Program-made: the position numbers and the translations under genes | Notes under the pieces: generated by a model | The model's database searches: none | The model's input: the letters and a program-made list of their open reading frames with translations, nothing else | What the model was told of the DNA's origin: nothing | Origin: Lachnospiraceae bacterium | Lineage (GTDB): Bacteria; Bacillota; Clostridia; Lachnospirales; Lachnospiraceae | Direction of reading: 5' to 3' | Assembly (NCBI GenBank): GCA_016283275.1 | Contig: JAEEMP010000028.1 | Coordinates: 1 to 50,285 of the forward strand | DNA: 50,285 bases | Part shown: piece after piece, positions 1-50,285 of the stretch | Position numbering within the stretch: position 1 is the first letter of the stretch | How the letters are laid out: each line of letters begins with the position of its first letter

Positions 1-755
1 ATCATACCGGTATATCTCTCGGATTTTCCGTCGAAAGCCCCTTTACCCATCAATGTATCGCAAACGGGAGCGTCCAAAAGATCCGCAAATTTCTTTACTT
101 CCTTATCCGCACCGCTTATGATCGCGCCGCCTCCGACGTAAATAAAAGGCTTTTTGGCTTTTTTCATGAGTTTAACGGCCGTTTCTATATCTTCATCGGT
201 AAATTTATTGATCTTTTCGATCGGTTCGGGAACTTTCTTTTCATAATTGCATTTAGCGGCGGTAACGTCTTTTGTGACATCCACAAGTACCGGACCCGGA
301 CGACCGCTTTGAGCAATCTTAAATGCTTTTCTTAAGGTATCCGCAAGTTTGGTGACATCTTTTACGATATAGCCGTGCTTTGTAATGGGCATCGTAACGC
401 CTGCGATATCAACTTCCTGGAATGTATCTTTTCCAAGCCACGGAAGAACGACATTGGCCGTAATGGCCACAAGCGGAACGGAGTCCATATATGCGGTAGC
501 AATACCGGTCACAAGATTTGTGGCACCGGGGCCTGAAGTTGCCATACATACTCCGACCTTTCCGGTAGAACGCGCATAACCGTCAGCTGCATGAGAAGCA
601 CCCTGCTCATGACTTGTAAGGATATGTTTTATTTCACTGTGAGCATATAATGCATCATAAACATTGAGTATTGTTCCTCCCGGATATCCGAAGACGGTAT
701 CAACACCCTGTTCTTTTAAACATTCTATGATTATTTCGGAACCTGTAAGCTGCAT
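1..755 (-). CDS. ilvB: Acetolactate synthase large subunit, 5' part only
   Basis: Thiamine-diphosphate enzyme that condenses pyruvate with pyruvate or 2-ketobutyrate, the first common step of branched-chain amino acid synthesis. About 251 N-terminal residues are visible; the rest lies beyond the left edge of the window. The start MQLTGSEIIIECL follows AGGAG about 8 bases upstream, inside the end of ilvD. Family marks are FGYPGG, the SHEQGA motif with the glutamate that activates thiamine diphosphate, SGPGATN and FQEVD. The ATG lies one base after the ilvD stop, so the two are co-transcribed and probably translationally coupled. Identification is by family motifs; a catabolic acetolactate synthase is less likely given the biosynthetic neighbours. 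Confidence 0.93.
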   Translation of the reverse strand, partial: MQLTGSEIIIECLKEQGVDTVFGYPGGTILNVYDALYAHSEIKHILTSHEQGASHAADGYARSTGKVGVCMATSGPGATNLVTGIATAYMDSVPLVAITANVVLPWLGKDTFQEVDIAGVTMPITKHGYIVKDVTKLADTLRKAFKIAQSGRPGPVLVDVTKDVTAAKCNYEKKVPEPIEKINKFTDEDIETAVKLMKKAKKPFIYVGGGAIISGADKEVKKFADLLDAPVCDTLMGKGAFDGKSERYTGM

Positions 756-756
756 C

Positions 757-2433
757 TTATAACTCCTTTCCCGGAACCTTTAATACCGCGCCGGTGGAAG
801 CACTTGTAACAAGTTCTCTGTATCTTAACAGATATCCGGATTTGATATCGGTTTCCTTGGGTACCCAATTCTTCTTTCTTTCATTAAGCTCTTCGTCGGA
901 AACGACAAAGTTGATAGAGTGATTGGGAATATCAATGTTTATGGTATCGCCTTCTTTTACAAAAGCAATGGGGCCGCCAACAGCCGCTTCGGGAGATACA
1001 TGTCCGATGGAAGCACCTCTTGACGCACCTGAGAATCTTCCGTCGGTAATAAGTGCAACACTTGAGCCGAGGCCCATACCCGCTATGGCCGATGTGGGGT
1101 TAAGCATTTCTCTCATACCGGGACCGCCCTTGGGCCCCTCGTATCTTATGACCACAACGTCTCCCGAAACGATCTTTCCGCCTTTAATGGCTTTGATCGC
1201 ATCTTCCTCGCTGTCGAAAACTCTTGCTGGGCCCGAATGTACCATCATTTCGGGAACAACAGCCGATTGCTTTACGACACAGCCGTCGGGAGCGAGATTA
1301 CCTTTAAGAACTGCGATACCGCCTGTCTTAAGATAAGGATTGTCAACGGGTCTTATAACTTCTGTATTTTTGTTGACGGAATTCTTTATATTCTCACCCA
1401 TAGTCTGACCCGTAACGGTCATAACATCAAGGTTAAGAAGGTTCAATTTAGTAAGCTCGTTCATTACGGCGTAAACACCGCCCGCTTCGTTAAGATCTTC
1501 CATATAGGTGGGACCTGCCGGAGCAAGATGACAAAGATTGGGAGTCTTTGATGATAGTTCGTTTGCTATCGTAAGATCGAGCTTGACGCCTGCTTCATGA
1601 GCGATCGCGGGAAGATGCAGCATTGAATTGGTGGAACAGCCCAAAGCCATATCAACGGTAAGTGCGTTCATAAATGCTTTTTCGGTCATGATATCACGCG
1701 GACGGATATCCTTTTCCACAAGCTCCATTATCTTCATGCCGGCATGCTTGGCAAGTCTTATACGTTCCGAATAAACTGCCGGAATGGTACCGTTTCCCTT
1801 AAGTCCCATACCGATCGCTTCGGTAAGACAGTTCATGGAGTTTGCGGTATACATACCCGAACAGGAACCGCAGGTGGGGCAGACATTTTCTTCAAAGTCT
1901 GTAAGCTCATCCAAAGTGATCTTATCTGCGGCATAAGCTCCGACAGCTTCAAACATCGATGAAAGACTTCTCTTTTGACCTTTAACGTGACCTGCGAGCA
2001 TCGGGCCGCCCGATACAAATACCGTAGGGATATTAACTCTTGCCGCGGCCATAAGAAGACCGGGAACATTTTTGTCACAGTTCGGAACCATTACCAGACC
2101 GTCGAACTGATGAGCAATAGCCATACATTCCGTGGAATCACATATGAGATCTCTCGTTACAAGCGAGTATTTCATGCCGATATGACCCATGGCAATACCG
2201 TCGCATACCGCGATCGCGGGAAATACAACAGGTGTGCCGCCTGCCATGGCAACTCCCAATTTGACAGCTTCTACTATCTTATCAAGATTCATATGACCGG
2301 GTACTATCTCGTTGTATGACGAAACGATACCGATCATAGGGCGTTTTCTTTCTTCTTCGGTAAAACCCAAAGCGTTAAACAGACTTCTGTGCGGTGCCTG
2401 CTGGGGACCGCATTTTACATTGTCACTTCTCAT
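757..2433 (-). CDS. ilvD: Dihydroxy-acid dehydratase
   Basis: Iron-sulphur enzyme that dehydrates 2,3-dihydroxy-isovalerate and its methyl homologue to the 2-keto acids in valine and isoleucine synthesis. The 558-residue length is normal. Visible marks are the N-terminal [24 protein letters not shown] (one cluster ligand), [16 protein letters not shown] (further cluster cysteines) and a C-terminal [10 protein letters not shown]. The start follows AGGAGG at good spacing. It is the middle gene of leuB-ilvD-ilvB, 14 bases downstream of leuB and one base upstream of ilvB. No leuA, leuC, leuD or ilvC is in the window, so the pathway genes must be split or lie further left. Confidence 0.97.
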
Positions 2434-2447
2434 ATATGTAAATCCTC

Positions 2448-3530
2448 CTAAATATTTTCAACGATCTTTTTGCCCATTTCGGAACATTTAAGTTTCTTTG
2501 TTCCTTCGGTATAAATATCCGATGTTCTGTAGCCTTCTGCAAGGGTTTTGACAACGGATCTTTCTATTGCGTCGGCTTCATCGTTTAAGTCAAAAGAAAA
2601 GCGAAGCATCATCGCTGCGGACAGGATCGTTGCAATGGGATTGGCTATATCCATACCGGCAATATCGGGAGCGGAACCGTGACTGGGCTCGTACAGGCCG
2701 AATTTGGTTTCGTTTAAGGAAGCGCTCGGAAGCATACCGATCGAACCTGTGATCATGCTTGCTTCATCGGAAAGAATATCACCGAACATATTCTCGGTAA
2801 GGATGATATCAAACCGGGCGGGATCTTTTACAAGCTGCATCGCACAGTTATCGACAAGCATGTGCTCAAGTTCGATATCGGGATAATCTTTTGCCACTTC
2901 ATTGACGATTGCTCTCCAGAGTCTTGATGAATCAAGAACATTGGCCTTATCCACGCTTGTGACTTTTTTACGTCTCTTTGAAGCCGCTTCGAATGCCTTT
3001 ATCGCCACACGTCTGATCTCGTTTTCATTGTATGTAAGTGTATCGGTCGCGATCCTTATACCGTTTTCAGTGACCGTTTCTCTTTTTCCGAAATAAAGAC
3101 CTCCGGTTAATTCTCTTACGATTATAAGATCGAATCCGCGATCGCTCGTGTCTTTTTTAAGAACGCAGGCATCGGACAATTCTTTATATAAAAGTGCAGG
3201 TCTTAAATTGGCAAATAATTTGAGTTCTTTTCTTATTTTAAGAAGACCTGCTTCCGGTCTCTTGGACGGCTCGAGTTTATACCAAGGACTTGTATCCGTG
3301 TTTCCGCCTATCGATCCCATTAAAACCGCATCGGCCGACTTTGCGTCGGCTATCGCTTCATCCGTAAGCGGGATCCCGTGTACATCTATGGAAGCACCGC
3401 CCATTAAAATGTCTTTATATATGAATTCATGACCGAATTTTGATGCGACTTTATCAAGAACAAGTTTTGCTTGTGAGACGATTTCGGGTCCTATACCGTC
3501 GCCCGGAATACAGGTAATATTGAATTTCAT
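2448..3530 (-). CDS. leuB: 3-isopropylmalate dehydrogenase
   Basis: Oxidises and decarboxylates 3-isopropylmalate to 2-oxoisocaproate with NAD in leucine synthesis. The protein has 360 residues with the chosen start, a usual length. It begins [17 protein letters not shown] and contains the family motifs [12 protein letters not shown], the lysine-bearing [14 protein letters not shown], and [16 protein letters not shown] with the metal-binding aspartates, then [12 protein letters not shown]. An upstream in-frame start would add 18 unrelated residues. I chose the ATG at 3530 because GAGGAG lies about six bases before it and the protein then begins exactly at the conserved strand. It is first in the leuB-ilvD-ilvB operon. 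Confidence 0.96.
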
Positions 3531-3587
3531 TTCTCTCTCCTCGTTATGCATATAATATAAATGCATTTGTTTATAAAAATTCACTTT

Positions 3588-3616
3588 ATCTTATCTTATA
3601 TAAACCCAAATTTCAA
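3588..3616 (-). promoter_or_regulatory. Probable promoter of leuB-ilvD-ilvB
   Basis: On the minus strand TTGAAA is followed after 17 bases by TAAGAT, about 58 bases upstream of the leuB ATG. It lies between the yajC terminator and leuB, so the operon appears to have its own promoter. The leader is too short for a T-box and no leader peptide or attenuator hairpin is visible. Confidence 0.45.
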
Positions 3617-3640
3617 TAGACTATTGATATTCACGATAAT

Positions 3641-3672
3641 AAAAAAGAGGAAGGACAAATAAGTCCTTCCTC
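3641..3672 (-). terminator. Rho-independent terminator after yajC
   Basis: A perfect 10-bp stem (3647-3656 with 3663-3672) and a six-base loop are followed on the minus strand by TTTTTTATTA. It lies 15 bases past the yajC stop and separates yajC from leuB. Confidence 0.92.
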
Positions 3673-3686
3673 GAAGCTTCGCATTA

Positions 3687-4004
3687 TTATTCAGCCTTCT
3701 CAACCTGAGCGATAGCACTCTTCTGCATGGGAATACGACAGTTCTTATTGTTTCCGAACTCGATGATCACCGTATCGTCGGTAATATCGATAACCGTACC
3801 GTAAAATCCCGAAGAAGTTAAAACGGCATCGCCAACCTCAAGATTTGAAAGCATTGCCTGCGTTCTTTTCTGCTCTTTCTTCTGGGGCTTGATGATCATA
3901 AAGTAAAAGAACAAACCTAAAATAGCAAAAGAAATAAGCATACTTATAAGTGAAGCTGTCGAACTGCCCTGAGCCGCAGCATCAAGAATTGCATTTGTAT
4001 ACAT
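3687..4004 (-). CDS. yajC: Preprotein translocase accessory subunit YajC
   Basis: Small single-pass membrane protein of the Sec-DF-YajC complex. The 105-residue protein has a short polar N terminus, one hydrophobic segment at about residues 19-41 (ISMLISFAILGLFFYFMII), the family signature IKPQKKEQKRTQ, and a cytoplasmic beta-rich domain with VGDAVLTSSGFYGTV. The ATG follows GGAGG. It lies downstream of tgt, a very common arrangement in bacteria, and ends in a strong terminator. secD and secF are not adjacent. Confidence 0.95.
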   Translation of the reverse strand: MYTNAILDAAAQGSSTASLISMLISFAILGLFFYFMIIKPQKKEQKRTQAMLSNLEVGDAVLTSSGFYGTVIDITDDTVIIEFGNNKNCRIPMQKSAIAQVEKAE

Positions 4005-4091
4005 GGTCTTTCCTCCGAAAAATAATCTGCCTTGTCATAATAACCGAGAAACGGAAATTGTGCAATAAAATTTGAGCAATTTATAGAATTT

Positions 4092-5228
4092 TTACTCATC
4101 GGCACCTTCAGCCATCGAATCGAGTTTATGCTTTTTGTATCCCGCAAAATTGCCTTCATCGAGAGCATTTCTGATCTCTGTCATCATCGTATTGTAAAAA
4201 TACAGATTGTGTAACACGCAAAGTCTCATTCCGAGCATTTCCTTTGCTTTTAACAAATGTCTTATGTATGCCCGTGAATACATCGAACATGCGGGACATT
4301 TGCATCCTTCTTCTATCGGACGCATATCCGCTTCATATTTTTGATTAAAAAGATTAAGCTTTCCGTGATTTGTGTATACATGTCCGTGGCGGCCGTTTCT
4401 TGAAGGATACACACAGTCAAAGAAATCTATTCCCCTTTCAACCCCTTCAAGTATATTGGCCGGGGTGCCGACACCCATAAGATATGTGGGCTTATCCTGC
4501 GGCAGATAAGGAACCGTTTCTTCAAGGATATGATACATTTCTTCGTGAGTCTCTCCTACTGCGAGCCCGCCAACAGCATATCCGTCAAGTTCCATCTCCG
4601 ATATTCTCTTTGCGTGATCTATCCTGATATTCGCAAAAATCGCACCCTGATTGATGCCGAACAATAACTGCTCTTTGTTTACTGTATCGGGGAGGCTGTT
4701 TAACCTGTTCATCTCAGCCTTACATCTTTCAAGCCACCTTGTGGTACGCGCAACGGATTCTTCGACATATTTCCTCTCGGCGACCGAAGAAGGGCATTCA
4801 TCAAAAGCCATTGCGATCGTGGAACCCAAATTTGACTGTATCTTCATACTTTCTTCGGGTCCCATAAAGATGATCCTTCCGTCGATGTGAGAATGGAAAG
4901 TTACACCTTCTTCTTTGATCTTTCGAAGGCCTGCGAGCGAAAAAACCTGAAATCCGCCCGAATCCGTGAGGATCGGTCTGTCCCAGTTCATGAACTTATG
5001 AAGTCCGCCGAGTTTTTTTATGAGCTCGTCTCCCGGACGCACATGAAGGTGATATGTATTTGAAAGTTCTACCTGCGTACCAATGTCATAAAGATCTTTT
5101 GTGGCTACGGCGCCTTTGATGGCGGCCACTGTTCCCACGTTCATAAAAACGGGGGTCTGTATGGTTCCGTGAACCGTAGTCATCTCGGCTCTCTTTGCCC
5201 GGCCTTCTGTTTTTAATATTTTATACAT
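4092..5228 (-). CDS. tgt: tRNA-guanine(34) transglycosylase
   Basis: Swaps guanine 34 of GUN-anticodon tRNAs for a queuine precursor. The 378-residue length is normal. Marks are LTDSGGFQVFSL with the substrate-binding aspartate, GGLAVGE, the nucleophile segment FFDCVYPSRNGRHG, and the zinc site CKCPACSMYSRAYIRH. AGAGG precedes the ATG. It is followed by yajC after 87 bases with no terminator between them, so the two probably share a transcript. The VanY-family gene upstream ends in its own terminator. Confidence 0.97.
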   Translation of the reverse strand: MYKILKTEGRAKRAEMTTVHGTIQTPVFMNVGTVAAIKGAVATKDLYDIGTQVELSNTYHLHVRPGDELIKKLGGLHKFMNWDRPILTDSGGFQVFSLAGLRKIKEEGVTFHSHIDGRIIFMGPEESMKIQSNLGSTIAMAFDECPSSVAERKYVEESVARTTRWLERCKAEMNRLNSLPDTVNKEQLLFGINQGAIFANIRIDHAKRISEMELDGYAVGGLAVGETHEEMYHILEETVPYLPQDKPTYLMGVGTPANILEGVERGIDFFDCVYPSRNGRHGHVYTNHGKLNLFNQKYEADMRPIEEGCKCPACSMYSRAYIRHLLKAKEMLGMRLCVLHNLYFYNTMMTEIRNALDEGNFAGYKKHKLDSMAEGADE

Positions 5229-5250
5229 TTTTACCTCTGTTTTTTGATCT

Positions 5251-5284
5251 AAAGAAAAAAACGACCGATAAAACTATCGGCCGT
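5251..5284 (-). terminator. Terminator after the VanY-type carboxypeptidase gene
   Basis: A 10-bp stem (5261-5270 with 5275-5284, one G-T pair) with loop AAAC on the plus strand is followed on the minus strand by a run of about seven T. It ends the carboxypeptidase transcript just before tgt. Confidence 0.88.
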
Positions 5285-5291
5285 TGATGGA

Positions 5292-6335
5292 TCACTGTAA
5301 ATCTTCCAAAAATTCTTCAAGTGTCAAGCCGTTATCCATGATATAGGTAGCTGCTTCAACACCGACATATCTGAAATGCCATGGCTCATATTCAATACTC
5401 GTGATATATTCCTTGCCGCGAGGATATCTTAAAATAAAGCCGTATTCCTTGCCGTGTTCTTTGAGCCATTTCCCTGCTTTTGTATCACCGAATTCATAAT
5501 CCAGAGTGGAATGTGAAGCGGTGACGATATCGAAAGCCATTCCGATCTGATGCTCACTTGCACCGGGAACGGTTACCTTCTGGCTTGTGAGTTTGTATGC
5601 TTCAAGGTAAGAATAACCTTTTCCCATATAAAGATCGATCTTTCTGTTGAACAATCTCGTCTGAAGAGCATAATCCCTGTAAGGAGAACATACCATAAGA
5701 TTTATGCCGTCATCCATAGCCGCTTTAAGCATTGTGGTAAGAGGTTCCAGTACTCTTTCATCACATTTCATGGATCCCGTGATCGTGGCAAGAGGAACTT
5801 CGTAACCGTCGGGAACCGGATGAGTCTTATTTACAAGGATAAGATTCCAGGCATCTTTATCAAAACCGCTTTCCCCGGTATAGTATGTGGCTGTGTTGAT
5901 ATCTGCCATTTCAAGAAAATCGTCAAGGGTATATTTTTCAACATTATCGGTCTTGGAAAGGTCCGAATCGTCGACCTCATCCATAAGCGAAAGGTCTTCG
6001 ATCCATTCTACATTATCAAGATTCTTGTCGGTCTCTTCGTCAAGAACGTTCGTTGAAGCTTCTGTGTTTTTAACCGTGGAATTTTCCTGAGAAGAAAGAT
6101 AGATCTCATTATCGTCCGAATTTTCCGGAAAACTGAAACTTGAACCCATCAGGAAAAAAATGAGCGCCAAAACAACGGAAATATATCTTTTCCCGTGTCT
6201 ATAGAAATAGCGTCCTATAAAATAAGCCCCTACAAGAATTGCGGAATAAAGATACATCACCGGAGTTAAAAATCTATGCTTTTTTGAAATCCTGGCAGCC
6301 TTTTGGACCACTCTTTCATTAAACGTGCTGTACAA
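5292..6335 (-). CDS. Membrane-anchored D-alanyl-D-alanine carboxypeptidase, VanY/DacB family
   Basis: Zinc peptidase expected to trim the terminal D-alanine of peptidoglycan stem peptides outside the cell. The N terminus has two hydrophobic segments (about residues 24-42 and 51-69), then an acidic low-complexity linker, then the M15B domain. That domain shows CSPYRDYALQTRLF, the zinc motif SEHQIGMAFDIV (His and Asp ligands) and EPWHFRYVG (third ligand, catalytic Glu). The start is TTG with GGGGAG eight bases upstream. The first internal ATG has no comparable ribosome binding site and would cut into the membrane region. Monocistronic, with its own terminator. A vancomycin-resistance role is not suggested by the context. 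Confidence 0.9.
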   Translation of the reverse strand: MYSTFNERVVQKAARISKKHRFLTPVMYLYSAILVGAYFIGRYFYRHGKRYISVVLALIFFLMGSSFSFPENSDDNEIYLSSQENSTVKNTEASTNVLDEETDKNLDNVEWIEDLSLMDEVDDSDLSKTDNVEKYTLDDFLEMADINTATYYTGESGFDKDAWNLILVNKTHPVPDGYEVPLATITGSMKCDERVLEPLTTMLKAAMDDGINLMVCSPYRDYALQTRLFNRKIDLYMGKGYSYLEAYKLTSQKVTVPGASEHQIGMAFDIVTASHSTLDYEFGDTKAGKWLKEHGKEYGFILRYPRGKEYITSIEYEPWHFRYVGVEAATYIMDNGLTLEEFLEDLQ

Positions 6336-6422
6336 CTTTTATTCTCCCCGGATCAATTAAATCCATATATATATTATCACAATCTTAATCCAAGTAAAGG
6401 TAATATTGCTTAAATCCGACAA

Positions 6423-7490
6423 TTATTTTTTGTCGGGATTTGAAGGCGTGATCTTGTGGAAAATAACACAATTCGGCTTCTCTATCTTCATCTCGGGACC
6501 GTTCATTATAATGGTTTTGTTTTCCATATCGACATTGAAAAATGTAAGGGTATCCGATTCGTTGTTACATGATACAAGGAACTTGTTTCCAGGGAATAAT
6601 GCGGCATCTTTCGGGTAATCTCCCGATATGGGAAGGCATAATATCTTTTCAAGCGTTCCGTCGGAAAGTACTTTAAATAAGGCAACGGAATTGTCGCCCG
6701 CATTTGAAGATGTGATATATTTAAAATCTTCCGAGATACTTAATGCACTGGCAGCCGTTGAACTGGTGCGGTAATCGTTTGCGGTCGAGATCGTCTGTAT
6801 CTTTTCAAAAACGGGATTGCCGGGTCCGATTTCCTTATATGTATATACATCGATATAACATTTAAGTTCATGTACTATATAAAGGATCTTGCCGTCTTTC
6901 GAAAACTTTATGTGTCTCGGTGAAGATTCCTGTTCACTTCTTATTATATCCGCAAGTTTAAGCTTACCTGTTTTATGATCGAGTGAGTAGACGTTAACAT
7001 GATCCATACCCATATCTGCGGCAAGGAGGTATTTATCGTCTCTTGTCATCTTTACACAACCCACATGAGGATGGAAATTTCGTTCTGCGACCGATCCCAT
7101 ACCTTTTAAATATATCTCATCGGATATGTCTCCGACACTGCCGTCCTTATTGAGCTTAAGCACCGTGATCTTTCCGTCATGATAACCTGCCACAAACAAA
7201 AACTTATCGTCGTAGGATGTGGAAAGATAGCATCCTCTCATGCCGTTTATCGATTGCATATTTAATGATTTCAAAAGTCCGTCATCCTTAACCTTATACG
7301 ATTCGACTCCGGAATCGGTTATGGAATAAAGAAACTGCTGATTGTGGGATATCGTCACATAGGATGAATTGGAAACCTTAACGCGATCTTTTTCGATAAA
7401 TCTTCCCTTTTTAAGGTCTACATCATATACAGAAATTCCATACTGATTGTCCTGTGTGTAGCATGAAACGTAAGCCACATATTTATTCAT
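6423..7490 (-). CDS. Lactonase-family seven-bladed beta-propeller protein
   Basis: A 355-residue protein of the 6-phosphogluconolactonase-like propeller family (YkgB/Pgl type). Repeated blade motifs are visible, such as VTISHNQQFLYSI, SPRHIKFSKDGKILYIVHE and ALSISEDFKYITSSNAG, with FHPHVGC in the position of the family's conserved histidine segment. It has no signal peptide, so it is probably cytoplasmic. GGGAGG precedes the ATG. It is transcribed divergently from the XRE-cupin/pot operon and may share its control region. True 6-phosphogluconolactonase activity is not shown by the sequence; propellers of this family vary in substrate. Confidence 0.8.
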   Translation of the reverse strand: MNKYVAYVSCYTQDNQYGISVYDVDLKKGRFIEKDRVKVSNSSYVTISHNQQFLYSITDSGVESYKVKDDGLLKSLNMQSINGMRGCYLSTSYDDKFLFVAGYHDGKITVLKLNKDGSVGDISDEIYLKGMGSVAERNFHPHVGCVKMTRDDKYLLAADMGMDHVNVYSLDHKTGKLKLADIIRSEQESSPRHIKFSKDGKILYIVHELKCYIDVYTYKEIGPGNPVFEKIQTISTANDYRTSSTAASALSISEDFKYITSSNAGDNSVALFKVLSDGTLEKILCLPISGDYPKDAALFPGNKFLVSCNNESDTLTFFNVDMENKTIIMNGPEMKIEKPNCVIFHKITPSNPDKK

Positions 7491-7522
7491 AAGTCGAGAC
7501 CTCCCGATGCTTTGATTTTGCT

Positions 7523-7532
7523 TGTTTAAACA
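7523..7532. promoter_or_regulatory. Candidate operator palindrome TGTTTAAACA
   Basis: A perfect 10-bp palindrome at the predicted start of the lactonase transcript. Copies of its half-site (GTTTA or TAAAC) recur at 7610-7614, 7622-7626 and 7632-7636, in the untranslated leader of the divergent XRE-cupin gene. Assignment to the XRE regulator is inference. Confidence 0.35.
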
Positions 7533-7533
7533 T

Positions 7534-7562
7534 AATATATCATAATTTTTATATTTTGTTAA
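7534..7562 (-). promoter_or_regulatory. Probable promoter of the lactonase-like gene
   Basis: On the minus strand TTAACA is followed after 17 bases by TATATT. The predicted transcription start falls in the palindrome at 7523-7532, so a regulator bound there would block initiation. Confidence 0.4.
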
Positions 7563-7569
7563 AAAAGAA

Positions 7570-7597
7570 TTGACATCATAATGCTATATTGTATAAT
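7570..7597 (+). promoter_or_regulatory. Promoter of the XRE-cupin/potABCD operon
   Basis: TTGACA, a 16-base spacer and TATAAT give a near-consensus vegetative promoter. The start is about 50 bases upstream of the regulator ATG. Inverted GTTTA/TAAAC half-sites at 7610-7636 lie just downstream in the leader. Confidence 0.75.
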
Positions 7598-7655
7598 TAC
7601 ATTCAGCGTGTTTAGTTTTATTAAACTTTTTGTTTAGAATAATAAGGATTTTAAA

Positions 7656-8195
7656 ATGAACATTGGGCAGAAAATCAAAGAACTGAGGGTGCAGCTCGGG
7701 CTCACGCAGGAAGATCTTGCCGACAGGAGCGAATTGAGCAAAGGTTTTATATCCCAGGTGGAAAGAAACCTTACATCTCCCTCCATATCGACGCTTACCG
7801 ACATACTTGTTTCTCTGGGCACGGATCTTTCGGATTTCTTTTACGAAGACAAACCCGAAGAAAAGATAGTATTCAAAGCATCCGATTATTTTGAGAAAAA
7901 AGACGAAGAACTGAATAACAGGATCGAATGGATAATCCCGAACGCACAGAAGAACGAAATGGAGCCGATAAGGCTTACTCTCGGAAGTAACGGTATGACT
8001 TATCCGGATAATCCGCATGAAGGCGAAGAATTCGGTTATGTTCTTTCGGGTCATATAAAAATACATATCGGAAAGAAAATATATAAAGCCAAAAGCGGCG
8101 AGTCCTTCTACTTTAAACCGCAAAGCACGCATTATATCGAGGCCGGCAAGACAGGCGCTTCGATAATCTGGGTTTCAAGTCCGCCCAGCTTTTAA
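7656..8195 (+). CDS. XRE-family transcriptional regulator with C-terminal cupin domain
   Basis: A 179-residue regulator. Residues 1-62 form a helix-turn-helix of the XRE type (IKELRVQLGLTQEDLADRSELSKGFISQVER). Residues about 105-175 form a cupin barrel with the motif HEGEEFGYVLSGHI and the later FKPQSTHYIEAG. This architecture is that of PuuR and other polyamine- or small-metabolite-sensing repressors. It is the first gene before potABCD, 21 bases upstream of potA, so it most likely controls polyamine uptake and its own synthesis. The effector (putrescine, spermidine or other) cannot be read from the sequence. Confidence 0.9.
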   Translation: MNIGQKIKELRVQLGLTQEDLADRSELSKGFISQVERNLTSPSISTLTDILVSLGTDLSDFFYEDKPEEKIVFKASDYFEKKDEELNNRIEWIIPNAQKNEMEPIRLTLGSNGMTYPDNPHEGEEFGYVLSGHIKIHIGKKIYKAKSGESFYFKPQSTHYIEAGKTGASIIWVSSPPSF

Positions 8196-8216
8196 TAAAA
8201 AATATGGAGGATCGAT

Positions 8217-9293
8217 ATGAGTTCCGAACTTATATATCTTAAAAACATCACAAAATCATTTGACGGACAGACCGTTTTGGACGATCTGACCCTTTATATA
8301 AAGGAAAACGAATTTTTAACACTGCTCGGTCCGAGCGGCTGCGGTAAAACAACGACATTAAGGATCATCGGCGGATTTGAAGAGCCCGATAAAGGTGTCG
8401 TTCTTTTCGATGGAAAAGACATTACCGCTCTTCCTCCAAACAAAAGACAGCTTAACACCGTTTTTCAGAAATATGCTCTTTTTACGCATATGACTATTGC
8501 CGAAAATATTGCTTTCGGTTTAAAGATCAAAGGAAAAACAAAATCCTATATAGACGATAAGATCAAGTATGCCTTAAAACTTGTAAACCTTGACGGATAT
8601 GAAAATCGTATGCCCTCAACTCTTTCGGGCGGTCAGCAGCAGAGGATCGCTATAGCGAGAGCTATAGTAAACGAACCCAAGGTTCTTCTTCTTGACGAGC
8701 CCCTCGGAGCTTTGGATCTTAAATTGAGACAGGACATGCAATACGAACTTATCAGGCTTAAGAATGAGCTTGGCATTACTTTTGTATATGTGACCCACGA
8801 TCAGGAAGAAGCCCTTACAATGTCCGATACCATTGTGGTCATGAATCAGGGTTATATCCAGCAGATAGGTTCGCCCGAAAAGATATACAACGAGCCTGAG
8901 AATGCTTTTGTTGCCGATTTCATCGGTGATTCGAATATAGTTGACGGTCTTATGATCCAGGATGAACTTGTGGAAATATTCGGTACAAGATTTGCCTGTG
9001 TTGATAAGGGATTCGGAAACAATAAGCCCGTGGATGTTGTCATAAGGCCCGAGGACGTCGAACTTGTGGATCCTGATAAGGGCCAGCTTACGGGAACCGT
9101 TACACACCTTATTTTCAAAGGCGTGCATTATGAGATGGAAGTAACCACTCCCAACGGCTATGAATGGCTTGTACATTCAACAACCTGTTTCCCTGTCGGT
9201 ATCGAGGTCGGCATAACGGTAAAACCTTTCAATATCCAGATCATGAATAAACCCGCATCCGAAGATGAGGAGGCAGTTCATGTCGAAGAATAA
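8217..9293 (+). CDS. potA: Spermidine/putrescine ABC transporter, ATP-binding protein
   Basis: Cytoplasmic ATPase that drives polyamine import through PotB-PotC. The 358 residues contain Walker [10 protein letters not shown] (38-46), the Q-loop before [17 protein letters not shown], signature LSGGQQQR, Walker [13 protein letters not shown] and switch histidine VTHD. A C-terminal TOBE-type regulatory domain follows, from about residue 240. TGGAGG lies six bases before the ATG. The stop overlaps potB by 14 bases. Family motifs alone would allow other TOBE importers, but the linked permeases and PotD-like binding protein support polyamines. Confidence 0.95.
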
Positions 9294-10104
9294 AACAAAA
9301 CTCATGCTGGGACTTCCGTATTATTTCTGGTCTGCGGCTTTCGTGATCCTTCCGCTTTTTATGGTCGTTTATTACGGGATCACGGATAAAAACGGAGCCC
9401 TAACTTTTAATAACATAGCTTCGATCGCCAAGCCGGAACATATAAAATCCTTGTGGCTTGCAATAGAACTTTCGATAGTAAGTACCGTTATCTGCTTCCT
9501 GATGGCCTATCCTTTGGCAATGATACTCGTAAAATACGGTAAAGGCAGATCGAGTGTTCTTGTCATGCTATTTATACTTCCCATGTGGATGAATTTTCTT
9601 CTTCGTACAATGGCATGGCAGACTTTGCTTGAAAATAACGGTGTCATCAATGCGATACTTAAATTTTTGAGATTACCGCTCATACACATCATCAATACTC
9701 CCGGAGCCATCGTATTCGGTATGGTTTATAACTTTTTACCGTTTATGGTGCTTCCTTTGTATAATTCGCTTGCAAAGATCGATGAAAACGTTATCAATGC
9801 GGCAAGGGATCTCGGTGCAAACAACGTACAGACATTTTTTAAGATCACTCTTCCGCTCACGATACCCGGTATCATGTCCGGTATCACGATGGTGTTCGTA
9901 CCCGCGCTTACGACCTTTGTCATTTCCAATTTGCTCGGCGGAGCAAAGATATTGCTGATCGGTAATGTTATCGAACAGGAATTTTCTCAGACGAACAACT
10001 GGCATCTGGGCAGCGGTCTTTCGCTCGTACTTATGATATTTATCGTCATAAGCATGATAATCTCCGCTATTTTTGATAAAGATGGGGAGGGCTCATTGCT
10101 ATGA
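9280..10104 (+). CDS. potB: Spermidine/putrescine ABC transporter permease
   Basis: Inner-membrane permease, 274 residues, with about six hydrophobic segments and the ABC-docking EAA loop ([25 protein letters not shown]). It begins [17 protein letters not shown]. An in-frame ATG five codons earlier falls on the AGGAGG ribosome binding site itself, so the start at 9280 is preferred. It overlaps the end of potA, and its stop overlaps the potC start as ATGA, which suggests coupled translation of stoichiometric subunits. Confidence 0.93.
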
Positions 10105-10886
10105 CGGGAAAGATATTAAGAAAGATATATATAGCACTTATCGTTATATTTATGTATGCACCGATCGTAACATTGGTGGTATTAAGCTTTAATTCGAGCA
10201 AATCGCGCGCAAAATGGGGCGGATTTACATTTAAATGGTATATAAACCTCTTCGACAATGCATCGATAATGGCGGCATTGAGAAATACTCTTCTTATCGC
10301 ACTGCTCTCTGCGATCATTTCGACCGTGATCGGTACGGCCGCATGTCTTGCGATCAATGCGATGAAGAAAAAAGGCCGTACGATCTGGATGGGTATAACA
10401 AATATACCGATGCTTAATGCAGAGATCGTTACAGGTATATCTTTAATGCTCATCTTTATAATACTCGGTGTTAAATTCGGTTTCATGACGATCCTTGTCG
10501 CTCATATAACCTTCAATATACCTTATGTAATATTAAGCGTTATGCCCAGGATGAAAACATTGAACCCGTCCACTTATGAAGCTGCTTTGGATCTTGGTGC
10601 AAGTAATTCTTATGCGTTTTTTAAAGTGGTTTTGCCCGACATCATGCCGGGCGTGATCTCCGGTTTTTTAATGGCATTCACAATGTCTATTGATGATTTT
10701 GTCATTACACACTTTACAAAAGGCGCCGGAGTCGATACTCTTTCCACCAAGATCTATTCGGAAGTCAGAAAGGGTATCAAACCTGAAATCTATGCTTTAT
10801 CGACAATAATCTTTATAACGATCTTAGTCCTGCTCTTTTTGGTGAACAGAACGCCCAAAAAGGTCGATGAAGCAAAGACTGTCTAA
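10101..10886 (+). CDS. potC: Spermidine/putrescine ABC transporter permease
   Basis: Second permease of the importer, 261 residues, with about six membrane segments and the EAA loop EAALDLGASNSYAFFKVVLPDIMPG. The segment SFNSSKSRAKWGGFTFKWY is typical of PotC. GGGGAGG precedes the ATG, which overlaps the potB stop. It is separated from potD by 45 bases that contain a short stem. Confidence 0.94.
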   Translation: MTGKILRKIYIALIVIFMYAPIVTLVVLSFNSSKSRAKWGGFTFKWYINLFDNASIMAALRNTLLIALLSAIISTVIGTAACLAINAMKKKGRTIWMGITNIPMLNAEIVTGISLMLIFIILGVKFGFMTILVAHITFNIPYVILSVMPRMKTLNPSTYEAALDLGASNSYAFFKVVLPDIMPGVISGFLMAFTMSIDDFVITHFTKGAGVDTLSTKIYSEVRKGIKPEIYALSTIIFITILVLLFLVNRTPKKVDEAKTV

Positions 10887-10895
10887 TTAAACAAA

Positions 10896-10912
10896 GATCC
10901 GCGTGAGCGGTC
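10896..10912 (+). other. Short stem-loop between potC and potD
   Basis: GACCGC/GCGGTC can pair across a GTGA loop with one bulged base. There is no T-run, so it is not a terminator. It may help set the higher level of the binding-protein message, as is common in ABC operons. Confidence 0.35.
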
Positions 10913-10931
10913 TTATATATGGAGGTACATT

Positions 10932-11987
10932 ATGAAAAAGAAATTTATGATCTTTCTTGTTGCGGCTGTATCCGTTTTGGCATTAACAGCCTGTGGCAAG
11001 TCAAATGAAGGCGGCACCGTTGCCGTTTACAACTGGGGTGAATACATCGATCCCGAAACACTCGAAATGTTTGAAGAAGAAACAGGCATACGTGTGATCT
11101 ATGACGAATATGAAACCAACGAACTTATGTATCCCAAGGTAGCTGCAGGCGCTACAAAATATGACGTTATCTGCCCTTCGGACTACATGGTCGAAAAGAT
11201 GATCAAAGAAGATCTGTTAAGAGAAATAGATTTTAACAACGTTCCCAATGCAAAGACTAATATCGGTGCACAGTACTGGGAACAGTCCAGACAGTTCGAT
11301 CCCGAAAACAAGTATTCCGTTCCTTATTGCTGGGGTACCGTAGGAATCCTATACAACAAGACCATGGTAGATGAACCCGTTGATTCATGGAACATTCTCT
11401 GGGACGAGAAATATTCGGGTCAGATACTTATGCAGGATTCGGTAAGAGATATCTTTATGGTTGCTTTAAGGAAAAACGGCTATTCAATGAACTCTCTTAA
11501 CGAAGAAGAACTTAACGTCGCAAAGAACGATCTTATCGCACAAAAGCCTCTTGTACAGGCATATGTCATTGATGAAGTAAGAGACAAAATGATCGGAAAC
11601 GAAGCTGCACTCGGAGTTATCTATTCAGGTGAGGCGATCTTTACTCAAAGAGAAAATCCCGATCTTGAATATGTGATCCCCAAGGAAGGGACAAATGTCT
11701 GGATCGACAACTGGGTAATACCCAAGAATGCCGAGAATCCCGAAAACGCCGAGAAATTCATCGATTTTATGTGCCGCCCCGATATAGCGCTCATGAACTT
11801 TGACTACATCACTTATTCAACTCCCAACGATGCCGCCAAAGAACTCATCGAAGACGATGATATCAGGAATTCAAACATCGCTTTCCCCGATCTTTCAAAG
11901 TATCAGCTTGAGACCTTCAGTTATTTAGGCCCCGATGGCGATGAACTCTACAATAACCTCTACAAAGAAATAAAAAGTGCGGAATAA
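10932..11987 (+). CDS. potD: Spermidine/putrescine-binding lipoprotein
   Basis: Extracytoplasmic substrate-binding component anchored by lipid. The 351-residue precursor has a signal peptide (MKKKFMIFLVAAVSVLALTAC) with lipobox LTAC and modified Cys21. The mature protein has PotD-type motifs: VYNWGEYIDPE, YDEYETNE, YDVICPSDYMVEKM, YCWGTVGILYNK and the C-terminal WIDNWVIPKNAENPENAEKFIDF. GGAGG precedes the ATG. It is the last gene of the operon, followed at once by a strong terminator. Preference between putrescine and spermidine cannot be judged here. Confidence 0.95.
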   Translation: MKKKFMIFLVAAVSVLALTACGKSNEGGTVAVYNWGEYIDPETLEMFEEETGIRVIYDEYETNELMYPKVAAGATKYDVICPSDYMVEKMIKEDLLREIDFNNVPNAKTNIGAQYWEQSRQFDPENKYSVPYCWGTVGILYNKTMVDEPVDSWNILWDEKYSGQILMQDSVRDIFMVALRKNGYSMNSLNEEELNVAKNDLIAQKPLVQAYVIDEVRDKMIGNEAALGVIYSGEAIFTQRENPDLEYVIPKEGTNVWIDNWVIPKNAENPENAEKFIDFMCRPDIALMNFDYITYSTPNDAAKELIEDDDIRNSNIAFPDLSKYQLETFSYLGPDGDELYNNLYKEIKSAE

Positions 11988-11989
11988 AA

Positions 11990-12025
11990 AAACAGCGCCG
12001 GAAATCTTGATTTCCGGCGCTGTTT
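11990..12025. terminator. Bidirectional terminator shared by potD and trpS
   Basis: A perfect 15-bp GC-rich stem (11990-12004 with 12011-12025) with a six-base loop. On the minus strand it runs into six T, which suits trpS. On the plus strand the T-run is short but the stem is strong, and it lies three bases after the potD stop. Confidence 0.93.
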
Positions 12026-12035
12026 AATGCTTGTC

Positions 12036-13040
12036 TTAACGGATCCTTTCGGGGAAGCCAACTTTCTTCTGAACTTTGCGAAGTGTTTTCTGAGCATAAT
12101 AATTGGCTTTTTCCGCATTGTTTTTGATGATCGAGTCTATATAGGATTTTTCTTTTTCCATCTGATAGAATCTTTCCTGTAAAGGACTTAAAAGATCGGC
12201 AACGCTTTCTCCTACGGCAAGTTTGAAGTCGCCGTAACCTTTACCGTCAAATTCTTTTACAACTTCATCGGGAGTCTTCTTTGTGCATGCACAGTAGATA
12301 TCGATGAGATTATGAATACCCTTCTGCTCTTCGTTGTATGCGATACGGGCCTCCGAATCGGTTACCGCACGCTTAAACTTTCTGATTATCGTGTCTTTAT
12401 CATCCATTAAATAAATACTTGCGTTTAAGTTCTCGTCTGATTTTGACATTTTCTTCTCGGGATCCTGAAGGGACATTATCTTTGCACCGGTCTTTCCGAT
12501 GTAAGGTTCGGGAATCGTAAATACATCACCGTAGATCGCATTGAATCTTTGAGCTATATCTCTTGTGATCTCAAGATGCTGAAGCTGATCCTTACCGACG
12601 GGCACGACATCTGTCTGATAAAGAAGGATGTCCGCAGCCATAAGAACGGGATAAGTATAAAGACCCGCATTGATATTATCCGCATGTTTGGCGGACTTAT
12701 CTTTAAACTGCGTCATACGGTTTAATTCGCCCATGTATGTAAAACAATCAAGTATCCAGCCGAGCTCGGCATGGCCGCTGACGTGAGACTGATAATATAT
12801 ACAGTTCTTTTCGGGATCGAGACCTGCCGCAATATAAAGAGTAAGAAGCTTTCTTGCCCGGCTTCTTAATTCTGCGGGATCCTGTCTTACTGTTATCGAA
12901 TGAAGATCCACTACCGAATAGAATGTCTCATACTCGTCCTGAAGTTCAAGCCAGTTTTTAAGAGCTCCTATATAATTTCCAAGGGTAAGGCTACCCGTAG
13001 CCTGCATACCGCTGAACAAAACTTTCTTTCCGTCTATCAT
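12036..13040 (-). CDS. trpS: Tryptophanyl-tRNA synthetase
   Basis: Charges tRNA-Trp. The protein has 334 residues from the chosen start. Class I marks are FSGMQATGSLTLGNYIGAL (HIGH-type site) and KMSKSD. Also visible are DLHSIT and PVGKDQLQHLE, typical of bacterial TrpS. AGGAGG lies eight bases before the ATG at 13040. A TTG 11 codons upstream lies inside a leader hairpin and is unlikely. The leader has no T-box. The gene has its own promoter and shares the bidirectional terminator with potD. Confidence 0.97.
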   Translation of the reverse strand: MIDGKKVLFSGMQATGSLTLGNYIGALKNWLELQDEYETFYSVVDLHSITVRQDPAELRSRARKLLTLYIAAGLDPEKNCIYYQSHVSGHAELGWILDCFTYMGELNRMTQFKDKSAKHADNINAGLYTYPVLMAADILLYQTDVVPVGKDQLQHLEITRDIAQRFNAIYGDVFTIPEPYIGKTGAKIMSLQDPEKKMSKSDENLNASIYLMDDKDTIIRKFKRAVTDSEARIAYNEEQKGIHNLIDIYCACTKKTPDEVVKEFDGKGYGDFKLAVGESVADLLSPLQERFYQMEKEKSYIDSIIKNNAEKANYYAQKTLRKVQKKVGFPERIR

Positions 13041-13082
13041 TGGAATATCCTCCTGAATATTGCCTTTTGGCAATCTTTTAAC

Positions 13083-13111
13083 ATAATACTACGTAAAACG
13101 CAAAGAATCAA
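13083..13111 (-). promoter_or_regulatory. Promoter of trpS
   Basis: On the minus strand TTGATT, a 17-base spacer and TATTAT. The predicted transcript starts near 13076, immediately before the hairpin ATTGCC-tttt-GGCAAT at 13059-13074, which would cap the 5' end of the message. Confidence 0.6.
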
Positions 13112-13117
13112 CGACCT

Positions 13118-13657
13118 TTATCTGCCTTTGAGATATACGTTCTTTATATAATCGAGGGTTTTCGGTTCACCTTCGTCTTTAAGCATTGTAAGTATCCTTA
13201 AAAGATCGTTGTATGTATCTTCGTGAATATATTCTTTTTTGTCTTTTTCCAGAAAATAGTCAAGTGCATCGCTGTCTTTGTATGCGCTCTTCTTATAGAC
13301 CCTGCATGCGGCGATCCTGTCCATTACCATTTCGGCAAAATAATTTCTCGGCATGGGCATCGGCTCGTAATTTCCCGTTGATTCATTAAAATCCACCCAG
13401 TATTCGTAATGGTGTTTGTTCCTGCCTTTATGATGCATCCAGGCAGTAGACATTCCTATATCTTTTCTCTCGGCAACATTCGGGCTCCTTACTCCCTGAT
13501 AATATTTTACTCCGACAAAGAATTCGGCAGGTGAATACTTTGACAGATCGTGAGTGAGCCCCTGAGCATAAAGACCTATTTTAAAACAATAACGTCTTAC
13601 AAGTCTTCTGTGTTCGTTTACCGTTTTAAGATGTTTAAATACATTAATCACTTTCAT
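13118..13657 (-). CDS. DUF5662 family protein, HD-like histidine/aspartate pattern
   Basis: A 179-residue protein that I recognise only as DUF5662. It carries conserved-looking residues spaced like those of HD metallophosphohydrolases: His in VNEHRRL (about residue 16), HD in LTHDLSKYSPAEF (about 36-37), a histidine-rich WMHHKGRNKHHYEYW (about 73-87) and Asp in EMVMDRIAACR. No membrane segment or signal peptide is seen. Its start overlaps the 3' end of the GlgX-like gene by 14 bases, so the two are translationally coupled. An enzymatic function is inference; the substrate is unknown. Confidence 0.75.
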   Translation of the reverse strand: MKVINVFKHLKTVNEHRRLVRRYCFKIGLYAQGLTHDLSKYSPAEFFVGVKYYQGVRSPNVAERKDIGMSTAWMHHKGRNKHHYEYWVDFNESTGNYEPMPMPRNYFAEMVMDRIAACRVYKKSAYKDSDALDYFLEKDKKEYIHEDTYNDLLRILTMLKDEGEPKTLDYIKNVYLKGR

Positions 13658-15512
13658 GTTTTCTCAATAAAAATATCGATACGGACCTTTCGGGAGCTTT
13701 ATAATGATCTTCATCGTATTTAACCGCATTCTTTTCAATAAGATCCTGCAAAGTGGACCCGTCCGAACAGAAAAGCTTATACCATGTATAATTTTTATCT
13801 TTCATCGGAAGCACAAAATCAACACTCTCCCAATACATGTTAAACACTATAAACACGGAATCCTCGGGCCTGCCGTTATATTGCTTGGCATAATCGCCCG
13901 CAAACAATACAGCGAAAGAACGCGACACGGGATCCTGATTCATTTTAAAAGCAAGGTCAGAATGGAAAGAAACATCCGGAAGTTTACATGACATATAATC
14001 AAGAAGCCTGAGTTCCTTGGGCTGATGAAGGACTATATGTCTTTTCCTGAATGAAATAAGATCTTTGGTAAATTTAAAGAACTCTTTTGAGTTTTTTGTC
14101 TTTGAATATATTACCCAGCCTTCCTCGTTATCCTGACACCAGGGGTTATTGTTGCCGTTATTGGTGTTGAGCCACTCGTCTCCGCCGGATATAACAGGTG
14201 CTCCCTGGCATAATAGCATTGAAAGAAGCGCGTTTTTTTGCATTTTAAGCCTTAATTTCATGATCGCGGACTTCTTGGTCTCTCCTTCCGTACCACAATT
14301 CCAGCTGAAATTATAATTGTTTCCGTCTGTATTTGATTCTTTGTTTGCTTCGTTATGCTTAAAGTTATAGGTATAAATATCTCGAAGCGTAAAACCGTAA
14401 TAATCCGTTATGTATCTTAACGGTTCATAAGTTTTGTTGTTTTCTCTTATAAAGTAGCTTACTGCAGAAACGTTATCCTCATCGCCTTTGATGAAGCTTC
14501 TTAACTTATCTCTCGAATAAGGATTGTAAAGAGCGAGATTTTTGTATTTTAAAGGCTTTTCCTTATAAAATCTTGAAAGATTATCATCTTCAAGAAGCAA
14601 TTTGGTATTCTGCATAAAAGGATCGTTGACGATAAGATCCTTATTGATATCATTGCCGAGTATCCTGAAACCGTCCACATGATAATTCATCACATAGTGT
14701 CTCAATACGGCCCTTATAAGCTCTTCGCCGGTATCTTTAGGGAAGAACATCGTAAGGATTATCTCTATGTTGTTCTGATGGAATTTGTAAACCGTATTCT
14801 TAAATTCAAGATTAGGTTTATCTGAAAAAGAATAAGCGGATTTCAACGAAAAATAAAAACCTTTTCTAAATCCCCAGAAATCTACGGGAGGCTTCTCGTT
14901 AAGGTCCTGCTTGTAATTTAACAGCGCATCCGCAAGATTATTGCTGTCGGTCTTTGAACATTCATTAAACTCATAACATGGCATGAGTATCAAACCTGTT
15001 ATGTTCAGCTCTTTAAAATATTCTATTTTTTCCTGAAGCCCCAAAAAAGTGCCTTTATGTTTAACACTTTTATCAAGCATGGTAAGACCTCTTACATGCG
15101 CAAGATAAAATGTGCTGTCACAATAAGGGATAAGGGGAAATTTATCGTTTTCAAAGCCTTCTATCGATATATCTTCTTCTATCGCGGAGTAATAGTCGGA
15201 TTCGCTGCGTGCAAGTCCGTATTCCGTATTCTTAAAATATACCGAAGCGTATTTATCGTTGAATTCACTGCTTTCCGTATAATATCTGTATACAGTGTCC
15301 GAATTGATCCCGTTTACATATACGCAAAAAACATTTCCGTATCCGTAATCGGGTTCGAAAGATATCTTAAGTTTTTCTTTGAGTGAGGATTTTTCGTAGA
15401 ATACAATTCCGCCTTCACGGACGAAATCCAGTATACAGGAAAAATATATGCCTTCGGATGTTTTTTTATTACCAAACCCCATAAAAGGAGCTCTCTTAAT
15501 TTTCACGCTCAT
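13644..15512 (-). CDS. GlgX/isoamylase-like GH13 protein lacking catalytic residues
   Basis: A 622-residue homologue of glycogen-debranching enzymes. The N terminus resembles the carbohydrate-binding module start (KRAPFMGFGNKK). A strongly conserved stretch HNEANKESNTDGNNYNFSWNCG (residues 386-407, family NLSWNCG region), GAPVISGGDEWLNT and NNPWCQDNEEGW place it in the GlgX/TreX group. The catalytic sites are gone: the nucleophile motif GFRxD reads GFRIL (Leu285), the AHD stabiliser motif reads DYY (Asp370-Tyr372), the DVVYNH region reads TMFFPKD, and AEPWD is absent. It is therefore probably a binding or scaffolding protein. The ATG lacks a clear ribosome binding site, so the start could be the Met at residue 11. 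Coupled to DUF5662 downstream. Confidence 0.82.
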   Translation of the reverse strand: MSVKIKRAPFMGFGNKKTSEGIYFSCILDFVREGGIVFYEKSSLKEKLKISFEPDYGYGNVFCVYVNGINSDTVYRYYTESSEFNDKYASVYFKNTEYGLARSESDYYSAIEEDISIEGFENDKFPLIPYCDSTFYLAHVRGLTMLDKSVKHKGTFLGLQEKIEYFKELNITGLILMPCYEFNECSKTDSNNLADALLNYKQDLNEKPPVDFWGFRKGFYFSLKSAYSFSDKPNLEFKNTVYKFHQNNIEIILTMFFPKDTGEELIRAVLRHYVMNYHVDGFRILGNDINKDLIVNDPFMQNTKLLLEDDNLSRFYKEKPLKYKNLALYNPYSRDKLRSFIKGDEDNVSAVSYFIRENNKTYEPLRYITDYYGFTLRDIYTYNFKHNEANKESNTDGNNYNFSWNCGTEGETKKSAIMKLRLKMQKNALLSMLLCQGAPVISGGDEWLNTNNGNNNPWCQDNEEGWVIYSKTKNSKEFFKFTKDLISFRKRHIVLHQPKELRLLDYMSCKLPDVSFHSDLAFKMNQDPVSRSFAVLFAGDYAKQYNGRPEDSVFIVFNMYWESVDFVLPMKDKNYTWYKLFCSDGSTLQDLIEKNAVKYDEDHYKAPERSVSIFLLRKHESD

Positions 15513-15554
15513 GTTAACAGTATAATGGTTTCAAAATTCATTTTCAATGACCTA

Positions 15555-15583
15555 TTGCATACATAAAGTATGATAAATATAAT
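15555..15583 (+). promoter_or_regulatory. Promoter of the DUF1292 gene
   Basis: TTGCAT, a 17-base spacer and TATAAT, about 40 bases upstream of the DUF1292 ATG. It lies in the 111-base divergent gap; I found no clear promoter for the GlgX-like gene on the other strand. Confidence 0.7.
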
Positions 15584-15623
15584 AAAGAAAAAGAACACTG
15601 TATCTTGTTGAAAGGATAAAAAC

Positions 15624-15944
15624 ATGAGCGATTTAAGACCCGAAGATTTTGATGATATTCCCGATGACGAAATGACCGTTGAGATTATGACCGATGAAGG
15701 TACCGTCGAATGCTCCGTTATTACCATTCTTACGGTTGCAGATAAAGATTATATCGCACTTCTGCCTCTTGATGAAGAAGGCAATCCCGGTGAGGATGTG
15801 TGGTTCTACGGATATAAGGAAAATCCCGATAATGTCAATGAAGAGCCCGAACTTATCTATATCGAAGACGACGATGAGCTTGAAAAGGTTGCGGATAAAT
15901 TTGACGAATATCTTGATAATATAGATTTTGACAACATGCCTTAA
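15624..15944 (+). CDS. DUF1292 family acidic protein
   Basis: A 106-residue, strongly acidic protein (YrzB-like). Recognisable DUF1292 features are MTVEIMTDEGTVECSVITI, DKDYIALLPLDEEG and the final ELEKVADKFDEYLD. AAAGGA precedes the ATG. It is the only plus-strand gene in this part of the window and ends two bases from the stop of the convergent helicase gene. In many Firmicutes the relative yrzB lies with yrzL and ruvX, but not here. Function unknown. Confidence 0.88.
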   Translation: MSDLRPEDFDDIPDDEMTVEIMTDEGTVECSVITILTVADKDYIALLPLDEEGNPGEDVWFYGYKENPDNVNEEPELIYIEDDDELEKVADKFDEYLDNIDFDNMP

Positions 15945-15946
15945 GA

Positions 15947-17530
15947 TCAAATGAAAGGTTTTATAAATCTTGAAGGGAGCAGTATCCTGTTTCCTTCATT
16001 TTTTATTGCCGTAATATATAGATTCTTTACGGTTCTGGTCATTGCAACATAGAAAAGTCTCCTCTCTTCTTCAAAGTTTTTGTCGTTATCAATGTTTATC
16101 TGAGGCACTTTTCCTTCATTGACATCCGGCAGGATCACATTATCGAATTCAAGCCCTTTTGATGCATGATAAGTAAGGATACATATATTGGGACTGTTCT
16201 TCTTTTCATCTTCTTCCGAAACATACAGCCTATTCAAAAGATCCTTTAACGAAGTGCATTCTTTTGAGCTTTCAGTTATGTTCTTTATTATTGGCAGGCT
16301 TTCATTCAATTCATCTTTTATATATGTCTTTATAAGAAAACGTTCGTATCCGATCACCTTCAAAATATACAAAACCGCCGCATAGGGGCTTAGATCTTTA
16401 AGAGCATTCATATTCTTGTTAAGTGAATATAACTTATTTCCGAAGGGTTTACCCACATATTTAAAAGCCAGGTCTTCAAGTTTTATGTCACTGTCGGTCA
16501 GAACCGTGTGCGGTATATTTATCTCTTCGTTTTTAAGTATCCTTATAAGACTTTTTCTGTCATGATCCAAAGAAAAAGATATATATGCACGGATATCATT
16601 ACTTATTTTTCCGTTGAGATCTTCCTTATTTGATCCGTTATCCGAAAGAAGCCTTTTATAATGAGTCACTTCTCTGTTGGTCCTAAGCAGGATCGCTGTC
16701 TTTTCATTTTCTTTTGTGTTCTTTAATATCTCTTTTATGTATCTATTCTCGGACAGCTCATCTTCAAATAACTTCACAAAAAATATCCCGTTTTTGCGGG
16801 CAAATGAAACCGGTTTAAAACTTTTCAGTCTTTCCCGATTAAGTGAGATCACTTTCTGGGATGAGTCTATTATCCTGTACGGGTTTCTGTAATTGTATTT
16901 AAGCCCTATGACTTCCATTTTGAATTCGTTTATGAATCTTTTCATTATAAGACCGTCAGCGCCTCTGAAGCCGTAAATGGACTGGTCGTCATCTCCCACG
17001 ATAAAAAGATTGCTGTTTTTATTGATAATGAGTTTTAGTATTGAAGCTTCAAGCGGATTAATATCCTGAAATTCATCGACCAATATATAAGGGAACAAAG
17101 AAGCGATATATTCCGCTCTTTCGGGATGAGCGTTAAACATATCGTAACAGTCGGTAAGTATCTTATCGAAGTCAAATTCGGGTTCATCGATAAGACCGTT
17201 CAAATATGTGTTTTCATTTTGAAGATTGATATCATTTCCGAAAAATTTTAGGAATCTTAGATAGACAGAGTGAAAAGTTCCGAAAGTAACGAAAGAATCA
17301 TTCATACCGGATATTCTTAAATATCTTGACCGCATGGAATGGGCGGCGTTTCTTGTAAATGTTATTACCAGGATCTTGTTTTGCGGAATCTTGAGAGTGT
17401 TTATCAGATATAAGATGCGATGTGTGATCACGAAAGTCTTACCGGAACCCGGCCCCGCCAGAACACAGACGGGGCCGTTTCCGTAAGTTATTGCTTTAAG
17501 CTGATATTCATCAGCCTTGAGATCTTTCAA
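15947..17530 (-). CDS. Short UvrD/Rep-type superfamily 1 DNA helicase
   Basis: A 3'-5' SF1A helicase of 527 residues, shorter than UvrD or PcrA (about 700). Motifs present are Q-motif ADEYQLKAI, Walker A GPGSGKT (26-32), [14 protein letters not shown] (Ia), [11 protein letters not shown] (II), [14 protein letters not shown] (III), GLKYNYRNP (IV), [17 protein letters not shown] (V) and [11 protein letters not shown] (VI). All the core motifs are kept, so it should be active; the missing mass is in the 1B/2B inserts and the C-terminal tail. The start is TTG inside the last codons of gltX, with only a weak AAGGG upstream. It is coupled to gltX by a 20-base overlap. Confidence 0.88.
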
Positions 17531-18977
17531 GAAGTTCTATACCCTTTTTAATTCTTTTTAAAGACTCTTCTTTACCGAGTACTTCCAATATCTCGGTGGC
17601 GCCTGCGGGAGTCATCTCCTTGCCTGAAAGTGCGGTTCTTAAAGGCCACATTACAAAGCCTGTTTTAACCTCTTTCTTTGCCACATAATCGGAAAGCATT
17701 GCGTAAAGAGAATCGTTTGTGTAATCATCAAATGCTTCAAGCAAAGGAAGTGTTTCTTTTAACACCGTAAGGCTTGATTCAAGTGTTGATTTCATTTTTT
17801 TATGTTCATACATCGCTATATCATATTCGGGAAGTGCTTCAAAGAAATCGATGTGTCCTTTGATATCGGGGAAAACTTCGATCCTTGTCTTACACATAAG
17901 GGCTATCTTTTTCTTGTCAAGATCCTTGGTGATAACCTCATCAACGATCGGAAGGGCCTTCTTAAGATAGCTTTCTTCGTCCATGGCCTTTATGTATTCT
18001 CCGTTCATCCATCTCAATTTCTGAATATCAAAAACTGAAGGCGATTTGTTTATACGATGATAATCAAATTCTTTGATAAGCTCATCAAGGGAGAATATCT
18101 CTCTGTTATCTTCGGGCGACCATCCGAGAAGTGCTATGTAATTGACAACAGCATCCGGTAAAAAGCCCTGCTCGATGAGATCTTCGAAAGAAGCATGTCC
18201 GCATCTCTTTGAAAGCTTTTTGTGATTCTCGTCCGTGATAAGAGGAAGATGGATATATTGAGGACTCTTCCATCCGAAAGCATCGTAAAGTCTTTGATAT
18301 TTGGGAGACGACGAAATATACTCATTGCCTCTTACCACATGTGTGATGTTCATCGTATGGTCGTCTACAACATTGGCAAAATTATATGTGGGATAACCGT
18401 CGGATTTTATTAAGATCATATCATCAAGTTCCGAATTATCCACGGTTATATCGCCGTAAAGTTCATCATGGAATGTGGTCGTGCCTTCGTTCGGAATGTT
18501 CTGCCTTATGACAAAAGGCTTACCTTCCGCAAGGTTCTTATCAACTTCTTCTTTCGAAAGACCAAGGCAGTGTTTATCATATACGGTTATTGATTTTCCG
18601 TCTTCCGAAACAACGGTTTTAAGCGTGGCAAGTCTTTCCTTGGTACAAAAGCAATAATATGCCTCGCCCTTTTCCACAAGCTCTTTTGCATACTTCATAT
18701 ATATGCCCGTCTTCATCCTTTCGGACTGTACATAGGGGCCGTAACCGCCATCCTTATCGGGACCTTCATCGTGATAAAGGCCTGCCTGCTCAAGCGTATC
18801 ATTGATAATATCTATTGCGCCGTCAACGAAACGTTCCTGATCGGTATCCTCGATCCTTAACATAAAATCACCGTTCGCATGCTTGGCAACAAGAAATTCA
18901 TAAAGAGCTGTCCTTAAATTGCCCACATGCATCTTGCCGGTGGGTGAAGGAGCATATCTTGTTCTAATTTTCTCCAT
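17511..18977 (-). CDS. gltX: Glutamyl-tRNA synthetase
   Basis: Charges tRNA-Glu (and possibly tRNA-Gln, if the amidotransferase route is used). The protein has 488 residues from the chosen start. It begins [20 protein letters not shown], which includes the HIGH-type site, then [27 protein letters not shown] (KMSKS equivalent) and the helical anticodon-binding C-terminal part. GGAGG lies upstream of the ATG at 18977. A longer reading would add 18 residues unlike the family. Its 3' end overlaps the helicase gene. Confidence 0.96.
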
Positions 18978-19019
18978 GGAAATAAAACCTCCAATTATCA
19001 TTGTGAATAAACTTAGAAG

Positions 19020-19025
19020 ATTATA
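19020..19025 (-). promoter_or_regulatory. Extended -10 promoter of gltX
   Basis: TGCTATAAT on the minus strand is an extended -10 element, about 43 bases upstream of the gltX ATG. No good -35 is seen, which fits an extended -10 promoter. It lies between the hybrid kinase stop and gltX. Confidence 0.5.
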
Positions 19026-19061
19026 GCACAAAATATATAAAGATAAAGATATTAAGAAAAA

Positions 19062-20744
19062 TTATTTCTGCTTATCTCTCGGCAGATATTTTCTCAGGAT
19101 GGTGTTGACCCATGTCATATCTATGGGTTTCGGAACATAGTCATTGAAACCTTCCGATATGAACATTTCCCTGACACCGCTCATGACATTTGCCGTAAGC
19201 GCTACAACAGGAACATTCTGCATATATTCATCGGGGTCGGACCTTATAAGATTAAGCGTCTCGATACCGTCAAGCTCGGGCATCATATGATCCATGAATA
19301 TGATGTCATAGATCTTACTGTTCCTTAATATATCAAGACATTCTCTTCCGCTCTTACATGTATCGACGGTAAGACCGAACGTACGAAGAAGACCCTGTGC
19401 AACCTTTAAGTTGACCGCATTATCATCAACGACCAAAACACGGGCAGAAACTGCGGTAAGCTTATTCTCTGGTTCTTCGACCTTATTGTCGGAATAGATG
19501 AACGATTCCTGTTTATCCGATATCTTCTGAATAATGGTAAAAGAAAACTTGCTGCCGACACCATAAGACGATTCAACGTAGATCTCGCCGCCCATCAAGC
19601 CTACCAGTTCTTTACATATGGCAAGGCCTAAGCCGGTTCCCTCACGTGAATTGGATCTGTGTGAATCAAGCTGCTGAAAACTTGTAAATATCTTTTGAAG
19701 ATCGTCCTTTTTGATACCTATACCGGAATCCGTAACGGCTATCTTTAATCTTATCTCGTCGTTTTCGAGAATATCACCGCCCACGTCGATGGAGATATAG
19801 CCGTTATCCGTATATTTAATGGCATTGGTAAGAAGATTGAACAGTATCTGCCTTATCCTTATCTCATCTCCGATAAGTACATCGGGAACGGTATCGGCTA
19901 TTTCGTATCGCATCTGTACATTCTTATCGGAAAGACGGATCTGCATTATATCGACGGTTTCCTTGATAAGGTGAGAGATCGAATAATTGACGGGAACGAT
20001 CACCATCTTGCCGCTTTCCATTTTTGAATAATCAAGGATATCATTGACTATGGAAAGAAGAATCTTGCCTGAATTTTGAATACTCTGCGTGTTCTCTCTG
20101 ACCTGAGGGGAAAGATCTTCTCTCAAGTTAAGCTCAGCCATACCGCAGATGGCGTTCATGGGCGTTCTTATCTCATGAGACATATTCGCAAGAAAGAGCA
20201 TCTTGGAATTATTGGCTCTCTCGGCTTCTTCCGCCTTATCTTCCATACCTTTCATGTAGTCACGGGCATATTTAACGATGATATACAGGTTTATCGAAGC
20301 CACGAAATACACAAAGCAATAGAAGAAATATATCATTAGCGAATCTAATTTGAGCAGAATCTCATTGGGAATAAATATCGCATAAAGAATAAGGGCGACA
20401 AGTGAAGAGATCACACAGAATATAATGTTCTTTCTCTCCATAAAAATGGTAAATCCCGCTGTCATCGCAAGATAGATCAATATTGAAAAAGCGGTTGTAT
20501 GAAGCACATATCCTATAATCGTTGTGGAGATGATTATAGATATGGAAAATGAATTGACGACAAATGACTGATTTTTAAATAAAAGAGTTATCAAATAAGA
20601 AAGGGTTATCATTACGCACGAAGTTATCAGAACAAACAATCCTTCATGTATGCTGAAGCATGAATAAGCATAAACTACATGAAGCAACAAAACTAAAAGA
20701 TACTCTAGAAGTACCAGTCTGACTGTCTTCTGATAACCGTACAT
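19062..20744 (-). CDS. Hybrid sensor histidine kinase with receiver domain
   Basis: A 560-residue membrane kinase. Five or six hydrophobic helices occupy residues about 8-160, with no large extracellular domain, then a coiled linker. The HisKA site is LANMSHEIRTPMNA (phospho-His190). The ATPase domain is complete: N-box NLLTNAIKYT, G1 DSGIGI and G2 GTGLGL. The receiver at about 434-553 starts RVLVVDDNAVNLKVAQ, with phospho-acceptor in FMDHMMPELDG (Asp485). There is no Hpt domain or DNA-binding output, so signal must pass to a separate Hpt protein or act by autoregulation. It lies 26 bases after degV, behind AAGGGG. The input signal is unknown. Confidence 0.92.
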   Translation of the reverse strand: MYGYQKTVRLVLLEYLLVLLLHVVYAYSCFSIHEGLFVLITSCVMITLSYLITLLFKNQSFVVNSFSISIIISTTIIGYVLHTTAFSILIYLAMTAGFTIFMERKNIIFCVISSLVALILYAIFIPNEILLKLDSLMIYFFYCFVYFVASINLYIIVKYARDYMKGMEDKAEEAERANNSKMLFLANMSHEIRTPMNAICGMAELNLREDLSPQVRENTQSIQNSGKILLSIVNDILDYSKMESGKMVIVPVNYSISHLIKETVDIMQIRLSDKNVQMRYEIADTVPDVLIGDEIRIRQILFNLLTNAIKYTDNGYISIDVGGDILENDEIRLKIAVTDSGIGIKKDDLQKIFTSFQQLDSHRSNSREGTGLGLAICKELVGLMGGEIYVESSYGVGSKFSFTIIQKISDKQESFIYSDNKVEEPENKLTAVSARVLVVDDNAVNLKVAQGLLRTFGLTVDTCKSGRECLDILRNSKIYDIIFMDHMMPELDGIETLNLIRSDPDEYMQNVPVVALTANVMSGVREMFISEGFNDYVPKPIDMTWVNTILRKYLPRDKQK

Positions 20745-20770
20745 AATAAAAACCCCTTAGACTTTACGTA

Positions 20771-21643
20771 TTACCTTTCGTCGCCTAAAAAGAACAGAGC
20801 AACGGTTCCCGGGCCCGCATGAGCACCGATCAATGGTCCTATGTGATTTATTATACACGTTTTCATACCGAAACGTCTATTAATTTCTTCTTTAACAATA
20901 TTAGCTTCCGCTTCACAATCGCCGTGGCTTATAAAGAAGACATCGCTTTTACCTTTGTATGACCCCATCTTCTCTTCCATAAGATCCACCAGAGTAAGCA
21001 ATGCTTTCTTACGGCTTCTGACATTCTTAAGAGGAATAAGCTTACCCTCGTCATCAACGTGAAGAACGGGCTTTATGCTTAATACGGTACCTATGATGGC
21101 TGTACCTCTCGAAACTCTTCCGCCTCTGTAAAGGTGATTCAGATCGTCGACAGTAAATACATGAGTGAATTTAAGCTTGTTTTCTTCAAGCCACTTTGCA
21201 TTTTCCTCGATAGACATGCCTTTTTCTCTGTTAAGACAGGCAAAATATACATATAAACCTTCACCCAATGAAGCAGCAAGTGAATCGATAACAATGATAT
21301 TTGAATCGGGTTCTTCTTCATTCAATTCTTCGGCAGCAATCCTGAAACTGTTATACGTACCGCTTATACCGGAAGAAAGTGCAAGAACAAGAATATTTTT
21401 GTTCTTTTCCAAAAGCTTCTTTAATCCTTCTTTTGCTTCTTCGGGATTGACCTGGGAAGTTTTCGGAACGTTTCCTTCTCTCATATAACCGTAAAACTCA
21501 TCAAACGGAAGATTTTCACCGTTGGATCCGTAAGTTTTACCGTTGATCATATAAGTAAGAGGGAAAAAACCTATTTCCTGTTGTGCAATGTAATCTTCGG
21601 GAAGATCGGAACCGGAATCTGTGCAAATTATGTACGGGAACAT
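20771..21643 (-). CDS. DegV family fatty-acid-binding protein
   Basis: A 290-residue DegV-fold protein; the family binds a fatty acid and often serves fatty-acid kinase as FakB. Marks are YIICTDSGSDLP at the N terminus, the ligand-loop segment LALSSGISGTYNS, VIDSLAASLGEG, RGGRVSRGTA and KPVLHVDDEGKL, with IGPLIGAHAGPG near the end. AGGAGG lies eight bases before the ATG at 21643; a longer in-frame reading has no such site. It has its own promoter and is followed closely by the hybrid kinase gene. No fakA is in the window. Confidence 0.93.
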   Translation of the reverse strand: MFPYIICTDSGSDLPEDYIAQQEIGFFPLTYMINGKTYGSNGENLPFDEFYGYMREGNVPKTSQVNPEEAKEGLKKLLEKNKNILVLALSSGISGTYNSFRIAAEELNEEEPDSNIIVIDSLAASLGEGLYVYFACLNREKGMSIEENAKWLEENKLKFTHVFTVDDLNHLYRGGRVSRGTAIIGTVLSIKPVLHVDDEGKLIPLKNVRSRKKALLTLVDLMEEKMGSYKGKSDVFFISHGDCEAEANIVKEEINRRFGMKTCIINHIGPLIGAHAGPGTVALFFLGDER

Positions 21644-21677
21644 ACCCCTGTCCTCCTTATCAAAAAATATCTTAGAC

Positions 21678-21706
21678 ATAATATCATCAGTAAAAAGAAA
21701 TTGCAA
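21678..21706 (-). promoter_or_regulatory. Promoter of degV
   Basis: On the minus strand TTGCAA, a 17-base spacer and TATTAT, about 35 bases upstream of the degV ATG. Confidence 0.6.
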
Positions 21707-21731
21707 TATAAATTGTTTCAAAAACTAAAGA

Positions 21732-21752
21732 AAGTAGTTTTAAAAACTACTT
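21732..21752 (-). terminator. Weak terminator at the end of the nrdD-nrdG-dut operon
   Basis: A 10-bp inverted repeat AAGTAGTTTT/AAAACTACTT begins on the dut stop codon and is followed by TCTTTAGTTTTTG. The stem is AT-rich, so termination may be partial. Confidence 0.5.
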
Positions 21753-22262
21753 CCCTGTCGTCGAACCAAATCCGCCGTTTCTTTTTTCCGTAACATCATC
21801 GTCTACGGTAATTGCGTACTGCATGAATATTCCCTGGGCAAATCCGTTGCCCTTTTCAAGTTCCACGGTCTTTCCTTCGTTTGAATCATTGGTGATCTTG
21901 ATGAAAATATGGCCTTCATTGTCCGACTCGTAATAATCGGCATCGATAACGCCGACAGTGTTGTTAAGCTGGAGTCTGTACTTAAATCCGAGACCCGATC
22001 TCGGATATATCATAAATACATATTGTGGCTCCATGTACACTCTTATACCCGTGGGAATCTTAACGGTCTCACCCGGCTTTAAGGTAAAAGAAACAGGCAT
22101 ATAAATGTCATAACCCGCACTTTTGGCCGTGGCTCTTTTGGGAAGTTTTATATCGTTATATATGTTTAAGACTTCCTCATCGGTATATTCACCGAAGGTA
22201 TCCTTAAAATCGGTTAAAAATCTGTTCTCGGATACCTTCTCAAATTTTGCAATTCTTTCCAT
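21747..22262 (-). CDS. dut: dUTP diphosphatase (trimeric dUTPase)
   Basis: Hydrolyses dUTP to dUMP, which keeps uracil out of DNA and supplies thymidylate synthesis. The 171-residue protein has motif 1 AGYDIYMP, motif 2 PRSGLGFKY, motif 3 NNTVGVIDADYY with the catalytic aspartate, motif 4 KGNGFAQGIF and the C-terminal motif 5 RNGGFGSTTG. It carries an extra N-terminal stretch of about 40 residues compared with a minimal dUTPase. The ATG at 22262 lies behind AGGTGGG, seven bases after the nrdG stop. Its place after nrdD-nrdG links dUTP removal to anaerobic dNTP supply. Confidence 0.94.
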   Translation of the reverse strand: MERIAKFEKVSENRFLTDFKDTFGEYTDEEVLNIYNDIKLPKRATAKSAGYDIYMPVSFTLKPGETVKIPTGIRVYMEPQYVFMIYPRSGLGFKYRLQLNNTVGVIDADYYESDNEGHIFIKITNDSNEGKTVELEKGNGFAQGIFMQYAITVDDDVTEKRNGGFGSTTGK

Positions 22263-22269
22263 AACCCAC

Positions 22270-22782
22270 CTACTTATAATAATCGTCACAATAAAGGACC
22301 GGAACCGAAGGATCGTCGCTGTTGAGAGTAGCCCTTACATCAACAACACGTTGATTGGAGCTTCCCTTCCACATGAGTGTGACATCAAGCTTATCGATCA
22401 TAAATTCGCCGTCCACGACCACATCTATATTTTTCATCATCGGATAGTTATAGATGTTTTCCCACAAATCTCCGGTATAAAGCCAGACAGTCTTATTCGG
22501 GTATTTTTCTTTTATCCTGTTTATAAGATCTGCAACATCGGCCTTATTGCCGGGAAAAAGCGGATCTCCACCCGAGAAAGTTATACCTTGAATATAACTC
22601 TTATCCAGTTGTTCATATATTTCGGCTTCTGCAGCTTCATCAAAAGGAAGGCCGCCGTCGGGATCCCATGTACATGGATTCTGGCAGCCTTTACAGCAAT
22701 GATTGCAGCCCGCTACCCACAGAACGACACGAAGACCGTCACCGTTCTTCATGTCATCCTTAGTTATATTGTGATATCGCAT
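22270..22782 (-). CDS. nrdG: Anaerobic ribonucleotide reductase activating protein
   Basis: Radical SAM activase that installs the glycyl radical on NrdD. The 170-residue protein has the cluster motif CNHCCKGC (three cysteines in the CX3CX2C spacing), then TFSGGDPLF and WLYTGDLWE typical of NrdG. The ATG at 22782 is one base after the nrdD stop and behind AAGGAAG, so it is translationally coupled to nrdD. A longer in-frame reading would overlap nrdD extensively and is rejected. Confidence 0.96.
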   Translation of the reverse strand: MRYHNITKDDMKNGDGLRVVLWVAGCNHCCKGCQNPCTWDPDGGLPFDEAAEAEIYEQLDKSYIQGITFSGGDPLFPGNKADVADLINRIKEKYPNKTVWLYTGDLWENIYNYPMMKNIDVVVDGEFMIDKLDVTLMWKGSSNQRVVDVRATLNSDDPSVPVLYCDDYYK

Positions 22783-22783
22783 A

Positions 22784-24964
22784 TTACATGGACTTCCTTT
22801 CTGCAATTTCTGCCATCTTGGCGTCATTGAGTCTGGTATCTCCATGTACTCTCGAATAGCTTAGATAACCGTTCATACGGTCGATCTTTGTAAGGTTCCT
22901 GCTTCCGCATTTGGGACATACATCCATCTCAAGTTCCTGATGACCGCAATCGTCGCAATATGCAAGCGAAAGATTTACGCCTTCGTAGAATCCCATATCC
23001 ATCGCTCTGTGAATAAGAGTTTTTACGGCTTCGATATTGTAATCTATGGGATATTTTACATACTGTATCTTTCCGCCGTTTGAAAGATCCCAGAATCTGT
23101 TTTCAAGATCCTGCTTCTGAATGGGTGTGATATCTTCGGTTACATGACAATGGAATGAATTCGATACATATTCCCTGTCGCTTACGCCTTCCACGATACC
23201 GTATTTTTTACGGAACTGCTGTATCTGGAGACCGCAAAGATTTTCAGCGGGGGTTCCGTAGATCGCATAAAGGTTTCCGTCTTCTTCTTTAAATTCGGCA
23301 ACCTTTTTATTGATATGTTCCATTACTTCAACGGCAAACTGTCCGTCTTCAACAAGAGACTTACCGTTATAAAGCTCCTGAAGTTCGTTTAATGCGGTAA
23401 TTCCGAAACTTGCGGTTGCAGACTTAAGTAAAGGCTTGATCTTATCCGTAAGTTTAAGATGACCGCCGAGAAAACCGCCTTCACAATAAGCAAGAGGATT
23501 CGTGGATGCACGCATCTCGCCGAGATATGCATAGGTTCTTATATGAAGCTGTCTTATAAGCTCAAGATAGTAATCCAGAACTTCATAAAAGTCTCTGCTT
23601 TCTTTTCTTGATTTTGCAAGGATCATCGGAAGATGCAAAGAAACCGCTCCGATATTGAACCTTCCCACAAATATGGGCACATCTTTGTCATCTGCGGGAT
23701 GCATTCCGCCTCTTTCGTACCAGGGCGATAAAAATGCCCTGCAGCCCATAGGGGAAATGATCTTTCCGTACTGTTTATACATTGAAGCAACGTATCCTTT
23801 ACCCGTTAATGAAAGCCAGTCGGGATACATTGTCTTTGCTGAACATAAAACGCCTGCTTCAAATACATCTTCAAGTTCTTTTCCGGGACCGTGAAGATTT
23901 TCATCGTACAAAAATACGATCTTAGGGAAAAGAACAGGCTTTTTGCATTCTTTTTTACCCTGACCTTTACGTCTGACGTTTAACATCTGGATAGTACCGA
24001 GTTTTGCGAATCTTCCGGTACCTGTTCCGGCTGTCACGGTGATAAAAGGATAATCTCCTCTGGATGATGCAACGGTATTGAACTTATATTCCCAACCCTG
24101 GAAGCCCTGTTCAAAATCACGGGTCACATCTTTTAAGGCCTCTTCTTCGGCTCTTTCTTCCGCAACACCTAAGTTCTTGTATTTATCAACATATTTTGCG
24201 TAAGATTTTTCGGCATAAGGTTCAAGGATGAGGTCAACACTCGGAACCGTAAATCCGCCGTACTGCTGGCTTGCTGCCGAAAGAACTATATCACCTATGA
24301 CGTCGAATGCCGTATCAAGGGTCTTAGGCTCGTTGTACCAGATGTTACCCATTTCAAAACCGCCCGAAAGAACGGACTGCACATCAAAAAGACAACAGTT
24401 CATGGTATCTCGTCTTGCGGACATATCGTGTACATAGATATATCCGTCACGACAGGCCTGAATTTCTTCCGTCGTCATAAAGAATTTCTGATAAAGTTCC
24501 TTATTTAACTGATTGAATATAAGACTTCTTTTTGTGGATACAAGGGCCGAATCGGTATTGGCGTTTTCTTTATCGCCTATGTACATGATGGACTGGCTCT
24601 TCTTGTATACATCGTCAAGCATCCTGACAAAATCCTGCTTGTAATTTCTGTAATCCCTGTAGGATTTAGCAACGATGGGCTTAACATCTTCGAGTGCACT
24701 TTCAACGATATTGTGCATCACGGGAATCGGTATCTCGTTTACATCCATTGAGTTTATGTGTTCGAGTACCGAACGGCATATCTTCTCGTTATCCTCGTTT
24801 GTGAATTTGGTAAGGGCTCTGTAAGCACTTTTAGCGACTGCATTAACAACCTTCTGAACATTGAAAGCTTCTTTGCTTCCGTCCTTCTTGATCACCCAGA
24901 TTTCCCGATCCGGTTTGAACTTTTCCCCATAATCAATGTCTTTGCATTCTGTGCTGTCTTTCAT
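22784..24964 (-). CDS. nrdD: Class III anaerobic ribonucleoside-triphosphate reductase
   Basis: Oxygen-sensitive glycyl-radical enzyme that reduces ribonucleoside triphosphates to dNTPs. The protein has 726 residues from the ATG at 24964, which lies behind GGGAGGAG. An N-terminal ATP-cone (about residues 20-115, with VIKKDGSKEAFNVQKV) suggests allosteric overall regulation. The core shows the catalytic region SGGFEMGNIWYNEPKTLDTAFD and a C-terminal zinc site CDDCG...CPKCGSRN. The glycyl-radical loop RMNGYLSYSR follows it. Its promoter carries NrdR-like boxes. No aerobic class I or class II reductase is in the window. Confidence 0.97.
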   Translation of the reverse strand: MKDSTECKDIDYGEKFKPDREIWVIKKDGSKEAFNVQKVVNAVAKSAYRALTKFTNEDNEKICRSVLEHINSMDVNEIPIPVMHNIVESALEDVKPIVAKSYRDYRNYKQDFVRMLDDVYKKSQSIMYIGDKENANTDSALVSTKRSLIFNQLNKELYQKFFMTTEEIQACRDGYIYVHDMSARRDTMNCCLFDVQSVLSGGFEMGNIWYNEPKTLDTAFDVIGDIVLSAASQQYGGFTVPSVDLILEPYAEKSYAKYVDKYKNLGVAEERAEEEALKDVTRDFEQGFQGWEYKFNTVASSRGDYPFITVTAGTGTGRFAKLGTIQMLNVRRKGQGKKECKKPVLFPKIVFLYDENLHGPGKELEDVFEAGVLCSAKTMYPDWLSLTGKGYVASMYKQYGKIISPMGCRAFLSPWYERGGMHPADDKDVPIFVGRFNIGAVSLHLPMILAKSRKESRDFYEVLDYYLELIRQLHIRTYAYLGEMRASTNPLAYCEGGFLGGHLKLTDKIKPLLKSATASFGITALNELQELYNGKSLVEDGQFAVEVMEHINKKVAEFKEEDGNLYAIYGTPAENLCGLQIQQFRKKYGIVEGVSDREYVSNSFHCHVTEDITPIQKQDLENRFWDLSNGGKIQYVKYPIDYNIEAVKTLIHRAMDMGFYEGVNLSLAYCDDCGHQELEMDVCPKCGSRNLTKIDRMNGYLSYSRVHGDTRLNDAKMAEIAERKSM

Positions 24965-24987
24965 AACACTCCTCCCGCTCACATTCA

Positions 24988-25003
24988 GCAAAATATAGTG
25001 AGC
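24988..25003 (-). promoter_or_regulatory. NrdR-like box 2 (promoter-distal)
   Basis: Minus-strand GCTCACTATATTTTGC lies between the nrdD promoter and its ATG. It matches the neighbouring box at 11 or more of 16 positions with ATAT in register, and the ATAT cores are 29 bases apart, about three helical turns. Confidence 0.5.
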
Positions 25004-25016
25004 AATTAAATAAGAG

Positions 25017-25032
25017 ACACAATATGTTGTGC
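25017..25032 (-). promoter_or_regulatory. NrdR-like box 1, overlapping the nrdD transcription start
   Basis: Minus-strand GCACAACATATTGTGT closely matches the known NrdR box pattern (ACAC, AT-rich core, TGTGT). It begins eight bases after the -10 element, at the predicted +1, where binding would repress. It is embedded in a longer near-perfect palindrome (25012-25037) that can also form an 11-bp RNA stem. nrdR itself is not in the window. Confidence 0.7.
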
Positions 25033-25039
25033 CTCTTTA

Positions 25040-25068
25040 AGTATATGCAAAACAATTCTTTGCGTCAA
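25040..25068 (-). promoter_or_regulatory. Promoter of nrdD-nrdG-dut
   Basis: On the minus strand TTGACG, a 17-base spacer and TATACT. The -35 element overlaps the last codons of the upstream WYL gene, so the operon start is packed into the end of that gene. Confidence 0.75.
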
Positions 25069-26051
25069 TATAAGTCATAGACATTTTTTAAATATTTCTT
25101 AAAATTTTCTTTCACATTGTCCGGACCCAAGATCTTCACTTCGGGGCCGAGTCCCAACAGCCAGCCGAAAAACTGCGGGCTTACATTTATATTTACTCTT
25201 GCGGAAATGATGCCGTCATCAAGTTTTCTGAAAGTCGGTTCTTTGCCGAAACGGTCTATGATCACTCCGCACAGTTTTTCGGGAAAAGAAAGAGTCACGG
25301 CTTCTTTATCGCCTCCGTACATACCGAAGGTCATGTTTTCATAATTTACGATATTAAAACCTTCGATCAACGATCTGTCTTTTAACGATTCGGATGTGAC
25401 ATTAATTTCTTTTATCTTATCGCAGCGATAATGCCTTATCTCGTTACGTTCAAAGTCTATGCCGATAATGTAATATCTTTCATCGTTCCAGGATAAAGTG
25501 AGCGGATATACTTTATAGATCTTACCTTTGTTTCTTTCGACAAGTTTTTTGTCCACGTTATATTCGCAATATTTAAAAGTAACATATACTTTTTTTGCTA
25601 TAGCCGTGGAAACCGCGTCCGTCACATAAAATATGCTTTCGTTTTCGGATTTTATACGATCTGTTACAAGAACATCCCTGTTTAAAGCTCCTGCTTCATA
25701 TACGCTTAAAAACCCTTCGAGTTTTTTTATGAGCTTCCTTGATTTTTTCTCGGTAATGAATCTTGAACACGCCACCGCATCCACAAGCGGCATGATCTCA
25801 CTTTTATCAAGCCTTCTGGACAAAAGGGTGTAACCGCTTTTGTCTTTGGCCTTGGAAAGTCTTATGTCGTAGCCCATATTTTTAAGAACATCGATATCGT
25901 CGTATATGCTTTTACGTTCTGCCTCAATATCATACTTTGAAAGTTCTTCTATCAGATCCTTGGTGGAGATATAATGATCCTCATCGGTCTTTCTTTCAAG
26001 TATATCCAGTATCCTTAAAAGTTTTTCTTTTTGCTTTAGTGATTTTGGCAT
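25065..26051 (-). CDS. WYL-domain transcriptional regulator
   Basis: A 328-residue regulator. Residues about 1-70 form a winged helix-turn-helix (RILDILERKTDEDHYISTKDL, then ERKSIYDDIDVLKNMGYDI). Residues about 140-215 form the WYL domain, ending SWNDERYYIIGID. A WCX-type C-terminal segment (VTLSFPEKLCGVIIDRFG) follows. WYL domains bind nucleic acids or small nucleotides and often sense DNA damage or control defence genes. Its ATG overlaps the rnhA stop by one base, so it is the last gene of the cdd-mutS-like-rnhA-WYL operon. Its targets are unknown. Confidence 0.9.
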   Translation of the reverse strand: MPKSLKQKEKLLRILDILERKTDEDHYISTKDLIEELSKYDIEAERKSIYDDIDVLKNMGYDIRLSKAKDKSGYTLLSRRLDKSEIMPLVDAVACSRFITEKKSRKLIKKLEGFLSVYEAGALNRDVLVTDRIKSENESIFYVTDAVSTAIAKKVYVTFKYCEYNVDKKLVERNKGKIYKVYPLTLSWNDERYYIIGIDFERNEIRHYRCDKIKEINVTSESLKDRSLIEGFNIVNYENMTFGMYGGDKEAVTLSFPEKLCGVIIDRFGKEPTFRKLDDGIISARVNINVSPQFFGWLLGLGPEVKILGPDNVKENFKKYLKNVYDLY

Positions 26052-26536
26052 TATCGATCCTTATTTTCATATCCTTCATCTGTGAGAAGGTTATCTGATT
26101 CTGCGCTGTTTACGGCCATTTTGTCGCAACGTTCGTTTTCATCATGTCCGTTGTGGCCCTTGATCCATTCAAAAGTAACAACATGCTCTTCCATTGCCTT
26201 TAAAAGCCTTAACCAAAGATCCTTATTCAAAACATCTTCATTCTGTTTTCTTTTCCAGTTCTTTTTTGCCCAGCCTTCGATCCAGTGTAAGTTAAAGGCA
26301 TCCGTTAAATATTTGGAATCGGATATGACCGTGACTTTACAAGGCTTGGTCAATGCTTCAAGGCCTTTTATTGCCCCCATTAACTCCATCCTGTTATTGG
26401 TGGTAAGCCTGTAGCCTTCCGAAAGCGTAAGCTCGTGAAGTTCACCTTTGCCGTCAATATAATGAAGTATCGTTCCGTATCCGCCGGGACCGGGATTTCC
26501 TTTTGAAGAACCATCCGAATATATGGTCACATTCAT
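26051..26536 (-). CDS. rnhA: Ribonuclease HI
   Basis: Endonuclease that cuts RNA in RNA-DNA hybrids. The 161-residue protein keeps the D-E-D-D catalytic set: YSDGSSKGNPGPGG, NNRMELMGAI, VISDSKYL and the C-terminal ERCDKMA, with the histidine loop IKGHNGHDEN. The chosen ATG overlaps the stop of the MutS-like gene as ATGA. A TTG three codons upstream sits closer to GGAGG but would give only three extra residues. RNase HII (rnhB) is also present at the right end of the window. Confidence 0.95.
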   Translation of the reverse strand: MNVTIYSDGSSKGNPGPGGYGTILHYIDGKGELHELTLSEGYRLTTNNRMELMGAIKGLEALTKPCKVTVISDSKYLTDAFNLHWIEGWAKKNWKRKQNEDVLNKDLWLRLLKAMEEHVVTFEWIKGHNGHDENERCDKMAVNSAESDNLLTDEGYENKDR

Positions 26537-28212
26537 ACTTCCCAAGTGCCTCCTTCAAGGAATTTAGCGGCTCTTTTACTTGCCGAATCAACTATGGATG
26601 AATTAAAGCCCATTACGGACAATAATTTGATCGCATTTCTGGAAGTTGCTCTTCCTTCGTTTAATCTGTAATTAAATAAAACATCGTTTTCTTTTATCTC
26701 TTCTTCAAAATGATAGTTATCAAACATATCCTCGAGTAAGAACGTCAATTCTCCGTCATGGGTCGCTGCGAACGTAACACAGTTGATGTTGGCGAGATAT
26801 CTTAATATCTCGGTGCTTGCCGCTATACGTTCAACAGTGTTTGTGCCTCTTAAGACCTCATCCACAAAGCATAATATCCGTTTGTCGGGATTATTGGAAG
26901 CATAATCGATTATCCTTTTAACGGCTTTGATCTCAACCATAAAATAACTGTCTTTTCCGCCAAGATCGTCTCTTAATGACATCGATGAAAAAACGGAAAA
27001 AGAAGGTGCTTCATATTCCGAGGCAAATGCGGTATTCAAATTTTGGGCAAAGATAACATTGATGAGAACGGTCTTTAAAAATGTCGATTTACCGGAAGCG
27101 TTTGAACCCGTTATAAGAACGCCCTTTTCGGCCCTGATCGAATTTTTAACGGGATCCTCTATCAAAGGATGGTAACCTTCTTTAACAAAAAGGTTTTCTC
27201 CTTTCTTAGGTATGCACCATTGTCCGTTTAAACTGTCTCTTAACAAAGAAACGTTTATATAGCCTTCGATCTCACCCAGGATGATATACAGTTTTTCGAT
27301 CGTTTCTTTGTTGTTCTTTACAATATCGAGCATTTTATAAAACTTAATGATATCAAGATGAAGAGTCATCATAAAATAATCGCCGATCATCTCAAACGGA
27401 TTGCCCACACCGGTGGACGTACCCTTTCCCGACGTTACGATTGCGGCATTTTTCATAAAAGGCTTTAAAACATCAACACATTCCTTGATCTTTTTGTTTT
27501 CGTCGTTTAAAACTTCGTTTTTAAAGTTCGCAAGCAAAGAAGCTTCTTTAATAAAACGGTAAATATAAGAAAATGTGATGATATAAGGCTCTATTACGCC
27601 TCTTTCCGAATAATATGTAAGTATGTTGAATACAAGCGCTCCCACTGTTGCAAGAATACCGACCGTCGGATACACAAATATAAGAGCAATGCCCGCAATA
27701 AGAAATACCGTTGAAAGTACATCGGGAATAAGGCTTTTTCTGTTTACCGTATCAAAATAATCAAGACAGTCAAAAAAACTGACCTTTAACATACGTCCGA
27801 TCTTATTGAAATACAGTTCGTAATCGGCTCTGGCTTTTGGATTATCCGTAAAAAACGAAACCTTCTTTTCAAAGGAATCCCTGTCGGATATAAGATCGGG
27901 ATTTCGGAGCATAGCATATAAATGCGTGTCTCCCGCAGAACTTTTTGAATAATTGACCCTTTTAAAGATATCGTTTAACGAGATATCTTCTGAAGTGATA
28001 TCATCTATACAGTGTTCATCCTTATATCTTTCGAATTCTTTTTTGATATTCTCGATCTCATCGAGAGAATACTGTCTTGTGGGCTTTGTACCCGCTTCGG
28101 CTATATATTTTTCCCTTAATCTTCTGAGCGCTCTTTTCTCGTCAAAATAACCCTTGATAAACAGTAACAGAAAAATACCCGCCAAAACGGCAAAAAACAA
28201 TAAATACTCCAT
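26533..28212 (-). CDS. Membrane-anchored MutS-like ATPase
   Basis: A 559-residue protein with a MutS-type ABC ATPase domain at the C terminus: Walker A GSNASGKST (369-377), Walker B ILCFVDEVLRGTNT, and the ATHDGELT switch. The N terminus is not that of mismatch-repair MutS. It has a hydrophobic helix at residues 3-20 and two more at about 161-180 and 183-199, with none of the mismatch-binding FYE region. A MutS core-like helical region (about 60-330) lies between. It is therefore a divergent, probably membrane-bound MutS-family protein of unknown role. It starts two bases after cdd and overlaps rnhA. Confidence 0.85.
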   Translation of the reverse strand: MEYLLFFAVLAGIFLLLFIKGYFDEKRALRRLREKYIAEAGTKPTRQYSLDEIENIKKEFERYKDEHCIDDITSEDISLNDIFKRVNYSKSSAGDTHLYAMLRNPDLISDRDSFEKKVSFFTDNPKARADYELYFNKIGRMLKVSFFDCLDYFDTVNRKSLIPDVLSTVFLIAGIALIFVYPTVGILATVGALVFNILTYYSERGVIEPYIITFSYIYRFIKEASLLANFKNEVLNDENKKIKECVDVLKPFMKNAAIVTSGKGTSTGVGNPFEMIGDYFMMTLHLDIIKFYKMLDIVKNNKETIEKLYIILGEIEGYINVSLLRDSLNGQWCIPKKGENLFVKEGYHPLIEDPVKNSIRAEKGVLITGSNASGKSTFLKTVLINVIFAQNLNTAFASEYEAPSFSVFSSMSLRDDLGGKDSYFMVEIKAVKRIIDYASNNPDKRILCFVDEVLRGTNTVERIAASTEILRYLANINCVTFAATHDGELTFLLEDMFDNYHFEEEIKENDVLFNYRLNEGRATSRNAIKLLSVMGFNSSIVDSASKRAAKFLEGGTWEV

Positions 28213-28214
28213 AA

Positions 28215-28625
28215 TTACAGATTGTCCGGTCCGAATCCTTCGGGCAATAACTCCTTTAATGTATATTCTTTATACTCATTCTCACTTATTGCAACAACGA
28301 TGATAAAGTTATCGGGATTTACAAACTCCATCATGACCTGTCTGCATACGCCGCAGGGGAAAGCATATTTTTCTATTTTGCCGCCGGTCGGACCGCCGAC
28401 GATGGCAATCTTCGAAAACTCTTTGTCACCTTCCGAAACAGCTTTGTATATAGCGGCTCTTTCCGCACAGATTCCCGGGGAATAGGCGGCATTTTCCATA
28501 TTGCAGCCTCTGTATATCTTGCCGTTTTTACATAAAAGTGCGGCTCCTACACTGAAACCGGAATACGGAGAATAAGAATTTTCTCTTGCCTTAAATGCTT
28601 CTTTTACAAGTTCTTTTGATTCCAT
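28215..28625 (-). CDS. cdd: Cytidine deaminase
   Basis: Zinc enzyme that deaminates cytidine and deoxycytidine for pyrimidine salvage. The 136-residue tetrameric-type protein has ENAAYSPGICAERAA with the catalytic glutamate and first zinc cysteine, then PCGVCRQVMMEF with the other two cysteines. The ATG at 28625 follows GAGGTG. A GTG two codons earlier lacks a spaced ribosome binding site. It heads the cdd-mutS-like-rnhA-WYL operon, behind a promoter that lies within the tyrS 3' end. Confidence 0.95.
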   Translation of the reverse strand: MESKELVKEAFKARENSYSPYSGFSVGAALLCKNGKIYRGCNMENAAYSPGICAERAAIYKAVSEGDKEFSKIAIVGGPTGGKIEKYAFPCGVCRQVMMEFVNPDNFIIVVAISENEYKEYTLKELLPEGFGPDNL

Positions 28626-28644
28626 GCTCACCTCGTAAAATAAT

Positions 28645-28671
28645 AAATGGAGACGGAAAAACCCGTCTCCA
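28645..28671 (-). terminator. Terminator between tyrS and cdd
   Basis: A nine-base-pair stem, TGGAGACGG with CCGTCTCCA (28648-28656 with 28663-28671), is followed on the minus strand by the T-rich ATTTATTATTTTA. It ends the tyrS transcript. Confidence 0.8.
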
Positions 28672-28673
28672 CA

Positions 28674-28702
28674 ATTATATACGAAATATTACTTTGCAAC
28701 AA
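28674..28702 (-). promoter_or_regulatory. Promoter of cdd operon, inside the tyrS 3' end
   Basis: On the minus strand TTGTTG, a 17-base spacer and TATAAT. The -35 lies in the last tyrS codons. The predicted start near 28667 falls inside the upstream arm of the tyrS terminator, so transcripts begun here lack a full terminator stem. Confidence 0.5.
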
Positions 28703-29912
28703 TCTTTCGGAAGTTTTTCTTGCCTCGTTTTATCACAAAGTCTTCTTTGTTGATCTCTTCCTTTGTGTAAGATGTTTTGACATCCGTGACCTTTACATCG
28801 TTAACGGTTACACCGCCCTGTTCAATGGCGCGTCTTCCTTCGCTTCTGGTTGCCACAAGTTCTGCTTTTACCAGAATCTGAATAGCATCGATCTTACCGT
28901 TTAAGAAATCCTCGTCAGTGATCTCGGTCGTAGGGATATTCTCTGTATTGCCGCCCGCAAAGAATCCTCTTGCGGCTTCCAAAGCTTTATTGGCTTCTTC
29001 TTCGCCGTGCACAAGCTTTGTAAGTTCAAAACCAAGGATCTCTTTTGCTTTGTTAAGCTCGCTTCCTTCCCATTTTTCCATTGCTTCGATCTCTTCGATC
29101 GGAAGGAAAGTAAGCATCTTAAGACATTTGATAACGTCTGCGTCGCCCACATTTCTCCAGTACTGGAAGAATTCAAACGGTGAAGTCTTGTTCGGATCGA
29201 GCCATACGGCGTTTCCTGCTGTCTTACCCATCTTATTTCCCTGGGAATCGGTAAGAAGTGTTATGGTCATAGCATGCGCGTCTTTACCCAGTTTCTTACG
29301 GATAAGTTCCGTACCGCCGAGCATGTTGGACCACTGATCGTCACCGCCGAACTCAAGGTTACAGTTGTAATTCTTAAAAAGATGATAAAAATCGTACGAC
29401 TGCATTATCATGTAGTTGAATTCAAGGAAAGAAAGGCCTTTTTCCATACGCTGTTTGTAACACTCGGCACGGAGCATGTTATTTACGGAAAAGCATGCAC
29501 CGACTTCTCTTAAAACATCTATATAGTTGAGGTTTAAAAGCCAGTCCGCATTATTGAGCATCATGGCTTTTCCCTCACCGAATTCGATAAACTTTTCCAT
29601 CTGCTTTTTAAAGCATTCGGCATTGTGATTAATGTCTTCGATCGTAAGCATTTTACGCATATCGCTTCTTCCGGTGGGGTCGCCTATCATTGTGGTGCCT
29701 CCTCCGATAAGGGCAATAGGCTTGTTTCCGGCCATCTGCAGCCTCTTCATAAGAGTAAGTGCCATAAAATGACCTGCGGTCAGACTGTCGGCTGTGCAGT
29801 CAAAACCTATATAAAAAGTGGCTTTTCCCGCATTGATCAGATTTTTGATCTCTTCTTCGTCGGTAACCTGCGCAATAAGTCCGCGTCTTACCAGTTCTTC
29901 ATAGATTTTCAT
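28689..29912 (-). CDS. tyrS: Tyrosyl-tRNA synthetase
   Basis: Charges tRNA-Tyr. The 407-residue protein has the class I HIGH-type site TADSLTAGHFMALTLMKRL, the tyrosine-binding LEFNYMIMQSYDFYHL, the KMSKS equivalent GNKMGKTAGN and a C-terminal S4 RNA-binding domain (about 340-400, EGRRAIEQGGVTVND). AGGAGG precedes the ATG. It is controlled by the tyrosine T-box directly upstream and ends in a terminator before cdd. Confidence 0.97.
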   Translation of the reverse strand: MKIYEELVRRGLIAQVTDEEEIKNLINAGKATFYIGFDCTADSLTAGHFMALTLMKRLQMAGNKPIALIGGGTTMIGDPTGRSDMRKMLTIEDINHNAECFKKQMEKFIEFGEGKAMMLNNADWLLNLNYIDVLREVGACFSVNNMLRAECYKQRMEKGLSFLEFNYMIMQSYDFYHLFKNYNCNLEFGGDDQWSNMLGGTELIRKKLGKDAHAMTITLLTDSQGNKMGKTAGNAVWLDPNKTSPFEFFQYWRNVGDADVIKCLKMLTFLPIEEIEAMEKWEGSELNKAKEILGFELTKLVHGEEEANKALEAARGFFAGGNTENIPTTEITDEDFLNGKIDAIQILVKAELVATRSEGRRAIEQGGVTVNDVKVTDVKTSYTKEEINKEDFVIKRGKKNFRKIVAK

Positions 29913-29923
29913 TTTTACCTCCT

Positions 29924-30153
29924 AAAAAAATAAAAAACGTCCTTCAAATACCGAAGGACGAATTGATCGTGTTACCACCTTGTTTTATCTTATACTCACA
30001 TATAAGACCTCACCGGGTACAGTACTATACCCTGACGATATAACGGTCGTCTCCCGTTGCAGCCTACTCATAATCGATATATTCGGTGCACGGCTCAAAG
30101 ATGTATTCCCCCAAAAACTCATTCTTCGCCTCTCACCTTCCGGCAACTCTCTG
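29924..30153 (-). promoter_or_regulatory. Tyrosine T-box leader of tyrS
   Basis: A complete transcriptional T-box. Stem I starts AGAGAGTTGCCGG and contains the AGAATGAG element. The specifier loop reads GGGAATACAT, with the tyrosine codon TAC at 30103-30105. The T-box core AAGGTGGTAACACG is at 29968-29981. The terminator stem CGTCCTTC/GAAGGACG (29938-29945 with 29953-29960) runs into a long T-tract just before the tyrS ribosome binding site. Uncharged tRNA-Tyr would pair with the T-box bulge and allow read-through. Confidence 0.95.
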
Positions 30154-30159
30154 TAGATG

Positions 30160-30187
30160 ATATTTAAAGGGTACTTGTTCCTGTCAA
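30160..30187 (-). promoter_or_regulatory. Promoter of the tyrS T-box transcript
   Basis: TTGACA on the minus strand, a 16-base spacer and AAATAT. The start would lie at the very beginning of stem I. The -35 is consensus but the -10 is weak. Confidence 0.5.
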
Positions 30188-30258
30188 TGCCTTTAAAACA
30201 AATTTGTATTAAATTAGTTTGAATTATATAGCCCGATTTATTTTAAGTCAACAATAAT

Positions 30259-32685
30259 TTAAAGTTTTTCAAGAAGAACATTTATTTCTTCCTTTACGGT
30301 ATGGAAGTCATACATTGAATAAGCTTCAAACAGTTTGCTTAAGATCTCATTCAATTCTTCACCGAAATTGCGACCCTTCAGGGCTTTAATTGCCTTGTCG
30401 CTGTCCCGTAAGACCATAGCATCGATCTTATTTTTAAGATCGCTAACGACATCTTTTGTAAGTTCTTCAAGCGGAAGCGTACTCAGTTCTTCTACGGATC
30501 GTTCTTCAACATAATTGAATGCATTATTGCTTTCAAGATATGCTTTTACATCTTCAAGGATCTTCTTAAACGCTTCAATATAAGGAGCGTAGTGTTCTTT
30601 TATAAGTGCGGTGTTTCCTTCTTTTCCGAAAGATTCAAGTTCTTTGAACATCTTGGATACCGTCATCGCACCGACACTCGCACTTGAAGATTTGATACCG
30701 TGCACATCCGTTGTAAACATCGCAAGATCGCCGGCTTCCAGAATGTCGTCCAATTCTTTTAACTTACGCATACCTTCGCTGTAGTAGGTATTTAAGATCA
30801 CGTTATAGGATTTTTCGTTATATTCAAGGGCCGAAAGCCCCTTGTTGACATCAAGTATATTTTCTTCGGATAAAAGATCGACCTTATCTTTGTCTTTTTC
30901 CTTATCGGTCTTGACCATTTTAAAGACACTCGCGGGCAAAATATCCGAAAGGATCTTTAAAAGATACTTCTGCTTGATCGGTTTTGCTATGTATTCAACA
31001 AATCCCTGAGCGATTATCTCATCTCTTATGTTGCTTCCCTTATTGGCTGTAAGGGCGACAACCGGAACATTCTTTATGTTTTCGTCGTCTGACTCGCGAA
31101 TCTTAAGAAGCGTTTCTAGTCCGCTCATTTCGGGCATGATCATATCCATAAGAACAAGATGATAGTTGACTCTCGCCATCTTTGTAAGACATTCCTGGCC
31201 GGATACGGCTATGTCGACATCTATCTTGTAGTGTTTGAATATACCCTGCGCAACCTTTAAGTTGACCATATTGTCATCGACAACGAGTATCCTGGCCTTT
31301 GAACCGTCATATTCGGCCTTTTCGATCCTTGACCGGAAGTTTTCGGGATTCCACTGCTTATTGAGTACATCCGCAACGCCTATTGAGGATACAGGCTGCT
31401 TGATGATCCTGCATTTGTCAAAATCTCCGTATGATTCCATTACATCCGAAACTACATACGTGGAATCTTCAATACCGTATTTAATGATGATCGAAGAGAC
31501 ATTTTCGTAAAGTTCTGAAGGCACAAAGATAAAATCATATTTTTTATTGGTGATGGAATTGTCAAACGCAAATACTGAATAAGCGTAATCCGGTATGATC
31601 TCAAAACTTTCCATTATATCTTTCCATACCGAAAGTTCGCGGTCATCGGTTATATATATAAGCACATTGAATATCTTATCGCTTTCAACTTTAGTCATGG
31701 GGGAAGGATCCACAACATCAAGCACAAAGGACAATCTTGACTCAAGGCCCACACCTTCTATGCTTTTGATCTCAAGATTACCGTCCATAAGTTTAAGAAG
31801 CTCCCTGCACACGGAAAACTTAAGCCCAACACCTTTAAGATTGGGATTCTGTCTTGAGTCGTATGTCTCGTATGCACCGTAGATCGCATCAAGATCGGCT
31901 TCCGAAAGACCGCGTCCGGTATCCGAAAAGCTTAAGTTAAACCTTGCTCTGCCGTCATTTAAGGATTCCGAGCTTATATCAAACATGATCCTTCCGTTAT
32001 CGGTAAGCGAAAGAGAGATAAACATTAATCGCGTGAAGACCTGAAGGATTATCGCACTGTCACCGGAAACGATCTTCGGCATATTTCTGTCGATCTTGAC
32101 ACGCATTTTCAGTTTCTTTTCCGCGATCTGGAAAGAAACTGAATCAACATATCTTTTAATGAAATCAGAAAGGTCGAAATTCTCTTTTGTAAGCTTTAAT
32201 TTGCCCTCATCAAGCTTTGAATACATAAGAACGTCGTCGATAATGCCCAAAAGATCGTATGCCTGTGACTTGATCGTTAATATCTCCTGTCTGGTACTTT
32301 CGGGCATATCATTTTTAAGCATAAGTTCAGACACACCTATGATAGAGTTCATGGGTGTTCTTATGTCATGAGTCATATTGGAAAGGAAACGCTGCTTGGC
32401 CATTCCGGTCTTTTCGTCGTTGTAACTGTCGGTTTTTATCTTCTCCTTTACGGATTTAAACCCTTTCTCCTGCAAAAAAACAAGAAAACAGAGCACCAAA
32501 ACAGTAAACACAAAAGCAGCTACGATCTCAAGGGTGAAATGTCCGGGATCGGATACATTTAAATATCTTTCCCTGTCTTTAAAGCATCTTATCACGATGA
32601 TCGCATCCCAAATGATCAGAAAGACCATGATCCATCTGTAATCATAACGATTTTTATGAAATTTTGAGAACAGATTGATCTTCAT
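30259..32685 (-). CDS. Hybrid histidine kinase with receiver and Hpt domains, eroded ATPase N-box
   Basis: An 808-residue signalling protein. Two membrane helices (about 18-34 and 51-71) lead to a HisKA site LSNMTHDIRTPMNS (His106). The ATPase domain keeps G1 SDTGRGL and a GVGLKF G2, but the N-box reads RLMFISLSLT and lacks the Mg-binding asparagine. A receiver-like domain without a standard acid pocket lies at about 337-440. A complete receiver (RILVVDDNMVNLK, Asp514 in LMDMIMPEMSG) and an Hpt domain (VHGIKSSSASVGA, His662) follow, then a variable tail. It could act as a phosphorelay intermediate even if kinase activity is low. Coupled to the upstream hybrid kinase by GAGG nine bases away. 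Confidence 0.87.
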   Translation of the reverse strand: MKINLFSKFHKNRYDYRWIMVFLIIWDAIIVIRCFKDRERYLNVSDPGHFTLEIVAAFVFTVLVLCFLVFLQEKGFKSVKEKIKTDSYNDEKTGMAKQRFLSNMTHDIRTPMNSIIGVSELMLKNDMPESTRQEILTIKSQAYDLLGIIDDVLMYSKLDEGKLKLTKENFDLSDFIKRYVDSVSFQIAEKKLKMRVKIDRNMPKIVSGDSAIILQVFTRLMFISLSLTDNGRIMFDISSESLNDGRARFNLSFSDTGRGLSEADLDAIYGAYETYDSRQNPNLKGVGLKFSVCRELLKLMDGNLEIKSIEGVGLESRLSFVLDVVDPSPMTKVESDKIFNVLIYITDDRELSVWKDIMESFEIIPDYAYSVFAFDNSITNKKYDFIFVPSELYENVSSIIIKYGIEDSTYVVSDVMESYGDFDKCRIIKQPVSSIGVADVLNKQWNPENFRSRIEKAEYDGSKARILVVDDNMVNLKVAQGIFKHYKIDVDIAVSGQECLTKMARVNYHLVLMDMIMPEMSGLETLLKIRESDDENIKNVPVVALTANKGSNIRDEIIAQGFVEYIAKPIKQKYLLKILSDILPASVFKMVKTDKEKDKDKVDLLSEENILDVNKGLSALEYNEKSYNVILNTYYSEGMRKLKELDDILEAGDLAMFTTDVHGIKSSSASVGAMTVSKMFKELESFGKEGNTALIKEHYAPYIEAFKKILEDVKAYLESNNAFNYVEERSVEELSTLPLEELTKDVVSDLKNKIDAMVLRDSDKAIKALKGRNFGEELNEILSKLFEAYSMYDFHTVKEEINVLLEKL

Positions 32686-32694
32686 TTACATACC

Positions 32695-34812
32695 TCAAAC
32701 ATCAAAATCATACTTAAGACAGTCAACGGGTGCATACTCAATAAGGAGTCTTTCAAGCTTGTCTATTTCAATGGGCTTTGAAAGAAATGCATCGAATCCC
32801 GCATCCATGAACATTTCCCTTGCGCCGCTCACGACATTGGCCGTAAGTGCGATAACGGGAAGCGAAGCGATCCTTGCATCGTTTATCTTTCGGATTTCCT
32901 TAAGCGTATCTATACCGTCCATATCGGGCATCATATAATCCAAAAATACGATATCGATCTTTTCTCTGGAAAGACATATAAGTCCTTCTTTACCCGAAGC
33001 CGCTTTATAGATCTTTGCCTTGTATCTGGACATCAGATTTTCCGCAACATCAAGATTTGTACGGTTATCGTCAATGATAAGTATAGAAGCTCCCGGTATC
33101 GTGATCGTGCCCTTATAAAAAGCTTTCTTGACCGAATTATTAAGTCTCTTGTTGAAAAGTGCCGCTACATTTAGACAGGTTATCGGTTTTAACAGTGAAT
33201 ATTTAAATGGTTCACCCGTATATGCGGGGTTCGCGTATCCGATCACAACAACCTTGTTCCAATTGATGCCGGAATCGTTCATCTTATCTTTTATCTCGTT
33301 ATAACGAACATTTCCTATGATGACGAATTCATAAGTATTAAGACCCGAAAGTGTTAAAAAATCTTCATCCGATTCTGCGGCAACATAAGAAATCTTCATC
33401 TGATCGAAAAGTTTTGAAATTATAAAATAATCCTTATTGTCATCTGTATAGATGAGCACCCTCCCGGGATCGTTAAATAATGTGCCGCAATATATGCCCC
33501 TGTATGGCCTGTCAAGATCCTGTTCGACTTCAAATAGGAACGATGAACCTTCGACATCGTTTGTCTTTTCTTTCGGTATAAGCCTGCCCTTTAAAAGACC
33601 TGTAATCTTAAGACAATACAAAAGATTGATGCTTATATCGTCATCGGGCACGTATTCATGGTCGTCGTCGGAAAATTCTCTCGGATAAAATACCCTGTTG
33701 ATCTTCTCCTCATCAAGTCTTTTCCCGGTATCTTCAACTTCAAAAGTAAGGTAGATCTTATCTTCATTAATGTTTTCAAAATCGACCTTAAGATTGATAT
33801 GATCTTCCTTGGTATTTTTTACGGCATTTGATAAAAGCGTGACAAGAACCTGCCTTATCTTATCTTTGTCGCCGTATATGGTCGTGGGTAATTTGGGGTT
33901 TATATCAACATAAAAATTTACAAAAGAATCAAGAAGCCTTACATTGAACTGATTAATGATATCTTCAAGCATTTCGACAATGTCATATCGTTCGACTTCA
34001 AGTGACAGTTCCGAATTGACTCTGGAAAAATCCAAAAGATCCGAAGTGATCGATAACAGTGCATGGCTTGAATTGGATATGCTGCTCACCATTTCCTTGA
34101 TATCGGGCGAAACATCCGAATCAAGAAGATAATCGGATGTTCCGATTATCGCGTTTAACGGAGTCCTGATCTCATGAGAAACATTGACCATGAACATGTC
34201 TTTTGCGAAATTTACCTGTTCAACCTTAAGCCCTTCGTTTGCATGTTCTTTAAGCTCGATCAATGCGTATTTTCTTCGTAACGTAAGAATAAAAACTCCG
34301 TATCCGGATGTAGCGATGACCGCAAATATAAGACGTATGTAATCGTTAAAGTTAAGCCCCATATAATGGCTTAAAGCATTGGGACCGAGCCAGAAAGTAT
34401 ATATTATGGAGAAAAGATCGATCGCGCCTAAGATCGACAGATAAACTATCCTTTTGGGGCCTCTTAAAAAGATAAGGATCAAAAGAAAACCTATTGCAAG
34501 ATAAATAAGCATTTCGGCGCTGTTTTTCTTTGAAAATATAAAGAACAACGGGAAAAACACAAAGTCGATAAGGATAAGAAAAATATTAACAAGTCTGTCG
34601 GTTTTTTGGGAAAAATATTCAAATACGATAAAAAGAGCAAACACACCGGTCAAAAGATAACCGATTATGATCGTATCGTAATCCATCTTAAAAACAGTAC
34701 AGAGAAAAGCAAAAAGAAGACTTAGGAAACTGCAAAACAACAGACTGAAATAAAACAGTCTTTCTTTAACGGATATATTCTCTTTAAAGATTCTGCTAAA
34801 CAGTTTATCCAT
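32695..34812 (-). CDS. Hybrid histidine kinase with two receiver-like domains, eroded G2 box
   Basis: A 705-residue protein. Six or so membrane helices occupy about 18-180. The HisKA site is NVSHEIRTPLNA (His213). The ATPase domain has an N-box LLSNAVKNT (Asn329) and G1 EDTGKRL, but the usual GxGLGL G2 box is replaced by DDDISINLLYC, so ATP binding is doubtful. A receiver-like domain without the canonical phospho-site lies at about 450-560, then a complete receiver (SILIIDDNRTNLD, Asp625 in FLDYMMPDMDG). There is no Hpt domain. GGGGAGGGG precedes the ATG. Upstream is the HD-GYP regulator, downstream the Hpt hybrid kinase. Confidence 0.87.
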   Translation of the reverse strand: MDKLFSRIFKENISVKERLFYFSLLFCSFLSLLFAFLCTVFKMDYDTIIIGYLLTGVFALFIVFEYFSQKTDRLVNIFLILIDFVFFPLFFIFSKKNSAEMLIYLAIGFLLILIFLRGPKRIVYLSILGAIDLFSIIYTFWLGPNALSHYMGLNFNDYIRLIFAVIATSGYGVFILTLRRKYALIELKEHANEGLKVEQVNFAKDMFMVNVSHEIRTPLNAIIGTSDYLLDSDVSPDIKEMVSSISNSSHALLSITSDLLDFSRVNSELSLEVERYDIVEMLEDIINQFNVRLLDSFVNFYVDINPKLPTTIYGDKDKIRQVLVTLLSNAVKNTKEDHINLKVDFENINEDKIYLTFEVEDTGKRLDEEKINRVFYPREFSDDDHEYVPDDDISINLLYCLKITGLLKGRLIPKEKTNDVEGSSFLFEVEQDLDRPYRGIYCGTLFNDPGRVLIYTDDNKDYFIISKLFDQMKISYVAAESDEDFLTLSGLNTYEFVIIGNVRYNEIKDKMNDSGINWNKVVVIGYANPAYTGEPFKYSLLKPITCLNVAALFNKRLNNSVKKAFYKGTITIPGASILIIDDNRTNLDVAENLMSRYKAKIYKAASGKEGLICLSREKIDIVFLDYMMPDMDGIDTLKEIRKINDARIASLPVIALTANVVSGAREMFMDAGFDAFLSKPIEIDKLERLLIEYAPVDCLKYDFDV

Positions 34813-34827
34813 AAAACGTCCCCTCCC

Positions 34828-35895
34828 CTAGGGATTTATTTTGGAAATCTCTCGTCCGCAGGAAATAAATGCATCCGTAAGTTTAGGATCGAACATTGTA
34901 AATTTAAGAAATTTGATCTTCATCATTGCTTCCTGATGAGTCAGATTTTTTTCCTCACCCTGAGAATAACGAAGATTGTCGTACATATTAACGATGGCAA
35001 GTATCCTCGCCTCAAGAGGTATACTCTCACCCTGAAGCCTTTCGGGATAACCCGAACCGTCCCAGTTTTCGTGATGATACTTGCACATATTCATGGCATA
35101 TCTCATGAAGTTTGAATCATTGCTTGTAAGCTGTGTGATCTTTGAAATGGTCTCGGCACCCAAGATCGTATGAATCTTGACCATATCACTGTCGTGCGTC
35201 TTTCCTTTATCATCGACCGGCTTAATATCAAAATATTTATCTTTAATGCATAGTTTCCCTATATCATGGATCTTTGAAGCAAAGCTTATCGTTTCACATT
35301 CGTCGGCGGAAAAATCATAATCTTTGCTCCTTACAAGATAACTTAAGAATGTATCCATGTCCTTTTCCACGCGTTTTGCATGAACACCCGCAGCACTGTT
35401 ACGCTTTTCGAGCATATCGACGAACATCTCGACAACGGAATACTGAAGTTCCACAAATCTTTTGACCTTTTCCTGAACGGATGCGGCAAGATCTTCGGTA
35501 AATTCTTTTAATTTCTTTCTTTGGGAAATAAGCTGTATCTGTATATCGACACGCTTTTTAAGAAGGTTTGCCGTAAAAGGCTTTTTGATATAATCCGAAG
35601 CTCCGAGATTGTAACTTTCAAGCTCCGTTATATCATCATCCTGGGCAGTCAGAAAAATGATCGGTATATCCATAAGACGCTTGCTGTTCTTCATCTCGGA
35701 TATGACCTGAAAACCGTTTACATTAGGCATGTCAATGTCAAGAAGCACAAGAACGGGAAGTTCGGGCATATCTCTTAAACATTCAAGAGCGGAAATGCCC
35801 GAAGAAACCGGAATGACCTCATATATATCTTCAAGAACCTTTCTTGCAAGAATGAGGTTTGCCATATTATCATCGACTATCATTATTTTTTCCAT
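34828..35895 (-). CDS. Response regulator with HD-GYP-type output domain
   Basis: A 355-residue regulator from the ATG at 35895, behind a GGGGG ribosome binding site; a longer reading adds a hydrophobic stretch foreign to receivers. The receiver (1-120) starts KIMIVDDNMANL, with Asp53 in LLDIDMPNVNG. A coiled linker (about 120-150) leads to an HD-GYP-like domain: HAKRVE, ASKIHDIGKL (His210-Asp211) and HHENWDGSGYP (274-284) followed by ARILAIVNMYDNLR. HD-GYP proteins degrade cyclic di-GMP, as RpfG does. It is first in the operon with the two hybrid kinases, suggesting a phosphorelay that controls a nucleotide second messenger. Confidence 0.92.
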   Translation of the reverse strand: MEKIMIVDDNMANLILARKVLEDIYEVIPVSSGISALECLRDMPELPVLVLLDIDMPNVNGFQVISEMKNSKRLMDIPIIFLTAQDDDITELESYNLGASDYIKKPFTANLLKKRVDIQIQLISQRKKLKEFTEDLAASVQEKVKRFVELQYSVVEMFVDMLEKRNSAAGVHAKRVEKDMDTFLSYLVRSKDYDFSADECETISFASKIHDIGKLCIKDKYFDIKPVDDKGKTHDSDMVKIHTILGAETISKITQLTSNDSNFMRYAMNMCKYHHENWDGSGYPERLQGESIPLEARILAIVNMYDNLRYSQGEEKNLTHQEAMMKIKFLKFTMFDPKLTDAFISCGREISKINP

Positions 35896-35958
35896 AAGAC
35901 CCCCGGTAATGATAATAAATATAATGATAACAACCAAATAAACGTATATTTTATTATA

Positions 35959-37158
35959 CTATTTTTGCATCAATTTTGTAAGAGCTTCGTTCAGACCGTC
36001 AATCGTAAGCTTGTACATCGGAAATATACCTTTTATCCTTGTCTCCGCCTCTCTCCACGGAGCATCTCCGGGAGCCATTTTGGGATTTAACCATACGATC
36101 TTTTTATAATGCGATTTAAGCAAAAGAAGCCATTGCTCACCGCTTAACCCTCCGTTCGGGCCTCTGTAATTACCCGTATCGGAGTACAGTTCTTCCGGAG
36201 CCATTGCGGCATCTCCGACTATTATGACTTTATAATCGCTGTCAACATTTTTAAACATCCACTCTGTGTCTATCCAGTCACCGTTTTCGCATTCGGGTGT
36301 TTTATAAAGTTTGGAATAGATACAATTATGAAAATAATAGGATTTAACGTCTTTGTAATGATTGGATTTATGTATTGCCTGAAATAACTCATTTAAAAGA
36401 TTTGTAAACGGGATCATCGTACCGCCCGAATCCATGAGCAAAAGAAGCTTTACCGAATTCTTACGCGGTTTTTCCATTTCGATCCTTAAATATCCTCCGT
36501 TTTTGCATGTCTCATCGATAGTACCGGGGATATCAAGTTCTGTCTTTGGTATATCAAGCTTTGAAGAAAACTGGCGAAGTCTGCGAAAAGCCATCTGAAA
36601 CTGCCTGTTATCAAGCATTTTGTCATTTCGAAAGTCTTTGTATTTTCTGGCACCCACAACACTGAAAGCGGACTGATAGCCGGTCGTGCCGCCGACTCTG
36701 ACGCCGCCGATATTTCCGCCCATATTACCGAAACTCGTCTTACCCATTGTGCCGATCCAGTATGAGCCTCCGTTATGCTCACTGTCCTGGTCTTTTAAAC
36801 GCTGTTTAAACTTCTGTTCAACGTCATCCCTGTCGATCTGAAGCTCTTCCTGCTGATTAAGCCAGTATTTTTCTTCTTCATGGGTTAATTCCGTGATGTC
36901 GGATTTATCGAGCCATCTAAGCATTCTCTCCGTAATGGCATCTTCACTTTTTATGCCTTTAAAGCACTCTTCAAAAGCCATATCGAATTTGTCAAAATCG
37001 GTCTCGTTTTTGACAAGTATCGCTCTGGCCATATAGTAAAATCCGGTCAAGGAGGAGTTATTAAGATTCTGTTTAAGGGCATTGAAAAGTGCGATCCATT
37101 CGGTAAGCGAAACTTCAAGCCCTTTCGCTTTAAGCGTGAAAAAGAATGTTGTAAACAA
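35959..37158 (-). CDS. VWA-domain protein, CoxE-like
   Basis: A 399-residue protein. The N-terminal part is helical and charged; a glycine-rich stretch occupies about 129-158 (GGNIGGVRVGGTTG). A von Willebrand A domain from about 235 begins VKLLLLMDSGGTMIP; the metal site reads DSGGT instead of the usual DxSxS, so metal binding may be altered. A later VIIVGDAAMAPEEL supplies further acidic loops. The start is TTG with AAGGG upstream, one base after the MoxR stop, so translation is coupled. The pair matches the MoxR-VWA chaperone pattern seen in metalloenzyme maturation (CoxD-CoxE). No such enzyme is nearby, so the client is unknown. Confidence 0.85.
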   Translation of the reverse strand: MFTTFFFTLKAKGLEVSLTEWIALFNALKQNLNNSSLTGFYYMARAILVKNETDFDKFDMAFEECFKGIKSEDAITERMLRWLDKSDITELTHEEEKYWLNQQEELQIDRDDVEQKFKQRLKDQDSEHNGGSYWIGTMGKTSFGNMGGNIGGVRVGGTTGYQSAFSVVGARKYKDFRNDKMLDNRQFQMAFRRLRQFSSKLDIPKTELDIPGTIDETCKNGGYLRIEMEKPRKNSVKLLLLMDSGGTMIPFTNLLNELFQAIHKSNHYKDVKSYYFHNCIYSKLYKTPECENGDWIDTEWMFKNVDSDYKVIIVGDAAMAPEELYSDTGNYRGPNGGLSGEQWLLLLKSHYKKIVWLNPKMAPGDAPWREAETRIKGIFPMYKLTIDGLNEALTKLMQK

Positions 37159-37159
37159 A

Positions 37160-37972
37160 TCAGATTACCCTTCTTCTTAATACCTCAAGATCTTCATCCT
37201 TTTTGATAAGAACGCCTGCAAAAGGAAGTTCCTTTCTGATGATATCGGGGTTAATGCCGGCAATAATAAGCGCATTGAGCCAGTCGATAAGTTCACTTGT
37301 TGCAGGTTTCTTTCGAAGCTGCGAATAAGTACGGATCTCATAAAATGTATCCATTGCATTCTTAAGTAAGATTTCGTCAATATCCGGGATGTGGCTTTTA
37401 ACGATCTCTTCCATCAAAGGTGCATCGGGGAAATCAATATAATGGAATATACATCTTCTTAAAAACGCATCGGGAAGTTCCTTCTCAGCATTGGATGTTA
37501 TGATGACAATAGGACGTTTCTTTGCCTTCACCGTACGCTTTGTCTCATATATATAAAACTCCATACGATCGAGCTCCCACAAAAGGTCATTGGGGAATTC
37601 AAGATCTGCCTTATCGATCTCATCGATCAAAAGAACAACCTGCTCATCCGATTCAAATGCCTCGCCGAGCTTACCCAATTTTATATAATTGGCAATATTG
37701 TCGACGCCCTCGTTTTTAAACTGGGAATCATAAAGCCTCTGTATCGTATCATATGTATAGAGACCTTCCTGCGCCTTCGTGGTGGACTTGATGTTCCATA
37801 CTATGAGATTTTTGCCCAAAGCTTCGCTTACGGCTTTTGCAAGCATGGTCTTGCCGGTTCCCGGTTCACCCTTTATAAGTAAAGGTTTTTCCAAAGCGAT
37901 GGCAATGTTTACGCTCATCATGAGTTCGTTTGACGCGATATATTCGCCTGTAGAAGTAAAATTATTCTCCAA
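37160..37972 (-). CDS. MoxR-family AAA+ ATPase
   Basis: A 270-residue ATPase of the MoxR/CoxD group. Walker A is GEPGTGKT, Walker B LLIDEIDKAD, sensor 1 VIITSNAEKELPDAFLRRC with an arginine-finger-like pair, and sensor 2 lies near the C-terminal lid. It lacks membrane segments. The start is TTG, with AGGAG seven bases upstream, and overlaps the gpsA stop by 11 bases. It is followed by the VWA protein. MoxR ATPases and VWA partners remodel or load metals into client proteins; here the operon position ties it to phospholipid synthesis genes. Confidence 0.93.
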   Translation of the reverse strand: MENNFTSTGEYIASNELMMSVNIAIALEKPLLIKGEPGTGKTMLAKAVSEALGKNLIVWNIKSTTKAQEGLYTYDTIQRLYDSQFKNEGVDNIANYIKLGKLGEAFESDEQVVLLIDEIDKADLEFPNDLLWELDRMEFYIYETKRTVKAKKRPIVIITSNAEKELPDAFLRRCIFHYIDFPDAPLMEEIVKSHIPDIDEILLKNAMDTFYEIRTYSQLRKKPATSELIDWLNALIIAGINPDIIRKELPFAGVLIKKDEDLEVLRRRVI

Positions 37973-38969
37973 AGTCTTCTCCTATCTCGATCTTTTTGTC
38001 TCTGATCATAAGATTCTTTACGGCTTCGGCAGCCGGTTCGTTTTCAAACAAAACTTTATTGACTTCTTCAATGATCGGAAGCTCAACATCATATTTCTTT
38101 GCAAGTCCGATAGCGGCTTTGGCGGAATATACACCTTCAACCACCATCTTGACTTCATCCATGGCTTCCTGCATTGTCTTTCCCTGACCGATCAGTATTC
38201 CGGCCCTTCTGTTTCTTGAATGCATTGAAGCGCATGTGACGATTAGATCGCCTATACCGGTAAGACCTGCAAATGTTTCGGCTTTACCGCCCATTTTAAC
38301 ACCCAGTCTTGTGATCTCGGCTATACCTCTTGTAATAAGAGCGGCCTTTGTATTGTCGCCGTAGCCTAAACCGTCTGCTATTCCGGCTGCGAGAGCAACC
38401 ACATTTTTAAGTGCCGAACCTATTTCCATACCGAGTACATCGGGTGATGTATACACACGGAAATTAATGTTCATAAATACATTCTGCAATAATTCCGCTG
38501 TTTTTCTTTCTTTGGCTCCCACTACTATTGATGTGGGGATCTCTTTGCCGACTTCCTCCGCATGAGAAGGACCGCACATAACGGCTACCTTTGCCTGAGG
38601 GATCTCTTCTTCAATTATGGAAGAAAGCGTCATTAATGTATTTTCTTCAATACCCTTTGCAACGTTGACTATAATCTGTCCTTCTCTTACATAATCCTTC
38701 ATCGATCTTGATGTGGATCTTACAAACGGAGAAGGAACCGCAAGAACAAGTATGTCGTTTGACTTGCAGGTAAGTTTTAGATCCGTGGTAAATTTAACTT
38801 CTTCGTCAAGAATAACGCCCGGAAGCTTGGTCTTATGCTCTCTTTCTTTTGAAAGCATATCCACTTCTTCTTTAATGATCGACCATACTGTAACGTCATG
38901 GCCGTTGGTCCTTAATAATTTAGTAAGGGCAATGCCCCATGATCCGGCTCCGATAACACCTACTTTCAT
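37962..38969 (-). CDS. gpsA: Glycerol-3-phosphate dehydrogenase [NAD(P)+]
   Basis: Makes sn-glycerol-3-phosphate from dihydroxyacetone phosphate for phospholipid synthesis. The 335-residue protein starts with the Rossmann motif [16 protein letters not shown]. It also has VNVAKGIE, the CGPSHAEEV signature, the catalytic lysine in GMEIGSALKNVVALAAGI and GLTGIGDLIVTC. The ATG overlaps the plsY stop as ATGA. Its product is used directly by PlsY, so gene order mirrors the pathway. Confidence 0.97.
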   Translation of the reverse strand: MKVGVIGAGSWGIALTKLLRTNGHDVTVWSIIKEEVDMLSKEREHKTKLPGVILDEEVKFTTDLKLTCKSNDILVLAVPSPFVRSTSRSMKDYVREGQIIVNVAKGIEENTLMTLSSIIEEEIPQAKVAVMCGPSHAEEVGKEIPTSIVVGAKERKTAELLQNVFMNINFRVYTSPDVLGMEIGSALKNVVALAAGIADGLGYGDNTKAALITRGIAEITRLGVKMGGKAETFAGLTGIGDLIVTCASMHSRNRRAGILIGQGKTMQEAMDEVKMVVEGVYSAKAAIGLAKKYDVELPIIEEVNKVLFENEPAAEAVKNLMIRDKKIEIGEDFGE

Positions 38970-39670
38970 TCCATATCCCTGCCTTCGCCTTTATAATTTC
39001 TGGCATCGTTGTTTGTCTCGATATCCATTTTGTTCTTTTTGATAAGATATGTCTTGCGTTCATTACCCGTAAGAAGTCTTCTTATATTTGTCCTGTGCAT
39101 ATAAAAAGCAAGTACAGTCATAAATGCAAGCACAATGTAAAGTTCGTTCAGAACAGGCTGAGCAACATTAAATACACCATGCTGCCCCATGATGATCGTC
39201 TGTACAAAGAAACCTGTGTATAAAAGCATCGAACCTATTGAAACTATATGAGTTATAAAGAAGTTTCCGAAGAAAAGAAGTAATCCCACAGGTATATAAT
39301 ACCAGTGAAAAGCGATCATAATGCCGCCCGTTGTGGCAATACCTTTTCCGCCTTTGAATCTTAAATAGAAAGGAAAATTATGGCCGAGTACACAGCCAAG
39401 ACCCGTATAGATCGTTATCAAAGGAGCGATATCCGTATTTGCCTTTAAGAAAAGTGCTTTACACAGTAAAACCGCAATTATGGACTTTAACATATCACCG
39501 GCAAATACGATAAGTCCCGCTTTGGTACCCAGAACTCTCAACGTATTGGTGGTGCCGGCATTGCCGCTTCCGTGTTCGCGAATATCAATACCCTTAATCT
39601 TTCCCAGAATATATGCGGTCTGAATGCTGCCGAACGCATAGCCTATCAATGCACATATTAGACGGATCAT
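38966..39670 (-). CDS. plsY: Acyl-phosphate:glycerol-3-phosphate acyltransferase
   Basis: Integral membrane enzyme that moves an acyl group from acyl phosphate to glycerol-3-phosphate, the first step of phosphatidate synthesis. The 234-residue protein has about five membrane segments and the three family motifs [28 protein letters not shown] and [15 protein letters not shown]-terminal hydrophilic tail (about 30 residues, ending KGEGRDME) exceeds the usual length of about 200. Its ATG overlaps the der stop, and its stop overlaps the gpsA start. Confidence 0.95.
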
Positions 39671-41010
39671 TTGTTGTCGTCATCCTTTCTCTCGCGTATA
39701 ATGAACTTTAAAGGCGTACCCTTAAAGCCGAACGCTTCTCTTATCTGATTCTCTATATATCGCGTATAAGAAAAATGCATCATTTCCTTATCGTTTACAA
39801 AAATTACAAATGTGGGCGGTTTGACCGATGCCTGCGTAATATAAAACAGTTTAAGCCTCTTGCCTTTGTCTGTAGGAGGCTGCTGCATTGAGACCGCTCT
39901 TGTCATGATCTCGTTAAGTACACCGGTACCGACTCTTAAAGCGTGATTTTCATAAACCGCATCGATCGTTTCAAAAAGCTTATTGATACGCTGTCCTGTC
40001 TTGGCAGAGATAAATATGATCTCCGCATAGGGCATGAACGACAGTACCTGCCTGACCTCGTCAGTGAACTTATAGATGGTCTTATCGTCCTTTTCAACGG
40101 CATCCCACTTATTTACCGCGATTATTATAGCCTTGCCTCTGTCGTGTGCTATACCGGCGATCTTGGCGTCCTGTTCGGTTACACCTTCCTCGGCATCTAT
40201 CATAAGCACTACAACATCGGCACGTTCGACCGCACCGACTGTTCTTATGATCATATAGTGTTCAAGATCTTCATGGATACGGCTTTTGCGTCGCACTCCC
40301 GCGGTATCTATAAACACGTATTCTTTATTATTATACACCACATCTGTGTCAACCGCATCCCTTGTGGTACCGGCTATATCGGATACGATAAGTCTGTCCT
40401 CACCGATTATCTTGTTGATGAGCGAACTTTTGCCGACATTGGGCTTACCTACGACGGCAACCTTAATCCTGTCGTCCTCGCCTTCTTCGATATCAAGATC
40501 ATCAAAATACTTGACGACTTCATCAAGAAGATCGCCGAAGCCCAGCTTATTGACCGAAGAAATGGGATACGGATCTCCTATGCCCAGATTATAAAACTCA
40601 TATACATCGGTCATATATTTGTTAAAATCATCAACCTTATTGACCACGAGCAAAACAGGTTTATGCGAACGCCTTAAAATATCGCATACTTTGGAATCCG
40701 AATCGACAAGTCCCTGCTTGACATCAACCATAAAAAGAATCACATCTGCGGTATTTATGGCAATTTCTGCCTGTTCACGCATCTGTTTTAAGATCACGTC
40801 GCTGCTGTCGGGTTCTATACCGCCCGTATCGATCAATGTAAAATTATAATTTAGCCATGAAACATCCGCGTATATCCTGTCTCTTGTTATACCCGGAGTA
40901 TCTTTGACGATTGATATTTTTTCTCCCGCAAGTGCATTGAAAAGAGTCGATTTGCCTACATTCGGCCTTCCGACAACCGCAACTATGGGCTTACGTTTCT
41001 TAGTTTCCAT
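39667..41010 (-). CDS. der: Ribosome-assembly GTPase Der (EngA)
   Basis: Double-GTPase needed for 50S ribosomal subunit maturation. The 447-residue protein has two G domains: first [13 protein letters not shown] and NKVD; second [13 protein letters not shown] and NKWD. A C-terminal KH-like domain follows (PPTFVIFVN). The ribosome binding site is weak (GGTG). It lies downstream of the DUF512 gene and overlaps plsY, the standard Clostridia cluster. Confidence 0.97.
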
Positions 41011-41059
41011 TTAACACCGTTCTTTCATATATTGACCGTTTATCGGGTAAGTTTTTAGT

Positions 41060-42403
41060 TTAGCGGCTTACATCCAGTAAACAATCCAGTAAATCGCGTC
41101 CGCTTGATTTTACAATATCAACTTTAACTTGTAAAGAATCCTTGAATTCGTCAAGAGTCATATCATCAAGGAATATATCTTCGTCGGCTTTAAGTACGCT
41201 TTGAGGCAAAAGAACGCGCTTCTTGTATCCGTGTTCTTTTAACTGCTTAACTATATCGCCGCCGGTAAGTAAACCCGCAACGGTGATCGTCTCGCCGAAG
41301 AAGTCATTTCTTACTGCGACCACGTCTACATCCGCTTTCGGAAAAGTTTTGTTTACCTTATCCGCAAATTCTTTCATGACGGGATACACAAGTTTTCCGG
41401 TCACAAGTGTACATTCCGAGCGTTTCATAAAAAGTTTTTTAATGCCTTTGTACTTGGTGGATGCCAAAGCCTCATAAAATTCATTTATCAAAAGCCTTGT
41501 CATTCCAACTCCGTTTGCAAGCTGCAGATACCCGTCGTATCTGTCCTCTTCGGGCAGTTCTCTTCCGGCATTTATGTACCATTCGTCGCTTGCATGAATA
41601 AAATGTGTGCCGCTTTCTTCATAGAATTTTTTCTGATATGCTTCGATCATATCTATGACTTCGCAGGCGTCTTCCTTTGTGAACGGTTCAAGCTTTGTAA
41701 GCTTTTCACGATACTTGGTAAGGCCGACGGGCACGACCGATACACTTTCAAGATAAGGTATATACTTCGAAAGATCTTCGATCGACCTTTTAAGCTCGGC
41801 CTTATCGTTGTAGCCTTTACAAAGAACGATCTGGCCGTTCATCGTAATGCCGTTCTCATAAAGCCTGTCCACTATCTTAAGACAGTCGCCCGCGAATCTG
41901 TTTCTTAACATCTGACAGCGAAGTTCGGGATTGGTGGTCTGAAATGAGATATTGATGGGCTCCATCCTGAATTTTATGATACGATCGACATCATGTTCGG
42001 AAAGATTTGTAAGCGTGACATAATTTCCCTGAAGAAACGAAAGCCGTTGATCGTCATCTTTAAAATAGAGCGTTTTGCGAAGCCCCGGCGGCATCTGATC
42101 GATAAAGCAGAATATACAGCCGTTTCGACAGCTTCTGTAATCGTCCATAAGCCCTTCGTCGAATTCAAGGCCGAGATCGTCGTCTTCGGGCTTATCTATG
42201 GTAATTTCCGCAGGCTCTTCGTCTCTTAAAAAACCTATCTTTAAATGGGACGACAATATATCATACCTGTAATCGAAAATATCCTCTATTTCTTCTCCGT
42301 TGACGGTAAGGATAACATCACCGACTTTAAGCCCTGCCTTTTCGGCAACGGAACCTTTTTCAACCGATCTTATCTTATGTGTCTTAACACTTTTATGTTC
42401 CAT
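41060..42403 (-). CDS. PDZ-radical SAM protein of the DUF512 family
   Basis: A 447-residue protein. Residues about 1-75 form a PDZ domain (SVEKGSVAEKAGLKVGDVILTVNGEEI). The radical SAM-like motif CRNGCIFCFIDQMPPGLRKTLYF follows, with cysteines in CX3CX2C spacing. The DUF512 domain fills the C-terminal half (GLTKYREKLTKLEPFT; HASDEWYINAG; GLLTGGDI). This family is conserved in Clostridia next to der, which suggests a role near ribosome or tRNA metabolism, but the reaction is unknown. It has no membrane segments. It heads the long minus-strand operon and diverges from prs. Confidence 0.93.
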   Translation of the reverse strand: MEHKSVKTHKIRSVEKGSVAEKAGLKVGDVILTVNGEEIEDIFDYRYDILSSHLKIGFLRDEEPAEITIDKPEDDDLGLEFDEGLMDDYRSCRNGCIFCFIDQMPPGLRKTLYFKDDDQRLSFLQGNYVTLTNLSEHDVDRIIKFRMEPINISFQTTNPELRCQMLRNRFAGDCLKIVDRLYENGITMNGQIVLCKGYNDKAELKRSIEDLSKYIPYLESVSVVPVGLTKYREKLTKLEPFTKEDACEVIDMIEAYQKKFYEESGTHFIHASDEWYINAGRELPEEDRYDGYLQLANGVGMTRLLINEFYEALASTKYKGIKKLFMKRSECTLVTGKLVYPVMKEFADKVNKTFPKADVDVVAVRNDFFGETITVAGLLTGGDIVKQLKEHGYKKRVLLPQSVLKADEDIFLDDMTLDEFKDSLQVKVDIVKSSGRDLLDCLLDVSR

Positions 42404-42457
42404 TTATTACACTCTTTATACCTATATTTTACATAACTATATATTAAACGAATTTCC

Positions 42458-42486
42458 TTGACGTGTCACTAACGTAATGTTAAAAA
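42458..42486 (+). promoter_or_regulatory. Possible promoter of prs
   Basis: TTGACG, a 17-base spacer and TAAAAA, about 29 bases upstream of the prs ATG. The -35 is good; the -10 is weak. Confidence 0.4.
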
Positions 42487-42514
42487 TAGATGTGTAACCA
42501 AAAGGAGGATTGTG

Positions 42515-43708
42515 ATGCCGAATTTAAGAGAACTTGAAAATGCACTGCCCGTGGCTCCGCTTAAGATCGTAGCCATGAACTCCGCTATGAAGATCGGTAA
42601 GAGCGTCGATCACTATCTTGTTGATTTTCGTAAAAGAATGGACACCGCATTAAAGAACGATCCCGCTTTTCACGACTATTTAAGCCCTACATTTTTAATG
42701 GATGTGGACTGTCCGAGATTCGGTACCGGTGAAGCTAAAGCCGTATTCAACGAATCTGTCAGAGGAAAAGATCTTTTTATCCTTGTTGATGTATGCAACA
42801 ATTCCATAACCTATAAAATGAACGGTTATGTCAATCATATGTCTCCCGACGATCACTATCAGGATCTTAAGAGAATAATCTCCGCAGCTACAGGAAAGGC
42901 TCGAAGGATCAACGTCATAATGCCTTATCTTTATGAAGGAAGACAGCACAAAAGAAACACAAGAGAATCCCTTGACTGTGCTTACGCACTTGAAGAGCTT
43001 ACTTCGATGGGCGTATCGAATATCGTAACCTTCGATGCTCATGATCCGAGAGTACAGAATGCCACTCCTTTATGCGGTTTTGATAATTTCAGTGCATATT
43101 ACCAGTTCTTAAAAGCTCTTCTTTCCGGAGAAGACGATATGATCATCGACAAAGAACACACCGTTGTAATATCTCCCGATGAAGGAGCGCTCGACAGGGC
43201 AATATATTTTGCCAATGTTTTGGGCGTTGATGCGGGTATGTTCTATAAACGTCGAGACTACTCCACGATCGTAAACGGAAAGAACCCTATAGTTGCTCAT
43301 GAATTTTTAGGTGAAAACATTGACGGTAAAGATGTGATCATAATAGATGATATAATCTCTTCCGGCGAAAGCATGCTCGATACGGCCAATCAGCTTAAGA
43401 AGATGAATGCAAAACGAATATTTATCCTTGCTACATTCGGTCAGTTCAACAATGGCACCGACGCTTTCGACAAAGCATATGAAAACTGTATCTTTGATAA
43501 GATAATAACCACAAATCTTATCTATACTCCGCCCGAAATAAAGCAAAAGCCTTATTATATCGAGGCAGATGTTTCAAAATTCATAGCTCAGATAATCGAT
43601 TTTATGAATCACGATATATCGGTTGCAAATGTTATGACATCAACGGAAAAGATACACGAAGTTCTCGATAAATACAATAACCGTGTAAGCTATGAGATAA
43701 ACGAATAA
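42515..43708 (+). CDS. prs: Ribose-phosphate pyrophosphokinase, long form
   Basis: Makes PRPP from ribose-5-phosphate and ATP for purine, pyrimidine, histidine and tryptophan synthesis. The 397-residue protein is longer than the usual 315, through an N-terminal extension and inserts. Catalytic marks are DLFILVDVCN, MPYLYEGRQHKRNTRES (flexible ATP loop with Arg and His), TFDAHDPRVQN, VVISPDEGALDRA, and the PRPP loop VIIIDDIISSGESM. The ATG at 42515 lies six bases after AAGGAGG. It is the lone plus-strand gene between two minus-strand blocks and is closed by a hairpin. Confidence 0.93.
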   Translation: MPNLRELENALPVAPLKIVAMNSAMKIGKSVDHYLVDFRKRMDTALKNDPAFHDYLSPTFLMDVDCPRFGTGEAKAVFNESVRGKDLFILVDVCNNSITYKMNGYVNHMSPDDHYQDLKRIISAATGKARRINVIMPYLYEGRQHKRNTRESLDCAYALEELTSMGVSNIVTFDAHDPRVQNATPLCGFDNFSAYYQFLKALLSGEDDMIIDKEHTVVISPDEGALDRAIYFANVLGVDAGMFYKRRDYSTIVNGKNPIVAHEFLGENIDGKDVIIIDDIISSGESMLDTANQLKKMNAKRIFILATFGQFNNGTDAFDKAYENCIFDKIITTNLIYTPPEIKQKPYYIEADVSKFIAQIIDFMNHDISVANVMTSTEKIHEVLDKYNNRVSYEINE

Positions 43709-43713
43709 ATTAA

Positions 43714-43744
43714 ACTCCGGCGAAATATTTTCGTCGGAGTTTTT
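43714..43744. terminator. Terminator after prs, possibly shared with the convergent kinase gene
   Basis: A 12-bp stem (43714-43725 with 43729-43740, one G-T pair) followed by TTTTC on the plus strand. The convergent kinase stop lies two bases beyond, and the minus-strand T-run is weaker, so it mainly serves prs. Confidence 0.8.
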
Positions 43745-43745
43745 C

Positions 43746-46382
43746 TTAATCGGTATTATTATTTACTGAACTTTCATTAACCAAAGGAAGTGTAACGGTC
43801 GCTTTAAACAGATCTCCGTCAAGATATACTTCAAAATTACCGTTATGAGCCTTTACGAGCGACTTGACTATCGAAAGGCCGAGCCCGCTTCCTTCCGAAC
43901 TTCTCGCCACATCTCCTCTTATAAATCTCTCCGTAAGTTCCGAAGCTTTAATGTTTAACTGCTGAGCGGAAATGTTTTTAAACGACATTACAAGATTTTT
44001 GTTTATCTCGTCTCTTTCAACATCAAGATATACCCTTGTGTCGGGCATTGCATATTTATAAGCATTCTGAAGAAGATTTTCCACTATTCTCCATATATAT
44101 CTCGGATCCGCTTCGATCACAACAGCGCCTTGCGGAAGCGATGTTATCAATGAAAGCCCTTTTTCATTGAACTTTTCTTCAAATTCGCCCTGAGCCTGAT
44201 TGATAAGCTCTGTGACATTCATTCGCGTGATCTCTAAAGTGATGTTGCCCGAAGTGATCTTCGATGCCTCCACAAGATCAACGGTAAGCTGCTTTAGCCT
44301 TTGCGATTTTTCGTCTAAGATCCTTATATAATTTTTGACTCTGTCATTATCAATGTTTTCACGTTTTATAAGATCCACATAATTGATAATGCTTGTAAGC
44401 GGTGTTTTTATATCATGTGAGACATTCGTAATAAGATCGGCTTTTAATTTTTCGTCCTTTGAACTTGTCTCGACGGCTTTTTGGATGGAATCGCCGACAT
44501 CATTTACTATAAGAGCGAAAGTACGGTTATCGCCGTGAAGTTTTGAAACATCGAGTTTATAATTAAAATCTCCGCTGTTTATCCGATCGATGGCGTCGAA
44601 TATCTTCTTTCTCTCAAGACTTCTGTTAAACAAAAGTATGCCCACCAGACCGTCAAACAAAAACAGTACGAGAAACGAAACTATTGTCCAGTTTGAGAAA
44701 AACAGCATGCAGGCCCAGAATGTGTTGAATATCAAAAACAAAAGGTAAGCAGACCACACTCTTATCGCAAGGCCGAGTGAATCGTATACTCTCCAGAAGA
44801 TTCTTTTAACAAAAGAAAATCTCTTACCGAACCATTTAAAGAAAGCCACTATGATACTCGATTTGAACAATACCTTAAGATAAGCTCTTCTGATGATACT
44901 GTATAAGATCAAAAGTCCGATCACGGAATAGAAAAACGATGACACGATATTGGGAAGCAGGACATCGTTAAGTGTTAAGTAAGGCGTCCATACGGTTTCA
45001 CCGCATATAAATATCCTCAAAAAATGAATGATGAGATAAATAAGAGCACAGATGATCATTTCCGTCTCTATCGGCATTCTGTCAAATAATTTAAGCTTCT
45101 TTTCGGCATCTTCACACGCAAATCTTTTTCTTCCGTTTATGCAGATGATGACCATAAGTCCCACAAAAGAAACAAGACCGACAGCCGCAAAAGAAATGAC
45201 CCACGGAACATTTTTAAGTGATTGCTTCTGATTGTTGTAATTCTGCGAAAAGATATCGGTTACGGGATATGTGGTATCAAGACCGACCCATATGACGGTA
45301 TCGTCGGGATAAAAATATCCGTAATCCATAAACGCCTGTTTGACATTGTCATAGATAAGCGGCGTATTTGTAAGATAATCTATATTTTTCGGACATGCAT
45401 ATATATATTCGCCCAAAGCTTTAAATGTTTCCGAAAGCTTTTGCGGATCCATAAGTCTGAAATTCAAAAGATTGGTGTAGATATCGGTTTCCTTGCTGCC
45501 GGTCGACACGTAAAAACGAAGATTTGTGTTGTCCGGATCGTATCTTTCCTCAAACATGAGATAATCTATGTAATTCGTATAAAGTTCAAGCGCGGACTTC
45601 TCAAGATTTGACACAAGTTCTGCGTATTCTTCGGAATCGGCCGCATAAAATTCAAGATTTTTACCCTGACACGAAAGATATCTGTTGGAAATAACATCAA
45701 GCATCGGAACGGTTGAATCATTGACATCGTTTGTAACGGAAGCAAGGCCGTAGTCATCCGCTACGATAACGGTCAAAGTCCCATTTGTATACGTATCGTA
45801 ATCTTCTTTACCTGCTTCTTCGGTTTCGGTCTTTTCGTTTTTTGAATCGTTTACATCGTCGATTCCTGTTATTACATAGGTCGTTTCATGTTCATAATCG
45901 TCTTTGGTATTTTTGCTCTGTCCGAAAAACGCATCAAGATCTTCCCATTTGTCAAACACCTTATATGAATGGGATATACCGTTTGTTGATATACCGAACT
46001 GTCCCCAGGCGATAAGATCCTTTAAAAAATATTCCGCCTCGGGTCCCGTGTACTTCGTAAGATCCGATCTGTGTGCAAACTCACCGATCTTGATGCGTTT
46101 GTTGGGATTGTATTCACCGTTTGTTTCGAGCTGGGATTTTATGACGGCAAATCTTGCGATATCTCTTACCGAAGCATCAAGATTTGTCGTATATGATTCG
46201 GAATCGTAATAATCCGAACGAAAATCGATCAAAGAAAGGGTGTCGGATATCTCGCCCGAACCGCTTCTTACAAGAATGTGTGCATAAAAAGAATAAATAC
46301 AAATACAGGCACTAACCAAAACCGCAGATAATGCCTGTAATAAGATCAATGTATATCGTTTTAAAGTTCCGTCTTTAATCAT
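43746..46382 (-). CDS. Large membrane sensor histidine kinase
   Basis: An 878-residue kinase. TM1 (about 10-31) is followed by a very large extracytoplasmic domain (about 40-388) that is rich in Asp, Glu, Tyr and Asn and matches no domain I can name. Then comes TM2 (about 391-415) and four more helices (441-460, 476-498, 541-563, 567-588). A HAMP-like stretch and a HisKA site ITNVSHDIKTPLTS (His656) follow. The ATPase domain is complete (VENLLQNAYKY, GSGLGLSI), although the usual G1 Asp-Gly motif is weak (SFKNIS). It overlaps the response regulator stop by ATGA, so the pair is coupled. Confidence 0.92.
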   Translation of the reverse strand: MIKDGTLKRYTLILLQALSAVLVSACICIYSFYAHILVRSGSGEISDTLSLIDFRSDYYDSESYTTNLDASVRDIARFAVIKSQLETNGEYNPNKRIKIGEFAHRSDLTKYTGPEAEYFLKDLIAWGQFGISTNGISHSYKVFDKWEDLDAFFGQSKNTKDDYEHETTYVITGIDDVNDSKNEKTETEEAGKEDYDTYTNGTLTVIVADDYGLASVTNDVNDSTVPMLDVISNRYLSCQGKNLEFYAADSEEYAELVSNLEKSALELYTNYIDYLMFEERYDPDNTNLRFYVSTGSKETDIYTNLLNFRLMDPQKLSETFKALGEYIYACPKNIDYLTNTPLIYDNVKQAFMDYGYFYPDDTVIWVGLDTTYPVTDIFSQNYNNQKQSLKNVPWVISFAAVGLVSFVGLMVIICINGRKRFACEDAEKKLKLFDRMPIETEMIICALIYLIIHFLRIFICGETVWTPYLTLNDVLLPNIVSSFFYSVIGLLILYSIIRRAYLKVLFKSSIIVAFFKWFGKRFSFVKRIFWRVYDSLGLAIRVWSAYLLFLIFNTFWACMLFFSNWTIVSFLVLFLFDGLVGILLFNRSLERKKIFDAIDRINSGDFNYKLDVSKLHGDNRTFALIVNDVGDSIQKAVETSSKDEKLKADLITNVSHDIKTPLTSIINYVDLIKRENIDNDRVKNYIRILDEKSQRLKQLTVDLVEASKITSGNITLEITRMNVTELINQAQGEFEEKFNEKGLSLITSLPQGAVVIEADPRYIWRIVENLLQNAYKYAMPDTRVYLDVERDEINKNLVMSFKNISAQQLNIKASELTERFIRGDVARSSEGSGLGLSIVKSLVKAHNGNFEVYLDGDLFKATVTLPLVNESSVNNNTD

Positions 46383-47074
46383 CAGCCTTTGTCAACCTTA
46401 TAGCCGACACCCCAGACAACCTTAAGATAACGGGGCTCTCTGGGATTGATCTCAATCTTCTCTCTGATATGTCTTATATGGACAGCAACGGTGTTATCGG
46501 CACCGATAGCCTGTTCGTTCCATATCTTCTCGTATATCTGATCTATCGAGAATACTCTCCCCTGGTTTTTAACAAGTAAAAGGAGGATATTGTATTCGAT
46601 GGGGGTAAGTTTGACAGGTTCGTCATCCACAAACACTTCTTTTGTGTCGTCGTGTATGACAAGACCACCGACCTGATATATCTCCTCAGAGTCTTTTATC
46701 AGGTTGCCAAGCTTCGTGTAGCGTCTTAACTGACTTTTAACTCTTGCAACAAGTTCCAAAGGATTGAACGGTTTCGGAAGATAATCGTCTGCACCGATAT
46801 TAAGGCCCAAAATCTTATCGGGATCTTCTGTCTTGGCAGAAAGAATGATGATCGGAATGCTTGAAGTTTCCCTTATCTTAAGTATCGCATGTATACCGTC
46901 CATTCTGGGCATCATGACATCGATGATCAAAAGCTGTATATCATTGTTTTTAAGAGCTTCTATCGCCTCTATTCCGTCATAGGCTTTGATCACTTCATAC
47001 CCTTCCTGAAGAAGATAGATCTCAATGGCGTCAACGATCTCATGATCGTCATCGCAAACAAGTATTTTGGCCAT
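46382..47074 (-). CDS. OmpR/PhoB-family response regulator
   Basis: A 230-residue transcription factor. The receiver (1-115) starts AKILVCDDDHEIVDA, with phospho-acceptor in LLIIDVMMPRMDG (Asp53), the switch threonine replaced by Ser in IILSAKT, and Lys in LPKPFNP. The C-terminal winged helix-turn-helix includes LTPIEYNILLLLVKNQGRVFS and NTVAVHIRHIREKIE. GGAGG precedes the ATG. It partners the large sensor kinase downstream. Its targets are unknown. Confidence 0.95.
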   Translation of the reverse strand: MAKILVCDDDHEIVDAIEIYLLQEGYEVIKAYDGIEAIEALKNNDIQLLIIDVMMPRMDGIHAILKIRETSSIPIIILSAKTEDPDKILGLNIGADDYLPKPFNPLELVARVKSQLRRYTKLGNLIKDSEEIYQVGGLVIHDDTKEVFVDDEPVKLTPIEYNILLLLVKNQGRVFSIDQIYEKIWNEQAIGADNTVAVHIRHIREKIEINPREPRYLKVVWGVGYKVDKG

Positions 47075-47163
47075 AGTTTTCCTCCGTTAAATTCTACATA
47101 CCTTATTTAACATAACAACAAAGTCTTAACCTGGATAATACAAATCCTTAAAATTTTTTTAAA

Positions 47164-47538
47164 TTAGGGCTCAAACGCATCTCTGTAATGAGAAATCGCA
47201 CCGTTTTCGATCGAGATCACGTCGAATCTGATCGCGGTGGATTCGGGAAAATGGTTTACATAAAGATATTGTTTTGCGGCTTTTGCTATCTTTTTCATCT
47301 TTGCCTTTGTAACGGATTCATAGGGGCTTCCGCTTAAACCGGAATTTCTTAACTTAACTTCGGCAAACACAATGTAAGATCTTATATCAAACGGATTGTC
47401 CTTAACGGGTTCTTCAAAGATAATATCGATCTCGGCATCCCTTATCGAATAGTTTCTTGAAAGGATCTTCCCTCCTATATCTTTTATATACATACAGGCC
47501 AAATCTTCGCCTTCTTTACCCGGTATTTTGGTGTTCAT
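47164..47538 (-). CDS. yraN: UPF0102 family putative endonuclease, YraN-like
   Basis: A 124-residue restriction-endonuclease-fold protein. The family pattern is visible: GKEGEDLACMYIKDIG, ILSRNYSIRDAEIDII and FAEVKLRNSG (the D..ExK-type active site). YraN proteins are conserved next to rnhB in many bacteria, as here; a recombination or DNA-processing role is proposed for the family. It begins three bases after the FlhB-like stop and is the last gene of the lepB-rnhB-fliK-like-flhB-like-yraN run. Confidence 0.9.
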   Translation of the reverse strand: MNTKIPGKEGEDLACMYIKDIGGKILSRNYSIRDAEIDIIFEEPVKDNPFDIRSYIVFAEVKLRNSGLSGSPYESVTKAKMKKIAKAAKQYLYVNHFPESTAIRFDVISIENGAISHYRDAFEP

Positions 47539-47541
47539 ATA

Positions 47542-47835
47542 TTACCTGCTGTCCATTTTTCCTTTGATCTTATCCATCGCGTCCACAAATACAAGGATCT
47601 CTGCGACAACTTCATAAAGTTCGGGCGGGATCGCATCTCCGACTTCAAGTTTCGATAAAGTCTTCGCAAGCTGTTCGTCCTTGTGAATGGGCACATCGTT
47701 ATCCTTGGCCGTTTCAAGTATTTTTTCCGCAACCAGTCCCTGTCCGGTTGCAAGAACTCTGGGGGCTATATCATCAGGATCATACTGAAGTGCGATAGCC
47801 TGTTTTGAATTGTTTTTCTTGATCTCATCAGCCAT
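47542..47835 (-). CDS. FlhB C-terminal domain-like protein (YlqH type)
   Basis: A 97-residue free-standing homologue of the cytoplasmic domain of flagellar export switch FlhB. It aligns from just after the NPTH autocleavage site: QAIALQYDPDDIAPRVLATGQG, AEKILETAKDNDVPIHKDEQLAKTL and GDAIPPELYEVVAEIL. The membrane part and NPTH motif are absent, so it cannot be a full export gate protein. The ATG lies behind GAGGG and overlaps nothing; a TTG two codons earlier is the FliK-like stop region. Bacillus ylqH is a comparable orphan in the same rnhB context. Confidence 0.88.
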   Translation of the reverse strand: MADEIKKNNSKQAIALQYDPDDIAPRVLATGQGLVAEKILETAKDNDVPIHKDEQLAKTLSKLEVGDAIPPELYEVVAEILVFVDAMDKIKGKMDSR

Positions 47836-47837
47836 GC

Positions 47838-49517
47838 TCAAACCCTCGCGTCAAATGAAGTGTCCTGAAGATAAAGATGCTGTTCGTTTGCACTGAGTAC
47901 CTGTTCTATGGGCGATACTTTATCCTTATCGGCGCTTAATTCGGCCTTAAATGAATAACCCTTTTTTTCGAGTCTTTTTTCAAGAAAATCAAGATGATGT
48001 TCAAGAAAGATAAGTGTATCCTCATCCTTTACGGTAAAATTTGTTGATACATGAAGATCGCTCATTTTTACATAAACATCCGTAGGCCCAAGATGGTCCA
48101 TGTCGAGATGTATGAATGCGCTCACTTCTCCGTCTTTTGCGGCGAGATTCTTTTTATTGGTGTATACGTATAATTCCGAATTGTTATAACCGTTTTCTGT
48201 ATGGAAAGGGATCTGCACATAAGGGACATAATTATTGAGATCGTTCATAAACTCAAGATTTTGTCTTAAATTGTTTATACTGTCCTTTGCGGGATTCTTA
48301 TCGGAATTTGAATTCAATATATCAAGTATGTTTTTTGTCTGATCGTATAATCTGTCGTACAGATTTTTAATCTCTGTCTTGTCCGACAGTTTTTCGCTTT
48401 CAACCGACCATTGCGAACCGAGAACCTTTTTAAATGCATCTTTGACCGATTCTTTGGACATAAGATCTGTCACCGATGCAAACGGATCAAAAGCAGCAGC
48501 CTGAGCCGGTTCTGCGGTCTGAATATTTAACGATCGGGCATCCGACTGACCTGCGTTTAAAAGATCAACGGGACGGTCTGCGGTATCGGCCGGTCTTAAT
48601 TCTTCGCTTATATAAGCTTTGGGATCGCTTAAGTCATTTAACAAAAGTTTAAAAGCTTCGGCGGGATTCATATGTGCGATCTCCGCATTGCCTTCAAATG
48701 AAGGAAGTGCAATGCCCGCTTCATGAGCATCACTTATAAGCGAAGCGAGCTCTTCTTCGCCTAAGAACACGTTTGCGGGATTTCCGCCTGCAGAAAGGCT
48801 TTCCGTGATATCGGAAAGTTCACCCAAGATATCGGCGGGAAATGTACCGTTTAAAGAAGCGGGATCCAAAGACTTTAATCTGTCGGTCATTCCGCTTAAA
48901 AGATCGTCGGTTATGGTATCAAAAGCCGCTGCGACCGAATTTTCCATGCTGACATATGCCTTATACTGATTAAGGGAATCATTTGTGACCGTTATCCCCA
49001 TCTTTTGAAGATCGATAATACTTTTAACGCTTTCATTGGGATATAAAGCCACATCTTTGTATGATTCGATCAACGACTGACGGTCTATCGGATTTCCGTA
49101 TTCCATATTTCGACCGGTCATTTCAAGACTTCTTTCGTTGATCGGAAGACCTGCCTGTCTTAATGCAACTTCGGCAGTCTTTTGAATGCTTGTATTCTGA
49201 TATAAAGGCCTGATCGCAAGATCGTTCCCCGAACGCTTTTGAACTTCAAATAAAATATTTGAGCCCTTCTCAAATACAATCTGTGCAGAGTTCTTTGCAT
49301 TTATCGTGACACCGTTATTTGTAAGGATCGAAAGGTTTTTGCCGGACTGCGACAAAACCTTACCGAGGATCGTATCACCTGCAGTAAGGTTATCTATCAT
49401 ATTAAGTACAGCCTCTTTATTGGCTTCAGATACGGCCTGGGTAACTTCGACGGATTGATTTGAAGTAACTTCGGTATTTACATGCGAAGCCAAAAAATCA
49501 GTGTTAATAAGCGGCAT
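47838..49517 (-). CDS. FliK-like flagellar hook-length control domain protein (YlqG type)
   Basis: A 559-residue protein with a long low-complexity, acidic N-terminal part (about 1-430, many short helices and Ala/Asp/Ser-rich stretches). A C-terminal Flg_hook-type domain follows (about 440-545: IPFHTENGYNNSELYVY, VSAFIHLDMDHLGPTDVYVKM, LDFLEKRLEKKGYSF). FliK proteins measure hook length and act through FlhB; its partner here is the adjacent orphan FlhB-like protein. No flagellar structural gene is in the window. AGGTAGG precedes the ATG. Confidence 0.82.
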   Translation of the reverse strand: MPLINTDFLASHVNTEVTSNQSVEVTQAVSEANKEAVLNMIDNLTAGDTILGKVLSQSGKNLSILTNNGVTINAKNSAQIVFEKGSNILFEVQKRSGNDLAIRPLYQNTSIQKTAEVALRQAGLPINERSLEMTGRNMEYGNPIDRQSLIESYKDVALYPNESVKSIIDLQKMGITVTNDSLNQYKAYVSMENSVAAAFDTITDDLLSGMTDRLKSLDPASLNGTFPADILGELSDITESLSAGGNPANVFLGEEELASLISDAHEAGIALPSFEGNAEIAHMNPAEAFKLLLNDLSDPKAYISEELRPADTADRPVDLLNAGQSDARSLNIQTAEPAQAAAFDPFASVTDLMSKESVKDAFKKVLGSQWSVESEKLSDKTEIKNLYDRLYDQTKNILDILNSNSDKNPAKDSINNLRQNLEFMNDLNNYVPYVQIPFHTENGYNNSELYVYTNKKNLAAKDGEVSAFIHLDMDHLGPTDVYVKMSDLHVSTNFTVKDEDTLIFLEHHLDFLEKRLEKKGYSFKAELSADKDKVSPIEQVLSANEQHLYLQDTSFDARV

Positions 49518-49531
49518 ATCCTACCTCTGAT

Positions 49532-50188
49532 CTAAACAAAATTTTTGATAAAGCTGTCTCTGTGGATCTCACATTTACCGTATTTTTTAAGAGCTTCTAT
49601 ATGCTCTGCCGTACCGTATCCTTTATTTTTTGAAAATCCGTATTCGGGATACAGTTTGTCGTATTCGACCATAAGCCTGTCTCTTGTGACTTTTGCGACA
49701 ATGCTTGCGGCTGCGATGCTTACGCTTTTGGCATCTCCTTTAATGATAGGGACCTGTTTTATCATTACTTCCGGGATCGTAACCGCATCGTTTAAAAGAA
49801 CATCGGGAGTGACCGATAATTTGCTTATTGCCATACGCATTGCTTCATATGTGGCATTTAAGATGTTTATCTCATCTATTCTTTCGGGCCCGGCAAAGCC
49901 GATTCCCACCGAGACTGCATTTTCATAGATGACCGAGTATAATTCCTCGCGTTTTTTCTCCGATATTTTTTTTGAATCATTAAGATACAGTATCTTGCTG
50001 TCTTTGGGAAGTATTACCGCTCCGGCCACAACGGGTCCCGCCAAAGGACCTCTTCCGACTTCGTCTATCCCGCAAACATAACCCAGATATTCGTACTGTC
50101 TTTCAAACTCTTTAAGTTTTTCGATTCTTTCAACTTCTTTTTGATATTTTTCAAGTCGCTTTTGTTCTTTTAACTCTTTTGCTGTCAT
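49532..50188 (-). CDS. rnhB: Ribonuclease HII
   Basis: Removes single ribonucleotides and RNA primers from DNA. The 218-residue protein has YVCGIDEVGRGPLAGPVVAGA (two catalytic acids), LLNDAV (third acid), KGDAKSVSIAAASIVAKVTRD and the C-terminal KYGKCEIHRDSF. An N-terminal charged helix (about 30 residues) precedes the domain. The ATG lies four bases after the lepB stop, so the pair is co-transcribed. The fliK-like gene begins 14 bases after its stop. Confidence 0.96.
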   Translation of the reverse strand: MTAKELKEQKRLEKYQKEVERIEKLKEFERQYEYLGYVCGIDEVGRGPLAGPVVAGAVILPKDSKILYLNDSKKISEKKREELYSVIYENAVSVGIGFAGPERIDEINILNATYEAMRMAISKLSVTPDVLLNDAVTIPEVMIKQVPIIKGDAKSVSIAAASIVAKVTRDRLMVEYDKLYPEYGFSKNKGYGTAEHIEALKKYGKCEIHRDSFIKNFV

Positions 50189-50192
50189 AAGC

Positions 50193-50285
50193 TTATTTGA
50201 TAACCCCGATCTTTGTAAACGGAAAAAATCTTAACCAGACTTTACCGAGTATCTCTTTTCTGTTGACAATTCCGACTTCGTCGAA
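50193..50285 (-). CDS. lepB: Signal peptidase I, C-terminal end only
   Basis: The last 30 residues of a protein read FDEVGIVNRKEILGKVWLRF and then FPFTKIGVIK before a TAA stop. This matches the typical C terminus of bacterial signal peptidase I (VNRKxILGK...RxxPF). The rest lies beyond the right edge. lepB just before rnhB is a common Firmicutes arrangement. The assignment rests on the short tail and the context. Confidence 0.8.
   Translation of the reverse strand, partial: FDEVGIVNRKEILGKVWLRFFPFTKIGVIK

Follow-up and report, generated by a model that had tools for sequence, protein, structure and literature searches.

ISA2 is a non-catalytic isoamylase that is retained throughout the green lineage, and the reason for its retention in plants is still debated (PMC12510319). 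As described there, ISA2 of plants and algae is a GH13_11 paralogue with a lineage-fixed loss that includes the nucleophile; it carries an additional beta-sandwich at the N-terminus and partners with ISA1 (PMC12510319). In bacteria, the GlgX of S. venezuelae has been described as active, c-di-GMP-regulated and dimeric (PMC9530166), and provides a precedent for GlgX as a regulated dimeric glucan binder. The terms 'pseudoenzyme' and 'catalytically inactive' do not occur in the available excerpts of a review of prokaryotic alpha-glucan enzymes (PMC11046441). No description of a non-catalytic GlgX in Lachnospiraceae was found by full-text searches of open-access journal papers.

Here we analyse a GlgX-like gene, referred to as pseudo-GlgX, in a 50,285-nucleotide stretch of a Lachnospiraceae contig (the window). 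Like ISA2, pseudo-GlgX appears to be a non-catalytic paralogue with a lineage-fixed loss that includes the nucleophile, and it has been retained for long. Unlike ISA2, it lacks the segment following catalytic motif I and often occurs in genomes without an active GlgX, and it differs from the S. venezuelae GlgX, an active enzyme. We propose that pseudo-GlgX is a catalytically dead GlgX paralogue kept by selection to bind alpha-glucan, a reading to which sequence comparison leads us to assign a probability of roughly 0.55.

The GlgX-like gene of the window

The gene consists of a single open frame of 622 aa (13644-15512, minus strand), with an ATG start and no internal stop, in agreement with a preliminary description that called it full length and free of frameshifts and stops. 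Its parts, and the adjacent gene, are listed below with the evidence for each.

13644..15512, minus strand: pseudo-GlgX gene, 622 aa (TIGR02100 E 3.9e-70; AlphaFold2 model and Foldseek)
15234..15512, minus strand: N-terminal beta domain, residues 1-93 (predicted strands; aligned to the E. coli GlgX N-domain)
14733..14753, minus strand: altered catalytic motif I, residues 254-260, TMFFPKD replacing DVVxNHT (alignment)
14724..14735, minus strand: site of a deletion of ~41 residues after motif I, E. coli GlgX 267-310 (row counts in the alignment)
14658..14660, minus strand: Leu285 at the position of the nucleophile Asp, E. coli D336 (alignment)
14589..14591, minus strand: Glu308, aligned with the acid/base Glu371 of E. 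coli GlgX (alignment)
14397..14405, minus strand: Asp370-Tyr371-Tyr372 replacing AHD, E. coli A441-H442-D443 (alignment)
14127..14381, minus strand: conserved beta7-beta8 loops, residues 378-462, with Glu392, Asn456 and Trp458 (alignment)
13659..13973, minus strand: C-terminal beta domain, residues 514-618 (predicted strands; Isoamylase_C 17.8 bits)
13118..13657, minus strand: DUF5662 gene (Pfam PF18907 E 3.3e-36)

The first 14 bases of the DUF5662 gene are shared with the 3' end of pseudo-GlgX. The GlgX equivalog model TIGR02100 matched pseudo-GlgX at 236.7 bits, less than half of its curated cut-off of 640.9, and two Pfam models also scored under their cut-offs (alpha-amylase, 18.5 bits against 22; Isoamylase_C, against 27). 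The best matches among solved structures were GlgX, plant isoamylase 1 and TreX. The N-domain of GlgX and ISA is labelled CBM48 at the family level (PMC12510319), a label that would apply to pseudo-GlgX by position. Pseudo-GlgX resembles the GlgX/TreX debranching enzymes in its fold, domain order, beta7-beta8 loops and distal glucan-contact positions, and differs from them in lacking both a complete triad and the segment after motif I.

Alignment with E. coli GlgX bore out the motif changes that had been read from the letters of the window, namely GFRxD to GFRIL, which places Leu285 at the nucleophile position, AHD to DYY (Asp370-Tyr371-Tyr372), and DVVYNH to TMFFPKD (Thr254-Asp260). The long GlgX-specific stretches reported as retained were also recovered. 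The AEPWD stretch had been reported as missing; it is in fact present in an altered form, Leu307-Glu308-Asp309-Asp310-Asn311, in which Glu308 aligns with Glu371. The positions of the catalytic Asp-Glu-Asp triad are thus occupied by Leu285, Glu308 and Tyr372, and the window protein may retain one of the three catalytic carboxylates (Glu308). The earlier statement that all catalytic residues are lost holds for the nucleophile, AHD and motif I, and is too strong for the window protein as a whole because Glu308 occupies the acid/base position. Beyond the ~41 residues after motif I, the window protein lacks a further ~14 residues after beta4; neither loss is mentioned in the preliminary description.

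Triad loss, distribution and descent of the family

In a first survey, 97 related genomes were searched and the loci then read. Pseudo-GlgX was found in 17/18 genomes of the window's genus and in 33/41 other genera of Lachnospiraceae. The type was defined by the presence of at most 5 residues in the segment corresponding to E. coli GlgX 267-310, a definition that is independent of the catalytic residues. It replaced a definition by the absence of Asp336, which was dropped as circular, and brought in one additional row, L128. The segment definition yielded 123 rows, 121 of them distinct (L162 is a copy of L080, and L163 of L051), with 52 rows being long. In counts for which an aligner setting dropped the insertions of 40 added rows, 2-3 residues remained in the segment in 122/122 rows, compared with 43-46 in 48/53 other rows, L128 being wrongly counted among the latter.

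A full triad was present in 52/52 long homologues and in none of the 121 distinct segment-deleted rows, so that the family alignment proposed in the preliminary description found triad loss fixed across one family-wide clade. The nucleophile Asp was absent from 120 of these 121 rows, the sole exception being L128, whose other two triad sites carry Arg and Thr. The acid/base Glu was found in 25/121 rows and the stabiliser Asp in 30/121. Counted by row, 67 retained none of the triad residues, 52 retained one and 2 retained two. The nucleophile was also absent in 40/40 further loci, which were picked from scored lists and not at random, and of which 38 were new and 2 were copies of loci already in the set. 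As judged from the alignment, the loss recurs across the family while the triad of the long homologues is intact, and exceeds chance. Pseudo-GlgX is thus very probably dead as a retaining GH13 enzyme.

A second survey covered 396 Lachnospiraceae genomes, with a completeness of at least 90% requested (the window's own genome is 86% complete). Some match to pseudo-GlgX was found in 371/396. Full-length members, taken as those with a best E of at most 1e-125 in a hand tally that infers the type from the score, were found in 286/396. The 110 genomes without a match at this score include some that carry short members, which the tally misses; genomes G049, G052 and G055, for example, carry the type and fall under the line. 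In a survey of the class (393 genomes), the matches listed included 18 full-length matches of at least 570 bits, all from Lachnospiraceae, and none of the type from outside the family. The best match from outside Lachnospiraceae, among the matches listed, was a 716-aa frame of active length at 388 bits.

A tree of 78 rows, built by a quick maximum-likelihood method without plant rows and to be read with caution where rows are divergent, placed the 50 pseudo-GlgX rows on one side of a branch with an SH-aLRT of 100. This clade adjoined 10 active GlgX of Lachnospiraceae, with a joint branch of 99. In this tree pseudo-GlgX is thus a single clade whose sister group is the active GlgX of Lachnospiraceae.

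The ISA2-type N-terminal beta-sandwich is absent from pseudo-GlgX. The sequence leaves no space for it: the first predicted strand starts at residue 4, and the single N-domain of GlgX covers the N-terminal part in the alignment. The pseudo-GlgX profile matched ISA1 far better than ISA2 (E 4e-114 vs E 1e-60); its closest relationship is therefore not with ISA2, which argues for a separate origin, the tree being one without plant rows. By analogy, pseudo-GlgX may work like ISA2 without being a member of that group.

The dN/dS comparison suggested earlier was carried out for 18 pairs by the Nei-Gojobori method with our own script. Three pairs were saturated at synonymous sites; in the 15/18 with defined dS, the ratio was 0.043-0.207, indicating strong purifying selection, and for the window gene and its 95% relative it was 0.057. 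A 38-row family alignment contained 46 invariant columns, and most of the matches listed had frames of at least 600 aa. It is nearly certain that pseudo-GlgX has a selected function.

Retained glucan-contact positions and predicted structure

Retention was measured at sites at least 90% conserved in active GlgX, a site being counted as kept if it was conserved in at least 80% of the pseudo-GlgX set. After removal of near copies, and with the truncated row L118 excluded, the comparison used 99 pseudo-GlgX and 49 active rows. In the beta7-beta8 loops (E. coli 444-540), 30/33 of the GlgX-invariant sites were kept. The corresponding counts were 14/19 in beta1-beta3, 3/6 in the N-domain and 3/3 in the C-domain, followed by 3/24 in beta4-beta5, 1/9 up to the AHD site and 0/12 in motif I and the deleted segment. 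Mean retention was 0.93 in the beta7-beta8 loops vs 0.04 in motif I and the deleted segment. Conservation of pseudo-GlgX, measured on these rows, is thus regional and not uniform. Together with the clade-wide triad loss and the low dN/dS, it supports, at the sequence level, the earlier proposal of a selected non-enzymatic role in place of random decay, with glucan sensing, scaffolding or inhibition as candidate roles.

The residues of S. venezuelae GlgX that contact acarbose are named in the description of that enzyme, which served as the source of our contact map; those reaching sugars beyond subsite -1 are Glu470, Asn534, Tyr536 and Arg212 (PMC9530166). When mapped by alignment, Glu470 and Asn534 were identical and Tyr536 was Tyr or Trp in 120/121 distinct pseudo-GlgX rows, the other having a gap. 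The equivalent residues of the window protein are Glu392, Asn456 and Trp458. Arg212 corresponds to Arg in only 11/121 rows, at a position that is also unconserved in the 52 long homologues. Within subsite -1, Trp222 was retained as Trp and Tyr224 as Tyr or Phe, and the other residues (His271, Asp342, Glu378, Trp380, His449 and Asp450) varied.

This pattern suggests a protein that holds a glucan chain yet is unable to cut it. The clade has lost the nucleophile, the segment after motif I and most of subsite -1. We propose that the outer alpha-1,4 chains of glycogen would be held through the kept distal positions, and the branch would stay uncut. Holding could then shield chains or branch points, or could recruit other glycogen enzymes, as proposed for the plant ISA complexes. 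Alternatively, the conserved loop residues may matter for folding or for contact with another subunit.

An AlphaFold2 model built with 38 family rows had a pLDDT of 83.7 and a pTM of 0.87. The top Foldseek match was rice ISA1 (E 1.3e-44, TM 0.79 by query length), followed by the ISA1 of ISA1-ISA2 complexes, and then by GlgX and TreX. TM values by query length reached 0.79 for S. venezuelae GlgX and 0.71 for E. coli GlgX. Pseudo-GlgX is thus predicted to have the GlgX/isoamylase fold. Loops 188-205, 381-410 and 452-465 were modelled at pLDDT <50, and because 381-410 and 452-465 are conserved loops, the model does not predict the geometry of chain binding.

Loops 381-410 and 452-465, although modelled with low confidence, rank among the most conserved parts of the protein. 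Their order may depend on a ligand or a partner, or only on the segment that the clade has lost.

Partners, neighbours and alternative roles

Debranching enzymes were surveyed in 37 Lachnospiraceae genomes of at least 90% completeness and at most 5% contamination, by hand tally. Among alpha-1,6-acting GH13 subfamilies the search covered GlgX and type I pullulanase, with GDE_C as an additional profile. Pseudo-GlgX was present in 32/37 genomes, and an active GlgX accompanied it in 8 of these 32. A further 14/32 (G006, G011, G017, G024, G025, G029, G036, G039, G043, G044, G046, G050, G054 and G055) had no active GlgX, no pullulanase over the TIGR02104 cut-off and no GDE_C (GH133-type) match above 100 bits. 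A pullulanase match of 279 bits in G025 is only partial, and the GDE_C matches that several of the 14 show in other proteins are short and score ~20 bits. Both glgA and glgB scored over their cut-offs in every one of the 14. The window's own genome, which is 86% complete, has a type I pullulanase at 714 bits and yielded nothing that reached the GlgX cut-off.

These data bear on the possibility that pseudo-GlgX serves an active GH13 debranching enzyme, either GlgX or type I pullulanase, as an obligatory regulatory subunit, in the way that ISA2 serves ISA1. ISA2 is the closest functional precedent for pseudo-GlgX (PMC12510319), S. venezuelae GlgX dimerises (PMC9530166), Foldseek also returned the ISA1-ISA2 complexes, and the pullulanase of the window's genome would be a candidate partner. 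However, we consider this role unlikely, as only 8 of these 32 carriers have an active GlgX and the 14 genomes above lack any debranching enzyme recognised by the profiles. An obligatory partnership with active GlgX in particular is unlikely, because many genomes with pseudo-GlgX have no active GlgX, and an obligatory ISA2-like heteromer with GlgX was disfavoured for the same reason.

Co-occurrence with glgA was considered as a test of the link to glycogen, and was uninformative. The presence or absence of glgA says little because it is near-universal, being over the cut-off in 389/396 Lachnospiraceae genomes. Of the 7 genomes without glgA, 3 carry pseudo-GlgX (G097, G269 and G425) and 4 lack a match (G244 and G274, and G451 and G455 by their absence from the match list).

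The genome neighbourhood was examined in 82 loci, with the recurring order gltX, UvrD-like helicase, DUF1292 (opposite strand), pseudo-GlgX, DUF5662 and trpS. DUF5662 lay downstream on the same strand in 42/78 loci with at least 1 kb of downstream sequence. In loci with enough flank, DUF1292 was a neighbour in 41/75, UvrD in 28/45, GltX in 25/43 and TrpS in 13/49. Of the 39 loci in which the ORF called next was DUF5662, 27 had its called start no more than 30 bases away from where pseudo-GlgX ends. A glgB gene was present within 7 ORFs in 1/82 loci (L076), many flanks being only 1.5 kb, and searches of the called ORFs with E. coli queries found glgA, glgC or glgP within 7 ORFs in 0/82, again with short flanks.

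The recurring gene order, the close spacing of pseudo-GlgX and DUF5662, and the near absence of glycogen genes from these loci are what would be expected if pseudo-GlgX had departed from glycogen metabolism and taken part in another process, for example with DUF5662 or the tRNA-ligase/helicase cluster. Such a departure is improbable in our assessment. It leaves the conserved glucan-contact positions unexplained, and synteny with housekeeping genes can be passive. Moreover, the pairing with DUF5662 is not obligate, because each occurs without the other in some genomes: DUF5662 without pseudo-GlgX in G019, G021, G038, G042 and G057, and pseudo-GlgX without DUF5662 in, for example, G017 and G029.

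DUF5662 was also considered as a partner of known function, and this was set aside, as its model was weak (pLDDT 73) and Foldseek returned no match below E 2. No mention of DUF5662 by name was found in the literature searched as full text.

We also considered whether pseudo-GlgX might retain enzymatic activity, through an inverting mechanism or a displaced one. This would suit Glu308 at the acid/base position of the window protein, and would supply a debranching activity to the 14 genomes that have glgA and glgB and no other profile-recognised debranching enzyme. The preliminary description had named an Asp and a Glu supplied from nearby positions as evidence against its own reading, and these were sought on the alignment. 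No relocated acidic residue was fixed across the family near the triad sites. Within 7 aligned positions of the triad residues, no column with at least 80% Asp/Glu was peculiar to the pseudo-GlgX set; the two columns at this level (E. coli Asp331 and Asp449) are just as acidic in the active enzymes. The Glu257 column, close to motif I, was 94% acidic in the pseudo-GlgX set vs 60% in the active set. The window protein, taken alone, has Glu308, Asp288, Asp309, Asp310 and Asp370 near the triad sites by alignment. With the acid/base Glu in only about a fifth of the rows, the nucleophile Asp in the single row L128 that lacks the other two residues, and the segment after motif I deleted, a surviving enzymatic activity is very improbable. 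A decaying pseudogene, which the free variation of the catalytic sites among members would suit, was rejected as having a negligible chance, given the low dN/dS, the invariant columns, the long frames of most of the matches listed and the persistence across the family.

Tentatively, and at somewhat less than even odds, pseudo-GlgX could mark a second emergence, in bacteria, of a non-catalytic debranching paralogue of the ISA2 kind. It would be ancient and would regulate or scaffold glycogen in most Lachnospiraceae, in many of them as the sole GlgX-like protein left; these hosts would be mis-annotated as GlgX-bearing, and would debranch glycogen with another enzyme or not at all. Pathway reconstructions may score pseudo-GlgX as the debranching enzyme. 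Should it be dead, an explanation would be lacking for how many Lachnospiraceae species break down glycogen, and the question of why a dead isoamylase is retained could be put to the test in this bacterial family. Lachnospiraceae count among the common bacteria of gut and rumen. Glycogen storage has been discussed as a niche-adaptation trait in gut commensals (PMC10395257).

Published gene inventories may already contain members of the type. Butyrivibrio hungatei and Blautia obeum both belong to Lachnospiraceae. For B. hungatei, glgX1 (726 aa) and glgX2 (648 aa) are counted, the latter annotated as a GH13 glycogen debranching enzyme, with CBM48 unlisted for it in the gene descriptions given (PMC5716241). 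Going by that description, the length and family of glgX2 fit pseudo-GlgX and the longer glgX1 fits the active type, so that glgX2 is presumably a member. More than one glgX was counted for B. obeum (PMC10395257), and the second of these would likewise be of the pseudo-GlgX type.

Distal glucan contact in active and dead-type GlgX homologues

At one distal contact, a glucan-contact position beyond subsite -1 that corresponds to Glu463 of E. coli GlgX, Glu was present in all readable distinct dead-type rows (120/120; members with a deletion of about 41 residues after motif I), whereas Trp was present in 10/10 active GlgX rows of the same bacterial family (L140-L143, L145-L147 and L149-L151). 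One dead-type member, L128, has by alignment an Asp at the nucleophile position and lacks the other triad residues. In the model of pseudo-GlgX, the paralogue lacking a complete catalytic triad and encoded at 13644-15512, residues 381-410 and 452-465 had pLDDT below 50, although they are among the family's most conserved loops.

The DUF5662 neighbor

13118-13657 (-), DUF5662 gene, overlapping the end of the pseudo-GlgX gene

Alignment of 22 DUF5662 rows contained 53 invariant columns. Many of these are His, Asp or Glu (e.g. His36-Asp37, His75-His76 and His82-His83), which suggests a metal site. A Foldseek structure search with the predicted model returned no fold match.

Other genes in the window

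19062-20744, 30259-34812, 43746-46382, histidine kinases (4 in total)
41060-42403, protein with PDZ, radical-SAM-like and DUF512 domains

Three of the four histidine kinases in the 50-kb window are hybrids with receiver domains.
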